NCBI GenBank assembly: GCA_027491915.1
Contig: JAOZGC010000001.1
Span: forward strand, 62,001-126,000
Source of the DNA: Thermoproteota archaeon
Lineage (GTDB): Archaea > Korarchaeota > Korarchaeia > Korarchaeales > Korarchaeaceae
Direction: 5' to 3'
DNA length: 64,000 nucleotides
Part shown: one piece after another, positions 1 to 64,000 of the stretch
Layout: the number at the start of each line of letters is the position of its first letter
Position numbering within the stretch: the first letter of the stretch is position 1
Notes under the pieces: model-generated
What the model was told of the DNA's origin: nothing
What the model saw: the letters and a program-made list of their open reading frames with translations, nothing else
The model's database searches: none
Program-made: the position numbers and the translations under genes

Positions 1-2637
1 AGGGCGCCCGTCCCGAAGGGATTCACCCTGCCCACCCCGATGCCCCTGGCCCAGGGAGTAGTGGCCGTGTACCCCTCCATCACGTCGGTCTCCCTCCTGG
101 ACGTGGGTGAGGGGGGCGCCTCCCCCCTCTGGACCGTGGACCTCGGGAGGGTGCCGGTCTCCCAATTCACCTCGTCTGGCGAGTTCGTCTACGTCCTGAC
201 GTGGGCCAGGAAGCCCTGGTCCACCAGGCTCTACGCCATAAGGGTGAGCGACGGGGCCATGCCATGGCCCGACGGAGTCGAGCTCGACACTGCCCTGAGG
301 GACGTGCCCATAGTTTACGGGGGAGGGGTGGTCGCGGTTCCGATGGAATCGGGCGAGGTGTGGGGCATAGGGGCCGAGTACGGGAACAAGAAGTGGTCCG
401 TCAGACTGTCGGGGACGGCAAAGGACATGATGCTGGTCTCGGGGATCCTCGTGGTCATGGACGGGGCGGGGGTCGTGGGGATAGACCCGGGCACCGGCGC
501 CGTCCTGTGGAAGTTCGACTCCGGGGACGAGCCCGTCGCCATGGGGAGGTACGGGACGGCGGTCTACGTGGTGACCGAGGGATCCACCCTCTACGGGATA
601 GACCCGACCAGCGGGAACAAGTTGGGCGAGGCCCAGCTCCCCAGGGAGCCCCCCGTCCCCGGGAGGATACCCGTCTGGGCTGACGCCGTGTTGGTGGCCA
701 CCCAGAGGGCGAAGATATTCGCCGTCGGCGCCCGGTCGTACGACGTTTCCTCCCTCCCCAGGTACTTGGACCTGCTCCCCGCTCGCCAGCCCTCCCTCGT
801 GAACGGGCTGCTCCTCGCCGCGGGGAAGTTCGGAGAGGTCTACTTCATGGATTGGAACCCCCGGGGGGTCATGCCCACCCTGCTGGAGTCCAGCCTCCCG
901 GACGCGCCGGCGTCCGACTTCGGCCTGACGCCTGACGGGGAGATAGCCCTGATATACTCGGCCGACGGGTCTCTCACGGCCTTCAGGGTTCCGCTGCTTC
1001 AGGTGTACCCGAGGGGATTTGAGGTTCAGGGTGACGGGATCCAGCTGGATTTCGTCGCCTGCGCCTTCCTCTCGACCTCCTCCCCCGGGGTGATAACGGT
1101 TACCTCCCCGCTGGGGGACGTGCTGGCCCAGGAGGACTTCCTGTCCTTCGCCGACGGCGGTTGCATGGAGGACCTGATATACGTTCCGGGGGCGACGGCC
1201 TACGACCGGATCTACCTGTCCGCCTCCGTGGGGGCCAGGACTTCCCCGGAGGAGGAGGTCCAGTTGGCGGTCGGTCCGCTGCCTCAGCCCCCTGCCGCGG
1301 CCGGGTCGCCGGCGAACCTGGTGATCCCGCCCGGGGCGGTGGTCGGGGAGCCCACGTGGATAGGTGTTAACGTGACCAACGTCTGGGGTGAGGGGGAGAT
1401 CTCGGTCTCGGCCTCCGGCGAGGGGATATCGGTGTTTAACGCCTCTCCCGTCCACCTGGGACCGAACTCGTCCACGCTCATCAGGCTCGAGGCGACGCCG
1501 CTCAGGCAGGGAGAGCTGAAGGTCAACGTCTCGATATTGCTGGACGGCGTCGAGGTCTACTCTATAGGGGGGTCGCTCAGGGCGGCGGCCGGATCCATCA
1601 TAGACCGCCTGAGTCCGGCCTCGGAGGAGGTAACGCTGGGCGACGTGCTCAGCCTCCGGGTCACCCTGACCAACAGGTATCGGGACGGCGCCACCTTCAC
1701 CCTGAGGCTTGGGGACGGGGGCCTGTCCCAGCTCGCCCCCGTGACCGTTGGTCCGCTCCGGGCGGGCGAGTCCGTCAACGCGACCGTTGAGGGGGTGGCC
1801 TCGGCCCAGGGGGTCGTCAAGCCGGTGGTGTCCGTCCTGGCCGACGGGAGCGTGATAGACTCCGCCGAGGCGGGGGAGGTCAGGGTAGTCTCCCTGCCCC
1901 CGCCTCCCCCAGGCAGGGCCCCTCCCCAGGGCCAGCAGCCGTCCGGCGTCCCGTGGATCGGGATACCCTGGGAGACCGCGGCCGCCGCCGCGGCGGTGGT
2001 CATGGTGGGGGCCGCCGTATACCTGCTGGGGAGGCGCGGCGGGGGGGCCAGGCCGGCTCCGAGGACCCCGACCGCCCCTGCCGGGCCGGCTGCCCCGATC
2101 CGGCCCCCGCCGCCGGGCGCGCCCCCGGAGGAGACCGCTGGCGAGGGAGCGGTCGAGGTCGGGGCGTCGGCGCCGGTGTCGGAGGCCGAGGTAGAGCCCC
2201 TGGAGGAGTCCCTCTCGAGAAGGCTGCGGGCCGTGAGATCCGACCTGGAGGCCGCACGGGGAAGGCTTAGCGAGGGGATCCCGGGATTGGAGGGAAGGCT
2301 GAGGGAGGTCGCCAAGGTGGTCTCGGAGGCCGAGGTGGCCCTGGGCCTCGGCGACTTGGAGCACGCGGGGGAGTCGGTCAGGAGGGCCGAGGAGGCCATG
2401 GACTCGCTCAGGGGATTCTTGGATCAGTACGACAACGTGTTCAGGGGGCCAGGGTGGTCCCAGGTGGAGAGGAGGATAACGACCATGCTGAAGGTCTGGG
2501 GGAGGGCGCCGGCAACCATGCTGACCATGGTCCCGCCGGAGATGAGGCTGGCCGCCCTGCAGAGATACCTGGAATCCCACCGCGACGCGAACTTGGAGCT
2601 CAGGGGGGACGAGCTCCGCCTCGTCGAGGGGGGCTGA
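1..2637 (+). CDS. Partial membrane-anchored PQQ-type beta-propeller protein with cytoplasmic coiled coil
   Basis: The reading frame is open to base 1 with no stop, so the N-terminus, probably with a signal peptide, lies upstream; the ATG at 40 is only the first in-frame Met. The first ~340 residues carry repeated PQQ-like blade motifs such as GTGAVLWKF and STLYGIDPTSGNKLGE, implying an extracellular beta-propeller. Two Ig/CARDB-like segments follow (about 1310-1890), then a Pro-rich linker, one transmembrane helix (about 1975-2030), a second Pro/Ala linker, a charged coiled coil (about 2200-2430) and a compact C-terminal module containing VPPEMR. The topology, with a large outer propeller and an inner helical tail, suggests a surface sensor or scaffold. 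Function is unknown. A soluble PQQ dehydrogenase is unlikely because the domain order and the membrane tail do not fit. Confidence 0.85.
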   Translation, partial: RAPVPKGFTLPTPMPLAQGVVAVYPSITSVSLLDVGEGGASPLWTVDLGRVPVSQFTSSGEFVYVLTWARKPWSTRLYAIRVSDGAMPWPDGVELDTALRDVPIVYGGGVVAVPMESGEVWGIGAEYGNKKWSVRLSGTAKDMMLVSGILVVMDGAGVVGIDPGTGAVLWKFDSGDEPVAMGRYGTAVYVVTEGSTLYGIDPTSGNKLGEAQLPREPPVPGRIPVWADAVLVATQRAKIFAVGARSYDVSSLPRYLDLLPARQPSLVNGLLLAAGKFGEVYFMDWNPRGVMPTLLESSLPDAPASDFGLTPDGEIALIYSADGSLTAFRVPLLQVYPRGFEVQGDGIQLDFVACAFLSTSSPGVITVTSPLGDVLAQEDFLSFADGGCMEDLIYVPGATAYDRIYLSASVGARTSPEEEVQLAVGPLPQPPAAAGSPANLVIPPGAVVGEPTWIGVNVTNVWGEGEISVSASGEGISVFNASPVHLGPNSSTLIRLEATPLRQGELKVNVSILLDGVEVYSIGGSLRAAAGSIIDRLSPASEEVTLGDVLSLRVTLTNRYRDGATFTLRLGDGGLSQLAPVTVGPLRAGESVNATVEGVASAQGVVKPVVSVLADGSVIDSAEAGEVRVVSLPPPPPGRAPPQGQQPSGVPWIGIPWETAAAAAAVVMVGAAVYLLGRRGGGARPAPRTPTAPAGPAAPIRPPPPGAPPEETAGEGAVEVGASAPVSEAEVEPLEESLSRRLRAVRSDLEAARGRLSEGIPGLEGRLREVAKVVSEAEVALGLGDLEHAGESVRRAEEAMDSLRGFLDQYDNVFRGPGWSQVERRITTMLKVWGRAPATMLTMVPPEMRLAALQRYLESHRDANLELRGDELRLVEGG

Positions 2638-2675
2638 CCCCCCATCAACCCCCCTTATTAACCCCCCTCCACCTC

Positions 2676-2682
2676 TTTTTAA
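2676..2682 (+). promoter_or_regulatory. TATA box for the NifX-like gene
   Basis: TTTTTAA is centred 27 nt before the ATG at 2706 in a GC-rich surrounding. That spacing places the transcription start at or next to the start codon, so a leaderless mRNA is expected. Confidence 0.6.
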
Positions 2683-2705
2683 GGGCCCGGAGCCCGGCCG
2701 ACCGG

Positions 2706-3095
2706 ATGACCTCTGTGAGGCTCGTGGTCCCTGTCGAGGGAGAGACCCTGGGAGAGGGAGAGGCCCTGGAGGCGAGGCCGCTCGGTGGGCGCCCCCCCTG
2801 GGGGTGCCTGGCGGTCATAGACATAGACGAGTCCGGGATCCTGAGGATGCTCACCTTCCTGAGGATGGAGCTCTCCGACCCGTCCAGCGCGGCTGACGTC
2901 CTCCTCGACCTGAGACCGGACGCGCTCGTCGGCGGGAGAGTGCCGCCGGATCTCCTGGTGGCCCTGATCGAGAACGACGTCCAGGTCTTCGGCGGTGACT
3001 TCTCCTCCCTCCGCGAGGTGGTGGAGGCCTACCTGTCCGGGAGGCTGAGGCCCATAATACCGGGCACCGGGGGCGTGTCCCGCCCCCTGAACTGA
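2706..3095 (+). CDS. NifX/NifB-type dinitrogenase-cofactor-like domain protein
   Basis: This is a 129-residue protein. It opens with a VRLVVPVEGE strand, continues with CLAVIDIDESG, and ends with DALVGGRVPPDLLVALIEND, VQVFGG and a final YLSGRLRP helix. This strand-helix order is that of the small NifX/NifB C-terminal (FeMo-cofactor-binding-like) fold, which in archaea often occurs as stand-alone proteins of unknown role. No nitrogenase gene is nearby, so a role in nitrogen fixation is not implied. The conserved His or Cys ligands seen in some members are not obvious. The start was chosen because a TATA box lies 27 nt upstream; the open frame further upstream overlaps the preceding gene and is spurious. 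The next small gene follows after 10 nt. Confidence 0.7.
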   Translation: MTSVRLVVPVEGETLGEGEALEARPLGGRPPWGCLAVIDIDESGILRMLTFLRMELSDPSSAADVLLDLRPDALVGGRVPPDLLVALIENDVQVFGGDFSSLREVVEAYLSGRLRPIIPGTGGVSRPLN

Positions 3096-3105
3096 GGGAT
3101 CCCAC

Positions 3106-3315
3106 ATGCCCAGGTACGTGGTCCGGCTGCAGGAGAAGAGGTGGGAGAGGGAGGGTAGGGAGTACGTCTCCTTCGTGCTCACCCTCCCCAAGCCCCTGGC
3201 CGAGGTGATGGCGGTGGCCAGGGGGGACCGCTTCGAGGTCAGGCTGGAGCCGGGCGGGGTGTGTTACAGGCTCATCCCGAGGAGGGAGTCCAGGGCGGCG
3301 GTCCTCCCGCTCTAG
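3106..3315 (+). CDS. Small AbrB/SpoVT-like beta protein, hypothetical
   Basis: This 69-residue basic protein starts 10 nt after the NifX-like gene and is probably cotranscribed with it. Its central pattern FVLTLPKPLAEVM, then RGDRFEVRLEPGG, then CYRLIPR resembles the swapped-hairpin AbrB/MazE DNA-binding fold, where a strand ending in LPK is followed by a short helix, a GD turn and further strands. No partner toxin gene (PIN or MazF type) lies beside it, so an antitoxin role is not supported. It could be a small transcription regulator. The family assignment is by pattern only. Confidence 0.6.
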   Translation: MPRYVVRLQEKRWEREGREYVSFVLTLPKPLAEVMAVARGDRFEVRLEPGGVCYRLIPRRESRAAVLPL

Positions 3316-3342
3316 CCGCCCTCCCCCACCCACCCGTCCTCC

Positions 3343-4545
3343 TCACTCCACGTAGAGGAGGAACCCCTTGAGATATTCCGTCCACGGGTGCCTCGGGTCC
3401 ACCGGGTGATCCGGCGAGGCGCCCCTGACCCCGCCCAGGAATCTGATCTCCCTTCCGGCCCTCTCGGCCGCCGATATCACTATCCTCCTCAACCTCTCCG
3501 GGGTGACGAACCTGCTGCAGCTGCTGGTGAACATGATCCCGCCCGACCTCACCAGCCCCATGGCCGCCGAGTTGGCCGCGAGGTAGGTCCTCTCGCCGGA
3601 TTTAACCCTGTCCCTCGACGGGACCAGGGCCGGCGGGTCGAGCACGACCAGGTCGAACCTCTCTCCCCTCCTGGAGGCGGCCTCCACGTAGTCCCTCACC
3701 CTCGACCTGACGGCGCTCACCCTCCCCGCGAGGCCGTTCAGCTCTGAGTTGACGAGGCACCCCTCCACCGCGTACTCGGACTCGTCCACCGCGACGGCCC
3801 TCCTGGCGCCCCCCGCCAGGGCGTGGAGGGCGAACCCCCCGGTGTAAGAGTAGAGATCGAGGACCTCCCCCCCCTCGGGCGAGATCTCCTCCACCTCCAT
3901 CCTGTTGTCCCTCTGATCTATGAAGAAACCCGTCTTCTGTCCCCTCATCACGTCCACCTCGAACTCCAGGGGGCCCTCGTGTATCCTGACCCTGGACCCC
4001 CCCTCACCCCATATCCTGGATCTCCACGTCGGGAGTCCCACCTCCCTCCTGGTCCTGCCGTCGTTCCTGCAGAACACGGCCCTAAGGTCAAACTTCCTGG
4101 CCAGCACGTCGGCCACCTCGGAGAGCCTGGCGTCCATCCCCACGGACGTGGAGGACACAACCCCGACATCGCCGTATACGTCCACTATGAGGCCCGGAAG
4201 ACAGTCCGCCTCGCTGTGCACCAGCCTCATGAAGTCTCCCGTCTTGAGTCTCCTCCTCAAGGCCGCCGCCCTCTCCAGTCTCTCCTCCAAGAGGTCCGGG
4301 CCAGGCCTCTCGTCCCTCTCGGTCGAGAGCACCCTCACGGCCACCGCGCCGATCCCCTCGTAGAATCCCCACGCCAGGAACTCCCCGGACGGGTCCTTAA
4401 CCTTGACCACGTCGCCCGGCTCGACCGCCGAATCCACGCCGGTCATCCACTTCAGGTAGATGTTCAGCTCGCCCCTCCTTATCCTCTCGACTCCCTCGCC
4501 GCGGATCGTGAGGCTCCCGGCGGGATTCCACCCCAATCCATTCAT
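3343..4545 (-). CDS. PUA-domain SAM-dependent RNA methyltransferase (RlmI-like)
   Basis: The protein has 400 residues. The N-terminal ~75 residues (RGEGVERIRRGELNIYLKW, then GDVVKVKDPSGEFLAWGFY) form a PUA RNA-binding domain. A central EEHEAD-like region with DCLPGLIVDVYGDV follows. The C-terminal Rossmann methyltransferase shows motif I (VLDLYSYTGGFALHAL), an acidic ribose ligand in AVAVDES, and the catalytic DPP in LVVLDPPALVPS. This order is that of the RlmI/YccW class of rRNA cytosine-C5 methyltransferases. The exact target base cannot be read from sequence. The ATG at 4545 was chosen because it overlaps the upstream peptidase stop as ATGA; a longer frame to 4650 is an artefact over that gene. 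It is cotranscribed with the M24 peptidase. Confidence 0.88.
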   Translation of the reverse strand: MNGLGWNPAGSLTIRGEGVERIRRGELNIYLKWMTGVDSAVEPGDVVKVKDPSGEFLAWGFYEGIGAVAVRVLSTERDERPGPDLLEERLERAAALRRRLKTGDFMRLVHSEADCLPGLIVDVYGDVGVVSSTSVGMDARLSEVADVLARKFDLRAVFCRNDGRTRREVGLPTWRSRIWGEGGSRVRIHEGPLEFEVDVMRGQKTGFFIDQRDNRMEVEEISPEGGEVLDLYSYTGGFALHALAGGARRAVAVDESEYAVEGCLVNSELNGLAGRVSAVRSRVRDYVEAASRRGERFDLVVLDPPALVPSRDRVKSGERTYLAANSAAMGLVRSGGIMFTSSCSRFVTPERLRRIVISAAERAGREIRFLGGVRGASPDHPVDPRHPWTEYLKGFLLYVE

Positions 4546-5699
4546 CCTCCCTTCCCGGGGATAAGAGGTCCCTCGGGCAGGCCGGCGCTGATCACCTCGG
4601 GGCCGGACGCCCTCACCACCACGGTATCCTCTATCCTGATTCCCCCCCACCCCTTCAGGTACACCCCGGGCTCCACCGTCACGGCCATCCTTCTTGCCAG
4701 CCTCCCCCTGGCCCCGACGAGCAGCCTGGGCATCTCGTGCACCTCCAGCCCGACCCCGTGACCCAGCCCGTGTACGTAATAGTCCAACAGGCCGCTCGAC
4801 TTGAGCACCCTCCTGGCCTCCGCGTCCGGCTCGGAGACCGGGACCCCGGGCCTCACGGCCTCCATCGCTGCCGACTTGGCCCTCCTGACCGCCTCGAACC
4901 TCTTCGAGAATTTCTCATCTGGCCCGCCCAGGTGGAACGTTCTGGTCATGTCGCTTGCGTAGCCCTCCACCGAGGCCCCCCAGTCGAGTAGGACCGCCTC
5001 CCCCTCCCCCAGCCTCCTCATCGTCGGGACGTGGTGGGCGTTGAAGGTGTGCTCCCCGAAGGCCACTATGGGGGGGAAGCTAGGTCCCTCCGCGCCGAGC
5101 TCCCTCATCTCGAACAGGAGCCGGTTGGCCACCTCTCGCTCGGTAACTCCGGGTCTGAGGTGCTCGGCGGCGCGGTAGAACGCCTCCACCGCCGTCCTGG
5201 CGCTCTCCCTGAGCAGGGATATCTCAACCTCGCTCTTGACGGACCTCATCTTGCCTATCTCCTTCCCGACGTCGAGGGTCGGCAGGCTCCTCCTGCCGCC
5301 GACAATCCTCTTAAGGGCCTTCCTGACCTCTCCTCTGAATTCGAGACTTCCATCGACCCCTATTCTCTTCAGGGGGACTCCCCCATCTCTGAGCATCTCC
5401 ACGGCCCTCCCCAGCGGGTCCGCCTTCTTGACGTCTCTCCTTTCGAGTCCGTAGTGAGGGATCACGGTCTCCACCCAGAACGGGCTCTCCTCTTCGGCCA
5501 ACCCGTCGCCGAACGCGTACACCGCGACCAAGAAGGGTTCTCCTTCCAGCGGGATGGCGAGGACGGAAGACTCCGCGGTGCCGGCCAGGTACCTCATGTC
5601 CGCCCTGTTCCCCACGAGGCAGGCGTCGATCCCCCTCCTCCCCATGAACCTCCTGAGCCTGGCCACCCTTCCCTCATACTCGCTGACGGGTACGGGCAT
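4542..5699 (-). CDS. M24 family Xaa-Pro dipeptidase/aminopeptidase
   Basis: This 385-residue protein has the two-domain architecture of prolidases: an N-terminal creatinase-like domain (MRYLAGTAESSVLAIP) and a C-terminal pita-bread metallopeptidase. The dinuclear metal ligands are visible as Asp in LLDWGASVEGYASDMTRTF, His in HGLGHGVGLEVHE, and Glu in VTVEPGVYL and GGIRIEDTVVV. It should remove N-terminal residues before proline or split X-Pro dipeptides in the cytoplasm. The ATG at 5699 is supported by a TATA-like box (ATATTA) centred about 25 nt upstream, suggesting a leaderless mRNA. It is the first gene of a two-gene operon with the RNA methyltransferase. Confidence 0.93.
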   Translation of the reverse strand: MPVPVSEYEGRVARLRRFMGRRGIDACLVGNRADMRYLAGTAESSVLAIPLEGEPFLVAVYAFGDGLAEEESPFWVETVIPHYGLERRDVKKADPLGRAVEMLRDGGVPLKRIGVDGSLEFRGEVRKALKRIVGGRRSLPTLDVGKEIGKMRSVKSEVEISLLRESARTAVEAFYRAAEHLRPGVTEREVANRLLFEMRELGAEGPSFPPIVAFGEHTFNAHHVPTMRRLGEGEAVLLDWGASVEGYASDMTRTFHLGGPDEKFSKRFEAVRRAKSAAMEAVRPGVPVSEPDAEARRVLKSSGLLDYYVHGLGHGVGLEVHEMPRLLVGARGRLARRMAVTVEPGVYLKGWGGIRIEDTVVVRASGPEVISAGLPEGPLIPGKGG

Positions 5700-5721
5700 C
5701 CGCAGGTCGGCGCCCCCCAGG

Positions 5722-5727
5722 ATATTA
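5722..5727 (-). promoter_or_regulatory. TATA box for the M24 peptidase operon
   Basis: The ATATTA/TAATAT element is centred 25.5 nt before the minus-strand ATG at 5699. The divergent gene has its own TATA box at 5757-5763. Confidence 0.55.
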
Positions 5728-5756
5728 CGCTTTCCCGTCCCCCCGGGGGCATTAGC

Positions 5757-5763
5757 TTATTAT
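5757..5763 (+). promoter_or_regulatory. TATA box for the small membrane protein gene
   Basis: TTATTAT is centred 25 nt before the ATG at 5785. It favours that start over the in-frame ATG at 5809, which has a good GGAG sequence. Confidence 0.55.
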
Positions 5764-5784
5764 CTGTCCGAGGCAGCCCGTGGG

Positions 5785-6234
5785 ATGGCTAATAGAGAAG
5801 GAGTGAGGATGCTGATAAACCAGATCGTGGCCATATCCGTGGTGGCCACGCTCTTGTGGGCCCTCTCCCGCCTGCTGGTGATAGGGGTGCCCGTAATAGA
5901 GTCCCCCATCTTCGTCACCGTCGGAGATCTCTTGGTACTGATCGTGGCGCTCGTTCTGGCCTACCTGGTGGTCGGGCTGGGGACCCCCGTGGGCGTCATC
6001 TTCGCCGGCTCTATGGGAGGCAGGACTGCGGCCGTGGCCTCGTCGGCTGCCTCCAAGGCCCTCTGGCTGGTCGCCCTGGGCATAATCTACTTCTCCCTGG
6101 GGAAGCTGGGTAGGTCAGCCCTGGCCATTCCCTTCGGAGCGGACCAGGCGCCGACGGTCTACGACGCCGCGTTCCTCTTCCTAGGGCTGGTGACAGTCTA
6201 CCTCCTGGCCAAGACCCTCTCCGACCTCCTCTGA
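5785..6234 (+). CDS. Small integral membrane protein, hypothetical
   Basis: This 149-residue protein is dominated by about four hydrophobic helices: residues about 9-35 (LINQIVAISVVATLLWALS), 45-75 (LLVLIVALVLAYLVVGLG), 85-115 (a small-residue-rich segment ending in IIYFSLGKLG) and 128-145 (AFLFLGLVTVYLLAKTL). No known family or catalytic motif is recognised. Two starts compete: the ATG at 5785 sits 25 nt from a TATA box and would be leaderless, while the ATG at 5809 has a GGAG sequence 5 nt before it. Its end lies 2 nt from the convergent nuclease gene. Confidence 0.75.
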   Translation: MANREGVRMLINQIVAISVVATLLWALSRLLVIGVPVIESPIFVTVGDLLVLIVALVLAYLVVGLGTPVGVIFAGSMGGRTAAVASSAASKALWLVALGIIYFSLGKLGRSALAIPFGADQAPTVYDAAFLFLGLVTVYLLAKTLSDLL

Positions 6235-6236
6235 GG

Positions 6237-7721
6237 TCACCTGGCCGATCGTGGTACGGTCAGCGGGGCCCCCTCTTCCGGGAGCCTGACCCTGCCCCTG
6301 ATCTGTCGGGGCAGGTAGGCCCGGAGGAGGTCCGGGTGGAGGCTGTGAATCGGGATGACCACCTGGGGGTCCACCTCGGAGACCATCCTCGCGAGATCCT
6401 CTGGATAGGCGTGGCCCGAGACGTGTATCCTGTAGTACACGTCGACCCCGTAAAGGGAGAGCCACCCCAGCACCCTGTCCAACCCCAGGGCGGTCTCCTC
6501 GCTGAAGGGCTCCGACCTGCTCATCACGAAGGTGATCCCCGCGTCGATCCCGGAGGGCGGCAGGAGGTCCTTCAGCAGCCTGGCCGGGTTCGCGGTCAGC
6601 ACGATGTAGCCCGCCCCATCCCTCAGGAGCCTCCCCCTGCCCTCCTCACCCCACATCACCTCCCCGCCGAAACCCTCGGCCAGGGACCTCACCGCCCTGG
6701 ATCTGCCCTCCAGGTAGGCCTCCCCCGATCCCCCCCTCAACTTCTTCTTCCTGAGGAGGAGGTCGTAGTCGCCCCCTCGGGGCAGGTCCCCCACGAGGCC
6801 CGACCGACCAAGCCTGTCCACGATGACGGCGTGGGACTCCGACATGACCAGCCTCCTCCCGACGGACCCGGCGACCCTCCAGACCGTCCTGATCCTGTCC
6901 ACGTCGGCGGGCCCCGAGTCCACCACGACCAGGGAGTCGGGCCTCTCCTCCAGGACCTCCCCCATCCTCTCCCCGACCTCGCGCTCCGACCTGGCCTCCA
7001 GCCTGACCCTCTTGGGGACCCTGGATCCCATCTTGGCGGACGCCATGGCCTCTATCAGCCTGATGACGGCCGATTCCGGGTCTCCCTCCGGGGCCAGGTT
7101 GGTCCCCTCCGTTATCAGGGTGCCGATCCCCTCCTCCCTGGCCGCCTCGACGAAATCCTCCGTCAGATAACCCTTTTCCCCGTGAAATCTCAGATCCCCG
7201 GTGTAGGCCAGGCTCTCGCCGCCGCACCTGACCAGGAAGCCGTAGGATCCGGGGATGGAGTGATCCACATGGATCGGGATCGCCTGGAAGTCTCCGGCCG
7301 GCTCGATCTCCCTCCCGGTCGAGAACGTCTCGACGGACAGGTGGTCAAATCTCCTCCTCCAATCCCTCCTGGCGGACAGCTCCTCCCTGGCCTCCACTAT
7401 CGACCAGGCCGCCTCCCCGACGAAGACCCTGGTCCCGGGTCCGAGCACCGGCGCGTACCCTATGTGATCCCAGTGCGCGTGGGAGATCAGCACCGCGCCC
7501 CCATCCCAGGCGTTCGGCCCGTACAGCCCGCCCACGCGCGGCAGCAGGCCGGTCTTCAGCATGTCCCCGACGTCCGTCGGGGCGAGGAAGGGAGGATCGA
7601 AGTAGAGGGACTCCCTCTGATAGCTGGCCCCGAAGTCCAGCAGGACCCCGCGATCCCCGCACTCGACGAGGACCTTGTTCCCCCCTATCTCACCGATCCC
7701 ACCGAGAACCCTGACCCTCAA
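6237..7721 (-). CDS. RNase J-like beta-CASP metallo-beta-lactamase nuclease
   Basis: This is a 494-residue metallo-beta-lactamase-fold protein. Visible motifs are the opening VRVLGGIGEIGGNKVLVE typical of RNase J proteins, the zinc motif SHAHWDHIG, HVDHS, YTGDLRFHG, and C-terminal beta-CASP elements HVSGHAYPEDLARMV and VVIPIHS. It is probably a cytoplasmic 5'-3' exonuclease or endonuclease acting on RNA, though the active-site loop is divergent (HAHWDH rather than HAHEDH). An open frame continues to an ATG at 7796, but the extra 25 residues are low-complexity and cover the divergent promoter. The TTG at 7721 lies 25 nt from a TTATTA box, so it was chosen as a leaderless start. Confidence 0.85.
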   Translation of the reverse strand: MRVRVLGGIGEIGGNKVLVECGDRGVLLDFGASYQRESLYFDPPFLAPTDVGDMLKTGLLPRVGGLYGPNAWDGGAVLISHAHWDHIGYAPVLGPGTRVFVGEAAWSIVEAREELSARRDWRRRFDHLSVETFSTGREIEPAGDFQAIPIHVDHSIPGSYGFLVRCGGESLAYTGDLRFHGEKGYLTEDFVEAAREEGIGTLITEGTNLAPEGDPESAVIRLIEAMASAKMGSRVPKRVRLEARSEREVGERMGEVLEERPDSLVVVDSGPADVDRIRTVWRVAGSVGRRLVMSESHAVIVDRLGRSGLVGDLPRGGDYDLLLRKKKLRGGSGEAYLEGRSRAVRSLAEGFGGEVMWGEEGRGRLLRDGAGYIVLTANPARLLKDLLPPSGIDAGITFVMSRSEPFSEETALGLDRVLGWLSLYGVDVYYRIHVSGHAYPEDLARMVSEVDPQVVIPIHSLHPDLLRAYLPRQIRGRVRLPEEGAPLTVPRSAR

Positions 7722-7743
7722 CGGGTCCGCCGCCGCCCCGCAC

Positions 7744-7749
7744 TTATTA
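7744..7749 (-). promoter_or_regulatory. TATA box for the RNase J-like gene
   Basis: TTATTA (TAATAA on the coding strand) is centred 25.5 nt before the TTG at 7721. This supports that start over the upstream ATG at 7796. Confidence 0.5.
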
Positions 7750-7795
7750 CTCCTCCGGCCGGTCCGTCGGCCTCCGCCCCCCGCGCGGCTGTCCA

Positions 7796-7804
7796 TTTTT
7801 TATA
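7796..7804 (+). promoter_or_regulatory. TATA box for the thioredoxin-CcdA fusion gene
   Basis: TTTTTTATA is centred about 27 nt before the ATG at 7828, giving a leaderless or near-leaderless transcript. Confidence 0.6.
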
Positions 7805-7827
7805 CATGAGCGCCGGTTCATCCGGCG

Positions 7828-8985
7828 ATGAGGGTCCTCCCGGCGGTCCTGGCCGCGGCCGTGATCCTGGCCGCGGCCGCCGTCTGCCGAGCCCAGGAGG
7901 GGATCTCCCTCCACATCTTCGGTTCCTCCGCCTGCCCAGAGTGCTGCGAGCTGAAGGACACCCTCTCAAGCCTTTTCGGTGCCGAGTCCATCCGGTTCTA
8001 TGAGGTAATGGGGAACGAGACCAACTTGAAGAGCCTCAGGGAGGCGTCAGAACTGGCCTTCCCGGGCGAGCCCCCCATCTACCCCCTGACGGGCGTGTTC
8101 TCTGGTGGGAGGCTGGTGGCCGTGGTCAGGGGCAACCCCGGAAAATCGATCTGGCTCGACCTCTCGACCAGATCTGGGGCTCCCGTGGCGGTCGGGCCGG
8201 GCGGCGAGGAGATGCCCATCCCGCCCGAGGCGATCCCGAGGCTGGAGTCCCTCCTCCGGGGGGGTCGAGAGACCGGCGTCGGTCGGGGCCCAGGCGGGGG
8301 GAACTCCACCTGCCGCTCCGTCGGCTGGGAGGTGGTGGCGGCCATCCTCTCTGCCGCGGCGGCCGACTCAGTCAATCCCTGCACCTTCAGCGTCTTCACC
8401 GCCCTGACCCTCCTGGCGGCCGCGGCCGGGGGCAGGAGGAGGGCCTCCTCCTCGGGGGCAGCCTTCATAGCAGCCGTCTTCCTGACCTACACCGCCCTGG
8501 GGTTCGGCCTGATCGGGGTGTTCTCCTACGTTCCGTGGGTGAGGTACGCGGTCGGCGCGCTGGGACTGGCGGTGGGGGCCTACGAGGTGGCCTCCTCCCT
8601 TGGGGGAGAATTCAGATCCCCCCTCCCCGGGCCGCTCTACAGGCTCACGTCCGGACTGGTAGACAGGGTGTCATCGTCGGCCGGCGTGCCCCTGGCCTTC
8701 TTGGGGGGCGTCGTGATAAGCCTCACCCTGCTCCCCTGCTCCTCCGGGCCCTACCTGGTGGCGACGTCCCTCCTGTCCGGACTGCCCCCCGGGATCAGGG
8801 TCTCTCTGCTGCTGGCGTACAACGCGATCTTCGTCGCCCCCCTGGCGGCCATACTGGCGGCCGTGCTCCTGCTGGAGAGGTGGGAGAGGGGGATCAAGTC
8901 CTGGAGGAGCAGGAGGTTGTGGTTCCTCAACGTCCTGGCCGGCGCCCTCCTGATCGCGGTATCGGTCTTCGCCCTGCTGGGATGA
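7828..8985 (+). CDS. Thioredoxin-like domain fused to a CcdA/DsbD-type membrane domain
   Basis: This 385-residue protein begins with a signal peptide (residues 1-23). An extracytoplasmic thioredoxin-like domain follows with the redox motif SACPECCELK (CxxCC) near residue 35 and a cis-Pro candidate in PPIYPLTG. After a Gly-rich linker come six or so transmembrane helices of the CcdA/DsbD type. Its two signature cysteines are visible in SVNPCTFSVF and LTLLPCSSGPYL, the pair that shuttles electrons across the membrane. The fusion suggests one polypeptide relays reductant from the cytoplasm to extracytoplasmic disulfides. The third adjacent Cys in CPECC is unusual. A TATA box 27 nt upstream supports the ATG. 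T-rich sequence after the stop may end transcription. Confidence 0.88.
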   Translation: MRVLPAVLAAAVILAAAAVCRAQEGISLHIFGSSACPECCELKDTLSSLFGAESIRFYEVMGNETNLKSLREASELAFPGEPPIYPLTGVFSGGRLVAVVRGNPGKSIWLDLSTRSGAPVAVGPGGEEMPIPPEAIPRLESLLRGGRETGVGRGPGGGNSTCRSVGWEVVAAILSAAAADSVNPCTFSVFTALTLLAAAAGGRRRASSSGAAFIAAVFLTYTALGFGLIGVFSYVPWVRYAVGALGLAVGAYEVASSLGGEFRSPLPGPLYRLTSGLVDRVSSSAGVPLAFLGGVVISLTLLPCSSGPYLVATSLLSGLPPGIRVSLLLAYNAIFVAPLAAILAAVLLLERWERGIKSWRSRRLWFLNVLAGALLIAVSVFALLG

Positions 8986-9025
8986 TTGGAAATCTTTTTC
9001 TTTTGAGGCGGAGCGCTGGCGTCGG

Positions 9026-9682
9026 GTGATCCGACTGAGCGCCGACCTGGGAAGGTTTGACCCGTCTTACATGATCGGGAAGGCCCTCTCCCTTCTGCTC
9101 AACCCCGCCGGGGCCTACTACACCATGCTGGAGATAAGGGAGAGTCACCCGGGGCTCCTCACCGGCATCGTCTTCGTCGCCTTGATCTCCGTGCTCGAAG
9201 CCTTGGGACAGCTGCTGGGGATTTTCCTGGCCATCCACACCCTCCTCGGTCCCCTCCCTGGAATGGCCGGCGTCTTCCTCGCGCGGGCCCTGCTGACCTC
9301 CCTCGTAGTCGGGCCGATCGTGGGAGTGATAGGGTGGCTCATACTGACCCTGATATCCTACGTGATCGGCAAGATCGTCAGGGGAGAGCCCGTGGAGGTG
9401 CCCATGGGGGAGTTCTCGTCGCTGGCCGTCATGTTCGCCTTCGCCGCGGCCCCCGGGATCCTGATGATCATCCCCTGGATGGCCGCAGGCCCAGCCCTGG
9501 CGTGGCTCGTCAACCTGGCGGTGGGGGCCTGGTCCTACTACTACACCTGGACCGCGGCCAGGGCCATGTTCGAGGTCGACGAGATGAAGGCCGTCATAAT
9601 AACTGCTATTCAGCTCCTGATGTTCCTGTGGTCTCTGATCTCAACCCCGTGGGCCTTCACGGCGGGAGTCGCGCTGCCCTGA
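9026..9682 (+). CDS. Yip1-like integral membrane protein
   Basis: The protein has 218 residues with five likely transmembrane helices. The N-terminal cytoplasmic segment SYMIGKALSLLLNPAGAYYTML, just before the first helix, is typical of archaeal/bacterial Yip1-domain proteins. The helices are about residues 45-75, 90-118, 128-150, 155-180 and 185-212. Function in archaea is unknown. The GTG at 9026 was chosen; an AT-rich tract (about 8990-9004) lies 25-30 nt upstream and could be its promoter and also the terminator of the preceding gene. The 3' end overlaps the convergent deoxyhypusine synthase gene by 73 nt. Confidence 0.75.
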   Translation: MIRLSADLGRFDPSYMIGKALSLLLNPAGAYYTMLEIRESHPGLLTGIVFVALISVLEALGQLLGIFLAIHTLLGPLPGMAGVFLARALLTSLVVGPIVGVIGWLILTLISYVIGKIVRGEPVEVPMGEFSSLAVMFAFAAAPGILMIIPWMAAGPALAWLVNLAVGAWSYYYTWTAARAMFEVDEMKAVIITAIQLLMFLWSLISTPWAFTAGVALP

Positions 9683-10677
9683 GGGGGCCCGGTTCGTGGG
9701 TCCCGCCGCCCTCCCCCCCTCCCGCCGGGACCGCAGGCCCTCCTCCACCCCACCTCCTCCAGCGCTGCCCCCAGGAGCAGGGGCGTCACGATGGTCGCGT
9801 CGCCCACCACCGTGACCCTGGCCGCCCCCTCCGAGATCTTCCCCCAGGACACCGCCTCCCTGTCCCTGGCCCCGGAGAGGCTGCCGTCGTACTCGGCCGC
9901 GGTGGTCACGTAGACGGCGTAATCCAGGCCCCCCTTGAACATGTTCCACCCTATCGTGTGGTGCTTGGCTATACCCCCGCCCAGGATCAGCGCGCCTGTC
10001 TTCTCCGCCCCGAACACCAGCTCCGCCAACTCGACCTGATCCCTGAGCACGTCCACCTGGAAGTCGGGGTGCGACTCCCTGAACAGCCAGAGCTGGTTCC
10101 CCACCGCCCCGTCTGTTATCCCCGGAACGTACACCGGGACGCCGGCCTCGGCCGCCGCCCTCAGGATCGATCCCGGGCAGGCAAGCTCCTCCCCCATCCT
10201 CCCGACGAGCTCCGCGCACCCCCAGGTTCTCTTCTCCCCGTACGCCGAGGAGAGGAACGGCTGAATCTTCTCCTCCAGGGTCGTGAACTCAGAGATCGGC
10301 ACGAAGACGTTCCCCAGCCTGGCCACACCCCTTCTGTGCAGCTCGGCATCGTCGGCGTAGAAGGATCCCGGGCGGTACGACCCCCAGCACCTGATCAGGT
10401 CGTGGTCTATCGTCCCCGCCGTCGTCACCAGGACGTCGAACATCCCCAGCTCCAAGACCTGGGCCAGCACCCCCCTCAGTCCCGTGGCGACCAGGTTGGC
10501 CGTGAAGGCCAAGAACGTCTTGACCCCCATCTCGCCCCACATGGACGACAGTATCTCCACTCCCCTGGCCAGGTTGACCGCCTGGAACCCCCCCGACCTC
10601 CCGAGGGCGCGCGCCAGATCGGCGACCGTCATTCCGGGCTCCAAGCGGTAATCCTCGACCCTGACCTCCCCCCCCAA
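9610..10677 (-). CDS. dys: Deoxyhypusine synthase
   Basis: This enzyme transfers the aminobutyl group of spermidine to a lysine of aIF5A, using NAD. Family motifs are present along the length: GGFQAVNLARGVEIL, FTANLVATGLRG, TTAGTIDHDLIR, YVPGITDGAVGNQLWLF, the active-site lysine in ILGGGIAKHHTIGWN, and the NAD-binding GDATIVTPLLL. The frame runs to an ATG at 10737, but an AT-rich TTTTAAT box at 10713 lies inside that extension, and GGGAGG precedes a TTG at 10677, so this TTG was chosen. That gives 355 residues, somewhat long for the family. The last ~40 residues are Gly/Arg/Pro-rich and overlap the convergent Yip1 gene, so the extra tail may be dispensable. Confidence 0.93.
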   Translation of the reverse strand: MGGEVRVEDYRLEPGMTVADLARALGRSGGFQAVNLARGVEILSSMWGEMGVKTFLAFTANLVATGLRGVLAQVLELGMFDVLVTTAGTIDHDLIRCWGSYRPGSFYADDAELHRRGVARLGNVFVPISEFTTLEEKIQPFLSSAYGEKRTWGCAELVGRMGEELACPGSILRAAAEAGVPVYVPGITDGAVGNQLWLFRESHPDFQVDVLRDQVELAELVFGAEKTGALILGGGIAKHHTIGWNMFKGGLDYAVYVTTAAEYDGSLSGARDREAVSWGKISEGAARVTVVGDATIVTPLLLGAALEEVGWRRACGPGGRGGGRRDPRTGPPQGSATPAVKAHGVEIRDHRNIRS

Positions 10678-10712
10678 GCCAGGTCGGCCTCCCGGCGATG
10701 CTCGGTCCCACC

Positions 10713-10719
10713 TTTTAAT
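10713..10719 (-). promoter_or_regulatory. TATA-like box for the deoxyhypusine synthase gene
   Basis: TTTTAAT (ATTAAAA on the coding strand) would place the transcription start near 10690, about 13 nt before the proposed TTG at 10677. Confidence 0.45.
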
Positions 10720-10838
10720 CTGTTTGCGGCTTCGCATAGTGACCCCATCCCAAAAGGAGGTTCCGGCGCCAACAGGGGGACTCCAGCGGCCGACGTCGCC
10801 GACCTCCGGGCGCCCCAGCGTGCCGCCGGGGGGGCATA

Positions 10839-10850
10839 CTTATTTATTAC
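10839..10850 (+). promoter_or_regulatory. TATA box of the peptide ABC transporter operon
   Basis: CTTATTTATTAC is a strong AT-rich element in GC-rich DNA. It predicts transcription starting near 10870, giving a leader of about 48 nt with a GGAGGGG sequence before the ATG at 10918. The predicted start coincides with the hairpin at 10870-10885. Confidence 0.6.
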
Positions 10851-10869
10851 CCAACCCGGGCGGTATAGC

Positions 10870-10885
10870 CTGCCCAATCGGGCAG
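10870..10885 (+). promoter_or_regulatory. Inverted repeat at the predicted transcript start of the ABC operon
   Basis: CTGCCC-AATC-GGGCAG is a perfect 6-bp inverted repeat with a 4-nt loop. It sits exactly where the TATA box predicts the transcription start, so it may act as an operator for a repressor or as a 5'-terminal RNA hairpin. Confidence 0.5.
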
Positions 10886-10917
10886 ATGCCCCCCAGTTTA
10901 TGGAGGGGATGGGAAAT

Positions 10918-13599
10918 ATGTGGAGCGAGAGATTGAGGAGGGCTGCCGTCCTAGTGCTGGCAGGCACCATGATCCTATCGATCTTCGCCGTCTCCGTCAG
11001 CGCGCAGCCCGAGAAGGGACCCGCGGTCGACGAGATCATAGTCGAGACGAGGGCCACGGGAGACGTGGCAATAGGAGACGTGGCGACCGGCAGGCTCGAC
11101 GCATATCTGAAGTCCCTGTCTCCAGCGGCCTACTCCGGGATCCCCGAGGATTGGAAGGCCAACCTTAGGTTGATACCCAACTCCGGCGGGATCTGGGAGA
11201 TAACCATGAACCCGGTGCACGACGACGACAGCCCCTACATAGTCACGGTCGAGGGGAAGGAGTACTTCAATCCGTTCGCCATCAGGGAGGTCAGGTTCGC
11301 CCTGAACTACCTCATAAACAGGAAGTACCTGATCGACGAGATCCTCTCCGGCGGCGGCGTCCCCATGTTCGGGGCCGTCAACCCGCTCGGGGCCGGGAAC
11401 GACATGGTGAAGGACATCTATGAGAAGTACGGGTTCACCGAGGAGGGTGACGAGGCCAGAGGCCTCCAGATGATAGAGGAGGCCATGGAGAGGGCCGCCA
11501 GCGAGCTCGGCGGGAGGCTGGTGAAGACCCAGGATCCGAGGGCCCCCGCCGGATACTGGTGGACCTTCGACGGGGAGCCCGTCACCGTCAAGTTCTTCAT
11601 AAGGGTGGAGGACGAGAGGCACGAGGAAGGCCTCTACGTGGCCAACCAGATAGAGAAGGCCGGTATAAAGGTCGACAGGATAGAGGGCAACTTCCAGAAG
11701 TGCATCTACACGGTCTACCTCACCGACCCCAGGGACTACGAGTGGAACCTCTACACCGCCGGGTGGGGGGCCACCTCAGGCTACGGGGCCAAGTACCCGG
11801 ACGACGACGTCGCCTGGTTCTACGCCCCGTGGTACGGGTGGATGCCCGCCTACGAGGTTGAGGGATGGTGGGAGTGGCAGAACGAGACCATAGACGAGCT
11901 GACCCAGGACGTGATACTGGGTAAGATCTCCGGGATGGAGGCCTACTGGGACAGGATAAGGAAGGCCGTGGACATAGGGGTTTACGAGAGCATAAGGGTG
12001 TTCACCGTCCTGACGATAGACTACTTCCCGGTGAACGACATACACGTCACCAAGATCGGTTACGACCTGACCACCGGCCTCTGGTCCTACTGGCCGTGGA
12101 GGACCGTTGAGACCTCGGACGGGCAGCTCAAGGTGGCCGTCGAGGCCCAGCAGGCGGCCATGTACACCTCTGCCTGGAACCCGATAGGGGGATTCGACGA
12201 CGTCTACTCCCACGCGGTCTGGAGGGCCATCCACGACGAGGGCGCCCCCTCGGACCCGGTCAACGTAGACCCCATCCCGTGCAGGGTGAACTGGACCCTG
12301 CACATGGGATACAACATGACCGACGAGGGACCCGTCGGGACCCTGGACGTGCCGGCCGACGCCGTGGTCTACGACTCGTCCAACGACTCGTGGGTCAAGA
12401 TAGGTCCTGGTCACAAGGCGGTCGCCAAGGTCAACTTCCACCTGCTGTTCGGCAACTGGCACGACGGCTCGCCCATGACCATGGCGGACGTCATGTACTC
12501 CATAGGGTGGGACTACGAGTGGTCCCACCTGGACGGCGAGGGGGACGTCTACTACGATCAGCAGTACGCCTCCAGCATGGGACCCATCCTCGACACGATA
12601 GTGGGCTTCCAGTTCTTCCCGGACAACGACACCGTGGTGGTCTACCACAACTACAAGCACGTCGCCTCCGACGCGTTCACCGCGACCTACTACACGCCGT
12701 GGCCGACCATACCCTGGGAGGTCATGGAGGCCATGAGCGACATGGTGGCCAACGGAGGCGCGTCTGGAACCAACTACAGCTGGTACAAGACCGAGGGACG
12801 TGAGTACATCAGCATGATAACCCCGTCCCACGTCGACGACATAAAGGCGGCCATAAACAAGTTCAGGAGCAGGGGTTACGTGCCTCCCTACATAAGTGGG
12901 GTGGTGACCCCAGGACAGGCCAGGGCCAGGTACGACGCGGCCCTCAGGTTCATAGAGCAGTACCACCACGCTGCCATATCCAACGGCCCGTTCATCCTCG
13001 TGAGGTACGATCCCAACGCCATGTTCATGCAGCTGGTGGCCAACAGGGATCCGACCTACCCGTTCACGCCGGACTACTGGTTCAACAGGCTCTCCATAGT
13101 CACCGAGAGCGTCGAGTCGGTCGACGCCCCGGTCAGCATCACGGCCGGTGAGGACTTCTCGGTGACGGTCAGCGTGACCGAGCAGGGCCAGTTCCCCGAG
13201 AAGTACACCAAACCGGCCGAGGAGGCCTACGTGCTCGTGGAGCTCCTGGATCCGTCGGGCAACACCATATTCTCGCAGCAGGCCGATCTGGTCTCCCCGG
13301 GAACCTTCTCGGTGAGCGTGCCGGGCAGCGCCACAGAGGGCAAGGCCGAGGGATCCTACACCATAAGGGTGACGGCGGCCAAGACGGCCCAGGCCACGGG
13401 CGCCTCCGTGGTCACCCAGGAGCTGGTCGTGACCGCCCCCGCGCCTCCGCCGCCTCCGCCGAGCGGCAACGTCACCCCGACCCCGCCGCCTCCGCCGCCT
13501 CCGCCGCCTGCCGCCGCCGGTCCGAACTGGATGCTCATAGGGGGAATAATCGTAGTAATAATCATAATAGCAGCGGCCCTACTACTGAGAAAGAAGTGA
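10918..13599 (+). CDS. Membrane-anchored ABC transporter substrate-binding protein (peptide/family 5)
   Basis: This 893-residue protein has an N-terminal signal peptide (residues about 8-33, ending VSVSAQP). A large family-5 solute-binding domain follows with hallmarks such as FNPFAIREVRFALNYLINRKYLID and NFHLLFGNWHDGSPMTMADVMYS. Then come an Ig-like segment, a Pro-rich linker with runs of six to nine prolines, and a C-terminal transmembrane helix ending LLLRKK. It thus stands tethered on the outside of the membrane and captures peptides or oligosaccharides. The ATG at 10918 was chosen because GGAGGGG lies 11 nt before it; the much longer open frame upstream is an artefact. It heads the operon with two permeases and two ATPases. 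The ligand is not readable. Confidence 0.92.
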   Translation: MWSERLRRAAVLVLAGTMILSIFAVSVSAQPEKGPAVDEIIVETRATGDVAIGDVATGRLDAYLKSLSPAAYSGIPEDWKANLRLIPNSGGIWEITMNPVHDDDSPYIVTVEGKEYFNPFAIREVRFALNYLINRKYLIDEILSGGGVPMFGAVNPLGAGNDMVKDIYEKYGFTEEGDEARGLQMIEEAMERAASELGGRLVKTQDPRAPAGYWWTFDGEPVTVKFFIRVEDERHEEGLYVANQIEKAGIKVDRIEGNFQKCIYTVYLTDPRDYEWNLYTAGWGATSGYGAKYPDDDVAWFYAPWYGWMPAYEVEGWWEWQNETIDELTQDVILGKISGMEAYWDRIRKAVDIGVYESIRVFTVLTIDYFPVNDIHVTKIGYDLTTGLWSYWPWRTVETSDGQLKVAVEAQQAAMYTSAWNPIGGFDDVYSHAVWRAIHDEGAPSDPVNVDPIPCRVNWTLHMGYNMTDEGPVGTLDVPADAVVYDSSNDSWVKIGPGHKAVAKVNFHLLFGNWHDGSPMTMADVMYSIGWDYEWSHLDGEGDVYYDQQYASSMGPILDTIVGFQFFPDNDTVVVYHNYKHVASDAFTATYYTPWPTIPWEVMEAMSDMVANGGASGTNYSWYKTEGREYISMITPSHVDDIKAAINKFRSRGYVPPYISGVVTPGQARARYDAALRFIEQYHHAAISNGPFILVRYDPNAMFMQLVANRDPTYPFTPDYWFNRLSIVTESVESVDAPVSITAGEDFSVTVSVTEQGQFPEKYTKPAEEAYVLVELLDPSGNTIFSQQADLVSPGTFSVSVPGSATEGKAEGSYTIRVTAAKTAQATGASVVTQELVVTAPAPPPPPPSGNVTPTPPPPPPPPPAAAGPNWMLIGGIIVVIIIIAAALLLRKK

Positions 13600-13610
13600 G
13601 AAACTCCCCC

Positions 13611-13628
13611 CTTTCTTTTCTTTTTTTA
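13611..13628 (+). terminator. T-rich probable terminator after the substrate-binding protein gene
   Basis: A pyrimidine tract with runs of three, four and seven T follows the stop codon by about 12 nt. Archaeal termination commonly uses such T tracts. A second TATA-like element (ATTTTATAG, about 13668-13676) lies before the permease gene, so partial termination would leave the binding protein in excess. Confidence 0.5.
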
Positions 13629-13726
13629 ATAATATATCCCGGATCCGGCCGCCGGACCTCCGCACCTATTTTATAGGGAATCCGGCCCGCAAACTCGAGC
13701 GCGATCCACCCAACAGGGTGCGGTGA

Positions 13727-14791
13727 ATGGGTTTCGGCAGGTTCATCGTGGTTAGGGTTCTGAACGCCCTGCTGGTTCTGGTGATAGCGCTCCTCTTAGT
13801 TTCGGCCATATTCAGCGCCGAGGCCGAGAGGGAGCTCAGGGGCAGGATAGAGGAGCAGATCACCAACCAGCTGAGGAACAACCCCCAGCTCCTCAGGTCC
13901 ATGACCCAGGAGCAGATAGCCCAGTGGAAGGCCGAACAGAGGGAGATACTCTACAGGAGGTACGGTCTGGACAAACCCCTCTGGCAGAGGGTGCTCATTT
14001 ACGCCTGGGATCAGCTGCGGCTGAAGCTGGGCAAGTCGACCTCAATACAGTCTCTGTCCGGTTCCAGCGACGTGGCCACCATAATACTGGAGGCCCTGCC
14101 CAGGACCATACTCCTGTTCACGACGGCGCAGATAATAACGACGGTGATAGGCCTGATCCTGGGGCTTAAGGCGGCCCAGTCCGCCGGCAGCCTGCTCGAC
14201 AAGTCCCTGTCGGTCTTCGCCCTCCTGACGGCGAGCCTCCCCATGTGGTGGACCGGGATGCTCTTCATCATAATATTCTCCTACTACCTGGGGTGGCTCC
14301 CCAGCGGCGGGATGATATCCACCCCCCCGCCGGAGGGATCCCTCGCCCAGATGATGGACATAGGATACCACATGATCCTCCCGGTGTTCACGGCGGTATT
14401 CGTGTCGTTCGGGGCGTGGGCCTACACGGCGAGGAGCGTCGTGATAAATCAGTTCCAAGAGGACTATGTGATGGCCGCCAGGGCTAAGGGCGTCCCCGAG
14501 AGGAGGGTGATCTTCTCCCACGTCCTGAGGGCGGCCGCCCCTCCGATAGTGACCATGATGGCCTTCGGGATCATAGGATCCCTCGGGGGGGCCATGATAT
14601 CGGAGATAGTATTCAATTGGCCCGGGATGGGGAGGCTTTACTGGATAGCCATAGAGCAGAGGGACGTGCCGGTCCTCCTGGGAAACACCACCATAAGCGT
14701 GGATCTGTACCTGCTGGTGGTGGTCCTAATGGACATAATATACGGGTTCCTCGATCCGAGGGTGAAGGTCGGGGCGGCCGCCAAGCTGTGA
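13727..14791 (+). CDS. ABC transporter permease, DppB/OppB type
   Basis: This is a 354-residue inner permease with one N-terminal helix (residues 8-28), an external Gln/Glu-rich segment to about residue 105, and five further helices. The region AARAKGVPERRVIFSHVLRAAAPP is the EAA loop that docks on the ATPases. The segment WKAEQREILYRRYGLDKPLW before the second helix is characteristic of DppB/OppB proteins. It pairs with the following DppC-type gene to form the channel. The ATG at 13727 is preceded by GGTG. The next gene begins 10 nt after its stop, so the four transporter genes are clearly cotranscribed. Confidence 0.93.
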   Translation: MGFGRFIVVRVLNALLVLVIALLLVSAIFSAEAERELRGRIEEQITNQLRNNPQLLRSMTQEQIAQWKAEQREILYRRYGLDKPLWQRVLIYAWDQLRLKLGKSTSIQSLSGSSDVATIILEALPRTILLFTTAQIITTVIGLILGLKAAQSAGSLLDKSLSVFALLTASLPMWWTGMLFIIIFSYYLGWLPSGGMISTPPPEGSLAQMMDIGYHMILPVFTAVFVSFGAWAYTARSVVINQFQEDYVMAARAKGVPERRVIFSHVLRAAAPPIVTMMAFGIIGSLGGAMISEIVFNWPGMGRLYWIAIEQRDVPVLLGNTTISVDLYLLVVVLMDIIYGFLDPRVKVGAAAKL

Positions 14792-14801
14792 GGTGTGGGC
14801 G

Positions 14802-16232
14802 ATGAGGTGGGAAGATCTCAAGGCCTCCATCGGCGAGTTCTGGTACGAGTTCCGGCGGGAGCCATCTGGGATAGCCGGATTGGCCCTCCTCCTCCTCTTC
14901 GTCGGGATAGCGGTGGGCGCCCCCCTCCTGGCCCCCCCGGAGGCCTCCACCAGGTGGAGGGACATAACCTACTGGGAGGGGCTGCCCAGATCGGCCCCCC
15001 CAGAGTGGATCAATCTCTTCTCCTCCAGAAAGCTGCCTCCCCACCTGACTCTCACCAACCCTGAGGTCGAGGTGCAGGGAGGGGGGGCCATACGCAGGGT
15101 GATCATGAACTTCTCCTACGACTTCCAGTACGACGATCCCCCGACCGACCTCATGGTCTACCTCACCATCAACCTGACGGACGCCGAGAATCCGCCGACC
15201 ATGGTGGTCAGCATAGTGAGGCCCGACGGTCAGAAGATACAACTCTACAACTCGAAGTTGAGGTCGATAACCCCCGGCAAGAGGAGCAGGATCCTGGTCA
15301 CCGCGGAGGACTCGGCCGTGGCGGCCGCCATGGCCTTCGGGAGGAAGTACGAGACCCCGGAGAACATGGACAAGGTGCTCACCCAGCTGCTCAACCCGCT
15401 GCAGCCCATATTCTCAGAGGCACAGCCGGGGATGATGCTGAAGGATCAGGCGGTCCCCCTGAAGGGGAGGTACATCATCAACGTGCAGCTGTTCCTCTTC
15501 AATCCGGGGGACGAGGTGCAGGACGTCCGGGTCACCATGGCCGGCGAGGTCTACGGGCTGCTCGGGACGGACAACAACAGGAGGGACCTCTACGCCGGCC
15601 TGATATGGGGGACCCAGGTGTCCCTGGTGGTGGGCGTCGTGACCTCCATCTTGTCCACCGGGATAGGAGTCATCCTGGGAGTTCTGGCGGCCTACGTCGG
15701 GGGCTGGTGGGACGAGGGCATAGGCAGGGTGACGGAGATAGTCGCCTCCATCCCGGTACTCCCTCTCCTGATAATAATCTTCAGCCTCTGGAAACCGTCG
15801 ATCTGGCCCGTCATAATCCTGATGGGCATACTGGGGTGGAGCGGGACGCAGAAGGTCGTCAGGAGCATGGGGTTCCAGCTCAAGGAGGCCACCTACGTGG
15901 ACGCCGCCAGGGCCCTGGGGGCCAGGGCCTGGTGGATCATAAGCAGGCACATGGTCCCCCAGATACTTCCATATCTGTTCGCCAGCATAGCGCTGTCCGT
16001 CCCGGGATACATCCTCCTGGAGGCGGGTCTGTCCTTCCTGGGACTGGGGGACGCCACCAAGGTCACGTGGGGCCAGATCCTCCACGACGCCGAGGCCGGG
16101 GCGGCCACCATAAAGGGGATGTGGTGGTGGGTGATCCCGCCCGGGGTGGCCATAATGCTGGTCGGCCTCTCCTTCGCCCTCCTCGGGACCGCCCTCAACA
16201 GGATACTGAGCCCCAAGATGAGGACCCTGTGA
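14802..16232 (+). CDS. ABC transporter permease, DppC/OppC type, with large external insertion
   Basis: The protein has 476 residues against about 280-320 for usual DppC proteins. The first helix (about residues 25-45) is followed by a ~190-residue extracytoplasmic insertion with beta-rich character (IMNFSYDFQYDD, MVVSIVRPDGQKIQLY). Five further helices start near residue 262. The EAA loop is in VDAARALGARAWWIISRHMVP. The extra domain probably contacts the tethered binding protein. The ATG at 14802 has GAGGTG 6-7 nt upstream and is preferred to the GTG at 14793. An N-terminal ...EFRREPSGIAGLALL sequence typical of OppC_N domains is present. Confidence 0.92.
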   Translation: MRWEDLKASIGEFWYEFRREPSGIAGLALLLLFVGIAVGAPLLAPPEASTRWRDITYWEGLPRSAPPEWINLFSSRKLPPHLTLTNPEVEVQGGGAIRRVIMNFSYDFQYDDPPTDLMVYLTINLTDAENPPTMVVSIVRPDGQKIQLYNSKLRSITPGKRSRILVTAEDSAVAAAMAFGRKYETPENMDKVLTQLLNPLQPIFSEAQPGMMLKDQAVPLKGRYIINVQLFLFNPGDEVQDVRVTMAGEVYGLLGTDNNRRDLYAGLIWGTQVSLVVGVVTSILSTGIGVILGVLAAYVGGWWDEGIGRVTEIVASIPVLPLLIIIFSLWKPSIWPVIILMGILGWSGTQKVVRSMGFQLKEATYVDAARALGARAWWIISRHMVPQILPYLFASIALSVPGYILLEAGLSFLGLGDATKVTWGQILHDAEAGAATIKGMWWWVIPPGVAIMLVGLSFALLGTALNRILSPKMRTL

Positions 16233-16258
16233 TGGCCATGTGATGGAGGTGTCGAGGG

Positions 16259-17218
16259 ATGGCTCTGCTGGAAGTCGAGGGCCTGAAGTCGTACTACCTG
16301 ACCTCCAGGGGCGAGGTGAAGGCGGTCGACAACGTCTCCTTCGACCTGGAGAGGGGCGAGTCCCTGGCCCTCGCGGGGGAGTCCGGCTGCGGGAAGAGCA
16401 CCCTCGGTTTCAGCCTGATAAATCTCCTCCCGCCCCCGGGCAGGATAGTCGGGGGGAGCATCAGGATAGACGGGATCGAGGTAGTGGGCATGCCGGAGGA
16501 CCGCCTCCGGAGCGAGGTCAGGTGGCGCAAGATCTCAATGATATTTCAGGGGGCCATGAACGCCTTGAATCCGGTCCACACGATAGGCAGGCAGCTGGCC
16601 GAGCCCCTGGTTTTCCACCAGGGTGTCAGCTGGGCCGACGCCATCTCTCGGGCCAGGGAGTACCTGGAGCTCGTCGGCCTCGACCCGGACATAGTGAACA
16701 GGTACCCGCACGAGCTCAGCGGCGGCATGAAGCAGAGGGCCGTCATAGCCATGGCCCTCCTGGAGCATCCGGACCTGGTAATAGCCGACGAGCCGACGAC
16801 CGCCCTGGACGTCATAGTCCAGGCCCAGATACTGAACCTAATGAAGTCCCTGAAGAGGAAGCTGAACCTGTCAATAATCATGATATCCCACGACCTGGCC
16901 GTCCTCTCCGAGATAGCCGACAGAATCGCTATAATGTACGCCGGGAAGATAGTGGAGATAGGACCGTCCGAGAAGGTGTACGGCAACCCCAAGCACCCCT
17001 ACACCCAAAAGCTCCTGGGCGCCATACCGAGGCTGAGGCAGAAGCAGGAGAGGCTGGAGTTCATACCCGGCGCCCCTCCCAACCTGCTCAATCCCCCGGC
17101 GGGCTGCAGGTTCCACCCCAGGTGCCCGAGCAGGTTCGAGCCCTGCGACAGGAGGGAGCCGGAGCTGGTCGAGGTGGAGCCGGGCCACTGGGTGGCCTGT
17201 CACCTTTACTCGTGGTGA
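16259..17218 (+). CDS. Peptide ABC transporter ATP-binding protein, DppD type
   Basis: This 319-residue ATPase has Walker A GESGCGKSTLGF, the Q-loop at SMIFQGAMNALNPV, the signature LSGGMKQRAVIAMALL, Walker B LVIADEPTTALDV and the switch His in MISHDLAV. The C-terminal oligopeptide-transporter extension contains three to four cysteines (GCRFHPRCPSRFEPCD and ACHL), the cluster that in this family is proposed to bind an iron-sulfur centre. It should dimerise with the following DppF-type ATPase to drive import. Its last ~100 bp are nearly identical at DNA level to the corresponding part of the next gene. Confidence 0.94.
   Translation: MALLEVEGLKSYYLTSRGEVKAVDNVSFDLERGESLALAGESGCGKSTLGFSLINLLPPPGRIVGGSIRIDGIEVVGMPEDRLRSEVRWRKISMIFQGAMNALNPVHTIGRQLAEPLVFHQGVSWADAISRAREYLELVGLDPDIVNRYPHELSGGMKQRAVIAMALLEHPDLVIADEPTTALDVIVQAQILNLMKSLKRKLNLSIIMISHDLAVLSEIADRIAIMYAGKIVEIGPSEKVYGNPKHPYTQKLLGAIPRLRQKQERLEFIPGAPPNLLNPPAGCRFHPRCPSRFEPCDRREPELVEVEPGHWVACHLYSW
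17101..17199 (+). repeat. Direct repeat copy 1 (3' end of dppD-like gene)
   Basis: This segment is collinear with 18130-18228 at an offset of 1029 bp. The final 44 nt (17156-17199) match exactly, and most of the remainder matches too. It encodes the Cys-rich tail shared by the two ATPases. Confidence 0.8.
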
Positions 17219-17224
17219 TGCGTT

Positions 17225-18250
17225 ATGGAGGGAGTAACGGAGTCTCCGGGAGAGGAGCCCATACTCAGGGTTGAGAACCTCAAGAAGTACTTCTACCTCC
17301 GGAGGTCTCTCTCAGAGTTCCTCACCGGAAAGCCCCCGAGGGCCGTCAAGGCCGTGGATGGAATCTCCTTCGAGATCAAGAGGGGGGAGATCTTCGCCCT
17401 CGCCGGCGAGTCCGGCTGCGGGAAGACCACCACAGGCAGGATGGTGGTCAAGCTCGAGACCCCGACGGAGGGCAAGATATACTTCAAGGGAGCGGACGTC
17501 ACGGTCCTCTCGAGGGAGGAAGAAAAGGAATACAGGAAGAAGGTTCAAATAGTCTTCCAGGATCCCTACGGGTCCCTGAACCCCAGGTTCAGGGTTTACG
17601 ACGTCCTGGAGGAACCCCTCCTCCTCGCGGGCGTCGGCGAGTCCAGGGCCGAGAGGGAGGAGATGATAATCAGGGCCCTGGAGGACGTGAGGATGACCCC
17701 CCCCGAGGAGTTCCTGGGGAGGCTGCCCCACCAGCTCAGCGGGGGGCAGAGGCAGAGGGTGGCCCTGGCCAGATCCCTCATACTCAGCCCGGAGCTGATA
17801 GTGGCCGACGAGCCCGTGTCGATGCTGGACCTGTCCATCAGGGCGGAGATACTGAACCTGATGGAGGACGTGAGGAGGAAGAGGGGGGTGACCTACCTCT
17901 ACATAACCCACGACCTCTCCACCGCCAGGTACTTCGCCCACAGGATAGCCATAATGTACCTGGGCAAGCTGGTGGAGGTCACCACGACCGACAGGCTTGT
18001 GGAGAACCCGCTCCACCCCTACACTAAGGCCCTGCTGGCCGCGGTCCCGGAGCCAGATCCCTCCATGAAGGACGTCATAAAGGAGATCCCGATAAAGGGA
18101 GAGGTCCCGAGCGCCGCCAACGTCCCCCCGGGCTGCAGGTTCCACCCCAGGTGTCCCTACGCCTTCGAGCCCTGCGACAAGGAGGAGCCGGAGCTGGTCG
18201 AGGTGGAGCCGGGCCACTGGGTGGCCTGCCACCTGGTGAGCGGGGGTTGA
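17225..18250 (+). CDS. Peptide ABC transporter ATP-binding protein, DppF type
   Basis: This 341-residue partner ATPase has Walker A GESGCGKTTTGRMV, the Q-loop at IVFQDPYGSLNPRF, the signature LSGGQRQRVALARSL, Walker B LIVADEPVSMLDL and the switch His in YITHDLST. It keeps the N-terminal extension LRRSLSEFLTGKPPRAVKAVDG typical of DppF proteins. The C-terminal Cys-rich tail matches that of the DppD-type neighbour. It starts 6 nt after the preceding stop. Its TGA overlaps the TTG start of the last operon gene. Confidence 0.94.
   Translation: MEGVTESPGEEPILRVENLKKYFYLRRSLSEFLTGKPPRAVKAVDGISFEIKRGEIFALAGESGCGKTTTGRMVVKLETPTEGKIYFKGADVTVLSREEEKEYRKKVQIVFQDPYGSLNPRFRVYDVLEEPLLLAGVGESRAEREEMIIRALEDVRMTPPEEFLGRLPHQLSGGQRQRVALARSLILSPELIVADEPVSMLDLSIRAEILNLMEDVRRKRGVTYLYITHDLSTARYFAHRIAIMYLGKLVEVTTTDRLVENPLHPYTKALLAAVPEPDPSMKDVIKEIPIKGEVPSAANVPPGCRFHPRCPYAFEPCDKEEPELVEVEPGHWVACHLVSGG
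18130..18228 (+). repeat. Direct repeat copy 2 (3' end of dppF-like gene)
   Basis: This is the second copy of the segment at 17101-17199. Identity over 44 consecutive nucleotides, including third codon positions, exceeds what protein conservation requires and suggests recent gene conversion between the paired ATPase genes. Confidence 0.8.
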
Positions 18251-18819
18251 TCGGGAGCCTGGACCTCCCCGGCTGGGCCGGCCGGGAAGCCGGCGTCAGG
18301 AGGCGGGTTCTGGCGATCTCCACCCTCGGCCTGCTCATGATGCTCTTCGCCCTGGCGTCATCCCTCTACATGGTGCTGCCGGCTGAGTCTAGGTCGGCTG
18401 GCGACTGGGTCCGGTCCGACCTGGGCCCGACCCACGGGAGGTACGAGTTCGTCCTGGACGAATCCCTGGAAGGTTTCAACGTGCTTGGGTGCTACGGGGA
18501 GATCAACATCACCTCGACCAGTCCAGGTAGGGCCCAGGTTGAGCTGGTCTACGCCGGCGAGAGCAGGACGAGCGAGCTGACCCTCAGGGTCGGGGAGGTA
18601 TCCACGGTGGACCTGCTCGGGGGAATCCCACGCTCGGTCGAGTACGAGCTGTCGGCCCCCGGGGTCATCTCTCTGTCGTCAGACATCAGGGCCTCCTACC
18701 AGAGGCCCGCCGACCCGCTGTGGGTCCTGGCTTCGGCGGCCGCCGCCCTCCTCGGGGCCGCCTTATCCCTGTCCGGATTGACCTCGCTGCTCCTGGGAGA
18801 GGGAGATCGCCTTAGATGA
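18247..18819 (+). CDS. Small bitopic membrane protein ending the ABC operon, hypothetical
   Basis: This 190-residue protein has a transmembrane helix near residues 22-45 (LAISTLGLLMMLFALASSLYM), an extracytoplasmic beta-rich domain of about 105 residues (YEFVLDESLEGFNVLGCYG, TLRVGEVSTVDLLGG), and a second helix near residues 160-182. Both ends are cytoplasmic if the first helix is inward-facing. No family is recognised. The TTG start overlaps the DppF stop as TTGA and has GGTGAG 6 nt upstream, so it is translationally coupled to the transporter and may be an accessory subunit. Its last 57 nt overlap the convergent Nudix gene. Confidence 0.72.
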   Translation: MIGSLDLPGWAGREAGVRRRVLAISTLGLLMMLFALASSLYMVLPAESRSAGDWVRSDLGPTHGRYEFVLDESLEGFNVLGCYGEINITSTSPGRAQVELVYAGESRTSELTLRVGEVSTVDLLGGIPRSVEYELSAPGVISLSSDIRASYQRPADPLWVLASAAAALLGAALSLSGLTSLLLGEGDRLR

Positions 18820-19251
18820 CGCGAGGAGGATCAGAAGGGCGGTCTTCCCGTCCTCTATCCTCCCCTCCATCACCCAGCGGACGGCCTCCCTCAGGCTGAC
18901 CCTCAGAACCTCTATCCTCTCTCCCGGCTCCGGCGAGGGCTCCCCCACGCTCAGGTCGCTGGCCAGGAACATGTGGAGCACCTCGGTGGAGTATCCCGGG
19001 GAGGAGTAGAATTTCCCCGCCGGCTCCAGGGTTCCAGCCGCGATCCCAGTCTCCTCCCTCAGCTCCCTCAGGGCGCAATCCTCCGGGGACTCCCCCTCCT
19101 CCAGGGTCCCGGCGGGCGCCTCTATTAACCAGCGGCCCACCGAGGGCCTCCACTGCCTCTCCAGGTACACGTACTCCCCGTCGACCGGCAGGACCACCAC
19201 CGCCCCGGGGTGGACCACCACCTCCTCCCTGATCCCCCCCTCCCACCTCAC
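18763..19251 (-). CDS. Nudix hydrolase, ADP-ribose pyrophosphatase-like
   Basis: The 162-residue protein shows the Nudix box GTLEEGESPEDCALRELREETGI with the metal-binding REXXEE core. It has the preceding VVHPGAVVVLP and ERQWRPSVGRWLIEAPAG strands typical of ADP-ribose/nucleoside-diphosphate-sugar pyrophosphatases. The only canonical start is the GTG at 19251. However, the same frame stays open upstream and encodes VVYAGRRFEVHV, which matches the first two strands of this family. A perfect GGAGGTGAT lies directly before a CTG at 19293, so translation may really begin there. It is the last gene of an operon behind the phosphohexomutase. Confidence 0.88.
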   Translation of the reverse strand: MRWEGGIREEVVVHPGAVVVLPVDGEYVYLERQWRPSVGRWLIEAPAGTLEEGESPEDCALRELREETGIAAGTLEPAGKFYSSPGYSTEVLHMFLASDLSVGEPSPEPGERIEVLRVSLREAVRWVMEGRIEDGKTALLILLASSKAISLSQEQRGQSGQG

Positions 19252-19312
19252 GTGGACCTCGAACCTCCTGCCGGCGTAGACGACCCTGTCCAGATCACCT
19301 CCGCCTCCGACC

Positions 19313-20680
19313 CTACCCGCACCCAGCTTCCATCACCATCCCGAGGCCCATCTCCCTCAGCCTCTCCAGGTCCTCCACCCTCCTGGCCTCCGCGACCACC
19401 TTAACCTGCGGCAGGGTGTTTGAGGCCCGCACCAGGATCCACCCCTCGGGGAAGTAGGCCTTGACCCCGTCTATGAGCGAGATCCTCTTGGCCTCCCTCC
19501 CCAGCCTCTCCGCAACCTCCGCCACCACCTCAAACTTCCTCTCGTCCGGGCAGTCTACCACCATTACCCCGGAGTTGAAGAACTTGGGCAGGGAGTCGAC
19601 GAGCGAGGACAGGGGTCCCCTCCTGGCCGCCAGCTCGGCCATCCTCAGCGAGGCGAATATGGCGTCGTCGAAGCCGTACATCTCCGGAAAGTAGAGGTGA
19701 CCGCTCTTCTCCCCGCCCAGCACGGCCCCCCTCCTCCTCATCTCCTTCTTTATGTGAACGTGTCCTGTTTTGGTCTCCACGGGAACCCCCCCCGCCCTCC
19801 TGACGGCCTCCTCCACCACCGCCGAGCAGGAGACGTCGTAGACCACAGCCCCCCCTCCGGACCGACGGAGGTACTCCGCGGCCATTATGGCCAGGGATAG
19901 GTCTCCGTCCAGTATCCTGCCCCGGTCGTCCACGAATATGGCCCTGTCCCCGTCCCCGTCGAAGCCGACGCCCAGGTCCGCCCCCGACTCGATCACCATC
20001 TCCGCCAACCCAGCGAGCGTCTCCGGCCCGGGCTCCGGAGGGTGGCCGGGGAAGCGCCCGTCCACCTGCCAGTTGATCACCCCCACGTCGAACCCGGCCG
20101 AGCTCAGCAGCCTGGGAGCCACGTCCGCCGCCACCCCGTTGGACGCGTCGATGGCCACCAGGATCCCGCCGCCCGCCCCGCCCGGACCAGACGCGCCGAT
20201 CCTCCTGAGGGCCTCCTCCAGGTAATCGTCCACAACGTCGATCTCTTCCAGGCTCCCCCCGCCACCCCCGCGGGGATGGGACCCGAACGCCAGCTCGGCG
20301 ATGCGCTCGAGCCCGCTGCCCATGCCTATCATCTCCCCGCCCGGTCCAACCAGCTTGAACCCGTTCCACTCGGGCGGGTTGTGGCTGGCCGTCACCATGA
20401 CGCCCCCGTCCAGGTTCAGCGAGGCGACCGCGTAGTACAGGAGGGGCGTGGGGATCCTCCCCAAGTCCGCCACGTGCGCCCCCGATTCCACCAGTCCCTC
20501 TATCAGACCATCCCTAAGGGCCGGTGAGCTCGTCCTCCCGTCCATTCCCACCGCCACCCTGGCGCCGGGCCCGACGAACATCCCGAAGGCCGCCCCGAGA
20601 ACCCTGGCGCCGTCTTCGTCCAGGTCTCGGCCGTACACCCCCCTCACGTCGTACGAGCGGAAGGCCCCCCTAGACAGCAC
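19313..20680 (-). CDS. Phosphomannomutase/phosphoglucomutase
   Basis: This 455-residue alpha-D-phosphohexomutase interconverts hexose 1- and 6-phosphates for sugar-nucleotide synthesis. The four family signatures are in order: the phosphoserine loop VTASHNPPEWNGFK with Ser near residue 99, the Mg loop GVGFDGDGDRAIFVD, the sugar-specificity loop GGEKSGHLYF, and the C-terminal phosphate-binding segment RASNTLPQVKVV. The variant GEKSGH is common to archaeal enzymes acting on both glucose and mannose phosphates. It starts 10 nt after the cis-prenyltransferase stop. Together they fit synthesis of dolichol-linked sugars for N-glycosylation. Confidence 0.94.
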   Translation of the reverse strand: MLSRGAFRSYDVRGVYGRDLDEDGARVLGAAFGMFVGPGARVAVGMDGRTSSPALRDGLIEGLVESGAHVADLGRIPTPLLYYAVASLNLDGGVMVTASHNPPEWNGFKLVGPGGEMIGMGSGLERIAELAFGSHPRGGGGGSLEEIDVVDDYLEEALRRIGASGPGGAGGGILVAIDASNGVAADVAPRLLSSAGFDVGVINWQVDGRFPGHPPEPGPETLAGLAEMVIESGADLGVGFDGDGDRAIFVDDRGRILDGDLSLAIMAAEYLRRSGGGAVVYDVSCSAVVEEAVRRAGGVPVETKTGHVHIKKEMRRRGAVLGGEKSGHLYFPEMYGFDDAIFASLRMAELAARRGPLSSLVDSLPKFFNSGVMVVDCPDERKFEVVAEVAERLGREAKRISLIDGVKAYFPEGWILVRASNTLPQVKVVAEARRVEDLERLREMGLGMVMEAGCG

Positions 20681-20690
20681 CCCCCCCTCG

Positions 20691-21512
20691 TCACCTCCCG
20701 AACCTCCTGCTCCTCCTCTGATACTCCCTTATGGCCCTCAGGAAATCCACCTTCCTGAGGGCCGGCAGGTAGACGTCCAGGAACATGAGCTCAGAGTAGG
20801 CGGAGTGCCACAGGAGGAAGTTGCTTATCCTCTCCTCCCCCGAGGTCCGGATTATCAGGTCGGGGGACGGCACGTCGGCCAGGTAGGTGTGCCTGGTTAT
20901 CGTGTCCTCGTTTATCTCCCCCGGGAGGATCTCCCCGGAGGCCACCTTCTCGGCTATCCTCCGCACAGCGTCGACTATCTCCGCCCTCCCGCCGTAGGCC
21001 ACCGCCACGTTGAGGGTCCTCCCCCCGTTCCCCCTGGTCTCCTCCTCCAACCTCTCCGCCAGGGCCCTCAGATCCTCCGGCAGCCTCTCCATCCTCCCTA
21101 TGAACCTGACGGAGACGCCCAGCTCCCTCAGCCTCCCCAGGTCCTCCCTGAGCACCCTGGATATCTCCTCCCTGAGGGTGTCCAACACCGCCTCCAACTC
21201 CTCGCCCCTCCTCCTGAGGTTCTCCGTCGACAGGCTGTACAGGGTGACGTGATCTATCCCCAGCTCGACGCACCAGTCCAGTATCTCCCTCGCCTTCTTG
21301 GCCCCCAGCCTGTAGGCCGCCCTCAGGTCTAGGCCCTGGGACCTGGCGAACCTCCGGTTCCCGTCGAGGATGACTCCGACGTGCCTGGGAACGGGACCGC
21401 CCTTGAGCTTCTCCGCCAGGTACCTCTCGTACGCCCCCATCTGGAGCCGGCTCATGATCCTGTAGGCGACGTCCCCCAGGCGGATGGCGATCCCGGATGG
21501 AGAGGGGCCCAA
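20691..21512 (-). CDS. uppS: cis-Prenyltransferase (UppS-type polyprenyl diphosphate synthase)
   Basis: This 273-residue enzyme condenses isopentenyl diphosphate in cis to make the long lipid carrier, dolichyl-type in archaea. Motifs include HVGVILDGNRRFARSQG with the catalytic Asp, the GAKKAREILDWCVELGIDHVTLYSLSTENL region, LNVAVAYGGRAEIVDA, and PDLIIRTSGEERISNFLLW. The annotated TTG at 21512 gives an N-terminal segment of about 45 residues before the core, as in archaeal members. It follows a hypothetical lipoprotein-like gene by 15 nt and precedes the phosphohexomutase by 10 nt, forming a minus-strand operon. Confidence 0.93.
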   Translation of the reverse strand: MGPSPSGIAIRLGDVAYRIMSRLQMGAYERYLAEKLKGGPVPRHVGVILDGNRRFARSQGLDLRAAYRLGAKKAREILDWCVELGIDHVTLYSLSTENLRRRGEELEAVLDTLREEISRVLREDLGRLRELGVSVRFIGRMERLPEDLRALAERLEEETRGNGGRTLNVAVAYGGRAEIVDAVRRIAEKVASGEILPGEINEDTITRHTYLADVPSPDLIIRTSGEERISNFLLWHSAYSELMFLDVYLPALRKVDFLRAIREYQRRSRRFGR

Positions 21513-21527
21513 AGGGGATCCCCCCGA

Positions 21528-22475
21528 TCAGAGTCTCTCCAGCACCTTGACCATTTCCTCCTCCGACAGGGGGAACTCTATCACGTAGTACCTGCCGTCC
21601 CTGCGCACCTGGACCGACCCGACCTCCACCCCGGCCACGCGGAACTCTTGGGTCAGGTCCGATATGGCCCGCTGGGCTGCCGAGGCCGAGGCCTCCGTGT
21701 CGAAGGCCACGACCATCCTGCCGGCGGCGGAGGAACCGCGCCTGTAAAGGTAGAGGACGGTCAACCTAGATCCGTTGACGCCCCGCTCCGTCAACTTCAG
21801 TGCCAGGGGGACCCCATCGCCGTCGATTGCCCTCTCCATGGCGCCCCTCGAGGTCTCGTCGGACAGCACGCCGTTCTCCCCTTCTCCACCCCACAGGCCT
21901 ATCATCTCCTCCACGATCCCCCTGCCGGCGCTGGCGTTCCCCGAGACCATGAGCAGAACGTCGTCTCCTACCGCGGCGAACGACACGATGTCTCCGTTGT
22001 AGTCCCCGGTCAGCGTCTTCCCGACCGAGTAGAACACGGTGAAGTTCCCGACCTTATACCTGAGGAGCCTGCTCTTGGCCATCGCCCTGAATAGGGTTTC
22101 GGAGGATCCGTCCCTGAGCTGGTAGATCACCGCTATGAGGGGGGTCTCCCCACCGCAGTCGGCCACGCACCCGCCCCTCCCGGGCACGACGAGGACCTCT
22201 ATATCCGAGGGCCTCAGCACCAGGTATCTCACGCCGAATATCTGGACCTGGCCGCCAACTAGGTCGCCCAGGCCGCCGACCCTCGCCATGTTCGATATGT
22301 AGTAGACCCTGACGGGGGGGCCGACCTCGGCGGGGAGGATCCTCATCCACTCCTGCTCCCACGCGCCCGCCTGCCCACCCCCGCCGCCGGCCTCGGGGAC
22401 CCCCATCAGGTAAAGTCCGGCGGCTATGACGGCGACCGCCGACGCGAGGATCACCAGCACCGTCCGCAGGCCCAT
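21528..22475 (-). CDS. Secreted or membrane-anchored hypothetical protein
   Basis: This 315-residue protein begins with an uncleaved or signal-type helix (residues 4-25, VLVILASAVAVIAAGLYLM) and a Gly-rich linker. A mixed alpha/beta extracytoplasmic domain follows, with GGCVADCGGETP as a possible disulfide and ending EEEMVKVLERL. No known family was recognised. Repeated patterns such as AMAKSRLLRYKVGNFTVFYSVGKTL suggest a ferredoxin-like repeat fold, which is an inference only. It is the first gene of an operon with cis-prenyltransferase, phosphohexomutase and Nudix hydrolase. It is transcribed away from the PfkB gene, apparently from a shared palindromic TATA element. Confidence 0.72.
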   Translation of the reverse strand: MGLRTVLVILASAVAVIAAGLYLMGVPEAGGGGGQAGAWEQEWMRILPAEVGPPVRVYYISNMARVGGLGDLVGGQVQIFGVRYLVLRPSDIEVLVVPGRGGCVADCGGETPLIAVIYQLRDGSSETLFRAMAKSRLLRYKVGNFTVFYSVGKTLTGDYNGDIVSFAAVGDDVLLMVSGNASAGRGIVEEMIGLWGGEGENGVLSDETSRGAMERAIDGDGVPLALKLTERGVNGSRLTVLYLYRRGSSAAGRMVVAFDTEASASAAQRAISDLTQEFRVAGVEVGSVQVRRDGRYYVIEFPLSEEEMVKVLERL

Positions 22476-22503
22476 GGAACTCTCGCCTCATCAGCCTCCC
22501 CCC

Positions 22504-22513
22504 ATTATATAAT
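22504..22513. promoter_or_regulatory. Palindromic bidirectional TATA element
   Basis: ATTATATAAT is a perfect 10-bp palindrome. Its centre lies exactly 33.5 bp from both divergent start codons (minus-strand ATG at 22475, plus-strand ATG at 22542). It probably serves both genes, each with a leader of about 6-8 nt. Confidence 0.6.
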
Positions 22514-22541
22514 TGAGCGACGTTTACCGTCGGACCGGCAG

Positions 22542-23480
22542 ATGACCCGCGTGAGTTCCCCGCGATCCGAGGCCGGGGGTGGGAGGGTCTACGCGGCCGT
22601 GGGCCACCTGACGATCGACGAGGAGTGGGAGGGGCTCCGCCTGATGTTCAGGTCCCTCGGCGGCGGCGCGCTCTACGGATCCATGGCGGCCCTCGGGATG
22701 GGGTGGGAGGCCAGGGCGCTGGTCCGGATCGGCCTCGACTTCCCGGATCCGTGGCTGAGGATAGTCTCGAGCTTCGGGGTCGAGCTGAGGGCGCTGAGGT
22801 CGGGTTCGACGACAAGGTACGCGGTGGTGTCTTCCGGCGGCCGGTCCAGGAGGATCCTCACCTCCTCGGCCCCTCGCTTCGGCGAGGAGGAGATCCTATC
22901 GGCCCTGGCGGAGTGGATGCCATCGGTCCTCCACGTGGGATCGGTGGCGGGGGAGGTGGATCCCGACGTGCTCCCAAAGCTCTCCGGGGTGAGGGTTGGG
23001 GTAGACGCCCAGGGCTTCGTCAGGAGGTTCGACGAGGTCGGTCGGGTGAGTCTGGCCAGGTCGCCGGAGCTGGAGGCGGTCCTCGGGTCGGTGGACGTGC
23101 TGCACGCGAACTCGGAGGAGGCCGCGGCCCTGACGGGATCCGCCGACCCGGCGGAGGCCGCGGAGGCCCTGTCTCGCCTGGGGCCGGCGGCGCTCGTCAG
23201 CCTCGGTGATGGGGGCCTCCTTCTCTCCGACGACTCGAACCTCGTGTTCGTTCCGGCCTACAGGCCCGCCTCCCAAGTCTCCGACGTCGGCGCGGGCGAC
23301 GTGCTCCTGGCGGTCTTCCTCATCTCCACGGCCGAGGGGGCCGACCCCGTCTCGGCGGCTGTCACGGCGGCCGCCGCGGCAGGGCTGTCGGTGTCCCGCG
23401 CCGGTCCCGACCCGGTGGACAGGAAGCTGGTCGAGGAGGCCGCCCGAACCCTGGAGGGCGGGGTGGTGAGGCTGAGGTGA
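22542..23480 (+). CDS. PfkB-family carbohydrate/nucleoside kinase
   Basis: This 312-residue protein has ribokinase-type motifs: an N-terminal GGGALYGSMAALGMGWEARAL glycine region binding the sugar, HANSEEAAALTG, and the catalytic GAGDVLLAVFL with its anion-hole and general-base Asp. The final ATP-site strand follows. The opening VGHLTIDEEWEG replaces the more usual GE/D motif, and the lid is short, as in archaeal members. The substrate is uncertain; sugar, inositol-type or nucleoside are all possible. The next gene overlaps by 4 nt (GTGA), so the two are translationally coupled. Confidence 0.9.
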   Translation: MTRVSSPRSEAGGGRVYAAVGHLTIDEEWEGLRLMFRSLGGGALYGSMAALGMGWEARALVRIGLDFPDPWLRIVSSFGVELRALRSGSTTRYAVVSSGGRSRRILTSSAPRFGEEEILSALAEWMPSVLHVGSVAGEVDPDVLPKLSGVRVGVDAQGFVRRFDEVGRVSLARSPELEAVLGSVDVLHANSEEAAALTGSADPAEAAEALSRLGPAALVSLGDGGLLLSDDSNLVFVPAYRPASQVSDVGAGDVLLAVFLISTAEGADPVSAAVTAAAAAGLSVSRAGPDPVDRKLVEEAARTLEGGVVRLR

Positions 23481-24208
23481 GCTCCCCGGCGCGGCCCGAG
23501 AGGATGGTGAGGCTGAGGAGGGCCGCGGCCAGGAAGGCGGTCCACGCCCTCCTGGCGTGCCTCTCCCTGGCGCCTGCCGCCCTACCCGGTCTGTTCCCCC
23601 TCCCGACCCAGTCCGTCTACGCCGCGGCCCTGGTGGTCGCGGCCTGGCTCAACGCCGTGAAGATATGGGGACCTCCCCCACTCATCGCCAGGATATCCCG
23701 AATCCCCGTCCTGGAGGCCGCTTTCAGGCCCATCAACCTGGCGGCCGCCCGACTCTGGGGCGCTCTGACCGACCTGGAGAGGGAGTACGAGCGCAGGCTC
23801 GGCTGGGTCGGCCTCCTGAATGGGATAATCGGAGTGTCTGCGGCCTACCTCATCTCGGGGGAGTACTCGGCCTACGGGGTTGCGGCGATGGCCACGGTGG
23901 ACGTGTTCTCCACGCTGGTGGGGGAGGCCCTGCCGTCGGCGGAGCTCCCGGCCTCCAGGGGGGCCACCGTCTGCGGAACCGCGGCCGGCGCCCTGTCCTA
24001 CATGGCGCTCCTCCTGACCGTGCTCCCCCCCGCCGAGTCCCTGGTGCTGGCCGCGGCGGCCGGGATAATCGAGGCCTACGGGATCGAGGACAACGTGGAC
24101 GTGCCCCTGCTGACCTCGATCCTGGCCGCGGTCGCCGGCTACCCTCCCCCGCGCCCCCTGAGCAGCGACTTTATGAACCTCTTCAGCATCACGACGTCCT
24201 CCACGTAG
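23477..24208 (+). CDS. Dolichol/phytol-kinase-like integral membrane protein
   Basis: This is a 243-residue polytopic protein. RKAVHALLACLSLAPAALPGL near residue 15 matches the RK..H opening of CTP-dependent polyprenol kinases (SEC59/VTE5 type). Later segments MATVDVFSTLVGEALPS and EAYGIEDNVDVPLLTSI correspond to the family's D..a.lvG and E....DN..vPl motifs that bind CTP and metal. It would phosphorylate a polyprenol carrier, fitting the nearby cis-prenyltransferase. The usual GDT is replaced by VDV, so activity is not certain. The GTG start overlaps the kinase stop. The 3' end overlaps the convergent M20 peptidase by 70 nt. Confidence 0.72.
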   Translation: MSSPARPERMVRLRRAAARKAVHALLACLSLAPAALPGLFPLPTQSVYAAALVVAAWLNAVKIWGPPPLIARISRIPVLEAAFRPINLAAARLWGALTDLEREYERRLGWVGLLNGIIGVSAAYLISGEYSAYGVAAMATVDVFSTLVGEALPSAELPASRGATVCGTAAGALSYMALLLTVLPPAESLVLAAAAGIIEAYGIEDNVDVPLLTSILAAVAGYPPPRPLSSDFMNLFSITTSST

Positions 24209-25302
24209 ACGAACTCTCCGGGGGCGTGGATGTTGTTCTCCTCCCTTATCGCCCCGAAGGCCACCGTCGGTATCCCCATCCTCGCGAAGAAGTACCCGTC
24301 GTTTCCCCCCAGCTCCGCGGCCACTGCGGATCTACCGGTGGCCGACTCCATGGCGGCCAGCGCCTCGGCCACGAACGGGTGGTCCGGGTCGGTGCGCCAC
24401 CCCTCGTTTATGGGCTCCAGTATCTCCACCTCCGCCTCCACCCCCAGGCAGGCCGCCAGCGAGGCCACCCTGGACCTGAGCTCCTCTATGGCCTTGCTCG
24501 GATCCTCCCCGGGGATCAGCCTCATGTCGAACCCGGCCTCGGCCGAGTCCGGTATGACGTTGTGCTTCCCGCCGGCCCTCAGTACGGTGACCGTGAACCT
24601 ACCCCACAGCCTCCCGACCGGGCTCCCGGGGGGGCTCGGGAGGTCGGAGAGCCTGGCGGCCCTGAACTCGGAGAACCTCTCCAACCCCTCGACCATCCTG
24701 GCCAGGGACCACACCGGGTTCCGCGCCCTGTGGGGGTACCCGGCGTGTCCCCCCCTCCCCCTGACCCTGACCCAGCCGTGCACCACCCCGCTAGCCCCGA
24801 CGCTCAGGTAGTCGGCAGCGGCGTCCACCACGACGACCCTGTCCCCGGGGACCCCGGCCTCCACCACCTCCTCTATCCCCCTCCCCCCAACCTCCTCGTC
24901 CCCCGTCACCACCACCACGGGGTTGTACCTGAGTCTCTCCCCCCTGAGCTCCCTGACAGCGGCCAGCGATGCCGCCACAGCCGACTTGTCGTCGGCCGCC
25001 CCCCTTCCGTATATCCTGCCGTCCACCTCCACCGGCTCGAAGGGATCTAACTCCATACCCGAGACCCTCCAGGGACCGCGGGCCGGGACCACGTCGTAGT
25101 GGCTGACCAGGGCCAGGTCCATCTCGGCGCCGGCGTCCAGCCTGGCCACCACGTTTGGGACCTCCCTGCCGACTATCTCCGCCTCCATCCCCAGGGAGGC
25201 GGCCTCGTCCATCACCAGCCTGGCGGCCTCCCCGTAGTTGCTCTTCCTCAGGGAGTCTGTGTTCAGGGAGACCAGCCTCTTCAGCAGCTCCACCTCGTAC
25301 AT
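24139..25302 (-). CDS. M20 family metallopeptidase (ArgE/DapE/carboxypeptidase type)
   Basis: This 387-residue dinuclear zinc hydrolase has the first ligand in LVSHYDVVPARG, the bridging Asp in YGRGAADDKSAVAA, the catalytic Glu pair in GDEEVGGRG, and the lid-domain segment GWVRVRGRGGHAGYPHRARNP with its His. The C-terminal ligand region is GEFVYVEDVVML. It should cleave an N-acyl amino acid or a peptide C-terminus. The substrate cannot be told from sequence. The HYD in place of HxD is a normal variant. It stands alone on its strand and converges on the dolichol-kinase-like gene. Confidence 0.92.
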   Translation of the reverse strand: MYEVELLKRLVSLNTDSLRKSNYGEAARLVMDEAASLGMEAEIVGREVPNVVARLDAGAEMDLALVSHYDVVPARGPWRVSGMELDPFEPVEVDGRIYGRGAADDKSAVAASLAAVRELRGERLRYNPVVVVTGDEEVGGRGIEEVVEAGVPGDRVVVVDAAADYLSVGASGVVHGWVRVRGRGGHAGYPHRARNPVWSLARMVEGLERFSEFRAARLSDLPSPPGSPVGRLWGRFTVTVLRAGGKHNVIPDSAEAGFDMRLIPGEDPSKAIEELRSRVASLAACLGVEAEVEILEPINEGWRTDPDHPFVAEALAAMESATGRSAVAAELGGNDGYFFARMGIPTVAFGAIREENNIHAPGEFVYVEDVVMLKRFIKSLLRGRGGG

Positions 25303-25361
25303 GTCCGGTCCCGGCCACCTGACGCGGAACGATTTAACGTTGTGCGGCGCCGGTCTTGGTG

Positions 25362-26561
25362 ATGAGGGTGCTCCTGATAGGCGCCGGCAGGATGGCCTCG
25401 GCCATAGCGGCCTACCTCTCGGACCCCAGGTTCGGGAGGCCAGCCGATGCCATCACCGTGGCGGACGTCCGTCGAGACGCGGCCTCCTCGCTTGTGGAGC
25501 GGCTGGAAGGGAGGGGCGCGTCCTCCTCCCTATCCTGGATCGTGCTGGACGCCTCCGACAGGGACGCCGTGGCGGAGGCCGCCGCGGCGGCCGGCGCGGA
25601 CGTCGTGATAGACGCCGCCCTGTTCGACACCATTCCGGCGTCCACGCTCGGGGCCCTGGACGCGGGCGCCAACTACCTCGACCTGGGGAGCGACAGGGAG
25701 ACCCTCCAGTGGCAGATATCCCTCTCCCGGGATTTCGCGGAGCGGGGGACTGTCGCCGTCCCCGGGATGGGCGGGTCGCCCGGGCTCATAAACGTCCTGG
25801 CCAGGGCCGCGGCGGACAGGCTGGACTCGGTCTCCGAGATGCGCATGAGGGAGGGGTGGAGGGACTTCGTCGACTACGACTCGCTGGGGGTGCCCCTGCC
25901 GGTCCCCTACTCCCTGGAGACCATACTGGACGAGTTCGAGTCCGAGGCCGAGGTGTTCTCGGACGGCGACGTCGTCAAGGTCCCGGGCATGTCGGGCCGG
26001 GAGGTCTGCGAGATGCCCGACCCGGTGGGGAGGGTGGAGTGCTACTACGTGGACCACCAGGAGGTCTGGAGCGTCGGAGTCTCCCTCTCTGACAGGGGGC
26101 TGAGGAGGGTGGACTACAAGCTCTCATTCCCTAGGGAGCTGTACGAGAAGTACCGCCTCCTCTCCGACCTCGGGTACGGGTCGGCGGAGCCCCTAGATCT
26201 GGACGGTCAAATATCCCCGCTGAGGCTGTTGGGGGTCTTGGTGCGGGAAAATCTGTCTGGAAAGAACTGGAGGCCGGACGACGTCGATCTGATGATGGTC
26301 AGGGCCATAGGCAAGTCGGCGGGACGAGACTCCAGGGTTGACGCCTTCGCGGAGGCGCGCTCGCTGGAGGATCCGCCCATCTCGTCTCACGCCGTTATGG
26401 TGGCGGCCCCGGCTTCCACGGCCGCCAGGTGGATAGTCGATGGGAGGCTGGACGCCCGGGGGGTCCTGCTCCCCGAGGTGTTCTTCGATCCAGGCGAGTT
26501 CCTGGGTGAGGTGTCCTCCCTGGGAATCAGGGTGTGGGTGGACGGCCCGACCTCTTTTTAA
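25362..26561 (+). CDS. Saccharopine dehydrogenase-like NAD(P) oxidoreductase
   Basis: This 399-residue protein starts with a Rossmann fold (RVLLIGAGRMASAIAAYL). DVVIDAALFDT and AGANYLDLGSD follow, the usual pair of strands in saccharopine reductase/L-lysine dehydrogenase proteins. AVPGMGGSPGLINVLA matches the family's conserved GxxPG motif. It may act on an amino acid such as lysine, ornithine or a carboxynorspermidine precursor; a choice is not possible by eye. The ATG at 25362 lies about 26 nt after a TTTAA element (25333-25337), so the TTG at 25356 and the GTG at 25359 are less likely. The gene is monocistronic, ending before a new promoter. Confidence 0.87.
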   Translation: MRVLLIGAGRMASAIAAYLSDPRFGRPADAITVADVRRDAASSLVERLEGRGASSSLSWIVLDASDRDAVAEAAAAAGADVVIDAALFDTIPASTLGALDAGANYLDLGSDRETLQWQISLSRDFAERGTVAVPGMGGSPGLINVLARAAADRLDSVSEMRMREGWRDFVDYDSLGVPLPVPYSLETILDEFESEAEVFSDGDVVKVPGMSGREVCEMPDPVGRVECYYVDHQEVWSVGVSLSDRGLRRVDYKLSFPRELYEKYRLLSDLGYGSAEPLDLDGQISPLRLLGVLVRENLSGKNWRPDDVDLMMVRAIGKSAGRDSRVDAFAEARSLEDPPISSHAVMVAAPASTAARWIVDGRLDARGVLLPEVFFDPGEFLGEVSSLGIRVWVDGPTSF

Positions 26562-26563
26562 TT
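26556..26563 (+). promoter_or_regulatory. TATA box of the AlaX-SMC-ScpAB operon
   Basis: TTTTTAAT is centred 27 nt before the ATG at 26587. It may drive the whole overlapping run through scpB. Confidence 0.6.
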
Positions 26564-26586
26564 GGAATCCGGGATCTCGGTTGGGA

Positions 26587-27321
26587 ATGCCGACCAAGAG
26601 GCTGTACTACCTAGATCAGTACATCAAGAGCTTCGAGTCCAGGGTCGAGGCCGTCTCGGAGGAGGGGGATCTTATGGGGGTCGTCCTTGAGGAGACGGCC
26701 TTCTACCCCAGGGGGGGAGGTCAGCCCTCCGACACGGGGACCCTGGCAGGGGGATCCTGGAAACTCAGAGTCGAGTCCGTGGAGGAGAGGGGGGGCGGAG
26801 AGATCGTCCATCTGGGACGGGCGGACGGCCGCCCCTCCGAGGGGGACCCGGTCCGGGGGACCCTGGATTGGGACAGGAGGTACAGGCTCATGAGGATGCA
26901 CACGGCGGCCCACATACTGATGGCCTCCGTCTCCAGGGTGTTCGGCAGGGTCGTGGACGTGGTGGGCAGCGGGCTCTCGGTGGAGAGGGGCAGGATGGAT
27001 TTCGCCGAGAGGATCAGGGCCAATCACGTGCCCGACATAGAGGCCGCGGCCAACAAGATAATCGCATCGGACGTCGAGGTCAGGGCCGCCTTCTTCCCCA
27101 GGGAGGGGGCTCGGGAGATCCTGGCCAAGTACGGGAGGAACCTGGGAGCGCCCCAGGCCGGGATGGAGACCGTCAGGATAGTGGAGATATCCGGAGTGGA
27201 CGCCGACCCCTGCGGGGGCACCCACGTCTCCAGGACCTCCGAGGTCGGGTCCCTCAGGATACTGAAGAGGGACAACAAGGGGAGGGGAGTCACGAGGCTG
27301 GTGTTCTCGGTTGAGCCCTGA
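26587..27321 (+). CDS. alaX: Alanyl-tRNA editing protein AlaX
   Basis: This 244-residue stand-alone editing factor hydrolyses Ser-tRNA(Ala) in trans. The zinc ligands are visible in MHTAAHILMA (HxxxH) and DADPCGGTHV (CxxxH). The N-terminal half (TAFYPRGGGQPSDTG) is the glycine-rich motif found in AlaX-M proteins and in the C-terminal half of AlaRS editing regions, so this is the medium-length form. The start was chosen by a TATA box 27 nt upstream; a longer frame covers the preceding gene. The smc start codon lies 11 nt inside its end, so this tRNA quality-control gene heads the SMC operon. Confidence 0.94.
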   Translation: MPTKRLYYLDQYIKSFESRVEAVSEEGDLMGVVLEETAFYPRGGGQPSDTGTLAGGSWKLRVESVEERGGGEIVHLGRADGRPSEGDPVRGTLDWDRRYRLMRMHTAAHILMASVSRVFGRVVDVVGSGLSVERGRMDFAERIRANHVPDIEAAANKIIASDVEVRAAFFPREGAREILAKYGRNLGAPQAGMETVRIVEISGVDADPCGGTHVSRTSEVGSLRILKRDNKGRGVTRLVFSVEP

Positions 27322-29674
27322 GAGGCTCCCCACCATCAGGGAGGTCAGGATAAGGAACTTCAAGTCCTTCAGATCCCTGAACCTCCCCCTCCTACCCGGG
27401 ATCACCGGCATAACCGGGCCCAACGGCAGCGGGAAGTCGAACCTGCTCGAGTCCATAGCCTTCGTCCTGGGCCACAGGGGGAGGGGCCTCAGGGCCGCCC
27501 GCCTCGGCAATCTGGTCAGCAGGGGGGCGAGACGGGCCGAGGTCACCCTGAAGATAGCGACTCGTTCCGGCGAGAGGACCGTGAGCAGGGGGATCAGGGG
27601 GTCAACCGGCTTCTACAGGATCGGGGGGAGGATCGTCCCCAGGTACAGGGCCGAGCTCCTCCTGAGGGAGCTCGGGTACAGGGCGGACTGGTACACCTAC
27701 GTGGCCCAGGGGACCGTCACCAGGCTGGTCGAGATGAGCCCCAGGGAGAGGGTCGGGATAGTGGAGGAGATAAGCGGCGTCAGGGAGTTCGAGAGGAGGA
27801 GGGCCGAGATACTGACCAGGCTCGGGGAGGTGGAGGGGAGGCTGGAGGTGATCAGGGCCAGGCTCTCTGAGAGGGAGAGGTTCCTCAGCTCCCTGGCCCG
27901 GAGGATAGAACTGATGAGGCGCAGGGAGGAGCTGGAGAGGAGGGCCCTCTCCCTGAGGAAGGCCGTCCTGCTGGAGGAGCTGAACCGCGTCAGGGGGAGG
28001 ATATCCGAGCTGCGCCTGGGATTGGAGGGTGGGGGGGAGGCGGGGGGAGATTCTAATCCCGACGTGGAAATGGAGGCCGTTGAGGCGGCCATAAGGGAGG
28101 CCGAGCGCAGGCTGAGGGAGCTGGAATCGGACGAACACATGAGGATCGCGAGGGAGGCCGAGTCCGTCAGACTGAGGATTAGGTCCAAGAGGAGAGAGCT
28201 ATCAGCCGTGGAGAGGGAGATCGAGGCGATCAGGGCCACCCTATCCTCGGTGGGGGAGCTTGGTGTTCCCAGGGAGATATCCGGGGTCGAGGGAGTGTTG
28301 GGAACCGTGTCTCAGCTGATAAAACCGCTGCCCGGTTACGAGCGAGCCTACAGGGCGGCCGCGGGTGGGAGGGCGGGGGACGTGGTGGTCGAGAGCCTGG
28401 ACCTGGCGCTGAGCCTCCGGGGGGCGCTCAGGAGGTCCGGGCGGAGGGTGAGGCTGATCCCGCTCGACGTGGTCAGGCCGGGCCGACCGCCCTCCCCGCC
28501 TGGGTACTCCCTCGGCCTCATGATAGAGCACCTATCTTACGATCCAGACCTGGACGGTGTCGCCAGGGCGGTCTTCGGGGGGACCGTGGTGGTGAGGGAC
28601 CTGAGGGACGTTTCCAGGGGGGACATAGGGAGGGCCAGGTTCGTCAGCCTGGACGGGGACCTCATGGAGAGGGACGGGAGCGTCATAGTCACCCCCGACA
28701 GGTCTGGGGTCAGGGGAAGGCTGGAGAGGCTGGACGAGTTGGAGGCCGAGAGGGAGAGGCTGCGATCGGAGTTGGCGGATCTGGAGAGGAGGGTCTCTTC
28801 CCTTCCAGACGAGTCCTCCGTCCGCAGGATGGCGGAGGAGCTGAGGGGGGTCCGATCCTCCCTGTCGAGGCTGAGGGAGCGCAAGGAGAGGATCCTCCGC
28901 CTGAGACTCGAGGAGGCCAGGAGGAGGGCCGCCGTCTCAGAAGAGCTGGGGAGGCTGGAGGCGAGGGAGGAGCAGATCCTTCGTGAGCTCGACTCCCTTG
29001 GGGACGTGGAACCGGCCGACCCCGGGTGGGGCGACCCTTCATCTGCCCTGGCGGCCGTCAGGGCCGAGCTGAGGTCGCTGCCCGCCCCCGATCCCGGGCT
29101 CGAGGAAGAGTACGGTCGGGAGCTCGAGAAGGTCAAGCTCGCGAGGGCCGAGGCGGAGGAGATAGAGAGGGAGAGAATGGAGGTGCTGGAGGCGCTCAGG
29201 AGGGCAACGGGGGAGAGGGACGGGGCTCTGGCGGACGCCGTGGGTAGGCTGGCGGAGGCCTTCTCCAAGATCTACGGGGAGGTGTCCGGCGGATCCGCCA
29301 GGATGTGGCTGAGCGGGAGCTGGCCCGACGCTGCCCTGGAGATAGAGGTGATCCCCCCAGGGAAGCCCCCGACGAGGCTCGAGTCGCTGTCCGGCGGGGA
29401 GAAATCGGTGGCCGCCCTGGCCCTCGTGGCGGCCGTGGCCGCGGTCAGGCCATCCCCCATATACCTGTTCGACGAGGCCGACGCCATGCTCGACGCGGAG
29501 AACTGCCGGAGGTTCGCCAAGATACTGCGGATCCTGGCCTACTCTGGATCCCAGGTCCTCGTGGTGTCCTTGAAGAGGGAGACCCTGTCGGAGGCCGACA
29601 GGATTCTCGGCGTGACCGACTCGGGCGGGAGATCGAGGGTGGTCGGGGTTGACCTCTCCAGGTACCCGGGATGA
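27311..29674 (+). CDS. smc: Short-armed SMC (condensin) ATPase
   Basis: This 787-residue protein has all SMC parts in order. The N-terminal ATPase half has Walker A GPNGSGKSNLLES near residue 36 and the SMC-typical WYTYVAQGTVTRLVEMSPRE region. The first coiled-coil arm is about residues 155-325, a hinge domain about 327-463, and the second arm about 463-640. The C-terminal ATPase half has signature LSGGEKSVAALAL near 693 and Walker B YLFDEADAMLD near 717. Usual SMCs have about 1150-1200 residues, so each arm is only about half normal length. The TTG start overlaps alaX. scpA and scpB follow with overlaps, making the complete condensin set. Confidence 0.94.
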   Translation: MSPERLPTIREVRIRNFKSFRSLNLPLLPGITGITGPNGSGKSNLLESIAFVLGHRGRGLRAARLGNLVSRGARRAEVTLKIATRSGERTVSRGIRGSTGFYRIGGRIVPRYRAELLLRELGYRADWYTYVAQGTVTRLVEMSPRERVGIVEEISGVREFERRRAEILTRLGEVEGRLEVIRARLSERERFLSSLARRIELMRRREELERRALSLRKAVLLEELNRVRGRISELRLGLEGGGEAGGDSNPDVEMEAVEAAIREAERRLRELESDEHMRIAREAESVRLRIRSKRRELSAVEREIEAIRATLSSVGELGVPREISGVEGVLGTVSQLIKPLPGYERAYRAAAGGRAGDVVVESLDLALSLRGALRRSGRRVRLIPLDVVRPGRPPSPPGYSLGLMIEHLSYDPDLDGVARAVFGGTVVVRDLRDVSRGDIGRARFVSLDGDLMERDGSVIVTPDRSGVRGRLERLDELEAERERLRSELADLERRVSSLPDESSVRRMAEELRGVRSSLSRLRERKERILRLRLEEARRRAAVSEELGRLEAREEQILRELDSLGDVEPADPGWGDPSSALAAVRAELRSLPAPDPGLEEEYGRELEKVKLARAEAEEIERERMEVLEALRRATGERDGALADAVGRLAEAFSKIYGEVSGGSARMWLSGSWPDAALEIEVIPPGKPPTRLESLSGGEKSVAALALVAAVAAVRPSPIYLFDEADAMLDAENCRRFAKILRILAYSGSQVLVVSLKRETLSEADRILGVTDSGGRSRVVGVDLSRYPG

Positions 29675-30251
29675 GTCGAAGTCCCGCGTCGAGGAGGCCC
29701 TCAGGGAGTTCTCCGTCAGGGGGGACCTCGAGGTCCTCGCGCTCCGCCTGCTGCTGATAAGCGAGGATCTGGCCTCCAGGGCGGCTAGGCTCCTCAGGTC
29801 GATCCTCCCTGGGGAGGGAACCAGACCCCGGGGTTCCGGGGGGAGGGCCGGCGGGACCGCCCGGAACGTGCCCCCCCTCACCCCCAGGATGGGGCGGATC
29901 GTGATGATACCCCCCTCGGCCCGGGAGTTCGAAGTCGAGAGAGATTGGGCATCCAGCCTGGTGGGCCGGGCCCGGGAGGCTGTCAGGGTCGTGGCGGCCC
30001 TGGCCGCCGATCTCCTCAGGGAGATCGAGCGGCTCAGGGAGAGGATATCGACCCTCCTCAGGGAGGGCAGGGGGACCTTCACCCTGAGGGAGCTGGCGAG
30101 GGACAGGGAGGAGGCGTCGGCCTACCTTATATCCCTCCTCCTGCTGGAGAGGGAGGGGGAGGTCCTACTCTCTCAGGACAGGATCTACGGGGACCTGGTG
30201 GTGAGGGTGAGTCCCGTTGGCGGGGGAGGTGGACGCGGCCCTCCTGGTTGA
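29649..30251 (+). CDS. scpA: Segregation and condensation protein A (kleisin)
   Basis: This 200-residue kleisin bridges the SMC heads. The N-terminal helix DLEVLALRLLLISEDLASRAARLLRS binds the SMC neck. The C-terminal winged helix TFTLRELARDREEASAYLISLLLLEREGEVLL, then QDRIYGDLVVRV, matches the ScpA end where Q...fGdI is conserved. The middle is Gly/Arg/Pro-rich and shorter than in bacteria (about 250 residues), which fits the short SMC arms. The only reasonable start is the TTG at 29649, overlapping smc by 26 nt. The tail after VRV is Gly-rich and overlaps scpB by 35 nt, and may be fortuitous read-through of the overlap. Confidence 0.85.
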   Translation: MTSPGTRDESKSRVEEALREFSVRGDLEVLALRLLLISEDLASRAARLLRSILPGEGTRPRGSGGRAGGTARNVPPLTPRMGRIVMIPPSAREFEVERDWASSLVGRAREAVRVVAALAADLLREIERLRERISTLLREGRGTFTLRELARDREEASAYLISLLLLEREGEVLLSQDRIYGDLVVRVSPVGGGGGRGPPG

Positions 30252-30705
30252 GGCGGCCCTCTTCGCGGCCGGGAGGCCCATGTCCGTCGAGGAGATATCT
30301 GAGGCGACCGGCCTGGAGGTCGAGGAGGTCGAGTCGGTCATTCCGAGGATCTCCGAGTCCCTGAAGGGGAGGCCCTACTTCCTCCAGGAGAGGCCCGACG
30401 GCCTGTTCATGACCCTGAGGCCGGAGTACAGGGAGGTGGCGGAACGCGTCTCGGCCAGGCCGGAGCTCTCCAGGGCCGAGCTCAGAACCCTCGCCGTGAT
30501 ATCGGCCCTCGGCCCGCTCAGCCTATCTAGGTTGGCCGAGCTGAGGGGTTCCTCGGCCTACGCGCACGTCAAGAAGTTGAGGAAGAAGGGGTTGATCTAC
30601 GTCAAGAGGGCCGGGCGGGGAAGGGTGGTCGGCGTCACGAGGGACTTTCGGAGGTTCTTCGAGCCCCCGGGACCCGAGCTTATTAAGGGAGCCGGGGGGG
30701 AGTGA
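30217..30705 (+). CDS. scpB: Segregation and condensation protein B
   Basis: This 162-residue protein consists of two winged-helix domains: VEAALFAAGRPMSVEEISEATGLEVEEVESVI at the N-terminus and ELRTLAVISALGPLSLSRLAELRGSSAYAHVKKLRKKGLI from about residue 90. These are the hallmark pair of ScpB, which dimerises and stabilises the SMC-ScpA ring. The TTG at 30217 lies inside scpA, so translation is coupled. The C-terminal segment TRDFRRFFEPPGPELI is typical of archaeal ScpB. It ends 3 nt before the GTG of the next, unidentified coiled-coil gene. Confidence 0.92.
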   Translation: MAGEVDAALLVEAALFAAGRPMSVEEISEATGLEVEEVESVIPRISESLKGRPYFLQERPDGLFMTLRPEYREVAERVSARPELSRAELRTLAVISALGPLSLSRLAELRGSSAYAHVKKLRKKGLIYVKRAGRGRVVGVTRDFRRFFEPPGPELIKGAGGE

Positions 30706-30708
30706 AGG

Positions 30709-32613
30709 GTGCCCCCGATGGCGGTGGGGGAGAGGGTCTCGAGGGAGCTGCGGGAGAGGGCCCTCGCCGAGGACGTCGACCAGGTCCTGAAGGCCCTAGA
30801 GAGGGAGGGGCTGCTGGACGCGTTCGAGGGCTATCTCCTGGCCCGGGACATATCCCTCTCCCTGTGCGGGGGCCTCGTGAGCATAGGGTCTCCGACCGCC
30901 AAGGAGATCAGGGCCAAGTTGGAGTCCCTGGGGGGGGAGGCGGCCTCACTCCTCTCCACCCTGGCCAGATCCAGCGGGAAGGGCGGATTCCCCTTCTCCG
31001 GCGGGATCCCGTCGGAGCTGGTCTCCGAGGCGGATCGGGCCCTTGACTCCCTGATCTCAGAGCTGGAGGGGGCGACCTACCTGCTCATCTCCGAGGCGCT
31101 CCGACTGGTGGGACCGACCAGGGAGTCGGTGCTGCGCACGGCCAGGTCACTCCTTGATTCCCTCGTGGGGGGTACCAAGCTTGGAGAACGGTGGGAGAGG
31201 ATACCCGATCTGATATCGGCTCTGGAACAGCTTTCCCCCCCCTCGGAGGGCTCGCCGCCCGGAGACGTCAGAGACTACGTCTCGCTGGTGGCAGAGGTCA
31301 AGGCCGCGGTATCGGAGGTGGAGGAGAGGCTCTCAAGATCGAAGGAGGCGACGGAGAGGCTAGGCCTCGCGCTGACCGAGCTCGAGTCTACCATAGAGGA
31401 GATCAGAAGGGAGATCTCCGCCGCCGAGGAGGAGGGGATCAGGGCCGAGTTCATGGCCGAGACGATCGAGTGGGCTCTGGTCAGGGCCAAGAGACTCAGG
31501 AGGAGGTGCCAACCCGGGGACGTGGAGTGCGCCGAGAAGGCGGCCGAGGACGCCGTCAGGCTGGGGAACAGGATAAGGGAGATGGCGGAGTCGGGGATAA
31601 GGCAGCTCAGGGAACTTACTGATCTAATGAGGGAGGTGACAGGACTCATTCCGGAGGCGGAGGCCGCGGCCGAGGCCCTGGGGAGGGAGCTCTCCTCCGA
31701 CTCGCTCAGGCTGATAGTCAGGGACGCCGCGGCCGAGCTCTCCGGATACATGGGTGGAATGGTCATTAAGGATCAGGATGAGATGGAGAACTTCCGAACC
31801 AGGCTCCTCGAGATGAGGGACGTCCTGAGATCACTGATCTCCCTAAGGAGAGCCTCGGAGGAGGCCGGCGGCCTGGAAGAGATGGCCTCCAGAATAGCAG
31901 ATGGGCTGTCCTCCTTGGCCATAATAAGGGCGGTGCTCGCCAAGTCGGAAGAAGATCCGAGCATACTGACGAGAGAAGCCCTCCCAGCACTCAAAGAATT
32001 TGGGGAGAAGATATCGGAGTATAGAGAGGCCCAGAGGGACGCTGAGAGGTTGTATCCCTACTGGAAGAGGTACCTGCTGGATCTGGCAAGGGAGCGCGGC
32101 GGGCGGGTGAGCGCGGGAGAGCTGACCAGGATCCCCCAGAGGTGGAGGCCGTGGTTCCTCAGGAGGGTGGAGGAAGAGGGTATTGCCTCGGTCTCTGAGG
32201 GTATTGTGGCCGTGACGATGCCGCAAGAGGGTCCGCCCAGAGCCAGCGTGGGGGCTGGCCCGACGTTCGAGAGGGAGGCCCCGGCCGCCGCGAAGCCCGC
32301 TGGACGGGCTCCAGAGATCATCGGATCGGCCGGGGCGGAGGCCCCTCCCCCGGAGGCCCCTCCCCCGGAGGCCCCTTCCCCCCGCACTACTTCCCTCTCC
32401 CCCTCCCCAACTCCGCCCAGGCCGAGGTCCGCCCCCGCAGGGATTCGAGGCAGGATGGGTGGTAGGGCGGGGATGAGATCGTCGATCTCACCGGCCCACG
32501 CGCTCATTCGACTGGCCCTTGAGCTGCTCTCTTCCGAGACCGGGGCCAACGTCCCGCCCGCCCAACCAGACGCGGAGGACTTGAAGCGTAGGATAGCGGC
32601 CCACCTCATCTGA
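30709..32613 (+). CDS. Coiled-coil protein with winged-helix and Pro-rich tail, downstream of scpB
   Basis: No known family was recognised in this 634-residue protein. Residues 1-470 are almost wholly helical and charged, with clear coiled-coil stretches around 185-270 (VSEVEERLSRSKEATERLGL) and 350-445. At about 450-505 a winged-helix-like module follows (YLLDLARERGGRVSAGEL, IPQRWRPWFLRRVEEEGI). A Pro/Ala-rich disordered linker with PPPEA repeats runs about 525-580. The final short domain is SPAHALIRLALELLSSETG. The GTG is 3 nt after the scpB stop (an ATG at 30718 has GGGTG upstream and is an alternative), so it belongs to the SMC-ScpAB operon. A chromosome-linked or cytoskeletal adaptor role is inferred from position only. 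Confidence 0.8.
   Translation: MPPMAVGERVSRELRERALAEDVDQVLKALEREGLLDAFEGYLLARDISLSLCGGLVSIGSPTAKEIRAKLESLGGEAASLLSTLARSSGKGGFPFSGGIPSELVSEADRALDSLISELEGATYLLISEALRLVGPTRESVLRTARSLLDSLVGGTKLGERWERIPDLISALEQLSPPSEGSPPGDVRDYVSLVAEVKAAVSEVEERLSRSKEATERLGLALTELESTIEEIRREISAAEEEGIRAEFMAETIEWALVRAKRLRRRCQPGDVECAEKAAEDAVRLGNRIREMAESGIRQLRELTDLMREVTGLIPEAEAAAEALGRELSSDSLRLIVRDAAAELSGYMGGMVIKDQDEMENFRTRLLEMRDVLRSLISLRRASEEAGGLEEMASRIADGLSSLAIIRAVLAKSEEDPSILTREALPALKEFGEKISEYREAQRDAERLYPYWKRYLLDLARERGGRVSAGELTRIPQRWRPWFLRRVEEEGIASVSEGIVAVTMPQEGPPRASVGAGPTFEREAPAAAKPAGRAPEIIGSAGAEAPPPEAPPPEAPSPRTTSLSPSPTPPRPRSAPAGIRGRMGGRAGMRSSISPAHALIRLALELLSSETGANVPPAQPDAEDLKRRIAAHLI
32341..32370 (+). repeat. 15-bp tandem repeat encoding PPPEA units
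   Basis: Two perfect copies of GCCCCTCCCCCGGAG are followed by a degenerate third. They code for part of the disordered Pro-rich linker of the coiled-coil protein, a likely spot of length variation between strains. Confidence 0.75.
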
Positions 32614-32675
32614 AATTGTCCCCCACGGCGGCGGGGAGGACCGCGACTTCAGGAATGGACAAACGGTCCATATGG

Positions 32676-32683
32676 TTTATTAA
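32676..32683 (+). promoter_or_regulatory. TATA-like box before the second coiled-coil gene
   Basis: TTTATTAA lies about 33 nt before the GTG at 32713 in a 99-nt intergenic gap. The second coiled-coil gene and the tubulin-like gene may therefore have their own promoter in addition to read-through from the SMC operon. Confidence 0.5.
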
Positions 32684-32712
32684 CCGGGCGGGGGGCGCTC
32701 TCTCGATAGGAC

Positions 32713-34107
32713 GTGATAGTGGTAAATGCCGTGCTGTCCGAGAGCGAGCTGTCCCAAGAACTCAGATATCTCCTCCTGAAGCTCAGAGAGAGACATCCCG
32801 ACTCCGTCTCCGTCTACTTCTACGACGTATCCAGCATAAAGAAAAAGAAGGAGGTGAAGAACCTCCCGGAGATCAAGATAGACGGGCTCTCGCTCTCGGG
32901 AGAGGAGGCCCTGGCAGCGGCCGAGACGCTGCTGGACCTGCTCGAGTCGGGCGTCTCCCCCACGCCTCCTCTCATACTCCGGAAGATCAGGGAGCGGAGG
33001 CTGGCAATAATAAGCGAGGCGAAGGAGGCCCTGAGGAGGCTGGAAGAGGTAACCTCCGTCATACCCCCCGAGAGGAGGACCGTGATGGAGAGGTACAGGG
33101 AGGAGCTCCAGGCCATATCCACGGGAATGTTCGGATACAGCAAGAGGTCTATAGAGAGGGCCAGAGAGGAGCTGGATCGGATAAACTACCTCATAAGGAA
33201 GCTGGCCTCGGAGGGGGTAGAGGACAGGCTATCCAGCAGGATAGCCCTGATACACAGGGGGGTGTTCGAGGCCCTGAGCGAGGCAGAGGAGATCTCCCGC
33301 CTGCTGGGCGCGGAGGTGAGGTCGGAGATCCTGGAGTCGCTGCGAGGGGCCCTGGCCGAACTCAGGGAGGGCCCGAAGAACGTGGGCGATATAGCCGAGG
33401 CCGCCCTGGGCAAGCTCGGGGAGGTGGTCGAATTGGAGCGGCGGCGGATACAGTGGCTGGAGAGGGTGCAGGGCCGACTGACGAAGGTCAGGAGCAGGGT
33501 GGGCGGTTGGTTGGCCTCGGCCAGCTCCCTGGACGCCGGGATCGGAATCAACTGGTTCACCAAGATGAGCGTCGCCGTCCTGACCAGGCTGTTCGTTAGG
33601 CTGGCCTTCCCGTCGGGAGACTGGCTAGCCTCCCTCAGGGAGATAGACGACATGATAAATCAGCTCGACCTGATCCCCCTGATCTCCGAGACCGTCGACT
33701 CCGCAGCCCAGTCCGGGATAGACGCCGGAATGAGGGCGGTGGAGACCCTCAGGCTCGCCGTCAGGAGGATGGACCCCGAGAAGGCGACCCTCGATGACAT
33801 GAATTCTATGATAGAGGAGATCAGGGCGGCCGCCGCCGGGGCCGCCGGGGGCCGCGGGGCGCCCGTCTCCCTGGAGATCAAGATCGACGAGATCTCGGAG
33901 AAGGTGTCCCGGCTGATAGACACGGCCTCCCGGCTGGTCAAACTGGGGGTCGAGGCCGACCGGGAGCTGGCGGAACTGCTCGAGGTGGAGGGCTCCCTGA
34001 AGGTCCTCAGGAGGAGGCTCTCCGCGGGGGAGGACGTGTCTGAGGAGCTGGACGAAGTGGAGCGCCGGGTGGAGTCGATAGGTCGATCCGTGAAGGCAAA
34101 GGTGTGA
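32713..34107 (+). CDS. Coiled-coil protein with possible thioredoxin-like N-terminal domain, upstream of tubulin-like gene
   Basis: This 464-residue protein belongs to no family recognised here. Residues 1-78 alternate strands and helices (MIVVNAVLSE, SVSVYFYDVS, LPEIKIDGLSLSGEEAL) in a pattern like a thioredoxin/glutaredoxin fold but without any CxxC. The rest is helical and charged, with coiled coils at about 90-165, 190-260 and 390-464. A moderately hydrophobic stretch at about 275-335 (INWFTKMSVAVLTRLFVRLAF) might lie on the membrane surface. The GTG start is 33 nt from a TATA-like box. Gene order places it between another coiled-coil gene and a CetZ-like GTPase, so it is a candidate partner or membrane adaptor of that filament. 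Confidence 0.8.
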   Translation: MIVVNAVLSESELSQELRYLLLKLRERHPDSVSVYFYDVSSIKKKKEVKNLPEIKIDGLSLSGEEALAAAETLLDLLESGVSPTPPLILRKIRERRLAIISEAKEALRRLEEVTSVIPPERRTVMERYREELQAISTGMFGYSKRSIERAREELDRINYLIRKLASEGVEDRLSSRIALIHRGVFEALSEAEEISRLLGAEVRSEILESLRGALAELREGPKNVGDIAEAALGKLGEVVELERRRIQWLERVQGRLTKVRSRVGGWLASASSLDAGIGINWFTKMSVAVLTRLFVRLAFPSGDWLASLREIDDMINQLDLIPLISETVDSAAQSGIDAGMRAVETLRLAVRRMDPEKATLDDMNSMIEEIRAAAAGAAGGRGAPVSLEIKIDEISEKVSRLIDTASRLVKLGVEADRELAELLEVEGSLKVLRRRLSAGEDVSEELDEVERRVESIGRSVKAKV

Positions 34108-34164
34108 GCCAACATTCTTAAGGGTGCGGGGGCCGGCGGCGACCGTCGACGGGGGCCTCGGGAG

Positions 34165-35358
34165 ATGAGATGGTTCGGGGTCGGTCTGGGGGGCGCGGGC
34201 GGCGCCATAATGGACGCCACATATGAAGTCTTCTCCTCGAGGTCCCCGGAGGGCCTCATAGGGGCCGTCGTCTTCAACACGGCCGAGTCGGACAGGGCCA
34301 AGCTCAGGCACCTCAAGGAGTCCTTCTACCTGTTCGGAGAGTTCGGGGGGGCCGGAGTCGGCGCCCGGTGGAAGGACTCCATGAGGGCCATGGGATCCCC
34401 GGAAGCCAAAGAGATGGTCAGGTCGGTGCTCGAGCGGAGGGGGATCTCAGGGGCCACGGGGGTGCTCCTGTCGACCGCCCTCGGGGGAGGGACGGGAAGC
34501 GGATCGACCCCCCTGGTGGCCAGGTACGTCAGGGAGATCCTGGGCGGAGAATCCTCCGTCCAGCCTATAGTCTCGGTGGGGGTCCTCCCCTTCAGGTACC
34601 CCCGGGAGTCCATGAGGTTCGCCTACAACAGCGCCGTGTCTCTCTCCAACCTCCTCTCCCCGACCGACTCGGTCTTCCTGTTGGACAACGACGTGGTCTG
34701 GAATAGGGTGGTTTCAGATGAACCGAACCTCAGCGACGAGGAGGCGCTTCAGAGGATAAACAGGCTGGCCGGACTGTTCCTGAGGGCCATATCCGTCGCC
34801 TCCTCCAACCCAATGATGGGCGGCTTCAAGACCACCCTCGACTCCCAGGACCTCAGGTCGATGGTGAGGTTCTTCGAGGCCTCCATATGCGTCCCGTGCT
34901 ACGCCTCCGTCAGGGTGGAGGCGGTTGAGGGGTCCCTGGAGTTCCTGATGGAGCTGGCCCTGGGGGAGGGCTGCTTCGCCGAGGTGGAGCCCAAGACCGC
35001 CCTGAAGGCGGCCTTCGTCATAAGGGGGCCGGAGAGGTACCTGAACGTCAACTCCCTCTTCGAGGCCAAGAGGGTCCTGGCCGAGAGGATAGCGGGCATA
35101 GACGTCAGGGAGGGGCTGGCCGCGGCGCCGGAGGATGAGAAGAGATTCGAGATCTCCGTGCTGCTCGTGGAGCCCAGGGTCCCGAGGATAGATGAGATAC
35201 TCGAGCAGGCGGAGCTCTACTACAACGTCCACGAGGACGAGTTGACCAAGATGGAGGACACCCCAAGGGACGAGTTCGAGGGATACCTGGAGAGGCTGAG
35301 GTCCCACCTGGAGAAGGCCGAGGAGTCCAGGAGGGGATTGGAGGCTGGGTCGGGCTGA
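34165..35358 (+). CDS. Divergent tubulin/FtsZ-superfamily GTPase, CetZ-like
   Basis: This 397-residue protein has the whole GTP-binding core of tubulin/FtsZ: T1 VGLGGAGGAI near residue 6, T2 VFNTAESD near 38, T3 FGGAGVGARWKDSM, the tubulin signature LGGGTGSGST near 110, T5/T6 GVLPFRYPRESMRFAYNSA and LLDNDV, and a T7 candidate TLDSQDL near 226 retaining the two acidic residues used for GTP hydrolysis. NTA in T2, GVLP and DND resemble CetZ more than cell-division FtsZ. There is no canonical FtsZ C-terminal peptide; the end is a charged helix. It should polymerise in a GTP-dependent way. It lies 57 nt behind a coiled-coil gene and close to smc-scpAB. Confidence 0.9.
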   Translation: MRWFGVGLGGAGGAIMDATYEVFSSRSPEGLIGAVVFNTAESDRAKLRHLKESFYLFGEFGGAGVGARWKDSMRAMGSPEAKEMVRSVLERRGISGATGVLLSTALGGGTGSGSTPLVARYVREILGGESSVQPIVSVGVLPFRYPRESMRFAYNSAVSLSNLLSPTDSVFLLDNDVVWNRVVSDEPNLSDEEALQRINRLAGLFLRAISVASSNPMMGGFKTTLDSQDLRSMVRFFEASICVPCYASVRVEAVEGSLEFLMELALGEGCFAEVEPKTALKAAFVIRGPERYLNVNSLFEAKRVLAERIAGIDVREGLAAAPEDEKRFEISVLLVEPRVPRIDEILEQAELYYNVHEDELTKMEDTPRDEFEGYLERLRSHLEKAEESRRGLEAGSG

Positions 35359-35417
35359 GCCCGGAAGTCCCATCGTATATTTTTTTAACTATCGCCGCCG
35401 CCCGCCGCGGTGGTCCC

Positions 35418-36884
35418 GTGTCCGACCTGGAGAGGTTCTTCTCCCCGAGATCGATAGCCGTGATAGGGGCTTCCAGGGATCCCGGGTCGGTTGGTCACGA
35501 GCTCCTGAGGATACTGGCGGAGAACAGGCTGAGGGGGGGATTTGATTGGAGGCTCTACGCAGTGAACCCCAGGGCCGACTCCGACATACTGGGGGTGCCC
35601 ACCTACAGATCCGTCAACGAAGTCCCCGGGGACGTCGACCTTGGCGTGATAGTGACCCCGGCCAGGTACGTGCCGTCTATAGTTGAAGAGTGCGGGCTCA
35701 GGGGAATAAAGAACCTCATAGTGATAAGCGGGGGCTTCGCCGAGGTGGGAGAGGAGGGTAAGAGGCTTCAGGACGCCCTGATCCGGGCGGCCAGGCGGAG
35801 GGGAATGAGGATCCTAGGTCCGAACTGCGTCGGGGTGGTGGTCCCCAGGACCGGGGTGGACACGGCCTTCCTCCCGGTCGAGAAGCCCTTCGGAGACGGG
35901 AGCCTGGAATCCCTCCCCCGACCGCCCCCCGGGAACATATCCCTCATATCCCAGTCGGGCGCCTTCGGCGTGGCATGCCTGGACTACATGGCGGGTGAGG
36001 GTCTGGGGCTGGCCAAGTTCGTCAGCTACGGAAACAAGGCGGACGTGGACGAGGTGGACCTGATAGGGTACCTGGCCGACGATCCCGAGACCCGGGTGAT
36101 AATAGTCTACGCCGAATCCATAGAGAGGGGGAGGGAGTTCTTGGAGGCCGTCCGGAGGGCGGTGGCCAAGAAACCGGTGGTCGTGCTCAAGGCGGGGAGG
36201 ACGTCGGCCGGGGCGAGGGCCGCAAGCTCCCACACGGCCGCCCTCGCCGGATCCGACGAGGTGTACGAGGCGGCCCTGAGGCAGGCCGGCGCCATCAGGG
36301 TATACGAGGTCGAGGAACTGTTCGACGCGACCAAGGCCCTCTCCATGCAGCCGCCGGCCCGGGGGAGGAGGGTGGCAGTCCTCACAGACGGCGGGGGGGC
36401 CGGCGTGATGGCCACGGACGAGTTGGAGTCCAGAGGGGCATCCGTTCCGAGACTATCCGGGCGGACCCTGGCCGAGCTCGAGAGGATGAGGGAGGAGGGG
36501 GAGATCCCGCCCATATCCGGCATATCCAACCCGGTCGACCTGACCGGCAGCGCCACGGACGAGCACTTCGTCAGATCACTCGAGGTCCTACTGGGGGATC
36601 CCGGGATAGACGGCGTGGTGGTGCTCGCCCTCCACCACGTCCCTGGGGTCACGGACGAACTTCCCTCCAAGCTCGCCCGGGTCGCGGCCGACGGGGGGAA
36701 GCCCGTGGTCGCCTGCGACATAGGACAGGGGAGTTATTCGGTCGCCTTCAGGGACCTGTTCGACCGCGCCGGGATACCCGCCTACCCGACCCCTGAGAGG
36801 GCCGCCAGGGCCATGGTGCACCTGATACGCTACGGGGAGGCCCTGGCCAGGGTCTCCCCCCTCAGGTCCTCACCGACGCCCTAG
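35418..36884 (+). CDS. ADP-forming acyl-CoA synthetase, alpha subunit
   Basis: This 488-residue protein resembles the alpha subunit of ADP-forming acetyl/acyl-CoA synthetases, which make ATP from acyl-CoA in the archaeal cytoplasm. The CoA-binding Rossmann domain opens with FFSPRSIAVIGASRDPGSVG. FGPNCVG-type and LISQSGAFGVACLDYMA motifs follow. ASSHTAALAGSDEVYEAALRQAG contains the His that carries the phosphate. LTDGGGAGVMATDEL begins the third domain. No ATP-grasp beta subunit is encoded nearby, so it must pair with a partner elsewhere. It starts with a GTG about 30 nt after a TATA-like T-rich stretch and overlaps the convergent RidA gene by 23 nt. Confidence 0.9.
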   Translation: MSDLERFFSPRSIAVIGASRDPGSVGHELLRILAENRLRGGFDWRLYAVNPRADSDILGVPTYRSVNEVPGDVDLGVIVTPARYVPSIVEECGLRGIKNLIVISGGFAEVGEEGKRLQDALIRAARRRGMRILGPNCVGVVVPRTGVDTAFLPVEKPFGDGSLESLPRPPPGNISLISQSGAFGVACLDYMAGEGLGLAKFVSYGNKADVDEVDLIGYLADDPETRVIIVYAESIERGREFLEAVRRAVAKKPVVVLKAGRTSAGARAASSHTAALAGSDEVYEAALRQAGAIRVYEVEELFDATKALSMQPPARGRRVAVLTDGGGAGVMATDELESRGASVPRLSGRTLAELERMREEGEIPPISGISNPVDLTGSATDEHFVRSLEVLLGDPGIDGVVVLALHHVPGVTDELPSKLARVAADGGKPVVACDIGQGSYSVAFRDLFDRAGIPAYPTPERAARAMVHLIRYGEALARVSPLRSSPTP

Positions 36885-37434
36885 GCCTCCTCGTCACCGC
36901 CAGGAAGTCGATCTCCATTGGAGCCCCTCTGGGAAGGTTGGTCACCTCGACCAACGTGCGGGCTGGCCTGTATGTGGGGTAGTAGGCCTCGAATATGGAG
37001 TTTATCGGGATTATGTACTTCAGGTCCCTGACGTAGACCGTGACCCTCACCACGTCCTCCAGCGAGGACCCGGACACCCTGAGTATCTCCTTGGCCGACT
37101 CGAACACCAGCCTGGTGGCCTCCCTGATGTCCTCGGATATTATCTCCCCGGTCTCTGGATCTATCGGAATGAGCCCGGACACGAAGACGAAGGGACCGGC
37201 CACGACCGCGTGGCTGTACGGGCCGAGCGTCCCCGGGAGCTTGGCAGCCACCACCGGCTCCCTCTCCATCTTTACGAGGGGCCTCTCCGGCCTGACCAGG
37301 GCGAGCCCCAGGGTTCCCCCAACCCCCATTATCAGGAGGGCGCCGACCGTCCACACTATGAGGACCCAGGCCAGATAGTAGGTGTCTATGCGGCCTCGGA
37401 TTAGCTCGCTGGTGAAGAGCACGTAGATTATCAT
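36862..37434 (-). CDS. Membrane-tethered RidA (YjgF/UK114) family protein
   Basis: Residues about 60-185 form a complete RidA domain: GPYSHAVVAGPFVFVSGLIPIDPETGEI, VVRVTVYVRDLKYIIPINSIFEAYY, and RPARTLVEVTNLPRGAPMEIDFLAV with the catalytic Arg. RidA proteins hydrolyse reactive enamine/imine intermediates and are normally about 125-residue soluble trimers. Here an N-terminal transmembrane helix (YYLAWVLIVWTVGALLIMGVGG) precedes it. The frame is open upstream and encodes a second helix (YSLIAIWSAAMIIYVLF). A CTG at 37521, 6 nt behind GGGGTGA, may be the true start, giving a two-helix anchor. Confidence 0.85.
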   Translation of the reverse strand: MIIYVLFTSELIRGRIDTYYLAWVLIVWTVGALLIMGVGGTLGLALVRPERPLVKMEREPVVAAKLPGTLGPYSHAVVAGPFVFVSGLIPIDPETGEIISEDIREATRLVFESAKEILRVSGSSLEDVVRVTVYVRDLKYIIPINSIFEAYYPTYRPARTLVEVTNLPRGAPMEIDFLAVTRRPRASVRT

Positions 37435-37555
37435 GGCCGCCGACCAGATGGCTATCAGGGAGTAGGTGAGCCTCTCGAGCCACTCAACCTGATAGGGCTT
37501 TGCCTCCTGCTGGACGGACAGAGCTGTTCACCCCTCCCCGACCGGGGGACAATCA

Positions 37556-37565
37556 ATAAAATAGG
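37556..37565 (-). promoter_or_regulatory. TATA box for the RidA gene
   Basis: AATAAAATAG (CTATTTTATT on the coding strand) predicts transcription starting near 37534, just before GGGGTGA and the CTG at 37521, about 100 nt before the first ATG. Confidence 0.5.
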
Positions 37566-37584
37566 TTTCCAGCCCAGCCGACGA

Positions 37585-37914
37585 TCACTCGATCTCTATC
37601 CTGTCCTCCTCTATCCCCCAATCCTCGACCAGCATCTTCTTGACCTTGGACCTCTGATCACCCTGGAGGAGTATGTAGCCGTCCTTGTAGGTTCCCCCGC
37701 AGGCCAGCTTGGTCTTCATGTCCTTCACCATCCTCTTCATCATATCTTTTGGAAATGATAATCCTTCTATTATCGTAACATACTTGTGCCTTCTTCTCTC
37801 AACCTTTATACGGACAATCTGTTGCTCCTTCTCTATTTCCTCCCATGCCAGCAGTTCTATTGGAAGCCCCGTGATCGGATCCCTCAGCCTCTCCTCCTGG
37901 GGTATCTTGTCCAT
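37585..37914 (-). CDS. Translation initiation factor aIF1 (SUI1)
   Basis: This 109-residue protein is the archaeal eIF1/SUI1 homologue, which binds the 30S subunit near the P site and controls start-codon selection. The core VRIKVERRRHKYVTIIEGL, MMKRMVKDMKTKLACGGTYKDGYILLQGDQRSKV and a C-terminal GIEEDRIEIE are characteristic. The coding sequence is noticeably less GC-rich than its neighbours. The ATG at 37914 lies 28 nt from a TTTAA element, consistent with a leaderless mRNA. The factor matters for interpreting the unusual starts in this genome. Confidence 0.95.
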   Translation of the reverse strand: MDKIPQEERLRDPITGLPIELLAWEEIEKEQQIVRIKVERRRHKYVTIIEGLSFPKDMMKRMVKDMKTKLACGGTYKDGYILLQGDQRSKVKKMLVEDWGIEEDRIEIE

Positions 37915-37940
37915 GCCCAGACGTCGGGGGACGCCTAAGA

Positions 37941-37945
37941 TTTAA
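37941..37945 (-). promoter_or_regulatory. TATA box for the aIF1 gene
   Basis: The TTTAA/TTAAA element is centred about 28 nt before the minus-strand ATG at 37914. Confidence 0.45.
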
Positions 37946-37984
37946 GGCTATCCGTTGGACCGAGGCCGGGCCCACGCCTCTACA

Positions 37985-37992
37985 TTATTATA
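37985..37992 (+). promoter_or_regulatory. TATA box for the archaemetzincin gene
   Basis: TTATTATA predicts transcription starting about 38014, a few nt before the TTG at 38021. Confidence 0.5.
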
Positions 37993-38020
37993 CAAACCCT
38001 CCCCGGCCCGATGATGCCCG

Positions 38021-38641
38021 TTGGCCGCGGTCAGACCACAGTTAGTGCTGCTGATACAGCCCCTCGTTGACCCCCTGACGGGCAGGGAGGTCCCCCCCTG
38101 GCTCCTGTCTGAGGTTGAGAGGTCGGCGGTCGACCACCTCCCCCCCGCCAGGGTGATCAGGCTCCCGGTGCTGCCCATGCCGAGGTCGGCGTTCGTCGCC
38201 GACAGGGGGCAGTACCTGTCCAGCCTCCTGCTCAATTACGTCGGGAGGAGGCTGTGGGAGCTGAACGGCGAAGAGGACCTCGTTATGGGGAGGCTGGCGG
38301 GCCACCCCAGATCCAGGCTTATCGCGCTGGCCCCCGCCGACGCCTTCGAGAGGGGGCTCAACTTCGTGTTCGGCCAGGCCGAGCTGGGGGGTCCCGCCGG
38401 GGTGGTCTACCTGGACAGGCTGAGGGGCGACCCGGAGACCTGGACCTCCAGGGTGGTCAAGGAGGTCCTCCACGAGCTGGGGCACACCCTGGGGCTGGGT
38501 CACTGCGAGAACCCCAGGTGCGTCATGAGCTTCAGCAATTCCGTGCGCGAGGTGGACCTGAAGGGGCCCGGATACTGTGATGGGTGCTTCCGGGCGATCA
38601 CCTCCGCCCTGGCTCCCCTACCCCCCCTAATCTTGGAGTAG
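38021..38641 (+). CDS. Archaemetzincin zinc protease
   Basis: This 206-residue metzincin carries the extended zinc motif HELGHTLGLGHCENPRCVMS, followed by a CDGC pair. That is the archaemetzincin arrangement, where one zinc is catalytic and four cysteines hold a structural zinc. The Met of the Met-turn is in CVM. It is probably a cytoplasmic aminopeptidase-like protease. The TTG at 38021 is the best start: two ATGs just upstream are out of frame, and a TATA box lies about 32 nt away. Its last 44 nt overlap the convergent surface-protein gene. Confidence 0.93.
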   Translation: MAAVRPQLVLLIQPLVDPLTGREVPPWLLSEVERSAVDHLPPARVIRLPVLPMPRSAFVADRGQYLSSLLLNYVGRRLWELNGEEDLVMGRLAGHPRSRLIALAPADAFERGLNFVFGQAELGGPAGVVYLDRLRGDPETWTSRVVKEVLHELGHTLGLGHCENPRCVMSFSNSVREVDLKGPGYCDGCFRAITSALAPLPPLILE

Positions 38642-40511
38642 CCCGGCGCCTCCTGGCCTCACCCCCCCTGCCACCCCTGCCGGCGGCCCCCCGGGGTCGC
38701 CTCGACCCGCCGCCTACCCTCTCCTCCCTCCCCCTTCTCCTCCTGACGAGGACCGAGGCGTACCCTCCGACGGCCAGGGCGGATGCCGCCGCTATGAGGT
38801 GGGCTGAACCAACCCTGTATCCCCCGAGATAGGCCACCAGATCGAATCGGAACCTCAGCGTCCTGACAGACCCACCCCTGAGTATGACGTCGTCGCTCTC
38901 GACTTCCCGGCCGACCCCAACCCTGACCTCGTAGGCTCCCTCTGGAACCTCTATGGTCCAAGAACCGTCCGGGCCGGTGACGCCCACCTCCGACTCGCCC
39001 GAGAGGTCTGTTATCGAGATCTCGGCCCCCGGTATCGGCTGACCGAGGGCGCCCACGACCTCCACCCTGAGGGTCGACGGTGCGGGGACCTCCACCGAGA
39101 TGGGGCCGACCTCCACCCTCCTCTCGACCCCGGTGGGATCCAAGTACGACGCCTCGATAGAAAGGTTGTTCTCCCCCTCCGACAGCGACAGCGAGAAGAT
39201 CCCGCTCGCTGATTCTCCGGGACCCAGCGAGTCGACCTGGATCGGAACCCCGCCGACGACCTCAACTCCCCCAGATCCCTCCACCCAGGCCGATAACTCG
39301 GCTGCCGTCCCGTTTCCCACGTTGGTAACCGTCAGGTTGACGCGGGCTGGCTTCCCGGGGATCACCCAACCCTCCGGGATTACGGAGGCTGTCAGGTTCA
39401 CCCCATAACTACAACCCTTCAACCTGGATGCCAGGCTCTCCAGCTGCCAGCTCAGGGGGGAGCCCGACGAGAGGTTGGCCACTAGCCAGTCTGGGTCGGT
39501 TCCCATCGCAGAGTCGACCCAGGGGCCGGCCCCCTGTGGAACAACCGGTACCCAGGCCATCGTCCTCCCCTCCACGGCCGAGGCCGCGGCCAGGGCCGTG
39601 GCCCCCTCCCGGTACCCGCCGGGATCCCCAGGGAGGTACACCAGGCCGTCGAAATTCCTGAGGAGACCCACGGGCGGAACCTCGCCGTCGGACCAAAGCA
39701 GGATCGCCAGGGGCCACCCGCCCGATCTGAGTAGGTCCGCAGCCTCTCCGTAGATAGCCGGGCCGATCTCCGGGGAGTACACCAGGAAGATCACGTCCCT
39801 CCCCGCGAGTTTCAGGCCCCCGAGGGAGACGACGTCCGCCGAAGCCGACACCACGGCGGAGGCTATGTCCTGCGGCTGATCCGATTCCGGGAAAACGACC
39901 GGCACCACCGGGGCGGTCGTCCCTTCCCCGCCGGTCACGGGGCTCCTGACCGCCACCCCGTCCACCGCGCCCGGCGCCGCCCTGGGGGGCGAGGGGCCGT
40001 CGGCCGAGTAGAAGATGAGCATCCTACCCCCCGGCCTCTCCCTCTCTATCGAGGTCTCCGAGTCCATCGCAGGGGCCGGTATCCTTATCTTACCCTCCAT
40101 CTCCCCGGGGGATTGGAAGTCCCTCACCCCGAGGACCGTCCCGTTCTCCCCCGGGGCCACCACCTCGACGGACAGGCGGCCGCCGGACTTCCAGATCTCG
40201 AACTCTACGGTATCGTTCTCCAGTTCTCCAAGGACGACGCTGATGTTGGCGGAGAAGACGCCGCCGAAATCCCCCGAGAAACCGTCCTCTCCCCTCCTCA
40301 CGAGCTCGCAATCGTCGCACGAGAAGGCCAGCAGGCGGGCTCCCCTGATCTCCATCGAGAAGTGGACGGAGCTCCCCTCCACCCTGATCACCGCCAGGTG
40401 CAGGCTCGCCCCGCCGCCCTCGGCGTGACACGAGCGGACCAAGGTGACGGTCATCAGGAGGACGAGGGCGAGCCTCGCCGCCGCTGCCCCCGCGCCGCCT
40501 TTCCTAACCAT
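38598..40511 (-). CDS. Large membrane-anchored surface protein with CARDB and carboxypeptidase-regulatory-like domains
   Basis: This 637-residue protein has a signal peptide (residues about 10-30, ending SCHAEGG) and a long N-terminal region of unknown fold. The CARDB/Ig-like domain is near 390-470 (ARVNLTVTNVGNG, LSLSEGENNLSIEASYLD). A carboxypeptidase-regulatory-like domain is near 475-560 (TLRVEVVGALGQPIPGAEISI, GPDGSWTIEVPEGAYEV). One C-terminal transmembrane helix with a basic RRRRGRE anchor follows. The N-terminal part includes FLVYSPEIGPAIYGEA and ILLWSDGEVPP, possibly an alpha/beta domain. Function is unknown; an extracellular binding or S-layer-associated role is inferred. Its ATG overlaps the end of the uracil-DNA glycosylase gene by 8 nt, so the two are cotranscribed. 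Confidence 0.8.
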   Translation of the reverse strand: MVRKGGAGAAAARLALVLLMTVTLVRSCHAEGGGASLHLAVIRVEGSSVHFSMEIRGARLLAFSCDDCELVRRGEDGFSGDFGGVFSANISVVLGELENDTVEFEIWKSGGRLSVEVVAPGENGTVLGVRDFQSPGEMEGKIRIPAPAMDSETSIERERPGGRMLIFYSADGPSPPRAAPGAVDGVAVRSPVTGGEGTTAPVVPVVFPESDQPQDIASAVVSASADVVSLGGLKLAGRDVIFLVYSPEIGPAIYGEAADLLRSGGWPLAILLWSDGEVPPVGLLRNFDGLVYLPGDPGGYREGATALAAASAVEGRTMAWVPVVPQGAGPWVDSAMGTDPDWLVANLSSGSPLSWQLESLASRLKGCSYGVNLTASVIPEGWVIPGKPARVNLTVTNVGNGTAAELSAWVEGSGGVEVVGGVPIQVDSLGPGESASGIFSLSLSEGENNLSIEASYLDPTGVERRVEVGPISVEVPAPSTLRVEVVGALGQPIPGAEISITDLSGESEVGVTGPDGSWTIEVPEGAYEVRVGVGREVESDDVILRGGSVRTLRFRFDLVAYLGGYRVGSAHLIAAASALAVGGYASVLVRRRRGREERVGGGSRRPRGAAGRGGRGGEARRRRATPRLGGVGEPGRR

Positions 40512-41097
40512 AGGAGCCCCCCCTGGCCAGGCGCGCGGCCCCCTTCAGGTCCTCCTCCAGCAGGGGCCTGAGTCCCGGATTGTAGATCGCTGCGGCCGGG
40601 TGGATGGTGGGGATCACCGATACATCCACGCCCCCCACCCTCCCCCTCAGGACCCTCCCCCTGAATCTGAGGATCGAGTCTAGCCTGACCCCCACCTGGG
40701 AGGCCAGGAACCTGGAGCTGTGCCTTCCCAGGGCCACTATCACCCTCGGGCCTATCGCCCTCACCTGCTCCAGCAGGAAGCGCGAGCACGCCCTAACCTC
40801 CCCGGGGGAGGGGTCCCTGTTGCCCGGCGGCCTGCACTTCACCAGGTTGGTTATGAAGACTTCTCCCCTCGACAGGCCGGCCCCCCTGAGGGCCAACTCC
40901 AACACCTTGCCGGCCGCCCCGACGAAGGGACGACCCGACTCGTCCTCCCTCCTCCCCGGCGCCTCGCCCACCAGCATTATCTCTGCGGCCGGGTCGCCCT
41001 CTCCTGGGACAGGGTTCTTCCTCTCCCTCCAGAGGTCGCAGGCCCGACACCTGAGGATCTGCAGGCCTATCTCCTCCAGCCTCCCCCGGGATCCCAC
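40504..41097 (-). CDS. Type-4 uracil-DNA glycosylase
   Basis: This 197-residue enzyme excises uracil from DNA, a repair need in hot habitats. GEAPGRREDESGRPFVGAAG is the family-4 catalytic/uracil-pocket motif. Iron-sulfur cysteines are seen in RCRACDLW, VKCRPPGNRDP and ACSRFLLEQ. TIHPAA near the C-terminus is the second catalytic loop. The start is a GTG at 41097. It is divergent from the permuted GTPase gene. The downstream surface-protein gene overlaps by 8 nt, an odd functional pairing. Confidence 0.94.
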   Translation of the reverse strand: MGSRGRLEEIGLQILRCRACDLWRERKNPVPGEGDPAAEIMLVGEAPGRREDESGRPFVGAAGKVLELALRGAGLSRGEVFITNLVKCRPPGNRDPSPGEVRACSRFLLEQVRAIGPRVIVALGRHSSRFLASQVGVRLDSILRFRGRVLRGRVGGVDVSVIPTIHPAAAIYNPGLRPLLEEDLKGAARLARGGSYG

Positions 41098-41118
41098 AGG
41101 ATCGGCTGGCGGGGGCGG

Positions 41119-41127
41119 ATAAATAAT
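41119..41127 (+). promoter_or_regulatory. TATA box for the permuted GTPase gene
   Basis: ATAAATAAT is centred 26 nt before the ATG at 41149, a textbook leaderless layout. Confidence 0.65.
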
Positions 41128-41148
41128 CCTTCTCCGCCTGGGATCGAG

Positions 41149-41934
41149 ATGAGGACCGCCGGTTGGGGAGAGGTCCTAAGGATGCTCAGATCGGCGGATC
41201 TCGTGTTGGAGGTGGTCGACGCCCGCGCCCCCGAGATCACGAGGAGTCGGAGGCTGGAGCGGATGGCAGAATCCAGGGGCAGGCCGGTAGTAATCGTCCT
41301 GAACAAGTCAGACTTGGTTCCGGACGACGTGTCCCTCCGGTGGGCGCGCGAGTTCTCCCTCGAGGGGGTGCCCACCCTCAGGACGAGCGCGACGAGGAGG
41401 ATGGGCACCCTCCTCCTGAGGAGGAGGTTGGAGGATCTCCTCCCGAAACCCTCAACGGTCCTGGTGGCCGGATACCCGAAGGTTGGCAAGAGCTCCCTCA
41501 TCAACGTCCTGAAGGGGAGGCATTCCGCCCGGACGAGCTCGGTTCCCGGGAATCCCGGGTACACCAGGCACTTCCAGAGGTACAGGATCTCCAAGGGGAT
41601 CTCCCTGTTGGACTCCCCCGGAATACTCCCCCCGGGAGGGAGGCCCGTCGAGATCTTCCTCAGGGGGGCCAGCCCCGAGGAGGTCCCCAATCCTGTGGAG
41701 GTCGCGGCCGACTTCATAAGGGTCGCGTCCTCCGTCTGCCCGGGGGCCCTCTCCCCATACGGGGCGGGGTCAGGCGACCCCCTGAAGGTCTTGGAGGCCA
41801 TCGCGATTAGGAGGGGGCTGAGATACGACGACGGCGAGCCCAATCTGGAGGAGGCCGCCAGGTTGGTCATGAGGGACTACCACAGGGGGAGGATACCCTT
41901 CTACATCCCCCCGGGACTGAGGGAGCTGCCTTGA
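41149..41934 (+). CDS. Circularly permuted GTPase, YlqF/RbgA-Nog2-like
   Basis: This 261-residue GTPase has its motifs in permuted order: G4 (VLNKSDL) near residue 48, G5-like TSA at about 82, then G1 (GYPKVGKSSLINVLKG) near 110, a G2 region PGYTRH, and G3 (LLDSPGI) near 160. This order, with DARAPEI near the N-terminus, defines the YlqF/RbgA/Nog2 group that helps assemble large ribosomal subunits. The C-terminal helical domain is shorter than in bacteria. The ATG at 41149 was chosen because a TATA box lies 26 nt upstream; a longer frame covers the divergent glycosylase gene. Confidence 0.93.
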   Translation: MRTAGWGEVLRMLRSADLVLEVVDARAPEITRSRRLERMAESRGRPVVIVLNKSDLVPDDVSLRWAREFSLEGVPTLRTSATRRMGTLLLRRRLEDLLPKPSTVLVAGYPKVGKSSLINVLKGRHSARTSSVPGNPGYTRHFQRYRISKGISLLDSPGILPPGGRPVEIFLRGASPEEVPNPVEVAADFIRVASSVCPGALSPYGAGSGDPLKVLEAIAIRRGLRYDDGEPNLEEAARLVMRDYHRGRIPFYIPPGLRELP

Positions 41935-42220
41935 TGAAATAGACGGGGCCTCCGATCGCGACGTCCCGCGCCCCCGGATCGTGGCCGACCGCCCGGCGAG
42001 GGAGGGGGGCCGTGCCGGGAGGGCCCTCGTCTAATCTGGGAGAGGTAGACCGCCCGAGAAATTCTCTCGACTTGAATCCCCCTATCATCCCCCTTAAGGG
42101 GGAGGAACGGGCAGAAGGGGCCTTCTACCCGTGGAGGCCAGCCTCTGAGTTCGCTGGCTCGTCCCTCTCCACAAACCCTTCCCCTCCCCCCACCAACCCC
42201 AACCTCCCCTCGTCGGCCCA
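41935..42220. other. 286-nt intergenic gap with hairpins, no convincing gene
   Basis: This is the largest gap in the window. It holds three perfect inverted repeats: 42029-42050 (GTCTA/TAGAC, 12-nt loop), 42055-42069 (CGAGA-AATTC-TCTCG) and 42089-42102 (CCCCC-TTAA-GGGGG). Short frames here are low-complexity. A small RNA is possible but there is no clear promoter. The final part before the convergent ligase gene is C-rich without structure. Confidence 0.5.
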
Positions 42221-43996
42221 TCAGCCCTCATCTGAAATAGCCCTCAACTGCTCCCTATACATCTCCAGGATCTCCTCCTCGGTGGTGGCGTCCTGGGGCG
42301 ACTTGTCAGTCCTCCACCTCCCCGTGAACCTTGGGAACCTTATGGCCAGCCCGGCCCCCTCCTTGACCCTCCCCCAGGCGCACGTGTGGACAGGGCTGAG
42401 GGTTATCTCGTCCCCTATGACCTCCAGGACCCTGGCCGGGGTGAACCACACGTCGGCCTCTATGTTGCTGACGACGCTGGGGTGCCTGTGGTCGAGCCTG
42501 AAATCCGCGAGCATCTCGGGCAGGGCGTCCAGCTCCTCGTCGGAGAACCCGGTTCCCATCTTGCAGACGGTCTTGAAGGAGTCCGTCTCCGGATCGTAGG
42601 CCGCCAGCAGCAGCGCCCCGTACTTCCCCGCCCTCCTCCCCCTGCCATAGAACGCGCCGACGACCACCAGGTCGACGGGCTCCACCATCTTCGACATGTA
42701 GCTCCTCTTCAGCTTGATCCAGGACCACCCTCTGACGCCGGCCTGGTACCTGGAATCCAGATCCTTTATCATGAGGCCCTCCGTCCCCCTCTCCACGGCC
42801 TCCTCCAGGTACCTCTCGAGATCCTCGGCCCTCCACTCTCCGATCCTGCCCTCGGCCAGCTTGACCCCCTCGGACTCCCTCACAACCTCGGCCAGCCTCT
42901 CCCTCCTCTCCCTGAGCGGCCTCTGGATGTACTCCTCCCCGTCCAGGTAGAGCAGGTCGAAGAGGTAGATCACGGTAGGTATCTCTTCCATCATCTTCTT
43001 CACTCCGTACTTCCTCCTCCTGTGCATCAGCTCCTGGAACGGCCTTATCTCTCCGGTGATCGGGTTTATACCGACGCACTCGCCGTCGAGGACGGCCGCC
43101 CTCCCCCCAACGGCCTCCCTCACCGACGCCACCACGTCCGGGTACGGGTGTGTTATGTTCTCTAGCCTCCTGGAGAACAGCTCCACCCTGCCGTCGGGCC
43201 AGACGTGCACCTGCATCCTCTCCCCGTCGTACTTGAACTCTGCCAGGAACCTGTTCCCCATTTTCTCCAGTATCTCCTCCGGAGATTTGAGCCTCTGGGC
43301 CAGCATCGGCCTGATCGGCACGCCCAACGTCATCCTTATCTCGGACAGGGCGTCCTCCCCTCCCAGGGCCAGGGCCCTGGCTATCCTCCCTATGTCCGGG
43401 TAGGCGTTGTACCTCTCCTCCAGCGCCGGCCTCCTCCCCCTGGACCCCAGGAAGGCCTCGGCCAGGGCGTCCAGGAGGGTCATGTCCCTGACCCCGAGCC
43501 TGAGCTTTCCCATCACTATCCTGACTATGTACCTGGCCTCCACCGGTTCGGCGTCAGCGAGGAGGCCGCTCAGGGTCCTTATCTTGACGTCCTGCGAGCT
43601 CCTCCCGGATGCGGCCGCTATCTTGCGGAGGGAATCGAACACCCTGCCCACCGTCAGCTCCTCCCTGAAGAAAGCCCTGGTCGCCCTGTTCTCGATCGCC
43701 CACTCGGCCGCGCTGCCCGCGTCCCCCAGCTCCCTGACCTTATCCTCTATCCTCTCCAGGGGGAATCCGGTGGCGAGGGATATGGCCCTCATGACCAGCT
43801 TCTCCCCCAGTCCGAGTTCTACGTCCTCGAACTCCGGGGCAACCCTACCCAGGGTCATGTAGGCCACCTTATCTATTATCTCAGCCGGGGTCTCTCGGAA
43901 CAAGTCGCTCAGAAGGGATATCATGTCCAGCCTGCCGCTGGTCCCCTCTATCCTCTCGTAGTACTCGACCAGCCTGCGGAAGGGCATGTCCCCCAT
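42221..43996 (-). CDS. lig: ATP-dependent DNA ligase
   Basis: This archaeal replicative/repair ligase of about 591 residues has an N-terminal DNA-binding domain, the adenylated lysine in EFKYDGERMQVH near residue 255, motif III VIYLFDLLYLDGE, motif IV TEGLMIKDLDS, and motif V/Va SWIKLKRSYM. The C-terminal OB domain ends FPRFTGRWRTDKSPQDA. The ATG at 43996 has GGTGG 5 nt upstream and is preferred over the GTG at 44005; the ATG at 43987 is also possible. It is the third gene of an operon behind the PAC2 chaperone and Hsp20. Confidence 0.96.
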   Translation of the reverse strand: MGDMPFRRLVEYYERIEGTSGRLDMISLLSDLFRETPAEIIDKVAYMTLGRVAPEFEDVELGLGEKLVMRAISLATGFPLERIEDKVRELGDAGSAAEWAIENRATRAFFREELTVGRVFDSLRKIAAASGRSSQDVKIRTLSGLLADAEPVEARYIVRIVMGKLRLGVRDMTLLDALAEAFLGSRGRRPALEERYNAYPDIGRIARALALGGEDALSEIRMTLGVPIRPMLAQRLKSPEEILEKMGNRFLAEFKYDGERMQVHVWPDGRVELFSRRLENITHPYPDVVASVREAVGGRAAVLDGECVGINPITGEIRPFQELMHRRRKYGVKKMMEEIPTVIYLFDLLYLDGEEYIQRPLRERRERLAEVVRESEGVKLAEGRIGEWRAEDLERYLEEAVERGTEGLMIKDLDSRYQAGVRGWSWIKLKRSYMSKMVEPVDLVVVGAFYGRGRRAGKYGALLLAAYDPETDSFKTVCKMGTGFSDEELDALPEMLADFRLDHRHPSVVSNIEADVWFTPARVLEVIGDEITLSPVHTCAWGRVKEGAGLAIRFPRFTGRWRTDKSPQDATTEEEILEMYREQLRAISDEG

Positions 43997-44011
43997 CTGG
44001 ACCACCGTCTC

Positions 44012-44356
44012 TCACTCCACCGGTATCTCCCTGTACCCCCCAGACCTGAGCGGGGCCTCCACTATCAGGATCCCCCGCCTGAACCTCGCCCTGGCCCCCT
44101 CGGGGTCGACGGAGACTGGCAGCCTTAGGAGCTTCCGATAGGTGGTCTCTAATCCAGAGATCTCGGCCCTGGCCTCGACCAGGATCTCCCTCTCACCTAT
44201 CCTGAGCCTGACGTCGGACGCCCTCGCCCCCGGCAGGTCGACCGTGGCTATCACCCTGTCCCTCTCCACCCTGACGTCCGACAGTGGCTCCACCGGACCA
44301 CCGTAAGCGTAGAGGGTCCACCTGACGTGTTTGTAGAACCATCCCACAGAGATCAC
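44012..44356 (-). CDS. Hsp20-type small heat-shock protein
   Basis: This 114-residue protein is mostly an alpha-crystallin domain: VRVERDRVIATVDLPGARASDVRLRIGEREILVEARAE, then YRKLLRLPVSVDPEGARARFRRGILIVEAP. The final strand matches the usual A.+.nGvL.v..P element. The N-terminal arm is short (about 25 residues) and the C-terminal IxI is replaced by EIPVE, so oligomerisation may be limited. It probably holds unfolding proteins in soluble form. The GTG start comes 1 nt before the end of the PAC2 stop region, so the genes are coupled. Pairing with a proteasome chaperone suggests protein quality control. Confidence 0.88.
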   Translation of the reverse strand: MISVGWFYKHVRWTLYAYGGPVEPLSDVRVERDRVIATVDLPGARASDVRLRIGEREILVEARAEISGLETTYRKLLRLPVSVDPEGARARFRRGILIVEAPLRSGGYREIPVE

Positions 44357-44357
44357 C

Positions 44358-45092
44358 TCACCCGATGTAGGAGGGGGCCGCGCCGGCCTCCGGGGGGGTC
44401 ATCACCTTGGTCGTCTGCCTCATTAGCTCCTTCAGCTTGAGTCTGATCGCCTCCGACTCCCTCTCCAGGGACTCGACGTTCACCTCTCTATCCAAGACGG
44501 GTTTGAGGGCCTCTATCAGGCTGGCCGCCGCGCCGGGATCGGGGTAATTCGGGAAGGACTGGGCCAGCAGGGCGGCCGCCGGGACGCCCCTCCTCCTCGC
44601 CTCTCGGAGGAAGTAGGCGGCGAACCCACTTATGTAGCCGCCGGACAGATCCTCTCCGCCTATCTCATCTCCTCTGGAGACCTTCACCCCCCGACTGCTG
44701 AATATCCTGAACACCCCGGGCCTCTCGAGGTCCATCCTCTCCCTCTCGCCCACCCCACCGAGGAGCAGCACCAGGTCGAAGCCCCTCACCTTGGCCCAGT
44801 TCAGCACGTCTCCGAGCATCGCCACCAGGGGATCCGGTGGTATCGGGACCTCCGATTTTATCACGACCGTTCTGCCGTCCTGGAATATCCCTATGGGGTG
44901 TCTGACTACGCCCCCGTCGACCCCCATGACAGGGGGGAGGTCCGACCTGTCCACGTAGCCCACCCGCTCCATCCCGAGCTCCCTCACCAGGAAGTCGGCG
45001 GCTATCACCCCGACCAGCCCGGGACCCGGGAACCCCAGCAGCAGGACGAGGGGCCTCCCCGTCCCCCTGACCCTCTCCACTATGGCGGTCAA
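44358..45092 (-). CDS. PAC2-family proteasome assembly chaperone
   Basis: This 244-residue protein of the PAC2 family resembles archaeal PbaA/PbaB, which help assemble or regulate the 20S proteasome. PLVLLLGFPGPGLVGVIAADFLVRELGMERVGYVD is the signature opening. VLLLGGVGER and GYISGFAAYFLREARRRGVPAAALLAQ follow, with a helical C-terminus. The last residues (PSYIG) do not form a clear HbYX proteasome-docking motif. The TTG at 45092 has GGGGGTG just upstream and a TATA-like ATATA (45128-45132) beyond; the ATG at 45125 is less likely. It leads an operon with Hsp20 and DNA ligase. Confidence 0.9.
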   Translation of the reverse strand: MTAIVERVRGTGRPLVLLLGFPGPGLVGVIAADFLVRELGMERVGYVDRSDLPPVMGVDGGVVRHPIGIFQDGRTVVIKSEVPIPPDPLVAMLGDVLNWAKVRGFDLVLLLGGVGERERMDLERPGVFRIFSSRGVKVSRGDEIGGEDLSGGYISGFAAYFLREARRRGVPAAALLAQSFPNYPDPGAAASLIEALKPVLDREVNVESLERESEAIRLKLKELMRQTTKVMTPPEAGAAPSYIG

Positions 45093-45179
45093 GCGGCACC
45101 CCCTCGTTGGGTGGGGCGGCCCCATGAATATAGCCTTGTCTCAAAGGTTATCAGGGGGGAGGGCGGTCCCCGACCCGCC

Positions 45180-46604
45180 ATGGTGGGACGCGATCCCAGC
45201 GGGCTGAGGCTGTTCTTCGAACCCCGGAGCGTTGCGGTGGTCGGGGCCTCCACCAGGCCGGGCAAGGTTGGCCACGAAACCCTGAGGAGCCTGGTGAATG
45301 GGAGGTACGGCGGCAGGATCTACCCGATCAACCCCAGGGCGGACGAGGTCCTGGGACTCCGGGCCTACCCCTCCCTCTCCGAGCTGCCCGAGGTCCCCGA
45401 CATGACCGTGGTGGTCATCCCGGCGGAGGCCGCGGCGCGCGCGGTCGAGGAGGCCGCCTCAATGGGATCCAAGGCGATAGTCGTAATCTCCGGAGGTTTC
45501 GCCGAGGTGGGGGGATCCGGGAGAGACCTCCAGCGCAGGATGGTCTCCGCCGCCAGGGCCGCCGGCGCCAGGATCGTCGGGCCGAACTGCATCGGCGTCT
45601 TCGACGGGTGGAGCGGGGTGGACACCCTCTTCCAGAGCGCCGAGAGGCTGCCGCGCCCTCCAGCCGGTCCCCTGGCCTTCCTCTCCCAGAGCGGTACGTA
45701 CGGGATAGCCTTCCTCGACTGGGCCGCCGAGGAGGGTCTGGGCGTGGGGAGGTTCGTCAGCCTGGGGAACCGGGCCGACGTGGACGAGTCAGACGTCATA
45801 GACTTCCTCTCCGACGACGAGAAGACCTCGACCATAGCCGTCTACGTGGAGAGCTTCACGGACGGCAGGTCTCTCTTCGAGGCCGTCGCCGACTGCGACA
45901 AACCGGTTCTCTTCTACCTGGCCGGGAGGACTCCGCGGGGGGCCCGCGTGGCGCGCTCCCACACGGGGAGGATGGCCGCGAGGTACGAGATCGCCAGCTC
46001 GGCCCTGAGGCAGGCGGGGGCCTTCGTGGCCAGGTCCTTCGAGGGGCTCTACGCGGCCGCCAAGGCGGTGTCCCTCCAGCCACCCTGGAGGGACGGGGGT
46101 TTCGCCATGGTGACGAACGGGGCCGGACCCTGCGTGGCCGCCGCCGACGCCATGCAAGAACTGGACCTCCCCCTCGCGACCCCGTCGGAGGAGACCGTGA
46201 GGGAGCTCGGGAGGAGGCTCCCGCGGTACGCCATCCCTGGTAACCCGGTCGACCTAACGGGGAGCGCCAAGACCGACGACTACGCCGAGTCCGTCGAGGC
46301 GCTGGCGTCCGACGACTCGGTCGGCCTGATAGGCATCTTCGTCGTCTTCCAGGACACTCCCCTGGAGGACGACTTCGTCGAGGCGGTGCCGGGGTTCGAG
46401 TTCCGCGGGAAGCCGGTCCTGGTCTACGGGGCGGGCGGCAGGTACGCCAGGGAGAAACTCGTCAGGCTGAACAGGTCCGGCATACCCGCCTACGGGAGGC
46501 TGGACGATCTGGTGGAGGCTGCCAGGGCCCTGAGGTGGGCCGGCGCCCGGTTCCCCCGAGGCCGAGGGGGAGGGTCAGCCTCGACAGCCCGGCCGACATC
46601 CTGA
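45180..46604 (+). CDS. Second ADP-forming acyl-CoA synthetase alpha subunit
   Basis: This 474-residue paralogue of the protein at 35418-36884 has the CoA-binding opening FFEPRSVAVVGASTRPGKVG, IVGPNCIGVFD, LSQSGTYGIAFLDWAAEEGLGVG, RSHTGRMAARYEIASSALRQAG with the phospho-His, and AMVTNGAGPCVAAADAM. It differs from the first copy by about half the residues by eye, so the two probably serve different acyl-CoA substrates. Again no beta subunit lies alongside. The ATG at 45180 was chosen; a longer frame overlaps the divergent PAC2 gene. The 3' end overlaps the convergent membrane-protein frame by 143 nt, and its last ~30 residues are poorly conserved. Confidence 0.9.
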   Translation: MVGRDPSGLRLFFEPRSVAVVGASTRPGKVGHETLRSLVNGRYGGRIYPINPRADEVLGLRAYPSLSELPEVPDMTVVVIPAEAAARAVEEAASMGSKAIVVISGGFAEVGGSGRDLQRRMVSAARAAGARIVGPNCIGVFDGWSGVDTLFQSAERLPRPPAGPLAFLSQSGTYGIAFLDWAAEEGLGVGRFVSLGNRADVDESDVIDFLSDDEKTSTIAVYVESFTDGRSLFEAVADCDKPVLFYLAGRTPRGARVARSHTGRMAARYEIASSALRQAGAFVARSFEGLYAAAKAVSLQPPWRDGGFAMVTNGAGPCVAAADAMQELDLPLATPSEETVRELGRRLPRYAIPGNPVDLTGSAKTDDYAESVEALASDDSVGLIGIFVVFQDTPLEDDFVEAVPGFEFRGKPVLVYGAGGRYAREKLVRLNRSGIPAYGRLDDLVEAARALRWAGARFPRGRGGGSASTARPTS

Positions 46605-46860
46605 CGAAGTCCGCCAGACCTGGGGGCCTGCGGAGCTCCGCGTACCTCCTCGCCAGGGATCGGGCCAGCTCACCGGGGACCCCCTCCCTCTCGAGCCGCC
46701 TCCTCAGGGAGGCCGCCGTCCTCCGGCTGGTCAGCCTGTACAGCTCCACGACGACTGCCGCCCCCGCGGCCGCGGCGGCCACGGCGACGGCCGCCCCGAC
46801 GCCCGCCAGGGCCGCGAGGAAGTAGGATGAGATCCGCCTGAGCCCCTGGCGCCACCTCAC
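46462..46860 (-). CDS. Small one-helix membrane protein, hypothetical
   Basis: This 132-residue protein begins with a long Ala/Val-rich transmembrane helix (residues about 11-39). A cytoplasmic helical segment RRRLEREGVPGELARSLARRYAELRRPPGL follows, resembling the helical repeat in the preceding protein. The GTG start overlaps the upstream stop as GTGA, supporting translation. The last ~45 residues are Pro/Arg-rich and read antisense to the acyl-CoA synthetase gene over 143 nt, so the natural C-terminus may be just a consequence of lacking stops in GC-rich DNA. Function is unknown. Confidence 0.62.
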   Translation of the reverse strand: MRWRQGLRRISSYFLAALAGVGAAVAVAAAAAGAAVVVELYRLTSRRTAASLRRRLEREGVPGELARSLARRYAELRRPPGLADFVRMSAGLSRLTLPLGLGGTGRRPTSGPWQPPPDRPASRRRVCRTCSA

Positions 46861-47273
46861 CCTCTCCCTTCCTCCTCGTCTTCCTCTTCCTCCTCCTCTT
46901 CTTCCCTCTCCCTCTTTCCGATCGCGGACCCGATCTCCTCTATCTTCCTCTCCACCTCGCCGCTCTTGATCCCCCCTATCGCGCCCGAGGCCAGCTGGGA
47001 GATCAGCTTGTCTATCACCATGGACCTGTCGAAGAACTCCTCGGTCATCCTGATCGCGACCTCCCTCGGCAGCCCGGACTCCGACAGCTTCCTGTAGAAG
47101 CTGGCGACGCTCTCTCCCACCTTCTCTCCGGTGTCCCTCGAGTATATCGCGTCGAATATCTGCTTCAGGACGGAGGGGAGCCTGTCCAGGAACTCGGCTA
47201 TGACCGACAGCACCTGCCTGAGCTCCTCGACATCCTCCATCTCCTCATCTCGTCCGCCTTCCTCTCCGACCAA
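46857..47273 (-). CDS. Small acidic helical protein, hypothetical
   Basis: This 138-residue all-helical protein has the core VLKQIFDAIYSRDTGEKVG, then SFYRKLSESGLPREVAIRMTEEFF, and an extremely acidic tail with a run of eight Glu. The middle resembles a helical motif recurring in small crenarchaeal proteins (a short helix, Gly-Leu-Pro turn, longer helix) and also appears in the next gene. The TTG at 47273 was chosen since GGGGGTGAT precedes it closely; the ATG at 47240 is an alternative. It lies between a winged-helix gene and a small membrane protein, all on one strand. Function is unknown. Confidence 0.68.
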   Translation of the reverse strand: MVGEEGGRDEEMEDVEELRQVLSVIAEFLDRLPSVLKQIFDAIYSRDTGEKVGESVASFYRKLSESGLPREVAIRMTEEFFDRSMVIDKLISQLASGAIGGIKSGEVERKIEEIGSAIGKREREEEEEEEEDEEEGRG

Positions 47274-47310
47274 GGCATCACCCCCAGATCTTGGGGGGCA
47301 GACCACGGAG

Positions 47311-47748
47311 TTAACCTTGCCGCCCACCCGTGATCAGTTCGTACCTCCTCCCCCTCCCTCCCCCAACCTCCCTGATGAGGCCGAGGGCGGCCAGCCTCCT
47401 CACCCTCTCCGATATTATCCTCCTGGAGGCCGTCCCCCTCAGCTTCTTCACCGCCCTGGTGATCTCCGATATGTTCATAGGTCCCTGGAACGCGAGAGAC
47501 TCGACTATGGCCCTGTTTATCCCGTCGGCCAGGTTCCTGGCCTCCAAGAACCTCTCTGCCCTCAGGGCGGCTGAGGCCACCTCCAGTCCCCCCCTGTTCA
47601 GCTGCAGGGCCTTGAGGGTGAGCATGACCATGTACCTGGCCTCGGGATCACCCTCCACGGCTCCCTGTATGATCTCCAGCCTCCTCACCGTCTCGGTCAG
47701 CAGGCGCTCGAGCCGCTCCAGCCTCCGTCGGAGGTCGTCCTCCGCCAA
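47311..47748 (-). CDS. Coiled-coil winged-helix DNA-binding protein
   Basis: This 145-residue protein has an N-terminal coiled coil (LRRRLERLERLLTETVRRLE) probably for dimerisation. Its C-terminal winged-helix domain includes NISEITRAVKKLRGTASRRIISERVRRLAALGLI, then a basic wing GGGRGRRYELI. It is likely a transcription regulator. It heads a three-gene minus-strand operon with two small helical proteins and may control that operon or the divergent surface-protein gene at 47827. The ATG at 47748 is clear. No ligand domain is visible. Confidence 0.82.
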   Translation of the reverse strand: MAEDDLRRRLERLERLLTETVRRLEIIQGAVEGDPEARYMVMLTLKALQLNRGGLEVASAALRAERFLEARNLADGINRAIVESLAFQGPMNISEITRAVKKLRGTASRRIISERVRRLAALGLIREVGGGRGRRYELITGGRQG

Positions 47749-47798
47749 GCCCCTCCCCCCACCCCCGAAAACTACCCCGCCGGGCGCGCCCCTTCAGG

Positions 47799-47805
47799 AT
47801 ATTAA
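47799..47805 (+). promoter_or_regulatory. TATA box for the Ig-like surface protein gene
   Basis: ATATTAA is centred 25 nt before the ATG at 47827. Confidence 0.6.
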
Positions 47806-47826
47806 CCAGGCAGCCGCCGGGGGATC

Positions 47827-49905
47827 ATGTTGGGATCCGGGTCTGGCTTCCCCAGGCTGCGCGCCGCGGCCCTGGTCGCCCTGCTCCTGGCCGCGGCGGC
47901 CCCGGCGGCCGCCGGGGATGGGATCAGGTTTACGCTCGTGATAAATCCGGGCAAGATATACCGGGGAACCGAGGTGAAGATATCCGGAATAATACCGAAT
48001 CACAACGCCTACGCCTGCTCGGAGCGGGTGAAGATAGAGGATCCGTCTGGACAGGTCGTCTCATCCGGGGACGCCCAGGACTGGCTGATTAACGACGACA
48101 CCAAGTTCAAGTACTCCTGGACCGTCCCGAGGGACGCGCCGACCGGGACCTACACCGCGAAGGTCGTTGTGGTCTGCCAGGGATACGACCCGAGCTGGGG
48201 TTCCAAGGAGCCGAGTTTCTCGGTCCTCAACCACCCCCCCGTGATAGGATCCGTGTCCGTAGGGCCGAGGAGGGTCAAGAGGACCAAGAAGGTGACCATC
48301 AGGATGAACGCCTCGGACCCCGACGGGACCATAAGCGAGGCTGGCGTCAGGGTGATCTCCCCCTCGGGGAACTCCTTCTCCGTTCGTCTGGAGGGCGGAT
48401 CGGCCTCCTGGTCCCCCCCTCCGGGGTGCGAGCTGGGGGACTACGACGTCGTCGCCTGGGTCGTCGACAACGACGGCGAGGAGGCCAGCAAGACGTACCG
48501 CGGCGCCTTCTCCGTCGAGAACGTCCCCCCGAAGATCGTCAACCTGACGGTCAGCCGTCCAAGATCCGGGAGGAAGGGGTGGGGCGTCCGGGCGTGCTCG
48601 ACCGACCCGGACGACTCCCCGGGCGGGGTCAACCTGTCCCTGAGGGTGACCTCGTCTCCCGGGGGGCTGCTGGCCTCCGGCTCAACCTCCAAGAAGTGCC
48701 TGAGCCTCAGCTTCTCTCCCCCGAGCAACGCGAGGACCGTGAAGATAGAGGCCAGGGCCGTTGACGGAGACGGCGGCGAGGGGAGGGCCTCCAGGACCAT
48801 CAAGCTGGGCGGGGGGAAGTCGCCCCCCGGATCCGGGCCCGGGTCGGGCGACTCCGACGAGCCGTCCGGCGACTTGCCGTCCGGGGAGCACGGGAAGGGG
48901 GTCGCCGGGATCCCGGAGGAACGGGTCGGTCCCGGGGAGGCGGCCGCCCCTCCGGGGGTGGAGCTGGGCTCCCTGACCCCGGCCCCCGGCGGCAAGCTGG
49001 AGGCCAGGTTCCTGGTCTACGGCCCTCCGGGGGTCACCGCCTCGGTGTGGGTCGGAAACAGCGGTGAGATCTCCACACTAGACGGGGAAATACCGGGGGA
49101 GCTGACCCTCGAGATCGACGCCCGAGGAATGGGAGAGGGAGACGAGCTAACGTTCGGCGCGAGGGTGTTCAGCGGGGTGAGCCTCGTCTGGGAGGGCCGC
49201 CTGTCCGCCGAGGTCCCCGGCTGGTCCGACCTGAGGCTGACCGTCGGCGACCCGTCCTGCACCGGCGGCATACCGGCGGAGGTGGCCAACCTGGGGACGG
49301 AGCCCGCCGAGGCCGAGGTGTCCGCCGAGTTCGGTGGGGACGTGTTCTGGGAGACCAACCTGACCCTGGAGCCCTGGGGCAGGTCTGAGCTGGAGGTCCC
49401 GCTGCCGCCCAACCTGTCGGGCGGGGCGATCTCCGTTTACGCGAGGCCCGTGGGCCGGGGTGATCTGAATCCCGGGGACAACAGGGCTTCCGTCGAGATC
49501 TCGTGCGCCGTCCGGTTGGACGTGGACGTGATTTCCCCGGGCGGCGGGATCGTCGAGGCGGACGTGACGGGCGACGTGGTCTCATTCAACTACACCGTCT
49601 ACGTGGACGGGATCCCCGTTGGTGGAGGATCATCCGACCTGACCGACGGGCGGGCGCGCCTCCGCCTGGACTCCGGCGGCTGGAACCTGAGCGCCGGCCC
49701 GCACGAGGTGAGGGTGGTGGTGGAGTCCTCGGGCCTGCGGGCGGAGGACTCGGCCCGCCTGTACGTGCCCTCCGGAGGGGGGGAGACGGGCGTGGGGGCG
49801 GCCTCCTGGTCTGACCTGGCGTCCGCGTTCGCCAGCCCTTACTTCCTGCCCATATACGCCGTCCTCGCTGCCTACCTGGTGAGGAGGAGGCTGGCCCACT
49901 CCTAA
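47827..49905 (+). CDS. Large secreted, C-terminally anchored protein with Ig-like domains
   Basis: This 692-residue protein has a signal peptide (residues 12-35, ALVALLLAAAAPAAAGDG), several Ig/cadherin-like beta domains (NHPPVIGSVSVGPRRVKRTKKVTI and NVPPKIVNLTVSRPRSGRKGW mark repeat starts at about 138 and 236), and a Gly/Ser/Pro linker near 335-360. More beta domains of CARDB type follow, then a single C-terminal transmembrane helix (FLPIYAVLAAYLVRRR). Cysteine pairs in two repeats may be disulfides. Function is unknown. It sits directly upstream of the MacB-like ABC genes and could be a substrate or partner. Confidence 0.8.
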   Translation: MLGSGSGFPRLRAAALVALLLAAAAPAAAGDGIRFTLVINPGKIYRGTEVKISGIIPNHNAYACSERVKIEDPSGQVVSSGDAQDWLINDDTKFKYSWTVPRDAPTGTYTAKVVVVCQGYDPSWGSKEPSFSVLNHPPVIGSVSVGPRRVKRTKKVTIRMNASDPDGTISEAGVRVISPSGNSFSVRLEGGSASWSPPPGCELGDYDVVAWVVDNDGEEASKTYRGAFSVENVPPKIVNLTVSRPRSGRKGWGVRACSTDPDDSPGGVNLSLRVTSSPGGLLASGSTSKKCLSLSFSPPSNARTVKIEARAVDGDGGEGRASRTIKLGGGKSPPGSGPGSGDSDEPSGDLPSGEHGKGVAGIPEERVGPGEAAAPPGVELGSLTPAPGGKLEARFLVYGPPGVTASVWVGNSGEISTLDGEIPGELTLEIDARGMGEGDELTFGARVFSGVSLVWEGRLSAEVPGWSDLRLTVGDPSCTGGIPAEVANLGTEPAEAEVSAEFGGDVFWETNLTLEPWGRSELEVPLPPNLSGGAISVYARPVGRGDLNPGDNRASVEISCAVRLDVDVISPGGGIVEADVTGDVVSFNYTVYVDGIPVGGGSSDLTDGRARLRLDSGGWNLSAGPHEVRVVVESSGLRAEDSARLYVPSGGGETGVGAASWSDLASAFASPYFLPIYAVLAAYLVRRRLAHS

Positions 49906-49906
49906 A

Positions 49907-49915
49907 ATTTTTAAT
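49907..49915 (+). promoter_or_regulatory. TATA box of the MacB-like ABC operon
   Basis: The AT-rich TTTTTAATA region is centred about 27 nt before the ATG at 49939. It starts right after the stop of the preceding gene and overlaps the left arm of the palindrome at 49914-49929. Confidence 0.6.
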
Positions 49916-49929
49916 ATCGATACCGATAT
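49914..49929. promoter_or_regulatory. Palindrome overlapping TATA and start region, candidate operator
   Basis: ATATCG-ATAC-CGATAT is a perfect 6-bp inverted repeat with a 4-nt spacer, lying between the TATA box and the predicted transcription start of the ABC operon. In archaea repressors often bind exactly there. Confidence 0.55.
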
Positions 49930-49938
49930 ATCCTCGCG

Positions 49939-50607
49939 ATGGGCCTGGCCTACGAGCTCAGGGGGGTGTGGAAGGTCTACGGCTCCGGGGAGGGGGCGGT
50001 GGCGGCCCTAAGGGGTATAGACCTGGACATAGAGGACTCGGAATTCCTGGCGATAATGGGGCCGTCCGGCTCCGGGAAGACCACCCTCCTCGACCTCCTG
50101 GGCCTCCTGGCCAGGCCGACCAGGGGATCCCTCAGGCTCTTCGGGGAGGACGTGACTGAGATCCCAGACTCCAGGTCCACCGAGATCAGGAGGAATACCA
50201 TAGGGTTCGTCTTCCAGACCTTCAACCTAGTCCCCTGGCTGTCGGCCCTGGACAACGTGGAGCTCGCCCTGGCCATAGGCGGCTACCGGGGGGACAGGAG
50301 GGAGAGGGCCAGGCGGCTCCTGGAGTCCGTCGGCCTCGGCGGGAGGCTGAACCACAGACCCTCCCAGATGTCCGGCGGGGAGCAGCAGAGGGTGGCCATA
50401 GCCAGGGCCCTGGCCAACGACCCCAGGATAATACTGGCGGACGAGCCCACGGGTAACCTGGACAGCGAGTCCGGGAGGAAGATAGTGGGCCTCCTCCGGG
50501 ACCTGTCCAGGTCCGGCAGGTGCGTCGTCATGGTCACCCACGACGAGGAGATGGCCGCGCTGGCGGACCGCATCGTGCGCCTGAGGGACGGGGTCATAGT
50601 GGGCTAG
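49939..50607 (+). CDS. ABC transporter ATP-binding protein, LolD/MacB type
   Basis: This 222-residue ATPase has Walker A GPSGSGKTTLLDLLG, Q-loop VFQTFNLVPWLSALDNVELAL, signature MSGGEQQRVAIARAL, Walker B IILADEPTGNLDSESG and switch His MVTHDEEMA. The EPTGNLD sequence and NLVPWLSALDNVE mark the LolD/MacB/FtsE group that energises mechanotransmission by FtsX-type permeases rather than import. The two following genes encode a surface protein and such a permease. The ATG at 49939 lies 27 nt behind a TATA box with an overlapping palindrome. Confidence 0.95.
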   Translation: MGLAYELRGVWKVYGSGEGAVAALRGIDLDIEDSEFLAIMGPSGSGKTTLLDLLGLLARPTRGSLRLFGEDVTEIPDSRSTEIRRNTIGFVFQTFNLVPWLSALDNVELALAIGGYRGDRRERARRLLESVGLGGRLNHRPSQMSGGEQQRVAIARALANDPRIILADEPTGNLDSESGRKIVGLLRDLSRSGRCVVMVTHDEEMAALADRIVRLRDGVIVG

Positions 50608-50639
50608 GCATCGGGAGATTCGGTTTGGAGGTGGTGGTG

Positions 50640-52208
50640 TTGGAGAGGTCTATTTCCGTCGTCGCCTCGCTGGCGCTGGCCTTGATCCTCGCCTCGGCGG
50701 TTCAGGTTAGCTCCAGGCCTGATGAGACCGACGTTGAGGTGGTTCGGGCCTTCTGGGCCACCCCGGGCGGCGGGAACCCGTACCCCGGGGTCGGCCCGGT
50801 CAGGCTCGTGGTCTACCTGAAGAACGTCGGGTCCGGCTCCATCAGACCCGACTTCATAATACTGCACATCCCCCGACCCCTGAGAACCGGGGAGGGGGAC
50901 AACCAATCCTGGATCAGCCCGGCAGGTCCCATATCTCCGGGCCAGACCGTGAGGCTGGACTTCGACCTCTACGTGCCGGCGTCAGCCAGGCCGGGGAGAT
51001 ACAACTTCACCTTGGAGCTGAACTACACCGAGGTCCGGGTCGAGAGGTTCAGGGTGGTCAGGGAGACCAGGGAGGAGGAGGTCAGCTTCTTGCTCGCGCT
51101 CAGGCAGGGTCCCGAGGTGAGGATGGTGATCTCGCCGCCGGAATCAGCTGAGGAGGGAGAGATATTCAAGGTCTGGCTGGTGCTCGACAACGTGGGATCC
51201 GAGCAGATATCCCTCCAGTCCCTGAGGGTGACCTCGCCCAACGCTGAGGTGCTCACCCAGGACCTGGGTTCCCCGGGCCAGCTGGCCCCCGGGGAGTCCC
51301 TGACGAGGGAGGTTTACGTCAGGGCCCCGCGGGATTCTCCCGACGAATGCGTTATACTGATAGCCTCCGCGACCTACGCCGTGGGAGGAGAGGCGAGGAC
51401 CGACGAGGCGACGGTCTCCATCCCCCTGTCCCCCCACAAGTTCCGCTTCTCCGTCGACGTCGATAGGAGCTCTCTGACCCCCGGAGAAGAGAACGAGGTC
51501 ACCATTTTCATCAGGAACGTAGGGTCCGCCGCCGCCGAGGACGTGGAGGTGAGCGTCGGGGCATCGGAGGGACTCACGGTGGTGGGCCCGTCCGAGTTCT
51601 GGCTTGGGGACATCCCCCCCGGGGGAGAGGCCGCCATCGAGGTGGATCTCCTCCCGATCGGATCGCTCCAGGCCTACACGATCGCCCTGACCATCTCCCC
51701 TTCAGACGGCGAGCCGGACGCGGTGACCGTCGGGTTCTCGTCCAGCGAGATGGGTAACGTCTCCATCGCGTCGCTGAAGGCCGAGTACGACGGGGAGAAG
51801 CTGAAGGTCAGGGGGGTACTGGCCAACTTGGGGTCTGGGACGGCCAGGTACGTCAACGTCAGCCTGACCTCGGGCCCGTGCAGGGGTGAGTCCAACTACA
51901 TAGGCGACCTGGATTCCGGCGAGACCTCCGGGTTCTACCTCTCCTGCGAGGCGAGTCTCGCGGGCGAGGAGGAGGTGACCGTCTCCGCCTACTACCAGGC
52001 CTCCCCCGGAGTCTGGAGGACGGCCACGAAGTCCACCACGGTGCTCGCTCCCGGATCGACCGGCGGACAGGGGGCCGCCGGGGCCGGGGGAGGGGGCAAC
52101 GTGAGCGGGGGCGGCGCCGGGGGAGGCATCTTGACCTACCTCGCGGCCGCGGCGGGCATAATATCAGGATTCTTCGCCGGCAAGATCTACGTCGAGAGGA
52201 GGAGGTAG
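50640..52208 (+). CDS. Surface protein with CARDB-type repeats, ABC system partner
   Basis: This 522-residue protein has a signal peptide (residues about 4-25). Three to four repeated Ig-like domains of the COG1361/CARDB type are signalled by LVVYLKNVGSGSI, VWLVLDNVGSEQI, VTIFIRNVGSAAAEDVEV and VRGVLANLGSGTARYVNV. A Gly-rich linker and a C-terminal transmembrane helix (LTYLAAAAGIISGFFAGKIYV) follow. It sits between the MacB-type ATPase and permease genes, so it is likely the extracytoplasmic partner or cargo adaptor, the place taken by MacA in bacteria. The TTG at 50640 was chosen since GGAGGTG lies 6 nt upstream; open frame further upstream overlaps the ATPase gene. Confidence 0.85.
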   Translation: MERSISVVASLALALILASAVQVSSRPDETDVEVVRAFWATPGGGNPYPGVGPVRLVVYLKNVGSGSIRPDFIILHIPRPLRTGEGDNQSWISPAGPISPGQTVRLDFDLYVPASARPGRYNFTLELNYTEVRVERFRVVRETREEEVSFLLALRQGPEVRMVISPPESAEEGEIFKVWLVLDNVGSEQISLQSLRVTSPNAEVLTQDLGSPGQLAPGESLTREVYVRAPRDSPDECVILIASATYAVGGEARTDEATVSIPLSPHKFRFSVDVDRSSLTPGEENEVTIFIRNVGSAAAEDVEVSVGASEGLTVVGPSEFWLGDIPPGGEAAIEVDLLPIGSLQAYTIALTISPSDGEPDAVTVGFSSSEMGNVSIASLKAEYDGEKLKVRGVLANLGSGTARYVNVSLTSGPCRGESNYIGDLDSGETSGFYLSCEASLAGEEEVTVSAYYQASPGVWRTATKSTTVLAPGSTGGQGAAGAGGGGNVSGGGAGGGILTYLAAAAGIISGFFAGKIYVERRR

Positions 52209-52257
52209 GACAGCCGAGACGGGCGATCGGACGGGGTGGAGTCGAAAGGGTGAGGCC

Positions 52258-53463
52258 TTGTCGCTCGGCGACATAGTCAGGTACTCGCTGAAGGCCTTCC
52301 TCAGCAGGAAGAGGAGGACCGTCCTTACCCTGACCGGGGTCCTGGTCGGGGTCCTGACGCTCACGGCCGTGGTCTCCGTGGCCGAGGGATACGGCTCCGG
52401 GGTCAAGAGCGTGATAAAGACTTCCAGCACCAGGCTGATCCTCGTGCTGTCCAGGTCCGAGCCCTTCGACGACATGGACGTGGAGTCCCTCTCCTCCGTC
52501 CCCGGGGTAGAGAGGGTCATGCCGCTCGTGAGGATCCCGGTCGAGGTCAGGGCCTTCGGCGGGACCTACACCATACTGGCCACGGGGATGGATCTCGACT
52601 ACCTGGAGGACGTGTTCCCCGGCATAAAGTTGGAGGACGGAGACTATCCGGCGACCAGGGCCAGCAGGGAGGCCGTGGTCGGCTGCCTGGCCCTGGGGAA
52701 CTACACCGGCGATATGGTGGGGGGGTCCGTCAGGCTCTCCCTGGGGCCGGTCTCGGAGAGGGTGAGGGTATCCGGCGTTGTGGCCCCATACGGGACCTCC
52801 TTCCTGGGAGACGTCGACAAGGGGATGATCCTCCCCATAGACTACGCCCTCTCCCTCTACCAGAGGGCGACCGGGTCGAGGGAGTACGGGGGGCTCGTCG
52901 TCATAGCCGAGGGCGCGGATCAGGTCGACGGGATAATCTGGGAGATAAGGTCCCTCTACGGGGAATCCGCCACGTACTTCGCCATGAGGGACATCCAGGG
53001 CGCGCTGGACACCGCCGTCAGGATGGCCGTCCTCGTGATGGGCGCCATAGCCTCCATGACCCTGGTCGTGGCCTCCATAGGCATCATGAACGCCATGTAC
53101 ACGGCGGTCACCGAGAGAACCAGGATAATAGGGGTCATGAGGGCCATGGGGGCCACCAAGAGGGACGTGGCCCTCATGTTCGTCTTCGAGGGAGCCCTCA
53201 TGGGGGCCATTGGGGTCTTCCTCGGCATGACCCTGGGATACGCCGCGGCGCACGTGCTGGCGGCGCTGTTCTTCGGTGGATCCTCCGTCCCATCCGGCCA
53301 CGGCCCCATGGCCGGCCAGACCCTATCCGTCACGCCGATCCTGCCGCCGGTCGACGCCGCCGCGATAGTGGCCGTCACCCTAGGAATAGCCACCCTGGGG
53401 TCGGTGCCCCCCTCGATGCAGGCGGCCAGCCTGGAGCCCGTGGAGGCCCTCAGATACGAGTGA
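52258..53463 (+). CDS. ABC transporter permease, MacB/FtsX type
   Basis: This 401-residue protein starts with a cytoplasmic helix and a first transmembrane segment (RTVLTLTGVLVGVLTLTAVVS). A large extracytoplasmic MacB_PCD-like domain spans about residues 45-240 (RSEPFDDMDVESLSSVPGVERVMPL). Three C-terminal helices follow, with the FtsX motif IGIMNAMYTAVTERTRIIGVMRAMGATKRDV just after the second. It works with the LolD-type ATPase in the same operon, probably moving or sensing substrates outside the membrane. The TTG at 52258 is preceded by GGTGAGG. Forty-nine nt separate it from the surface-protein gene. Confidence 0.94.
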   Translation: MSLGDIVRYSLKAFLSRKRRTVLTLTGVLVGVLTLTAVVSVAEGYGSGVKSVIKTSSTRLILVLSRSEPFDDMDVESLSSVPGVERVMPLVRIPVEVRAFGGTYTILATGMDLDYLEDVFPGIKLEDGDYPATRASREAVVGCLALGNYTGDMVGGSVRLSLGPVSERVRVSGVVAPYGTSFLGDVDKGMILPIDYALSLYQRATGSREYGGLVVIAEGADQVDGIIWEIRSLYGESATYFAMRDIQGALDTAVRMAVLVMGAIASMTLVVASIGIMNAMYTAVTERTRIIGVMRAMGATKRDVALMFVFEGALMGAIGVFLGMTLGYAAAHVLAALFFGGSSVPSGHGPMAGQTLSVTPILPPVDAAAIVAVTLGIATLGSVPPSMQAASLEPVEALRYE

Positions 53464-53537
53464 CTCCCAGGGTTTGGTGGGACCGATTCGGCCGCCGGTG
53501 ATCGGGCGGCGGGGGATCAATCGTTGGAGTGCGGAGG

Positions 53538-53636
<99 letters not shown>

Positions 53637-53671
53637 CTTCCCCCCTCTCCCTGACAATCGCGTCCCCCTCT

Positions 53672-55408
53672 TTATGTTTGCGCGAGCGCCGCGGCCGCGA
53701 GCGTCAGGGTCGGCAGGATCGATCCGAGGGCCACCAGCGGAATTCCGTACCCGGACACCTCGGCCGCGTAGGAGAGGCCGTTCATGGCGTCAGATCCGGC
53801 GAGACACACGTCCACATCCACCAGGGAGCATCTGACCTCGGACGGCCTGGCCCGGCGGACCGCCTCCCTCACGGCCGCCGCGGCGGCGGCCGCTATCTCT
53901 CTCCAGAGTCCCTCCCCCTCAGAGCCGACCTGGTTCACGGGCCTGCCGGGGCTCAGGGTGGCGTGGGTGTCCGTGGTGCATATCACCGGCAGCGCCCCCC
54001 CGCCAGCGCGGGTCACCTCCCCGCGGACGATCTCCCCGAGCCCGGGAACCATATTGTTACCGTCGAAGCACACGTACGCCGTCCCCTCGCCCATCACCTC
54101 AATGTAGAACGCTCTGATCCCGCCGGCGCCCACGCTCGGGACCACTATCTCGGCCTTCCCGAATCCAACCTTCGGGCGGTCCGTCCTCTCCGACCGGGCC
54201 GCCTCGACGACGGCCCTCTCCAGGAGGTTCACCAGGAGATCCTCTTCCTTGGAGAAGGCGGAGATCATCAGAGCGTCCTCCGGGTCTGAGAGGCTGTCAT
54301 GCCTGTCGATCACCAGCGGGACGACGTCCAATCCCCTGGCCTCGATCCTCCTCCTCAATCTCTCTTCGACCGACTTTGGAACGTCCTCCAGGGACGCCGG
54401 GTGGCCGGAAACCGTCGCCAGCACCCACCGGGAGAAGGCCTGGGCGGTCACCGTGAAGGGCCCCTCCCTCATGACCACGGTCTTTCCGACGGAGACCCGG
54501 GATCCCCGGGCCGAGCGGGCCGCCTCCGCTACCCTCAGGACGTCCCTCCTCGTGCAGAGGTTCCTGGAGTGGGTCCCGACCCTCCTCAGGTAGATGCCAG
54601 CCAGGCCCGCCCCCTCCACCTCCCGCACGACTATGGCCGGCCCATCAGAGCTCCCGACCCCGTCGAGCGGCCCCGGATGGAAGTCGGGCGCGACCAGGAT
54701 CCCCTGATCTGAGCTAGCCACGAAGACGGAGCACCTGCCCCTAACCCCGGACCTCTCCAGGCACCTCTCGAGCCCGGTCGGGTCCCCGACCAGCAGCACT
54801 CCCGTCAGCGCCCTCAGGCTCTCGACCCCGCCGCACCCCAGGAGCCCCCCGGATACCTCCCCCACCACCATCCAGGTAAGGGCGCCCGCGATCGCCGCGG
54901 CCGCGTAGGAAGAGGCGGCGACCAGCCCCCAGCGGATCGAGGCCGCCGAGGGGACCGCCGGTACCAGGGCCGCCAGGGAGCAGGCGGCCGAGCGGGCCCT
55001 CCCGGCCCCCATGGCTGGCGCGGCCAGGATCCTCAGGTATATGGAGGGGTAGACCGAGATCGCGGCGGCGGCCTCCAGCCCAACCCCAGCCCAGCTGAGG
55101 ATGGAGAAGACGGCGGCCGAGGGGAGGGCCGTCAGGGCGCCCAGCCAGATGGAGCGCCTCGCGTCGAGCGGGCCGCTCCCCCTCCAGACCGAAGTGGAAC
55201 CGACAAAGATGTTCAATGCAAAAAGCATGACCTCGAGCGTCGGTTCCCTAAATCCTCCCCTGAGGTACCCCCCCAAACCAGAGATTATGGAGACGAGGAA
55301 TCCGGCCGCCAGGGCCCGGATCACGCTTCCCAACCTGAATATCTTCTCCGCTGAACGGATAACCCCACCGCTGCTCCTATTGAACTCCAACTCGCTATCC
55401 CCCACCAT
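53672..55408 (-). CDS. DUF2070 family archaeal membrane protein
   Basis: This protein of about 578 residues has roughly seven transmembrane helices in its first 210 residues, followed by a large soluble C-terminal domain. The soluble part carries family motifs: PDFHPGPLDGVGSSDGPAIV (with HPGP), IDRHDSLSDPEDAL, YVCFDGNNM and TTDTHATLSPGRPVNQVG. The conserved His and Asp residues look like a metal-dependent active site, but no activity is known for DUF2070. The family is confined to archaea. The start is unclear: the ATG at 55408 is used here, while a TATA-like AATAAAAAT only 10-20 nt away could favour a GTG or TTG a little downstream. It is divergent from the Lrp regulator. Confidence 0.87.
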   Translation of the reverse strand: MVGDSELEFNRSSGGVIRSAEKIFRLGSVIRALAAGFLVSIISGLGGYLRGGFREPTLEVMLFALNIFVGSTSVWRGSGPLDARRSIWLGALTALPSAAVFSILSWAGVGLEAAAAISVYPSIYLRILAAPAMGAGRARSAACSLAALVPAVPSAASIRWGLVAASSYAAAAIAGALTWMVVGEVSGGLLGCGGVESLRALTGVLLVGDPTGLERCLERSGVRGRCSVFVASSDQGILVAPDFHPGPLDGVGSSDGPAIVVREVEGAGLAGIYLRRVGTHSRNLCTRRDVLRVAEAARSARGSRVSVGKTVVMREGPFTVTAQAFSRWVLATVSGHPASLEDVPKSVEERLRRRIEARGLDVVPLVIDRHDSLSDPEDALMISAFSKEEDLLVNLLERAVVEAARSERTDRPKVGFGKAEIVVPSVGAGGIRAFYIEVMGEGTAYVCFDGNNMVPGLGEIVRGEVTRAGGGALPVICTTDTHATLSPGRPVNQVGSEGEGLWREIAAAAAAAVREAVRRARPSEVRCSLVDVDVCLAGSDAMNGLSYAAEVSGYGIPLVALGSILPTLTLAAAALAQT

Positions 55409-55500
55409 CAAGAAACATTTTTATTCTACTTCCTGAGCGTGTTTATGCTGCCCAACGTATGTAGGGTGTGAGATGGATAGCGTGAGGGGTGATGTGAAGT

Positions 55501-55989
55501 ATGCCCAGACAGAAGGGTCTGACCGTGAAGGAGTTAAATATCCTCAGGAAGCTGGTCGACAACGGCCGCATCACCTACACCCAGATAGCCCGGGAGCTGG
55601 GCATGAGCCCCGCCGGCGTCATGAAAAAGGTTAAGCGGCTGGAGGAGCTCGGCCTCATCAAGGGGTACACGGCCATTGTCGACCACGGGATGCTCGGCAA
55701 GGGGTACAAGTACATAATCCTGGTCAAGACAGAGCCCGGCAAGCACACCGAGGTGGCCAAGAAGATAGCCGAGGTGGCCGCCGACAACGTTCTCGAGGTC
55801 CACGAGATAACCGGCCCCTTCGACATAGTGGTCAAGGCCCTGGCCGGGGATCAGGCGGAGCTCAACGACCTGCTCAAGAAGATAATGTCCATACCGGGAA
55901 TAAGGGAGACCAACACCTCCCTGGTGCTGGACACCGTCAAGGAGAGACCCTCCATAGTCCCGGAGAAGGTCCCCGGGGTAACGAAGTGA
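55501..55989 (+). CDS. Lrp/AsnC family transcription regulator
   Basis: This 162-residue protein has an N-terminal helix-turn-helix (ELNILRKLVDNGRITYTQIARELGMS, then GVMKKVKRLEELGLIKGY). A C-terminal RAM ligand-binding domain (YIILVKTEPGKHTEVAKKIAE, VLEVHEITGPFDIVVKALAGD) follows. Such regulators bind DNA as dimers to octamers and respond to amino acids. The ATG follows GGTGATGTGAAG. The closest divergent target is the DUF2070 gene. The 13-residue extension PSIVPEKVPGVTK after the domain is unusual but harmless. Confidence 0.95.
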   Translation: MPRQKGLTVKELNILRKLVDNGRITYTQIARELGMSPAGVMKKVKRLEELGLIKGYTAIVDHGMLGKGYKYIILVKTEPGKHTEVAKKIAEVAADNVLEVHEITGPFDIVVKALAGDQAELNDLLKKIMSIPGIRETNTSLVLDTVKERPSIVPEKVPGVTK

Positions 55990-56005
55990 GTCCCGGAACC
56001 TCCCG

Positions 56006-57001
56006 CTAGATCGGAGAGAACCACCTGCTGGGGAGTGGCCTCGAGCCTATCCCCAGCACCTTCTCTATGCTCTCCGCCAGCTCCCTGGTCCTGCCGGCCA
56101 CTGTGAGGGCCACCTCCGGGTCGGCCCTCTCGACCACCTCCAAGAGGCCCCAGTAGTCCGCGTGGGAGCTCAGGGGGAATGCCGCGGCCGACCTGGGCCG
56201 CCGGACCACGACCCACCCGGTCGCCACGGCCCTCTCCACCCGACTCCCGGGCCTCCACCCCGGGAACCTGTTCGACACCACCACGTGTCGTCCGCCACCC
56301 GGTCCCTCCGTGTAGTCCAGGTCGACGAAGCCGTCCAGGGCCCGGGTCACGGCCAGGGCCTCCCCGGACACCACCACCTCCATGTTGGAGAGCGAATTGA
56401 AGGTCTTTATCAGCTCCTGGGCCTTCCCCAGCGAGTACCCCCTTATGACCGGGACGGCGCCGGATCTCGCCACCGAGGCCGCCCACTCCACCACCTCCAG
56501 CCTTACCTCGTCCTGGTCGGGCAGGGCCAGGGAGGGGGATCCGTACGTCGACTCCACTATCACCACGTCCGACCTGGGGATGGAGTCCGGCGGCTCGACC
56601 GAGAGGCCCCCCCTCGGGTTCACGTCCCCGGTGTAGAGGATCCTCGCCTCTCCCTCTATCAGGAACATCGCCGACCCCGGAACGTGGCCGGCCGGCAGCG
56701 GGGTGACCCTCAGGTCCCCGAACCTCAGGGTCTCCCCGAAGCCCACCTCCGAGGGGACGCCCGGGGGCGTCCTGTACCTCACCCTCATTACGGCCGCGGT
56801 GGCCGGCGTCGCGTACACCGGCCCGATCGGCCTTCCCACGTCCCGCGGAACGTGGTCCGAGTGGGCGTGGGTTACGAGGGAGGGGACCCCCGCCTCGGTC
56901 CTCGCCGGGTCCAGCAGGATCCTGTCCTCCCCCTGAACCACCTCTATCCCGTTGCCGAGCCTTACCCTCAGGTCCGCCCCCCCGGCCCCCTCCAGAATCA
57001 T
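56006..57001 (-). CDS. Beta-CASP metallo-beta-lactamase RNA-processing exonuclease
   Basis: This 331-residue protein resembles archaeal mRNA 3'-end processing factors of the Ysh1/CPSF group. It has VTHAHSDHVPRDVG as the zinc motif, PAGHVPGSAMFLIEG, YTGDVNPRG, IVESTYGSP and the beta-CASP elements RGYSLGKAQELIKTFNS and FPLSSHADYWGLLEVV. It is short, without KH domains, so it is not the full aCPSF1. It probably cuts or trims RNA in the cytoplasm. The ATG at 57001 lies against the TTAATTAA element; a start some 30 nt downstream (CTG at 56971) would fit leaderless spacing better. Confidence 0.9.
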   Translation of the reverse strand: MILEGAGGADLRVRLGNGIEVVQGEDRILLDPARTEAGVPSLVTHAHSDHVPRDVGRPIGPVYATPATAAVMRVRYRTPPGVPSEVGFGETLRFGDLRVTPLPAGHVPGSAMFLIEGEARILYTGDVNPRGGLSVEPPDSIPRSDVVIVESTYGSPSLALPDQDEVRLEVVEWAASVARSGAVPVIRGYSLGKAQELIKTFNSLSNMEVVVSGEALAVTRALDGFVDLDYTEGPGGGRHVVVSNRFPGWRPGSRVERAVATGWVVVRRPRSAAAFPLSSHADYWGLLEVVERADPEVALTVAGRTRELAESIEKVLGIGSRPLPSRWFSPI

Positions 57002-57008
57002 TAATTAA
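57001..57008. promoter_or_regulatory. Palindromic TTAATTAA element, probable promoter of the Sec61 beta operon
   Basis: This AT-only 8-bp palindrome lies 37.5 nt before the ATG at 57042 and abuts the divergent ATG at 57001. It may serve both directions. Confidence 0.5.
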
Positions 57009-57041
57009 GTGATTCTCGCGCTGCCCCCGGGTGACCCGATC

Positions 57042-57206
57042 ATGCCCAGGAGGAAGAAGGGGCAGAACTACATGCCCATGTCGACGGCCGGGCTCCTCTC
57101 CTTCTCTCAGGAGTACAGCGGCGGTCTCAGGGTCCCTAAGTGGTTTCCGGTCGTCTTCAGCGCCGCGTGCGTCGCGGCCATAATCGCGCTGAACATCCTG
57201 TGGTGA
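57042..57206 (+). CDS. Preprotein translocase subunit Sec61 beta
   Basis: This 54-residue tail-anchored protein has a basic N-terminus (MPRRKKGQNYMPMSTAGLLSF). The motif FSQEYSGGLRVPKWFPVVFSA is followed by one transmembrane helix, AACVAAIIALNILW. This is the archaeal Sec61 beta/SecG pattern, a non-essential subunit of the SecYE channel. The ATG at 57042 was chosen over open frame further upstream because the family starts with a short basic segment. It leads a tightly spaced run with MazG-like, PRTase, GlyRS and DHH genes. Confidence 0.92.
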   Translation: MPRRKKGQNYMPMSTAGLLSFSQEYSGGLRVPKWFPVVFSAACVAAIIALNILW

Positions 57207-57213
57207 TAGGGGA

Positions 57214-57540
57214 TTGGACCTGTCGGAAGCTCAGCGGCTCATGCGCGAGATCTACGGGAGGAGGGACCGCGAGAGGGGGGCCGCCCTCACCGCCCTCCAC
57301 CTGGTCGAGGAGGTCGGCGAGCTCTTCGAGGCGGTCAGGACCGGCGGCGCGGTCGAGGTGGAGGAGGAGCTGGCCGACGTCTTGGCCTGGCTCCTCAGCC
57401 TGTCGGACCTCCTGGGGGTAGACATGGATTCGGCCTTCGAGGACAGGTACGGATCGGGGTGCCCCAAGTGCGGGCGCTCCCCCTGCGCCTGCCCCCCTCT
57501 CCCGACCGGGAGGTGGTCTCCCTGGACGTCGGTTTCCTGA
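57214..57540 (+). CDS. MazG-like nucleotide pyrophosphohydrolase with C-terminal zinc knuckle
   Basis: This 108-residue all-alpha NTP pyrophosphohydrolase has the MazG metal motifs HLVEEVGELFEAVRTG and EEELADVLAWLLSLSDLLGVD. A short Cys-rich element SGCPKCGRSPCACP near residue 82 likely binds zinc and is seen in several archaeal members. It should hydrolyse non-canonical NTPs or dCTP-like nucleotides. The TTG start lies 7 nt after the sec61-beta stop. Its tail overlaps the following PRTase gene by 28 nt, so the last ~10 residues are shaped by that overlap. Confidence 0.88.
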   Translation: MDLSEAQRLMREIYGRRDRERGAALTALHLVEEVGELFEAVRTGGAVEVEEELADVLAWLLSLSDLLGVDMDSAFEDRYGSGCPKCGRSPCACPPLPTGRWSPWTSVS

Positions 57541-58097
57541 CGGTCCGCCCCGAGGACCTGGTCCCCCTCTCCATGGAGCTGGCCTCCAAGGTGAGGGACT
57601 CGGGCTTCAGGCCAGACGCTATGGTGGCCATACACAGGGGGGGAATGATAGTGGCGAGGTTCCTGAGCGACTACCTGGACGTCAGGGACATAAGGGCCAT
57701 CAGGGTGGAGCACTACTCCGGGGTAGGTAGGAGGGGGGGAGTCAGGATAGCGGAGCCCCTGCCGACCAGCCTAGGCGGGAAGTCCGTCCTCCTGGTGGAC
57801 GACGTGGCCGACACGGGCGACTCCCTGGAAGTGGCCAGGGAGCACATAATCTCCAGGGGGGCCAGGGAGGTCAGGATAGCCACCATGCACTACAAGCCGT
57901 GGTCCAGGGTGGTGCCCGACTACTACGTGGTCGAGACCACCGACTGGGTCGTCTACTGCTGGGAGTACGCTGAGACCGCCAGGTCCCTCATGGAGATACT
58001 CACGGCGGAGGGCAAGAGCAGGGAGGAGGCCATAGGGATCATAACAAACGACGCCGGAGTCCCGGAAGAGGTCCTGAGGTGGGTGGGGATCCTTTGA
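57513..58097 (+). CDS. Phosphoribosyltransferase
   Basis: This protein of about 194 residues is a type I PRTase: DAMVAIHRGGMIVARFLSDYL, then the PRPP motif VLLVDDVADTGDSLEVA, and a hood with YYVVETTDWVVYCWEYAE. Archaeal relatives are annotated as purine or xanthine-guanine PRTases, but the base is not readable here. The frame extends upstream into mazG. The GTG at 57513 is the last canonical start. GGAGGTG lies exactly 6 nt before a CTG at 57522, where MDVGFLTVRPEDL would align well with the family's usual start. Confidence 0.9.
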   Translation: MVSLDVGFLTVRPEDLVPLSMELASKVRDSGFRPDAMVAIHRGGMIVARFLSDYLDVRDIRAIRVEHYSGVGRRGGVRIAEPLPTSLGGKSVLLVDDVADTGDSLEVAREHIISRGAREVRIATMHYKPWSRVVPDYYVVETTDWVVYCWEYAETARSLMEILTAEGKSREEAIGIITNDAGVPEEVLRWVGIL

Positions 58098-59614
58098 CGG
58101 GACCCGGGGCCTCCGCGTTCAACGAGGTCGTGGCCCTGGCCGCCAGGAGGGGTTTCTTCTGGCCCTCCTCCAGGGACCTGTACTCGGACGCTCCGGCCGG
58201 CTTCTGGGTCTACGGCCCCCTGGGCCTCAGGGTGAAGAACAAGATAATCGACATGTGGAGGAGGAGGATACTGGCCAGGGAGGGGGCCCAGGAGATAGAG
58301 ACCCCGAGCGTACTCCCGCTGAAGGTATTCGAGGCATCCGGCCACCTGGAACACTTCTTCGACAGGCTGGTCGAGTGCGGGAGGTGCCACTCGAGGCTCA
58401 GGGCGGACAAGCTCTTGGAGGAGGCCACGGGATCCCAGATCTCCCTCGAAGGACTGTCCGACGAGGAGCTGCACGACCTGCTGGTGGGGCGCGGCGTCAG
58501 GTGCCCCGTGTGCGGGGCGTCCGAGTGGACGGGGATAAGGAGGTTCAACCTCATGTTCACGCTGGCCGTCGGGGCGGAGGCGGAGTCGCCCAACGCGGCC
58601 CTCAGGCCGGAGACCACCCAGGGCAGCGTGGTCGAGTTCAAGAGGACCTTCACGGTGTCCAGGGGGAAGCTCCCCTTCGTGATGGCCCAGGTCGGCCGGG
58701 TCTACAGGAACGAGATCTCCCCCAGGAGGGCCCTCCTGAGGATGAGGGAGTTCCAGCAGCTCGAGGTCCACGTCTTCTTCGACCCGGAGGACACCTCCGC
58801 CTACGAGTCCAAGCTGGCCGAGTTCTCCGGGTACAGGCTCAGGTTCCTCAGGGGGGAGGACAGGGAGACCGGGGAGATAACGGAGATGACCGTGGAGGAG
58901 GCCCTCTCGTCCGGGTACACCGTCAACCCGCTGATAACCTACTGGCTGGCCCTCTATCAGAGGTTCTTCGAGGAACTGGGATTCCCGAGGGACAGGCTGA
59001 GGTACAGGGAGCTCCTGGAGGGGGAGAAGGCTCACTACGCCCTGGTCCACTGGGACCTGGAGGTCTACACCGAGGACCTCGGGTGGGTCGAGCTGGTCAA
59101 CAACGCCTACAGGACGGACTACGACCTCTCCGGGCACTCCAGGGTCAGCGGAGTAGACCTGAGCGTGGACACCCCGAGGGGGAAGGTGCTGCCCCACCTG
59201 TACGAGCCCTCCATAGGAATAGACAGGGTGATCCTGCACCTCCTCCTCCTGTCCTACAGGAGGGACGAGCGGAGGGTGTGGCTCGCCCTCCCCAGGGAGC
59301 TGGCCCCCTACGACGTCGCGGTCTTCCCCCTAGTCAAGAAGGACGGGCTGCCTGAGAGGGCCGTCGAGGTGGCCCGCCGACTCTCCCGGGAGTTCGCCGT
59401 GTTCTACGACGACAAGGGATCGATAGGGAAGAGGTACAGGAGGATGGACGAGGTGGGGACCCCGGCCTGCGTCACCGTTGACCACCGGACCCTGGAAGAT
59501 TCGACCGTGACCATCAGGGACAGGGACACCATGGAGCAGGTCAGGGTCCCGGAGGAGCGCCTCGCGGACTCCCTACGCAGGTTCCTGTCCGGGGCAGATC
59601 TGCGAGAGGCGTGA
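58094..59614 (+). CDS. glyS: Glycyl-tRNA synthetase
   Basis: This 506-residue class II synthetase charges tRNA-Gly. The N-terminal AARRGFFWPSSRDLYSDAPAGFWVYGPLG is the family start. VECGRCHSR and RCPVCGASEW give a zinc-binding pair of CxxC. Motif 2 is in YRNEISPRRALLRMREFQQLEVHVF. GAEAESPNAALRPETTQGSV forms the glycine pocket. Motif 3 is EPSIGIDRVILHLLL, followed by an anticodon-binding domain. The TTG at 58094 overlaps the previous stop as TTGA with GGTGGGG upstream, and is preferred to the GTG at 58079. It is of archaeal/eukaryotic alpha2 type, not the bacterial alpha2beta2 enzyme. Confidence 0.95.
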   Translation: MTGPGASAFNEVVALAARRGFFWPSSRDLYSDAPAGFWVYGPLGLRVKNKIIDMWRRRILAREGAQEIETPSVLPLKVFEASGHLEHFFDRLVECGRCHSRLRADKLLEEATGSQISLEGLSDEELHDLLVGRGVRCPVCGASEWTGIRRFNLMFTLAVGAEAESPNAALRPETTQGSVVEFKRTFTVSRGKLPFVMAQVGRVYRNEISPRRALLRMREFQQLEVHVFFDPEDTSAYESKLAEFSGYRLRFLRGEDRETGEITEMTVEEALSSGYTVNPLITYWLALYQRFFEELGFPRDRLRYRELLEGEKAHYALVHWDLEVYTEDLGWVELVNNAYRTDYDLSGHSRVSGVDLSVDTPRGKVLPHLYEPSIGIDRVILHLLLLSYRRDERRVWLALPRELAPYDVAVFPLVKKDGLPERAVEVARRLSREFAVFYDDKGSIGKRYRRMDEVGTPACVTVDHRTLEDSTVTIRDRDTMEQVRVPEERLADSLRRFLSGADLREA

Positions 59615-60564
59615 GGATGGGACCGGCCGGCAGCGGGAGGAGGGTGGCCGTAGTCCACGGGGACGTCGACGGCATGGTCTGCGCGGCCATCGTCAAGAGG
59701 TGCCTGGGCGGGAACCTGGAGGTGATCTTCTCGGGACCCAGGAGAATAGCCCACACCCTGAGGGAGATCGACGGGCCCGGGGGGGAGCTCATAGTGGCCG
59801 ACATAGGGATAAACGAGGGGACCTGCCCCGGCGTCATCCTGGAGCTCTCCCGCCTCAGGGGGTCCGGGTGGATCCTGGTCTGGGTTGACCACCACATCCC
59901 CCCCGGAGGCTGCTCCGAGCACCTCGGGTCGGTGGCCGACCTGGTGGTGATAAGGAGGGCCCCCAGCGCCGCCTCCCTGCTCCCGGACGTCTTGGGCTGC
60001 GCGGGGGAGGTGGACGACCTGGTCCGCCTGGCCGAAGACGCCGACACCGCCGCCTACTCCCTTCGGGAGGCCAGGCTCCTGAGGGCCGTCTCCGGGATGG
60101 GCCGCCTGAGGTTCAGGGCCGTCGACCAGCTGGCTGAGGCTGGCGGCATCTTCGGGGACCTGCTCGACAGGGCCGAGAGGGGGCTCGCCCGAGAGGAGGC
60201 CCTGATCAGGAAGTGGGCCGCCAGGGCTTCCTTCAGGGTCACCTCGGCCGGTAGGAGGTACGCCCTGGTACTCCTCCCGCGGGGGGGGCCCGGGTCGCTC
60301 ATAGCGCTGGAGCTGAGGTCCACCGGCGTGGCCTTCACCCTGGTGGTGAGGGGAAGCGGCAGCTTCTCCCTCTACTCCGGCGGGGACCGGGAGGTCGACC
60401 TGAGGAAGGTCTGCCGCGAGAGGGGCGGCGGGGGACACCCGTACGCGTGCGGCGGTCCACTCCGGCTGGGACTGATCAAGAGGATCCTGTTCCGCCTCCT
60501 GGGCCCGTGGTACGTCCCGTCGGAGGTCTGGGACCTGGTAGAAGAGGTTGAGGAGGCTTACTGA
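59611..60564 (+). CDS. DHH-family phosphoesterase
   Basis: This 317-residue protein has the DHH motifs VAVVHGDVDGMVCAAIV, ADIGINEG and WVDHHIP, and a C-terminal DHHA1 domain ending GGGGHPYACGG. It probably hydrolyses phosphodiester bonds in short oligonucleotides (nanoRNase or RecJ-like). Archaeal members of this size are annotated as Gan/RecJ-related, but only activity tests could separate the groups. The GTG at 59611 overlaps the GlyRS stop as GTGA; the ATG at 59617 is also possible. It ends before a new promoter. Confidence 0.9.
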   Translation: MRMGPAGSGRRVAVVHGDVDGMVCAAIVKRCLGGNLEVIFSGPRRIAHTLREIDGPGGELIVADIGINEGTCPGVILELSRLRGSGWILVWVDHHIPPGGCSEHLGSVADLVVIRRAPSAASLLPDVLGCAGEVDDLVRLAEDADTAAYSLREARLLRAVSGMGRLRFRAVDQLAEAGGIFGDLLDRAERGLAREEALIRKWAARASFRVTSAGRRYALVLLPRGGPGSLIALELRSTGVAFTLVVRGSGSFSLYSGGDREVDLRKVCRERGGGGHPYACGGPLRLGLIKRILFRLLGPWYVPSEVWDLVEEVEEAY

Positions 60565-60566
60565 CA

Positions 60567-60573
60567 TTTTTTA
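60567..60573 (+). promoter_or_regulatory. TATA box for the aminotransferase operon
   Basis: TTTTTTA is centred 26 nt before the GTG at 60596. Confidence 0.6.
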
Positions 60574-60595
60574 GACAGCAGGACGGCTGCGCCGG

Positions 60596-61732
60596 GTGCG
60601 AGACTTGCACGAGCGGCTCTCCATAAGGGACGTCATGGCCAGGTGTCGGGTCCTGGCCTCGTCCGGTCGTCGGGTCGTCAACGCCCATATAGGGGCGCCC
60701 TCCCACGACCCCCCCGTCGATCCCGCCGACCTGCTCTCCCGCATGGAGGACCTGGCGGCGGAGTACGGGCTGGAGGGCGTCGGCCGCAGGTACACAGACT
60801 TCAGGGGGGTGGAGAGGGTCAGGGAGGCCGCGGCGGACTACGCCCGGAGGTTCTTCGGCAGGTCCGGCGACCCGGATAGGGTGGTGATGACCGCCAGCGG
60901 GGCGCACGCCCTGTTCGTCGTCTTCTCGACCCTCATGGGATCGGAGATACTGGTTCCGAGGCCCGGATTCGCCCTCTACTACCCCCAGATGGAGAGGGCG
61001 GGCGTGGTCCCCAGGTTCTACGATCCGACGGCCGGGGACCTGAGGTCCGAGATACTGGGGGCCCTGGGTCGGTCGACGGGGGCGGTCCTCATCAACTACC
61101 CCCACAACCCGACCGGCCACCAGCCCCCGGCCGGGGAGCTGTCCTCCCTCTGGGAGGACCTGAGGGACAGGGGGGTGATCCTCATCAACGACTTCGTCTA
61201 CCACGAGATATACTACGGGGAGAGACCCCCAGCGGTCGGAGACGTGATACTCGAGTCCTCCTCGAAGAGCCTCGGCCTGCCCGGCATAAGGATCGGGTTC
61301 ATCTACCTCGAGGATCCTAATCTGGCCGTCAGGGTCGGGAGGGCTGTCTACCACACGACGGCCGGAACGGCGGACGTGACCCAGGTGCTGGCGGCGGAGG
61401 AGATGAGGGCGGCCTCCCACGAGTACTTCTCGGCCGTGAGGGCACACTACAGGCCCAAACGAGACGCCCTGGTGTCCGGGCTGAGGGAGCTCGGCTTCGA
61501 GTTCCCGGAACCCCGGGGTGCCTTCTACATATTCGCCAGGCACCCCGCCGTGTCGGACGCCTACGGGCTGGCCGAGAGGCTGCTGGACGAGTCGAGGGAG
61601 GTCTGCGTCGGGGTGGTCCCCGGACCCGAGTTCGGCGGGAGATCTGAGTGGATTAGGCTCAGCTTCGGCTCCCTCACGGATGGGGACGTCGACGCGATGG
61701 TCCGGGAGCTGAGGTCGGAGGTGATCGGGTGA
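60596..61732 (+). CDS. PLP-dependent aminotransferase, class I/II
   Basis: This 378-residue fold-type I enzyme has VGRRYTDFRGVERVREAAADY, the region around SGAHALFVVFS that binds PLP phosphate, NYPHNPTGHQ, the Asp in LINDFVYHEIYY, the Schiff-base lysine in ESSSKSLGLPGIRIGF, and the Arg near the C-terminus (WIRLSFGS). It is likely an aspartate/aromatic-type aminotransferase; the substrate is not readable. A TATA box 26 nt before the GTG indicates a leaderless mRNA. It forms an operon with the SDR gene (overlapping stop/start) and the nitroreductase gene. Confidence 0.94.
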   Translation: MRDLHERLSIRDVMARCRVLASSGRRVVNAHIGAPSHDPPVDPADLLSRMEDLAAEYGLEGVGRRYTDFRGVERVREAAADYARRFFGRSGDPDRVVMTASGAHALFVVFSTLMGSEILVPRPGFALYYPQMERAGVVPRFYDPTAGDLRSEILGALGRSTGAVLINYPHNPTGHQPPAGELSSLWEDLRDRGVILINDFVYHEIYYGERPPAVGDVILESSSKSLGLPGIRIGFIYLEDPNLAVRVGRAVYHTTAGTADVTQVLAAEEMRAASHEYFSAVRAHYRPKRDALVSGLRELGFEFPEPRGAFYIFARHPAVSDAYGLAERLLDESREVCVGVVPGPEFGGRSEWIRLSFGSLTDGDVDAMVRELRSEVIG

Positions 61733-62430
61733 TGGGCGAGATGTCCGGCAGGGTGGGCGTGGTGACCGGCGCCGGGCGCGGCATAGGGAGGGCTATAGCC
61801 GTGAAGCTCTCCTCCATGGGCGCCTCGACGGTCCTCGTCTCCAGAACGGAATCCGAGCTCGAGGAGACGGCGGCCCTGTGCGAGGAGGTTGGGGGGAGGC
61901 CTCAGATACTACCGGGGGATGTGAGAGACCCGTCAACGGCCAAGGAGGCCGTCTCGATGGCCTTGGACTCTGGGGGGATAGACTTCCTGGTGAACAACGC
62001 GGGCGTGGCCCACGTCGGCAGGGTTTGGGAGATCGACCCGGGGCTGGCCGAGGAGATGGTCGAGGTCAACCTGATGGGCGCCTTCTACATGATGAGGGAG
62101 GCGATCCCCCACATGCTGGAGAGGGGCCGGGGGGACGTGGTCAACGTGATATCCCAGCTGGGCAAGTGGACGGCCCCCGGGTGGGGCATGTACTCGGCCT
62201 CCAAGCACGCCCTCGCCGCCCTGACCGCCACCCTGAGGGAGGAGCTGGCCGGGACCGGGGTCAGGGTCGTGGGGGTGTACCCGGGGGCCGTGGACACCCC
62301 CCTGCTCAGGAGGCTGGGCAGGACCAGGCCCGGCATCCTCTCCCCGGACGACGTCGCCGACGCGGTCGCCTTCGTCCTCAGCAGGAGGGCCGGGGTTATG
62401 ATATACGACGTCACCATACTTCCCGGGTGA
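61732..62430 (+). CDS. Short-chain dehydrogenase/reductase
   Basis: This classical SDR of about 232 residues has cofactor motif VVTGAGRGIGRAIAV, DFLVNNAG, the catalytic Ser in VVNVISQLG and YSASKHALAAL with the Tyr-Lys pair, and VYPGAVDTPLL. Arg at the end of the second strand (VSRTESE) suggests NADP. The position between an aminotransferase and a nitroreductase suggests a small metabolic operon, but the substrate cannot be inferred. The ATG at 61732 follows GGTGA by 7 nt; the GTG at 61729 and ATG at 61741 are alternatives. Confidence 0.94.
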   Translation: MGEMSGRVGVVTGAGRGIGRAIAVKLSSMGASTVLVSRTESELEETAALCEEVGGRPQILPGDVRDPSTAKEAVSMALDSGGIDFLVNNAGVAHVGRVWEIDPGLAEEMVEVNLMGAFYMMREAIPHMLERGRGDVVNVISQLGKWTAPGWGMYSASKHALAALTATLREELAGTGVRVVGVYPGAVDTPLLRRLGRTRPGILSPDDVADAVAFVLSRRAGVMIYDVTILPG

Positions 62431-62434
62431 GCGG

Positions 62435-63016
62435 GTGGACCTCTTAGAGGTGCTCGCCAGGAGGAGGTCGGTCAGGTCCTACCTGCCGGATCCCCCGGAC
62501 GAGGGGGACCTGAACCTGATCCTCGAGGCGGCCTCAACCGCCCCGTCGGCAGGCGACCTCCAGGCCTACGTCTGCGTGGTGGTCAGGAGGCGAGAATCCC
62601 TAAGGAGACTGGCCGATGCCTGTTACGGCCAGGATTTCGTCGCCGAGGCGCCGGCGGCGCTGGTGTTCCTGGCGGATCCGGACAGGTCCGCCCGGAGGTA
62701 CGGCAGCAGGGGGAGGAACTTGTACTGCGTTCAGGACGCTACAATAGCCGCGTCCTACGCCCAGCTCGCCGCCGAGGACCTGGGCTACGGGAGCTGCTGG
62801 GTGGGCGCCTTCGACGACCGGTCCGTGCGGGGCGCGGTCGGGGCGGGGAGGGAGCTGATCCCCATAGCCGTGATTCCCCTGGGGAGGCCGGCTGAGATCC
62901 CGGAGGTCACCCCCAGGAGGCCTATCCCGGAGGTGTTCAGGCTGGAGGACGTAGGGACCCCTTTCCCGCATCGACCCGTCAGGAGGGATCTCCTCAGACC
63001 CGCTGCCCGTTTTTAA
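62435..63016 (+). CDS. Nitroreductase-family flavoprotein
   Basis: This 193-residue FMN-dependent oxidoreductase has the N-terminal ARRRSVRSYLPDP typical of the family, AASTAPSAGDLQAYVCVVV binding FMN, VQDATIAASYAQLAAEDLGYGSCWVGAF, and IPIAVIPLGRPAE. It could reduce a nitro or quinone compound or, as in some archaea, be a coenzyme-type reductase. The GTG start is 4 nt after the SDR stop. It closes the operon, with a new TATA box right behind it. Confidence 0.92.
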   Translation: MDLLEVLARRRSVRSYLPDPPDEGDLNLILEAASTAPSAGDLQAYVCVVVRRRESLRRLADACYGQDFVAEAPAALVFLADPDRSARRYGSRGRNLYCVQDATIAASYAQLAAEDLGYGSCWVGAFDDRSVRGAVGAGRELIPIAVIPLGRPAEIPEVTPRRPIPEVFRLEDVGTPFPHRPVRRDLLRPAARF

Positions 63017-63018
63017 TA
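63010..63018 (+). promoter_or_regulatory. TATA box for the small membrane protein gene
   Basis: TTTTTAATA is centred 27 nt before the ATG at 63041 and overlaps the end of the nitroreductase gene. Confidence 0.6.
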
Positions 63019-63040
63019 GAATTCCGCCCCCGGTGATCCC

Positions 63041-63397
63041 ATGCCGACGCCGCCTGCCGCGGGCGCGGTGAGACTCGTCGTGGGATTCTTGATTAACGCG
63101 CTGGTGCTCTGGATTGCCCAGAAGGCCGTCCTGCCGTCTGACAAGGAGAAAGGCCTGCTCTCTGTGGCAGCGCTGGCCCTGCTGGGATCGGTGGTCAGCT
63201 GGTTCCTGTCTGCGGTCATCCCCTTCTGGCTCCTCTACGAGCTGGTCTACCTGGCGGTCTGGATCTGGATGATAGCCAAGTGGTTCGACGTTGGATACGT
63301 CCTGGCGGCCGCCATAGCCTTCGTGGCCTGGCTGGTGCACCTGGCGGTGGGCCTGGTCATAGGCGCCGTGAAGCTGGCGGCGTCCGTGCTGCCGTGA
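63041..63397 (+). CDS. Small integral membrane protein, hypothetical
   Basis: This 118-residue protein has three to four transmembrane helices: residues 10-28 (LVVGFLINALVLWIAQKAV), 38-66 (LLSVAALALLGSVVSWFLSAVIPF), 66-84 (WLLYELVYLAVWIWMIAKW) and 86-115. It has no charged motif suggesting catalysis. No family is recognised. The TATA box 27 nt upstream predicts a leaderless mRNA. It lies 36 nt before the secreted metallophosphoesterase gene and may be cotranscribed. Confidence 0.75.
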   Translation: MPTPPAAGAVRLVVGFLINALVLWIAQKAVLPSDKEKGLLSVAALALLGSVVSWFLSAVIPFWLLYELVYLAVWIWMIAKWFDVGYVLAAAIAFVAWLVHLAVGLVIGAVKLAASVLP

Positions 63398-63433
63398 CCG
63401 AGCGGAAGACGCTTCGCCGGGGAGGTGGTGTTA

Positions 63434-64000
63434 GTGGTGGTCGAGATGGCCTCGGGTTCCCGCGGGGGCCGCCTGCTGGTTGGCCTGGCGGCGGTCCTGG
63501 CTTTCCTGGCGGTAGCCCCCGCGGTTCCGACCCTGTCCGAGGAGCAGGGGTACCCGCCGGGGGAGCCGATATCGGGGATCTACTACCCGAGGATAGTTGC
63601 GCCGGCCATCGTGGCCCCGGGATCGAGCTTCCAGGCGTGGGTGTCCGGGGAGGGGATAACCCCATCCTCGGCCGTCCTCGTGCCGACCTCGCCCCTGGCC
63701 GGGGAGGTGGAGCTCCAGATAGGCGGCGTTGAGAGCCGAGGCGGGCTGACCAGGGTGACGCTGTCCGTGCCGGAGGACGCCGCCCTCGGACTCTACGGCC
63801 TCCGCCTCGAGACCCCCAGCGGGACCCTCTCGGAGCCGAGGTCCGTGGCCGTAGTGAACCAGTCGAAGGGATCCCTCCTGGTGGCCCAGATCACCGACTC
63901 CCACATGTCTTTCCAGGGAATAAGGAGGAGGGCCATAGGAACTTTCCTCAGGTCCCTGCAGGCCGCCGAGGCCATGGGGGCCGACGTGATCCTCCTGACC
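63434..64000 (+). CDS. Partial secreted metallophosphoesterase, cut by the window end
   Basis: The frame runs without a stop to base 64000. A signal peptide (residues about 13-32, LLVGLAAVLAFLAVAPAVP) precedes an Ig-like N-terminal domain (residues about 45-140, RIVAPAIVAPGSSFQAWVS, LGLYGLRLETPSG). LLVAQITDSHMSFQG then begins a calcineurin-like phosphoesterase domain, where the D-x-H of TDSH binds metal, followed by ADVILLT. The remaining metal motifs (GD, GNHE, GHxH) would lie beyond the window. The GTG at 63434 is 6 nt behind GGAGGTG. Confidence 0.82.
   Translation, partial: MVVEMASGSRGGRLLVGLAAVLAFLAVAPAVPTLSEEQGYPPGEPISGIYYPRIVAPAIVAPGSSFQAWVSGEGITPSSAVLVPTSPLAGEVELQIGGVESRGGLTRVTLSVPEDAALGLYGLRLETPSGTLSEPRSVAVVNQSKGSLLVAQITDSHMSFQGIRRRAIGTFLRSLQAAEAMGADVILLT

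Follow-up and report, generated by a model that had tools for sequence, protein, structure and literature searches.

Introduction

The closest described counterparts of the tubulin-like protein analysed here, which we call KTUB, are the CetZ proteins (PDB 3zid, 4b45 and 4b46). These are the best solved-structure matches of KTUB by both sequence and fold (Foldseek), and CetZ and KTUB alike occur as an extra paralogue beside canonical FtsZ. KTUB also retains the GGGTGSG T4 loop, the T6 DN and the T7 D-x-x-D/E motif. It differs from CetZ in that the CetZ_C domain is essentially unrecognised, the T5 region carries a two-residue insertion, the protein belongs to a separate long-branched clade, and its C-terminal helical tail, with invariant YY...E...T residues, is absent from CetZ. 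The available sections of a CetZ survey describe type IV pili, F420 and sugar-epimerase genes as CetZ neighbours and make no mention of Korarchaeota (PMC9856176). A second comparison is with FtsZl1 of the Tubulin_2 family, which is likewise a divergent tubulin-superfamily protein beside canonical FtsZ. FtsZl1 has its own coiled coil and vWA gene neighbours, and no T6-H7 region could be recognised in it (PMC2875224). KTUB gives a weak Tubulin_2 match (5.6e-5, below the cut-off), but its T6 and T7 are intact and its putative coiled-coil partner is encoded separately.

Two further systems bear on the locus, which was compared across the family Korarchaeaceae (f1 in our comparison set, with genera labelled g1 to g5). 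The first is the SMC-ScpAB condensin. Adjacency of smc and scpA in Korarchaeota was reported earlier (PMC7055376), and smc, scpA and scpB lie in this order in the DNA studied here. The differences are that the SMC has only 787 aa, with short arms, and that an extra gene, CC1, abuts scpB in g1 and g2 only. The second comprises Arf/Ras-like GTPase and Roadblock genes: CC1-family genes of g4 overlap a small GTPase gene, and an Arf-like GTPase and Roadblock lie nearby. However, the predicted rod and winged helix set CC1 apart from Roadblock proteins, and the neighbour of CC1 in g1, g2, g3 and g5 is a tubulin homologue.

In a limited search of the open-access literature, no paper was found that describes a tubulin clade specific to Korarchaeia together with a coiled-coil/winged-helix partner, and neither the KTUB clade nor the CC1-KTUB pair is described in the available parts of PMC9856176, PMC9871819, PMC2875224, PMC8178401 and PMC7055376. 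Because the pair was seen only in korarchaeal archaea, it is probably an undescribed cytoskeletal unit. On balance, and judging from sequences and predicted structures, we lean towards the view that CC1 and KTUB together make up a cytoskeletal unit of two genes in Korarchaeaceae, in which KTUB would make filaments, CC1 would be a dedicated adaptor or regulator, and condensin would be a bystander.

The locus and its neighbours

The window, i.e. the whole 64,000-nt stretch of DNA that was analysed (G000:C2:62001-126000), comes from a genome of Korarchaeia (Archaea) of 1.12 Mb in four contigs that is 91% complete. A sequence-only reading had proposed a condensin-cytoskeleton module of seven genes, from alaX to KTUB, and all seven were confirmed in coordinates, order and + strand orientation (Table 1). 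The intergenic distances from alaX to KTUB are -11, -26, -35, +3, +99 and +57 nt. The end point that the reading had set at KTUB is arbitrary, because acsA follows 59 nt downstream and also adjoins KTUB in three genera (g1, g2 and g3). This gene is a metabolic neighbour of KTUB, and alaX is probably a neighbour rather than part of the unit. Third-codon-position GC is 0.80-0.90 in all seven genes from alaX to KTUB, and since CC1 and CC2 share this value with their neighbours, both look like genuine coding sequences.

AT-rich 8-mers were present upstream of alaX, CC1, CC2, KTUB and acsA, and none was present upstream of smc, scpA or scpB; by comparison, 8.4% of 60-nt stretches drawn at random from the GC-rich window contain one. 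The pattern suggests that the cluster is made up of several transcription units, motif matches not being proof of promoters. In the g2 genomes, an extra 283-aa gene lies between alaX and smc (L034:11474-12325 and L035:7805-8656), the product of which has a hydrophobic segment at its N-terminus and a region resembling a winged helix at its C-terminus. The window contains a single tRNA gene (53539-53636, - strand), which is 98 bases long, was given no anticodon assignment and possibly contains an intron.

Table 1. Genes of the cluster, with window coordinates and the evidence for each assignment
Gene	Coordinates	Strand	Product and evidence
alaX	26587..27321	+	Alanyl-tRNA editing protein, AlaXM-like; NF040865 9.7e-67; TATA-like AT-rich box at about -31
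smc	27311..29674	+	787 aa, short-armed condensin ATPase; SMC_N 3.3e-44; SMC_hinge 1.8e-19, residues 327-432
scpA (kleisin)	29649..30251	+	200 aa; weak Rad21_Rec8 C-terminal match 1.3e-3; position; g2 orthologues at 33%
scpB (KITE)	30217..30705	+	162 aa; ScpB PF04079 2e-26
CC1	30709..32613	+	634 aa; Korarchaeaceae-specific family; own profile, domain alignment, structure model
CC2	32713..34107	+	Presumably helical, 464 aa, rich in Leu, Glu and Arg; TATA-like box GTTTATTAAC at about -38
KTUB (tubulin-like)	34165..35358	+	397 aa, tubulin-superfamily GTPase; PF00091 1.3e-16
acsA	35418..36884	+	ADP-forming acyl-CoA synthetase alpha subunit; TIGR02717 1.1e-140; TATA-like box at about -38

CC1 belongs to a Korarchaeaceae-specific family and neighbours KTUB

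Searches of Pfam, NCBIfam and PADLOC gave nothing above noise for CC1 or CC2, which bears out the earlier statement that the two coiled-coil proteins match no recognised family. The idea that they are duplicates of each other was rejected, as they show no similarity. In an AlphaFold2 model (pLDDT 73.8, built from five sequences), CC1 consists of a helical rod (~8-462), a winged helix (~417-502), a low-confidence linker (505-596) and C-terminal helices. Region ~417-502 is modelled in a helix-strand-helix-strand-strand arrangement and is read as a winged helix on that basis. In a fold search against the PDB, the best E for CC1 was 0.097, a result to be expected from a long helical model. The winged-helix profile reached a best, chance-like E of about 0.1 in the PDB, and its weak matches, which include Z-DNA-binding and HTH proteins, are consistent with a winged helix, not proof of one.

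A family profile detected CC1 relatives across Korarchaeaceae. The family is real: when the g5 and g3 proteins were kept out of the training set, profiles built from g1 and g2 picked them up at 8e-21 to 9e-29 and matched nothing else among the test ORFs. From the other side, a profile of g4 members recovered the CC1 proteins encoded beside KTUB at 5e-10 to 8e-18. The winged-helix profile was strong in 20 of the 24 family genomes, and a 297-genome archaeal sample contained nothing strong outside the family (best 2.8e-7). Two CC1-like BLAST matches (L112:8666-10348 and L116:8359-10080) were dropped, being unaligned in the domain and without profile support. The CC1 proteins encoded beside KTUB formed no single well-supported clade in the tree (84/82, with long branches).

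CC2 is a different case. No homologue was found in 29 relatives, the 297-genome sample or the PDB, and one weak match (8.8e-4), to a stretch with an in-frame stop, was judged to be chance. Because only 59-60 nt separate CC1 and KTUB in g2, CC2 is absent there. It is either lineage-specific or diverged beyond recognition.

CC1 and KTUB are adjacent in g1, g2, g3 and, among the g5 genomes, G004. This could be a matter of chance neighbours, with CC1 acting together with condensin or with nothing, KTUB working by itself as a shape or surface protein similar to CetZ, and the adjacency being inherited order. We regard this as possible but rather doubtful. It would fit the long collinear blocks of g1 and g2, the presence of a metabolic gene (acsA) after KTUB in three genera, and the arrangement in G008 and G010, where CC1 and KTUB are on different contigs and the linkage is thus not obligatory. 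Furthermore, since KTUB comes with an AT-rich promoter-like box of its own in most genera, it may not be transcribed together with CC1. However, G004 has kept CC1 beside KTUB with no other window gene next to them, the surrounding order having been lost, and in g3 the two genes overlap by 4 nt. Strong CC1 matches (>160 bits) were also found in seven of the eight KTUB genomes, the eighth (G006) having a contig break inside KTUB, whereas g4 genomes carry distant CC1 relatives only. These observations argue for CC1 and KTUB as a pair.

CC1 relatives in genus g4 are coupled to small GTPases

Most CC1-like genes of g4 overlap a small-GTPase gene, and the example scanned matches Arf (4e-9) and Ras. 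At L098:5176-7397 and similar g4 loci, the overlap between the CC1-like gene and the Ras/Arf-like GTPase gene is 4 nt. Nearby, within a few kb of the CC1-like gene, lie a Roadblock gene (1.1e-6) and a second GTPase with a stronger match to Arf (1.5e-49). Since the g4 relatives are coupled to an Arf/Ras-like small GTPase instead of a tubulin homologue, the CC1 family looks like a general GTPase adaptor. In three g4 genomes (L098:10572-16201, L099 and L100), five divergent FtsZ paralogues are clustered a few kb from the CC1-like gene; each cluster has a small gene (FRRKKEEE), and that of L099 contains a PRC-barrel gene.

KTUB forms a separate clade of the tubulin superfamily

KTUB orthologues (35-62% identity) were found in 8 of the 24 Korarchaeaceae genomes (G000, G001, G002, G004, G005, G006, G008 and G010). 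The protein was absent from all 16 g4 genomes, in which the matches were weak and to other superfamily members. A scan of genome contigs with a single KTUB protein as query returned no match; with the KTUB alignment as query, matches were returned only in Methanodesulfokora and other Thermoproteota MAG records, the named carriers including Candidatus Methanodesulfokora washburnensis. A mobile or viral origin was rejected, as searches turned up neither a plasmid match to CC1 nor a viral relative of KTUB.

The tubulin GTPase domain (PF00091) scored 61.8 bits in KTUB against a cut-off of 33, and the Pfam scan gave no match to FtsZ_C. When placed in a tree alongside FtsZ, CetZ and further archaeal paralogues, the KTUB proteins formed a monophyletic clade (100/100) made up of Korarchaeaceae only. 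The clade joined the CetZ-side group, which was split from FtsZ at 100/100, and was placed outside the CetZ group, its exact position having support of 83/76 with a small CetZ sample. Because two canonical FtsZ genes are encoded elsewhere in the window's genome, KTUB is an extra paralogue.

Its best structural and solved-sequence matches, together with its place on the CetZ side, could mean that KTUB is simply a divergent CetZ with the customary CetZ function in cell shape and motility, CC1 then being an unrelated archaeal regulator. We consider this unlikely. CetZ_C scored 18.7 bits against a cut-off of 21.6 in the window KTUB and passed that cut-off only narrowly in one orthologue; in clear archaeal CetZ proteins the score was 183-227 bits. 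In addition, the branch leading to KTUB is long (1.38) and KTUB is not nested inside CetZ. As the CetZ_C test failed, we class KTUB as a new variant in the tubulin superfamily rather than as a CetZ.

The aligned T1, T4 (GGGTGSG), T6 (DN) and T7 (DSQD) motifs are intact in the KTUB proteins of g1, g2 and g5, and the window protein has kept the T7 acidic residues (LDSQD). Both of these residues were lost (DSQD to SAQS) in two g3 KTUBs (L038:4393-5580 and L039:3664-4554), so a hydrolysis cycle is not universal in KTUB. The C-terminal helical tail (about 341-384) is invariant at 10 of 44 positions and had no counterpart in the CetZ or FtsZ proteins compared; the structure model is weak at 238-337. 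From these sequence features, KTUB would form filaments in a GTP-dependent manner and carry a docking tail peculiar to its lineage.

Condensin genes are neighbours of CC1 and KTUB in two genera

Walker A, LSGGE and Walker B motifs were found in the SMC protein, and profiles recognised SMC_N, SMC_hinge and ScpB clearly and ScpA weakly. At 787 aa this SMC is short, as are its full-length relatives in Korarchaeaceae, whose open frames span about 758-802 aa; the 1165-position archaeal SMC model implies coiled-coil arms about twice as long. Wadjet or another SMC-like defence system was rejected as an identity for the cluster: PADLOC gave only ATPase-type matches for SMC, weak wHTH matches for ScpB, a single weak LmuB match for CC1 (2.1e-4) and none for ScpA, CC2 or KTUB. 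One genome that is 99% complete, G003, is without scpA and scpB and has a 185-aa, internally deleted smc remnant with a degraded Walker A (L183:3475-4032, C2), located between flanks that are 85-96% identical to G007. This is apparently a natural loss of condensin.

In a condensin-cytoskeleton module of the kind proposed in the sequence-only reading, CC1 (and CC2) would join SMC-ScpAB to KTUB filaments and thereby couple chromosome organisation or segregation to the filament. The tight packing that prompts this reading is there: in g1, alaX and the genes up to CC1 overlap or lie almost end to end, and smc, scpA, scpB and CC1 overlap or abut likewise in g2, though CC1 is only about 33% identical. 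The expected conservation across genera was seen for g1 and g2 only, with smc-scpA-scpB-CC1-KTUB-acsA together in g1 and both g2 genomes (two genera, three genomes). Window positions ~9-63 kb are collinear with ~85-25 kb of contig 11 in G005, i.e. over about 50 kb, and because nearly the whole window is collinear, the order shared by g1 and g2 is background, not signal. We found no retention of smc-scpAB with CC1-KTUB beyond this general collinearity.

Elsewhere in the family, the downstream genes are in other places or missing while the condensin genes remain, which is the pattern that the sequence-only reading had itself named as a refutation. The three g5 genomes (G004, G008 and G010) have an intact smc-scpA-scpB on a contig other than that of KTUB, 14 of the 16 g4 genomes have kept smc and none has KTUB, and CC2 is in no relative. 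TATA-like boxes also separate CC2 and KTUB from the smc unit. One observation leans weakly the other way, as g3 is the sole KTUB genus with no detectable smc or scpB and is also the one without the KTUB T7 acidic residues, but the g3 genomes are 78% and 71% complete and the absence is uncertain. A module that includes condensin is thus decidedly improbable. What stands of the claim is a unit of a coiled-coil protein (CC1) and a tubulin homologue, neighbours in four genera; condensin membership falls away, with smc-scpAB lying next to the pair on the chromosome in two genera without being a conserved part of the unit. We give still less credence to the more specific idea that CC1 physically bridges SMC-ScpAB to KTUB filaments in two genera and that loss of SMC-ScpAB in g3 accompanied loss of KTUB catalysis, which, if true, would be a simple prokaryotic counterpart of spindle-chromosome coupling.

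A proposed CC1-KTUB cytoskeletal unit

Our preferred reading, the two-gene unit of CC1 and KTUB, starts from computed gene content, family relationships, adjacency, intact catalytic motifs and collinearity; we infer that KTUB polymerises, that CC1 binds it, which surface serves for docking and what the unit does in the cell. By analogy with other tubulin-superfamily proteins, KTUB would bind GTP and probably polymerise head to tail. Each subunit would supply T7 acidic residues to complete the following subunit's active site, and hydrolysis would then drive turnover. CC1, as a predicted helical rod with a winged helix, is most likely the dedicated adaptor or regulator of KTUB. It perhaps docks on the conserved C-terminal helical tail, and its winged helix may connect the KTUB filament to another target. 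The cellular role of such a unit may be in shape, positioning or division, alongside the two canonical FtsZ proteins.

For the reading of similar loci, the lesson is that, before claiming a link between chromosome and cytoskeleton, one should compare operon-like neighbours with the background collinearity. For Korarchaeaceae, if CC1 is an adaptor for both a filament GTPase and a small GTPase, the family would provide a route to how cytoskeletal and switch GTPases acquire shared partners, a question that would here be set in an early-branching archaeal group.

Follow-up and report, generated by a model that had tools for sequence, protein, structure and literature searches.

CetZ proteins are found mainly in Euryarchaeota, and CetZ-like groups have also been noted in other archaea and in bacteria, where coiled-coil neighbours of such CetZ-like genes were observed as well (PMC9871819). 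Outside Halobacteria, CetZ was confidently found only in four euryarchaeal orders, including Thermococcales (PMC9856176). In parallel, non-canonical FtsZ-like proteins without a known role were described in Korarchaeia (PMC9723716). In the papers searched, neither CetZ-type proteins in Korarchaeia nor their link with condensin genes were reported. The present analysis concerns a tubulin-superfamily gene that lies near condensin genes in a genome from one Korarchaeia family. It was found in a stretch of 64,000 nucleotides (the window: contig 2, positions 62001-126000) from an assembly of 1.12 Mb that is 91% complete. The genus of the window is designated g1, and g2, g3, g4 and g5 are other genera of the same family.

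The best sequence, profile and fold matches of the window protein are CetZs, namely Haloferax CetZ1 (4b46) and CetZ2 (4b45), the Methanosaeta protein (3zid) and those of Thermococcales. It has in common with them the NTA..D, GVLP and LxDN motifs and the D-x-x-D/E of the T7 loop and, like Thermococcales CetZ and CetZ2, it is devoid of the long M-loop insertion. Nevertheless, it shares only 24-29% identity with CetZ, keeps 12 of 48 diagnostic residues, has in T1 the G of FtsZ at the place of the CetZ Q, possesses an extra C-terminal helix, is without a CetZ-type tail, has a condensin neighbourhood and belongs to Korarchaeia, not to Euryarchaeota. Tubulins (OdinTubulin 7evl, BtubB, alpha/beta-tubulin) are nearly tied in fold score (Z 41) and their C-terminal helices align in range, but identity falls to 14-18%, profile scores reach about 30-40 bits against 79 for CetZ, and there is no Tubulin_C match. 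Archaeal FtsZ1 and FtsZ2 share the GTPase core and T-loops with the window protein, which differs from them in tree, profiles and diagnostic residues and is without their C-terminal peptide. A cluster of tandem FtsZ-like genes in g4 comes from the same archaeal family and is also located near a homologue of cc634, the coiled-coil neighbour discussed below, but its products group with FtsZ (100/100). Finally, plasmid partition by TubZ/TubR combines a tubulin-like filament with a winged-helix DNA-binding adaptor, and the window model matches TubZ (4ei7), so that by fold search alone a TubZ affiliation would be possible. The likeness of the two systems is an analogy only; the window set is chromosomal and its putative adaptor is a long coiled coil.

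The GTPase, its motifs and its distribution

The gene occupies positions 34165-35358 on the forward strand, with an ATG at 34165 and a stop at 35358, and encodes 397 aa. The open reading frame is real: most full-length orthologues have the start M[RK]W[FY]G in common, and the Pfam Tubulin profile PF00091 matches with 61.8 bits over a cut-off of 33 (E 1.3e-16), far beyond chance. The superfamily motifs listed in a preliminary description of this locus were found directly in the translation: T1 reads GLGGAGG, the T4 phosphate-binding loop GGGTGSG covers residues 107-113 (34483-34503, forward strand) with glycines that are invariant or nearly so in an alignment of 33 sequences, and the T7 acids lie in D226-S-Q-D229 (34840-34851, forward strand). 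NTAESD (residues 38-43), GVLP (139-142) and LLDND (172-176) are also present. Within these motifs, A40, D43 and G139 are of the CetZ type, the FtsZ residues at these positions being D, H and V; further CetZ-type residues are S112, N199 and P289, in place of T, D and G of FtsZ. The FtsZ C-terminal peptide had been described as missing and, when C-termini were compared by eye in the alignment, a charged helix was indeed found in its place. In this alignment, both the C-terminal peptide for SepF/FtsA binding and a CetZ-type C-terminal tail are absent from the open reading frame.

The window protein would bind GTP and form head-to-tail protofilaments, in which the T7 acids of one subunit would complete the GTPase site of the next. 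D226 and D229 are kept in g1, g2 and g5, the first acid being hidden by a run of unknown bases in one g5 copy. In the two g3 species, both known from MAGs, T7 reads ELSAQSL with both acids replaced by S (L051:1760-2947 and L052:1-894), and NTAESD has become DTSSRT in the one whose N-terminus is complete; judging from these residues, GTP hydrolysis is unlikely in the g3 orthologues. The hydrolysis and filaments proposed earlier stay predictions for the window protein and, owing to the loss of both acids in g3, hydrolysis does not hold across the family of orthologues.

Three tubulin-superfamily genes were recovered by a family search of the genome. Contig 3 carries two of them, with 158 and 156 bits, and the third is the window gene, with 64 bits. 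Both contig-3 copies exceed the 295.2-bit cut-off of the FtsZ equivalog TIGR00065 (358 and 388 bits), the window protein stays under it (36.4 bits), and the two contig-3 proteins fall into two separate FtsZ clades in the tree. The window protein is therefore not the only division FtsZ of its genome and, given two canonical FtsZs, not the division FtsZ.

Orthologues were present in all sampled genomes of g1, g2, g3 and g5. These four genera belong to a single Korarchaeia family, to which the orthologues were confined among the 29 genomes of the phylum searched. Over most of the length, identity to the window protein is 61-62% in g2, 53-54% in g5 and 36-37% in g3. The g5 genus is Methanodesulfokora, which we take to be a korarchaeon. 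No orthologue was found in any sampled genome of g4, presumably Korarchaeum in view of the family it belongs to and of its cluster of FtsZ-like genes. Among 398 genomes taken to be Thermoproteota, only two had matches clearly better than FtsZ (80 and 70 bits), and a second search widened these TACK matches to seven genomes from two families. The proteins concerned (L225, L226, L255:6068-8002, L302:6567-8499) are about 455 aa long and end in a winged-helix-like stretch (MCM_WH 13.9 bits, below cut-off). Carriage of the tubulin on plasmids was also considered and set aside, as the search returned only two weak haloarchaeal matches (E 1e-4 and 8e-4). A very divergent tubulin-superfamily pair was seen in g4 and g5 (L204 in genome G018, L205 in genome G008), and it joins neither FtsZ nor the window clade confidently.

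Placement within the tubulin superfamily

Profiles built for each group scored 87-114 bits against the window clade for CetZ, 61-91 for Thermococcales, 37-50 for FtsZ and 34-52 for the tandem FtsZ-likes. In the same way, the hhalign score was 257 with CetZ and 127 with FtsZ. Searched against the PDB, the profile gave 79 bits with CetZ, 40 with AtubA and 33 with OdinTubulin, so that by this comparison the sequence is not closest to tubulins or artubulins.

The main tree, built from 61 proteins under LG+C20+PMSF, separated two sides with 100/100 support: one held FtsZ and the tandem FtsZ-likes, the other CetZ, Thermococcales CetZ, the window clade and the TACK winged-helix tubulins. The window clade was sister to the main CetZs (96/96) on a stem of 1.39, and a wider quick tree of 83 sequences agreed (SH-aLRT 89-94). 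Grouping of the window clade with FtsZ was rejected by AU tests (p 1.7e-7), as was grouping with the Korarchaeal tandem FtsZ-likes (p 5.7e-7), by which kinship with the five tandem genes of g4 was ruled out, and with FtsZ and tandem FtsZ-likes together (p 0.0046). Profile comparison and superfamily tree thus both lead to the CetZ side, in line with the deep separate branch outside FtsZ1/FtsZ2 that had been anticipated. The boundary is set by Thermococcales CetZ, inside which the window clade lies in the tree; a position outside Thermococcales plus CetZ had an AU p of 0.039, and an exclusive grouping with Thermococcales CetZ a p of 0.036. Because of the long stem, there is little support for where the clade stands with respect to Thermococcales CetZ (AU p 0.04). 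A grouping of the window clade with the TACK winged-helix tubulins was not rejected (p 0.18), and the TACK winged-helix group with CetZ but without the window clade had a p of 0.0046. From these tests, the CetZ side is firm and the exact position of the window clade is not.

Of the 48 alignment columns by which CetZ can be told from FtsZ, 12 hold a CetZ-type residue in the window protein, 6 an FtsZ-type residue and 30 neither, and Thermococcales proteins are CetZ-type at 23-24; by this alignment test, the majority of CetZ-specific residues is not kept. The CetZ_C profile PF21011 (cut-off 21.6) reached 18.7 bits with the window protein, which is under the cut-off, and exceeded it in three of seven orthologues (22.4, 24.8 and 31.0).

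The model obtained with AlphaFold, from an alignment that held CetZ and FtsZ relatives, has a pLDDT of 93.7. Its top PDB matches in Foldseek are the CetZs 4b46, 4b45 and 3zid (6e-24 to 1e-20, with CetZ at ranks 1-4), followed by FtsZ at 7e-19; VIA gave Z 42.4 for CetZ2, 41.7 for CetZ1 and 41.0 for OdinTubulin, adjacent rows within 1 being tied. The predicted structure is hence a CetZ fold, to which the DSSP assignment of the model adds a C-terminal helix at residues 368-395 (35266-35349, forward strand) that is conserved in orthologues and lies beyond the part matched by CetZ1/2. Structural alignments extend to residue 388-397 with tubulins (up to 369 aligned residues) and to 354-358 with CetZ1/2, which implies that at least some of this helix has a tubulin counterpart; by aligned range in the model, it is apparently similar to tubulin H12.

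Taken on its sequence, the window protein is a CetZ-side or CetZ-like GTPase that is strongly diverged and not a textbook CetZ. The CetZ identity first proposed thus stands as to the side of the superfamily but not as plain CetZ, considering the diagnostic residues and the extra helix that aligns with tubulins, and "CetZ-like" is preferred here to "CetZ" because of the residue test. The view that a CetZ in a thermophile is unexpected had to be abandoned, since the thermophilic Thermococcales and Archaeoglobales possess CetZ (PMC9856176); what is new is the Korarchaeia and TACK setting. CetZ-side clades in Korarchaeia and Thermoproteota would push the CetZ/FtsZ split towards the archaeal base, or imply an old transfer.

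The condensin row and the coiled-coil neighbour

The condensin genes that were said to adjoin the tubulin gene were found upstream in the same row, all on the forward strand. The SMC ATPase (27311-29674) is a short form of 787 aa, and owing to this length its 398 bits to TIGR02169 stay under the cut-off of 729. SMC measures 758-791 aa in the examined genomes of the family (the window copy; L046:4700-6976; L305-L309, L312). The usual length is about 1170 aa, so the coiled-coil arms must be much shortened. A ScpA-like kleisin follows at 29649-30251 with a weak Rad21/Rec8 match (18.4 bits, under cut-off), conserved and in the usual position, and then ScpB at 30217-30705 (PF04079, 92.9 bits); the three genes overlap as called. 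Only 3 bases past the end of ScpB starts cc634 (30709-32613, forward strand), a coiled-coil protein with a winged-helix domain and a putative partner or adaptor. Between cc634 and the tubulin gene lies cc464 (32713-34107, forward strand), an orphan frame of 464 aa, probably a coiled coil, that is present only in the window genome and has no homologue among 28 relatives; the tubulin gene follows it after 57 bases. Its origin as a duplicate of cc634 was discarded, as no relation was detectable on comparison. Downstream, an acyl-CoA synthetase-like gene (35418-36884, forward strand) is a conserved neighbour in g1, g2 and g3.

The row reads SMC-ScpA-ScpB-cc634-tubulin-acyl-CoA synthetase-like in g2 and cc634-tubulin-acyl-CoA synthetase-like in g3, where the contig ends inside cc634. 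A cc634 homologue precedes the tubulin gene directly in g2 and g3 (adjoining or overlapping) and in one of the three g5 species, and in g1 with only cc464 intervening, the other two being without cc634 upstream. By a ScpB search of 41 genomes, ScpB adjoins a window-type tubulin only in G000, G001 and G005, and in those genomes of g4 and g5 that were examined, SMC-ScpA-ScpB has no such tubulin beside it. The condensin link recurs in a second genus and is more than one chance neighbourhood. The pairing of cc634 with tubulin is probably older than the condensin link, which would have been gained before the g1/g2 split or lost elsewhere.

No Pfam match was obtained for cc634. Its winged-helix domain (residues 440-507; 32026-32229, forward strand; LYPxWR...IPxxWR...EEG) was delineated from conservation, a model and a fold search; LYPxWR...IPxxWRxW...EEG is shared by the homologues, and two candidates without the LYPxWR/IPxxWR signature (L258:8362-10080 and L265:9668-11347) were dropped. 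A 99-residue model forms a winged helix with a pLDDT of about 90. Foldseek gave generic matches and no significant E-value (best 0.04). Many winged helices were matched by VIA at Z 7-8.4, including those of Z-DNA binders, MarR/CRP regulators and the SMC-binding winged helices of ScpA (4i99, Z 7.8) and the cohesin kleisin (6qpq, Z 7.9). Coming from a model, these matches support a winged-helix fold of cc634, not a function.

In g4, which lacks the tubulin, the loci examined (L041:8591-14157 and 17462-19650; L263, L264, L262, L261) hold a cc634-like gene and, after it, a gene for a Ras/Arf-like GTPase that adjoins it or overlaps it slightly. The same two kinds of gene are neighbours at one g3 locus, and in some g4 genomes the cc634-like gene is only a few kb away from the five tandem FtsZ-likes. 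This indicates that cc634 is not exclusive to tubulin, and from these gene pairs its family may be a general partner of GTPases.

Possible roles of the gene set and its recurrence

From gene order and domain make-up, we consider that a CetZ-side filament GTPase with cc634 as winged-helix partner may be tied to condensin-based chromosome organisation, a reading to which we give about an even chance (roughly 0.5). Through its winged helix, cc634 would anchor the filament on DNA or on an SMC complex. In the window species, the set would be expressed together with condensin and would help to organise or move the chromosome, separately from division by FtsZ1/FtsZ2. Against this speak the location of the tubulin gene away from condensin in g5, where two of three species do not have cc634 beside it either, the Ras-like partner of cc634 homologues in g4, the generic nature of the winged-helix matches and the loss of the T7 acids in g3.

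A somewhat doubtful alternative is that the protein acts on cell shape or the envelope as CetZ does in Haloferax, its place after condensin being incidental and due to operon growth in the g1/g2 ancestor. Fold and tree side are those of CetZ, published cetZ neighbourhoods are varied (PMC9856176), and SMC-ScpAB occurs without an adjoining tubulin in the examined genomes of g4 and g5, so that the tie to condensin may have been acquired late. The missing CetZ-type tail, a conserved neighbour that is cc634 and not an envelope or pilus gene, and a second ScpB-tubulin pair in another TACK family argue against this alternative. It seems unlikely that the protein is a membrane GTPase scaffold or switch, with cc634-like proteins serving GTPases of more than one kind in a membrane or trafficking module, namely Ras/Arf-like ones in g4 and g3 and tubulin-like ones in g1, g2, g3 and g5. 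The Ras/Arf-like pairings and the nearby tandem FtsZ-likes of g4 would fit, but cc634 shows no obvious membrane segment (highest 19-residue hydropathy 1.27), winged helices are more usual in DNA or SMC binding, and no Ras-like gene was found beside the tubulin loci of g1, g2 and g5. Lastly, a divergent FtsZ1 or FtsZ2 paralogue still active in division, suggested by FtsZ-type residues at 6 of the 48 columns, is largely refuted and extremely improbable in view of the AU result, the TIGR00065 score and the two canonical FtsZs.

The condensin-linked reading can be carried further, to a tubulin-type device for chromosome segregation in TACK archaea, encoded on the chromosome itself, in which condensin, a filament derived from CetZ and a coiled-coil adaptor with a winged helix would jointly organise or move the chromosome. 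This is a long shot and, if true, it would be a prokaryotic counterpart of tubulin coupled to SMC-bound DNA.

As a raw count, tubulin-superfamily genes were observed beside SMC-complex genes in three separate cases. Such a recurrent gene tie is a concrete, testable candidate for a way in which a filament might be coupled to chromosome handling in some archaea. Apart from the window family, two species of the TACK family f94 have an ScpB gene (PF04079, 105.7 bits) immediately before the gene for a CetZ-side tubulin. The other TACK family with winged-helix tubulins, f90, shows no condensin link at the locus examined, where a phosphoribosyltransferase gene lies upstream. Finally, in three species of genus g228 (family f53), a divergent FtsZ-side gene is located beside a gene for an SMC-like ATPase of about 640 aa (L297:1314-5887, L298:3288-8221, L300:2982-7502). 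The product of the gene after the ATPase gene weakly matches the Nse4 kleisin (22.4 bits against a cut-off of 26, in the one species tested).
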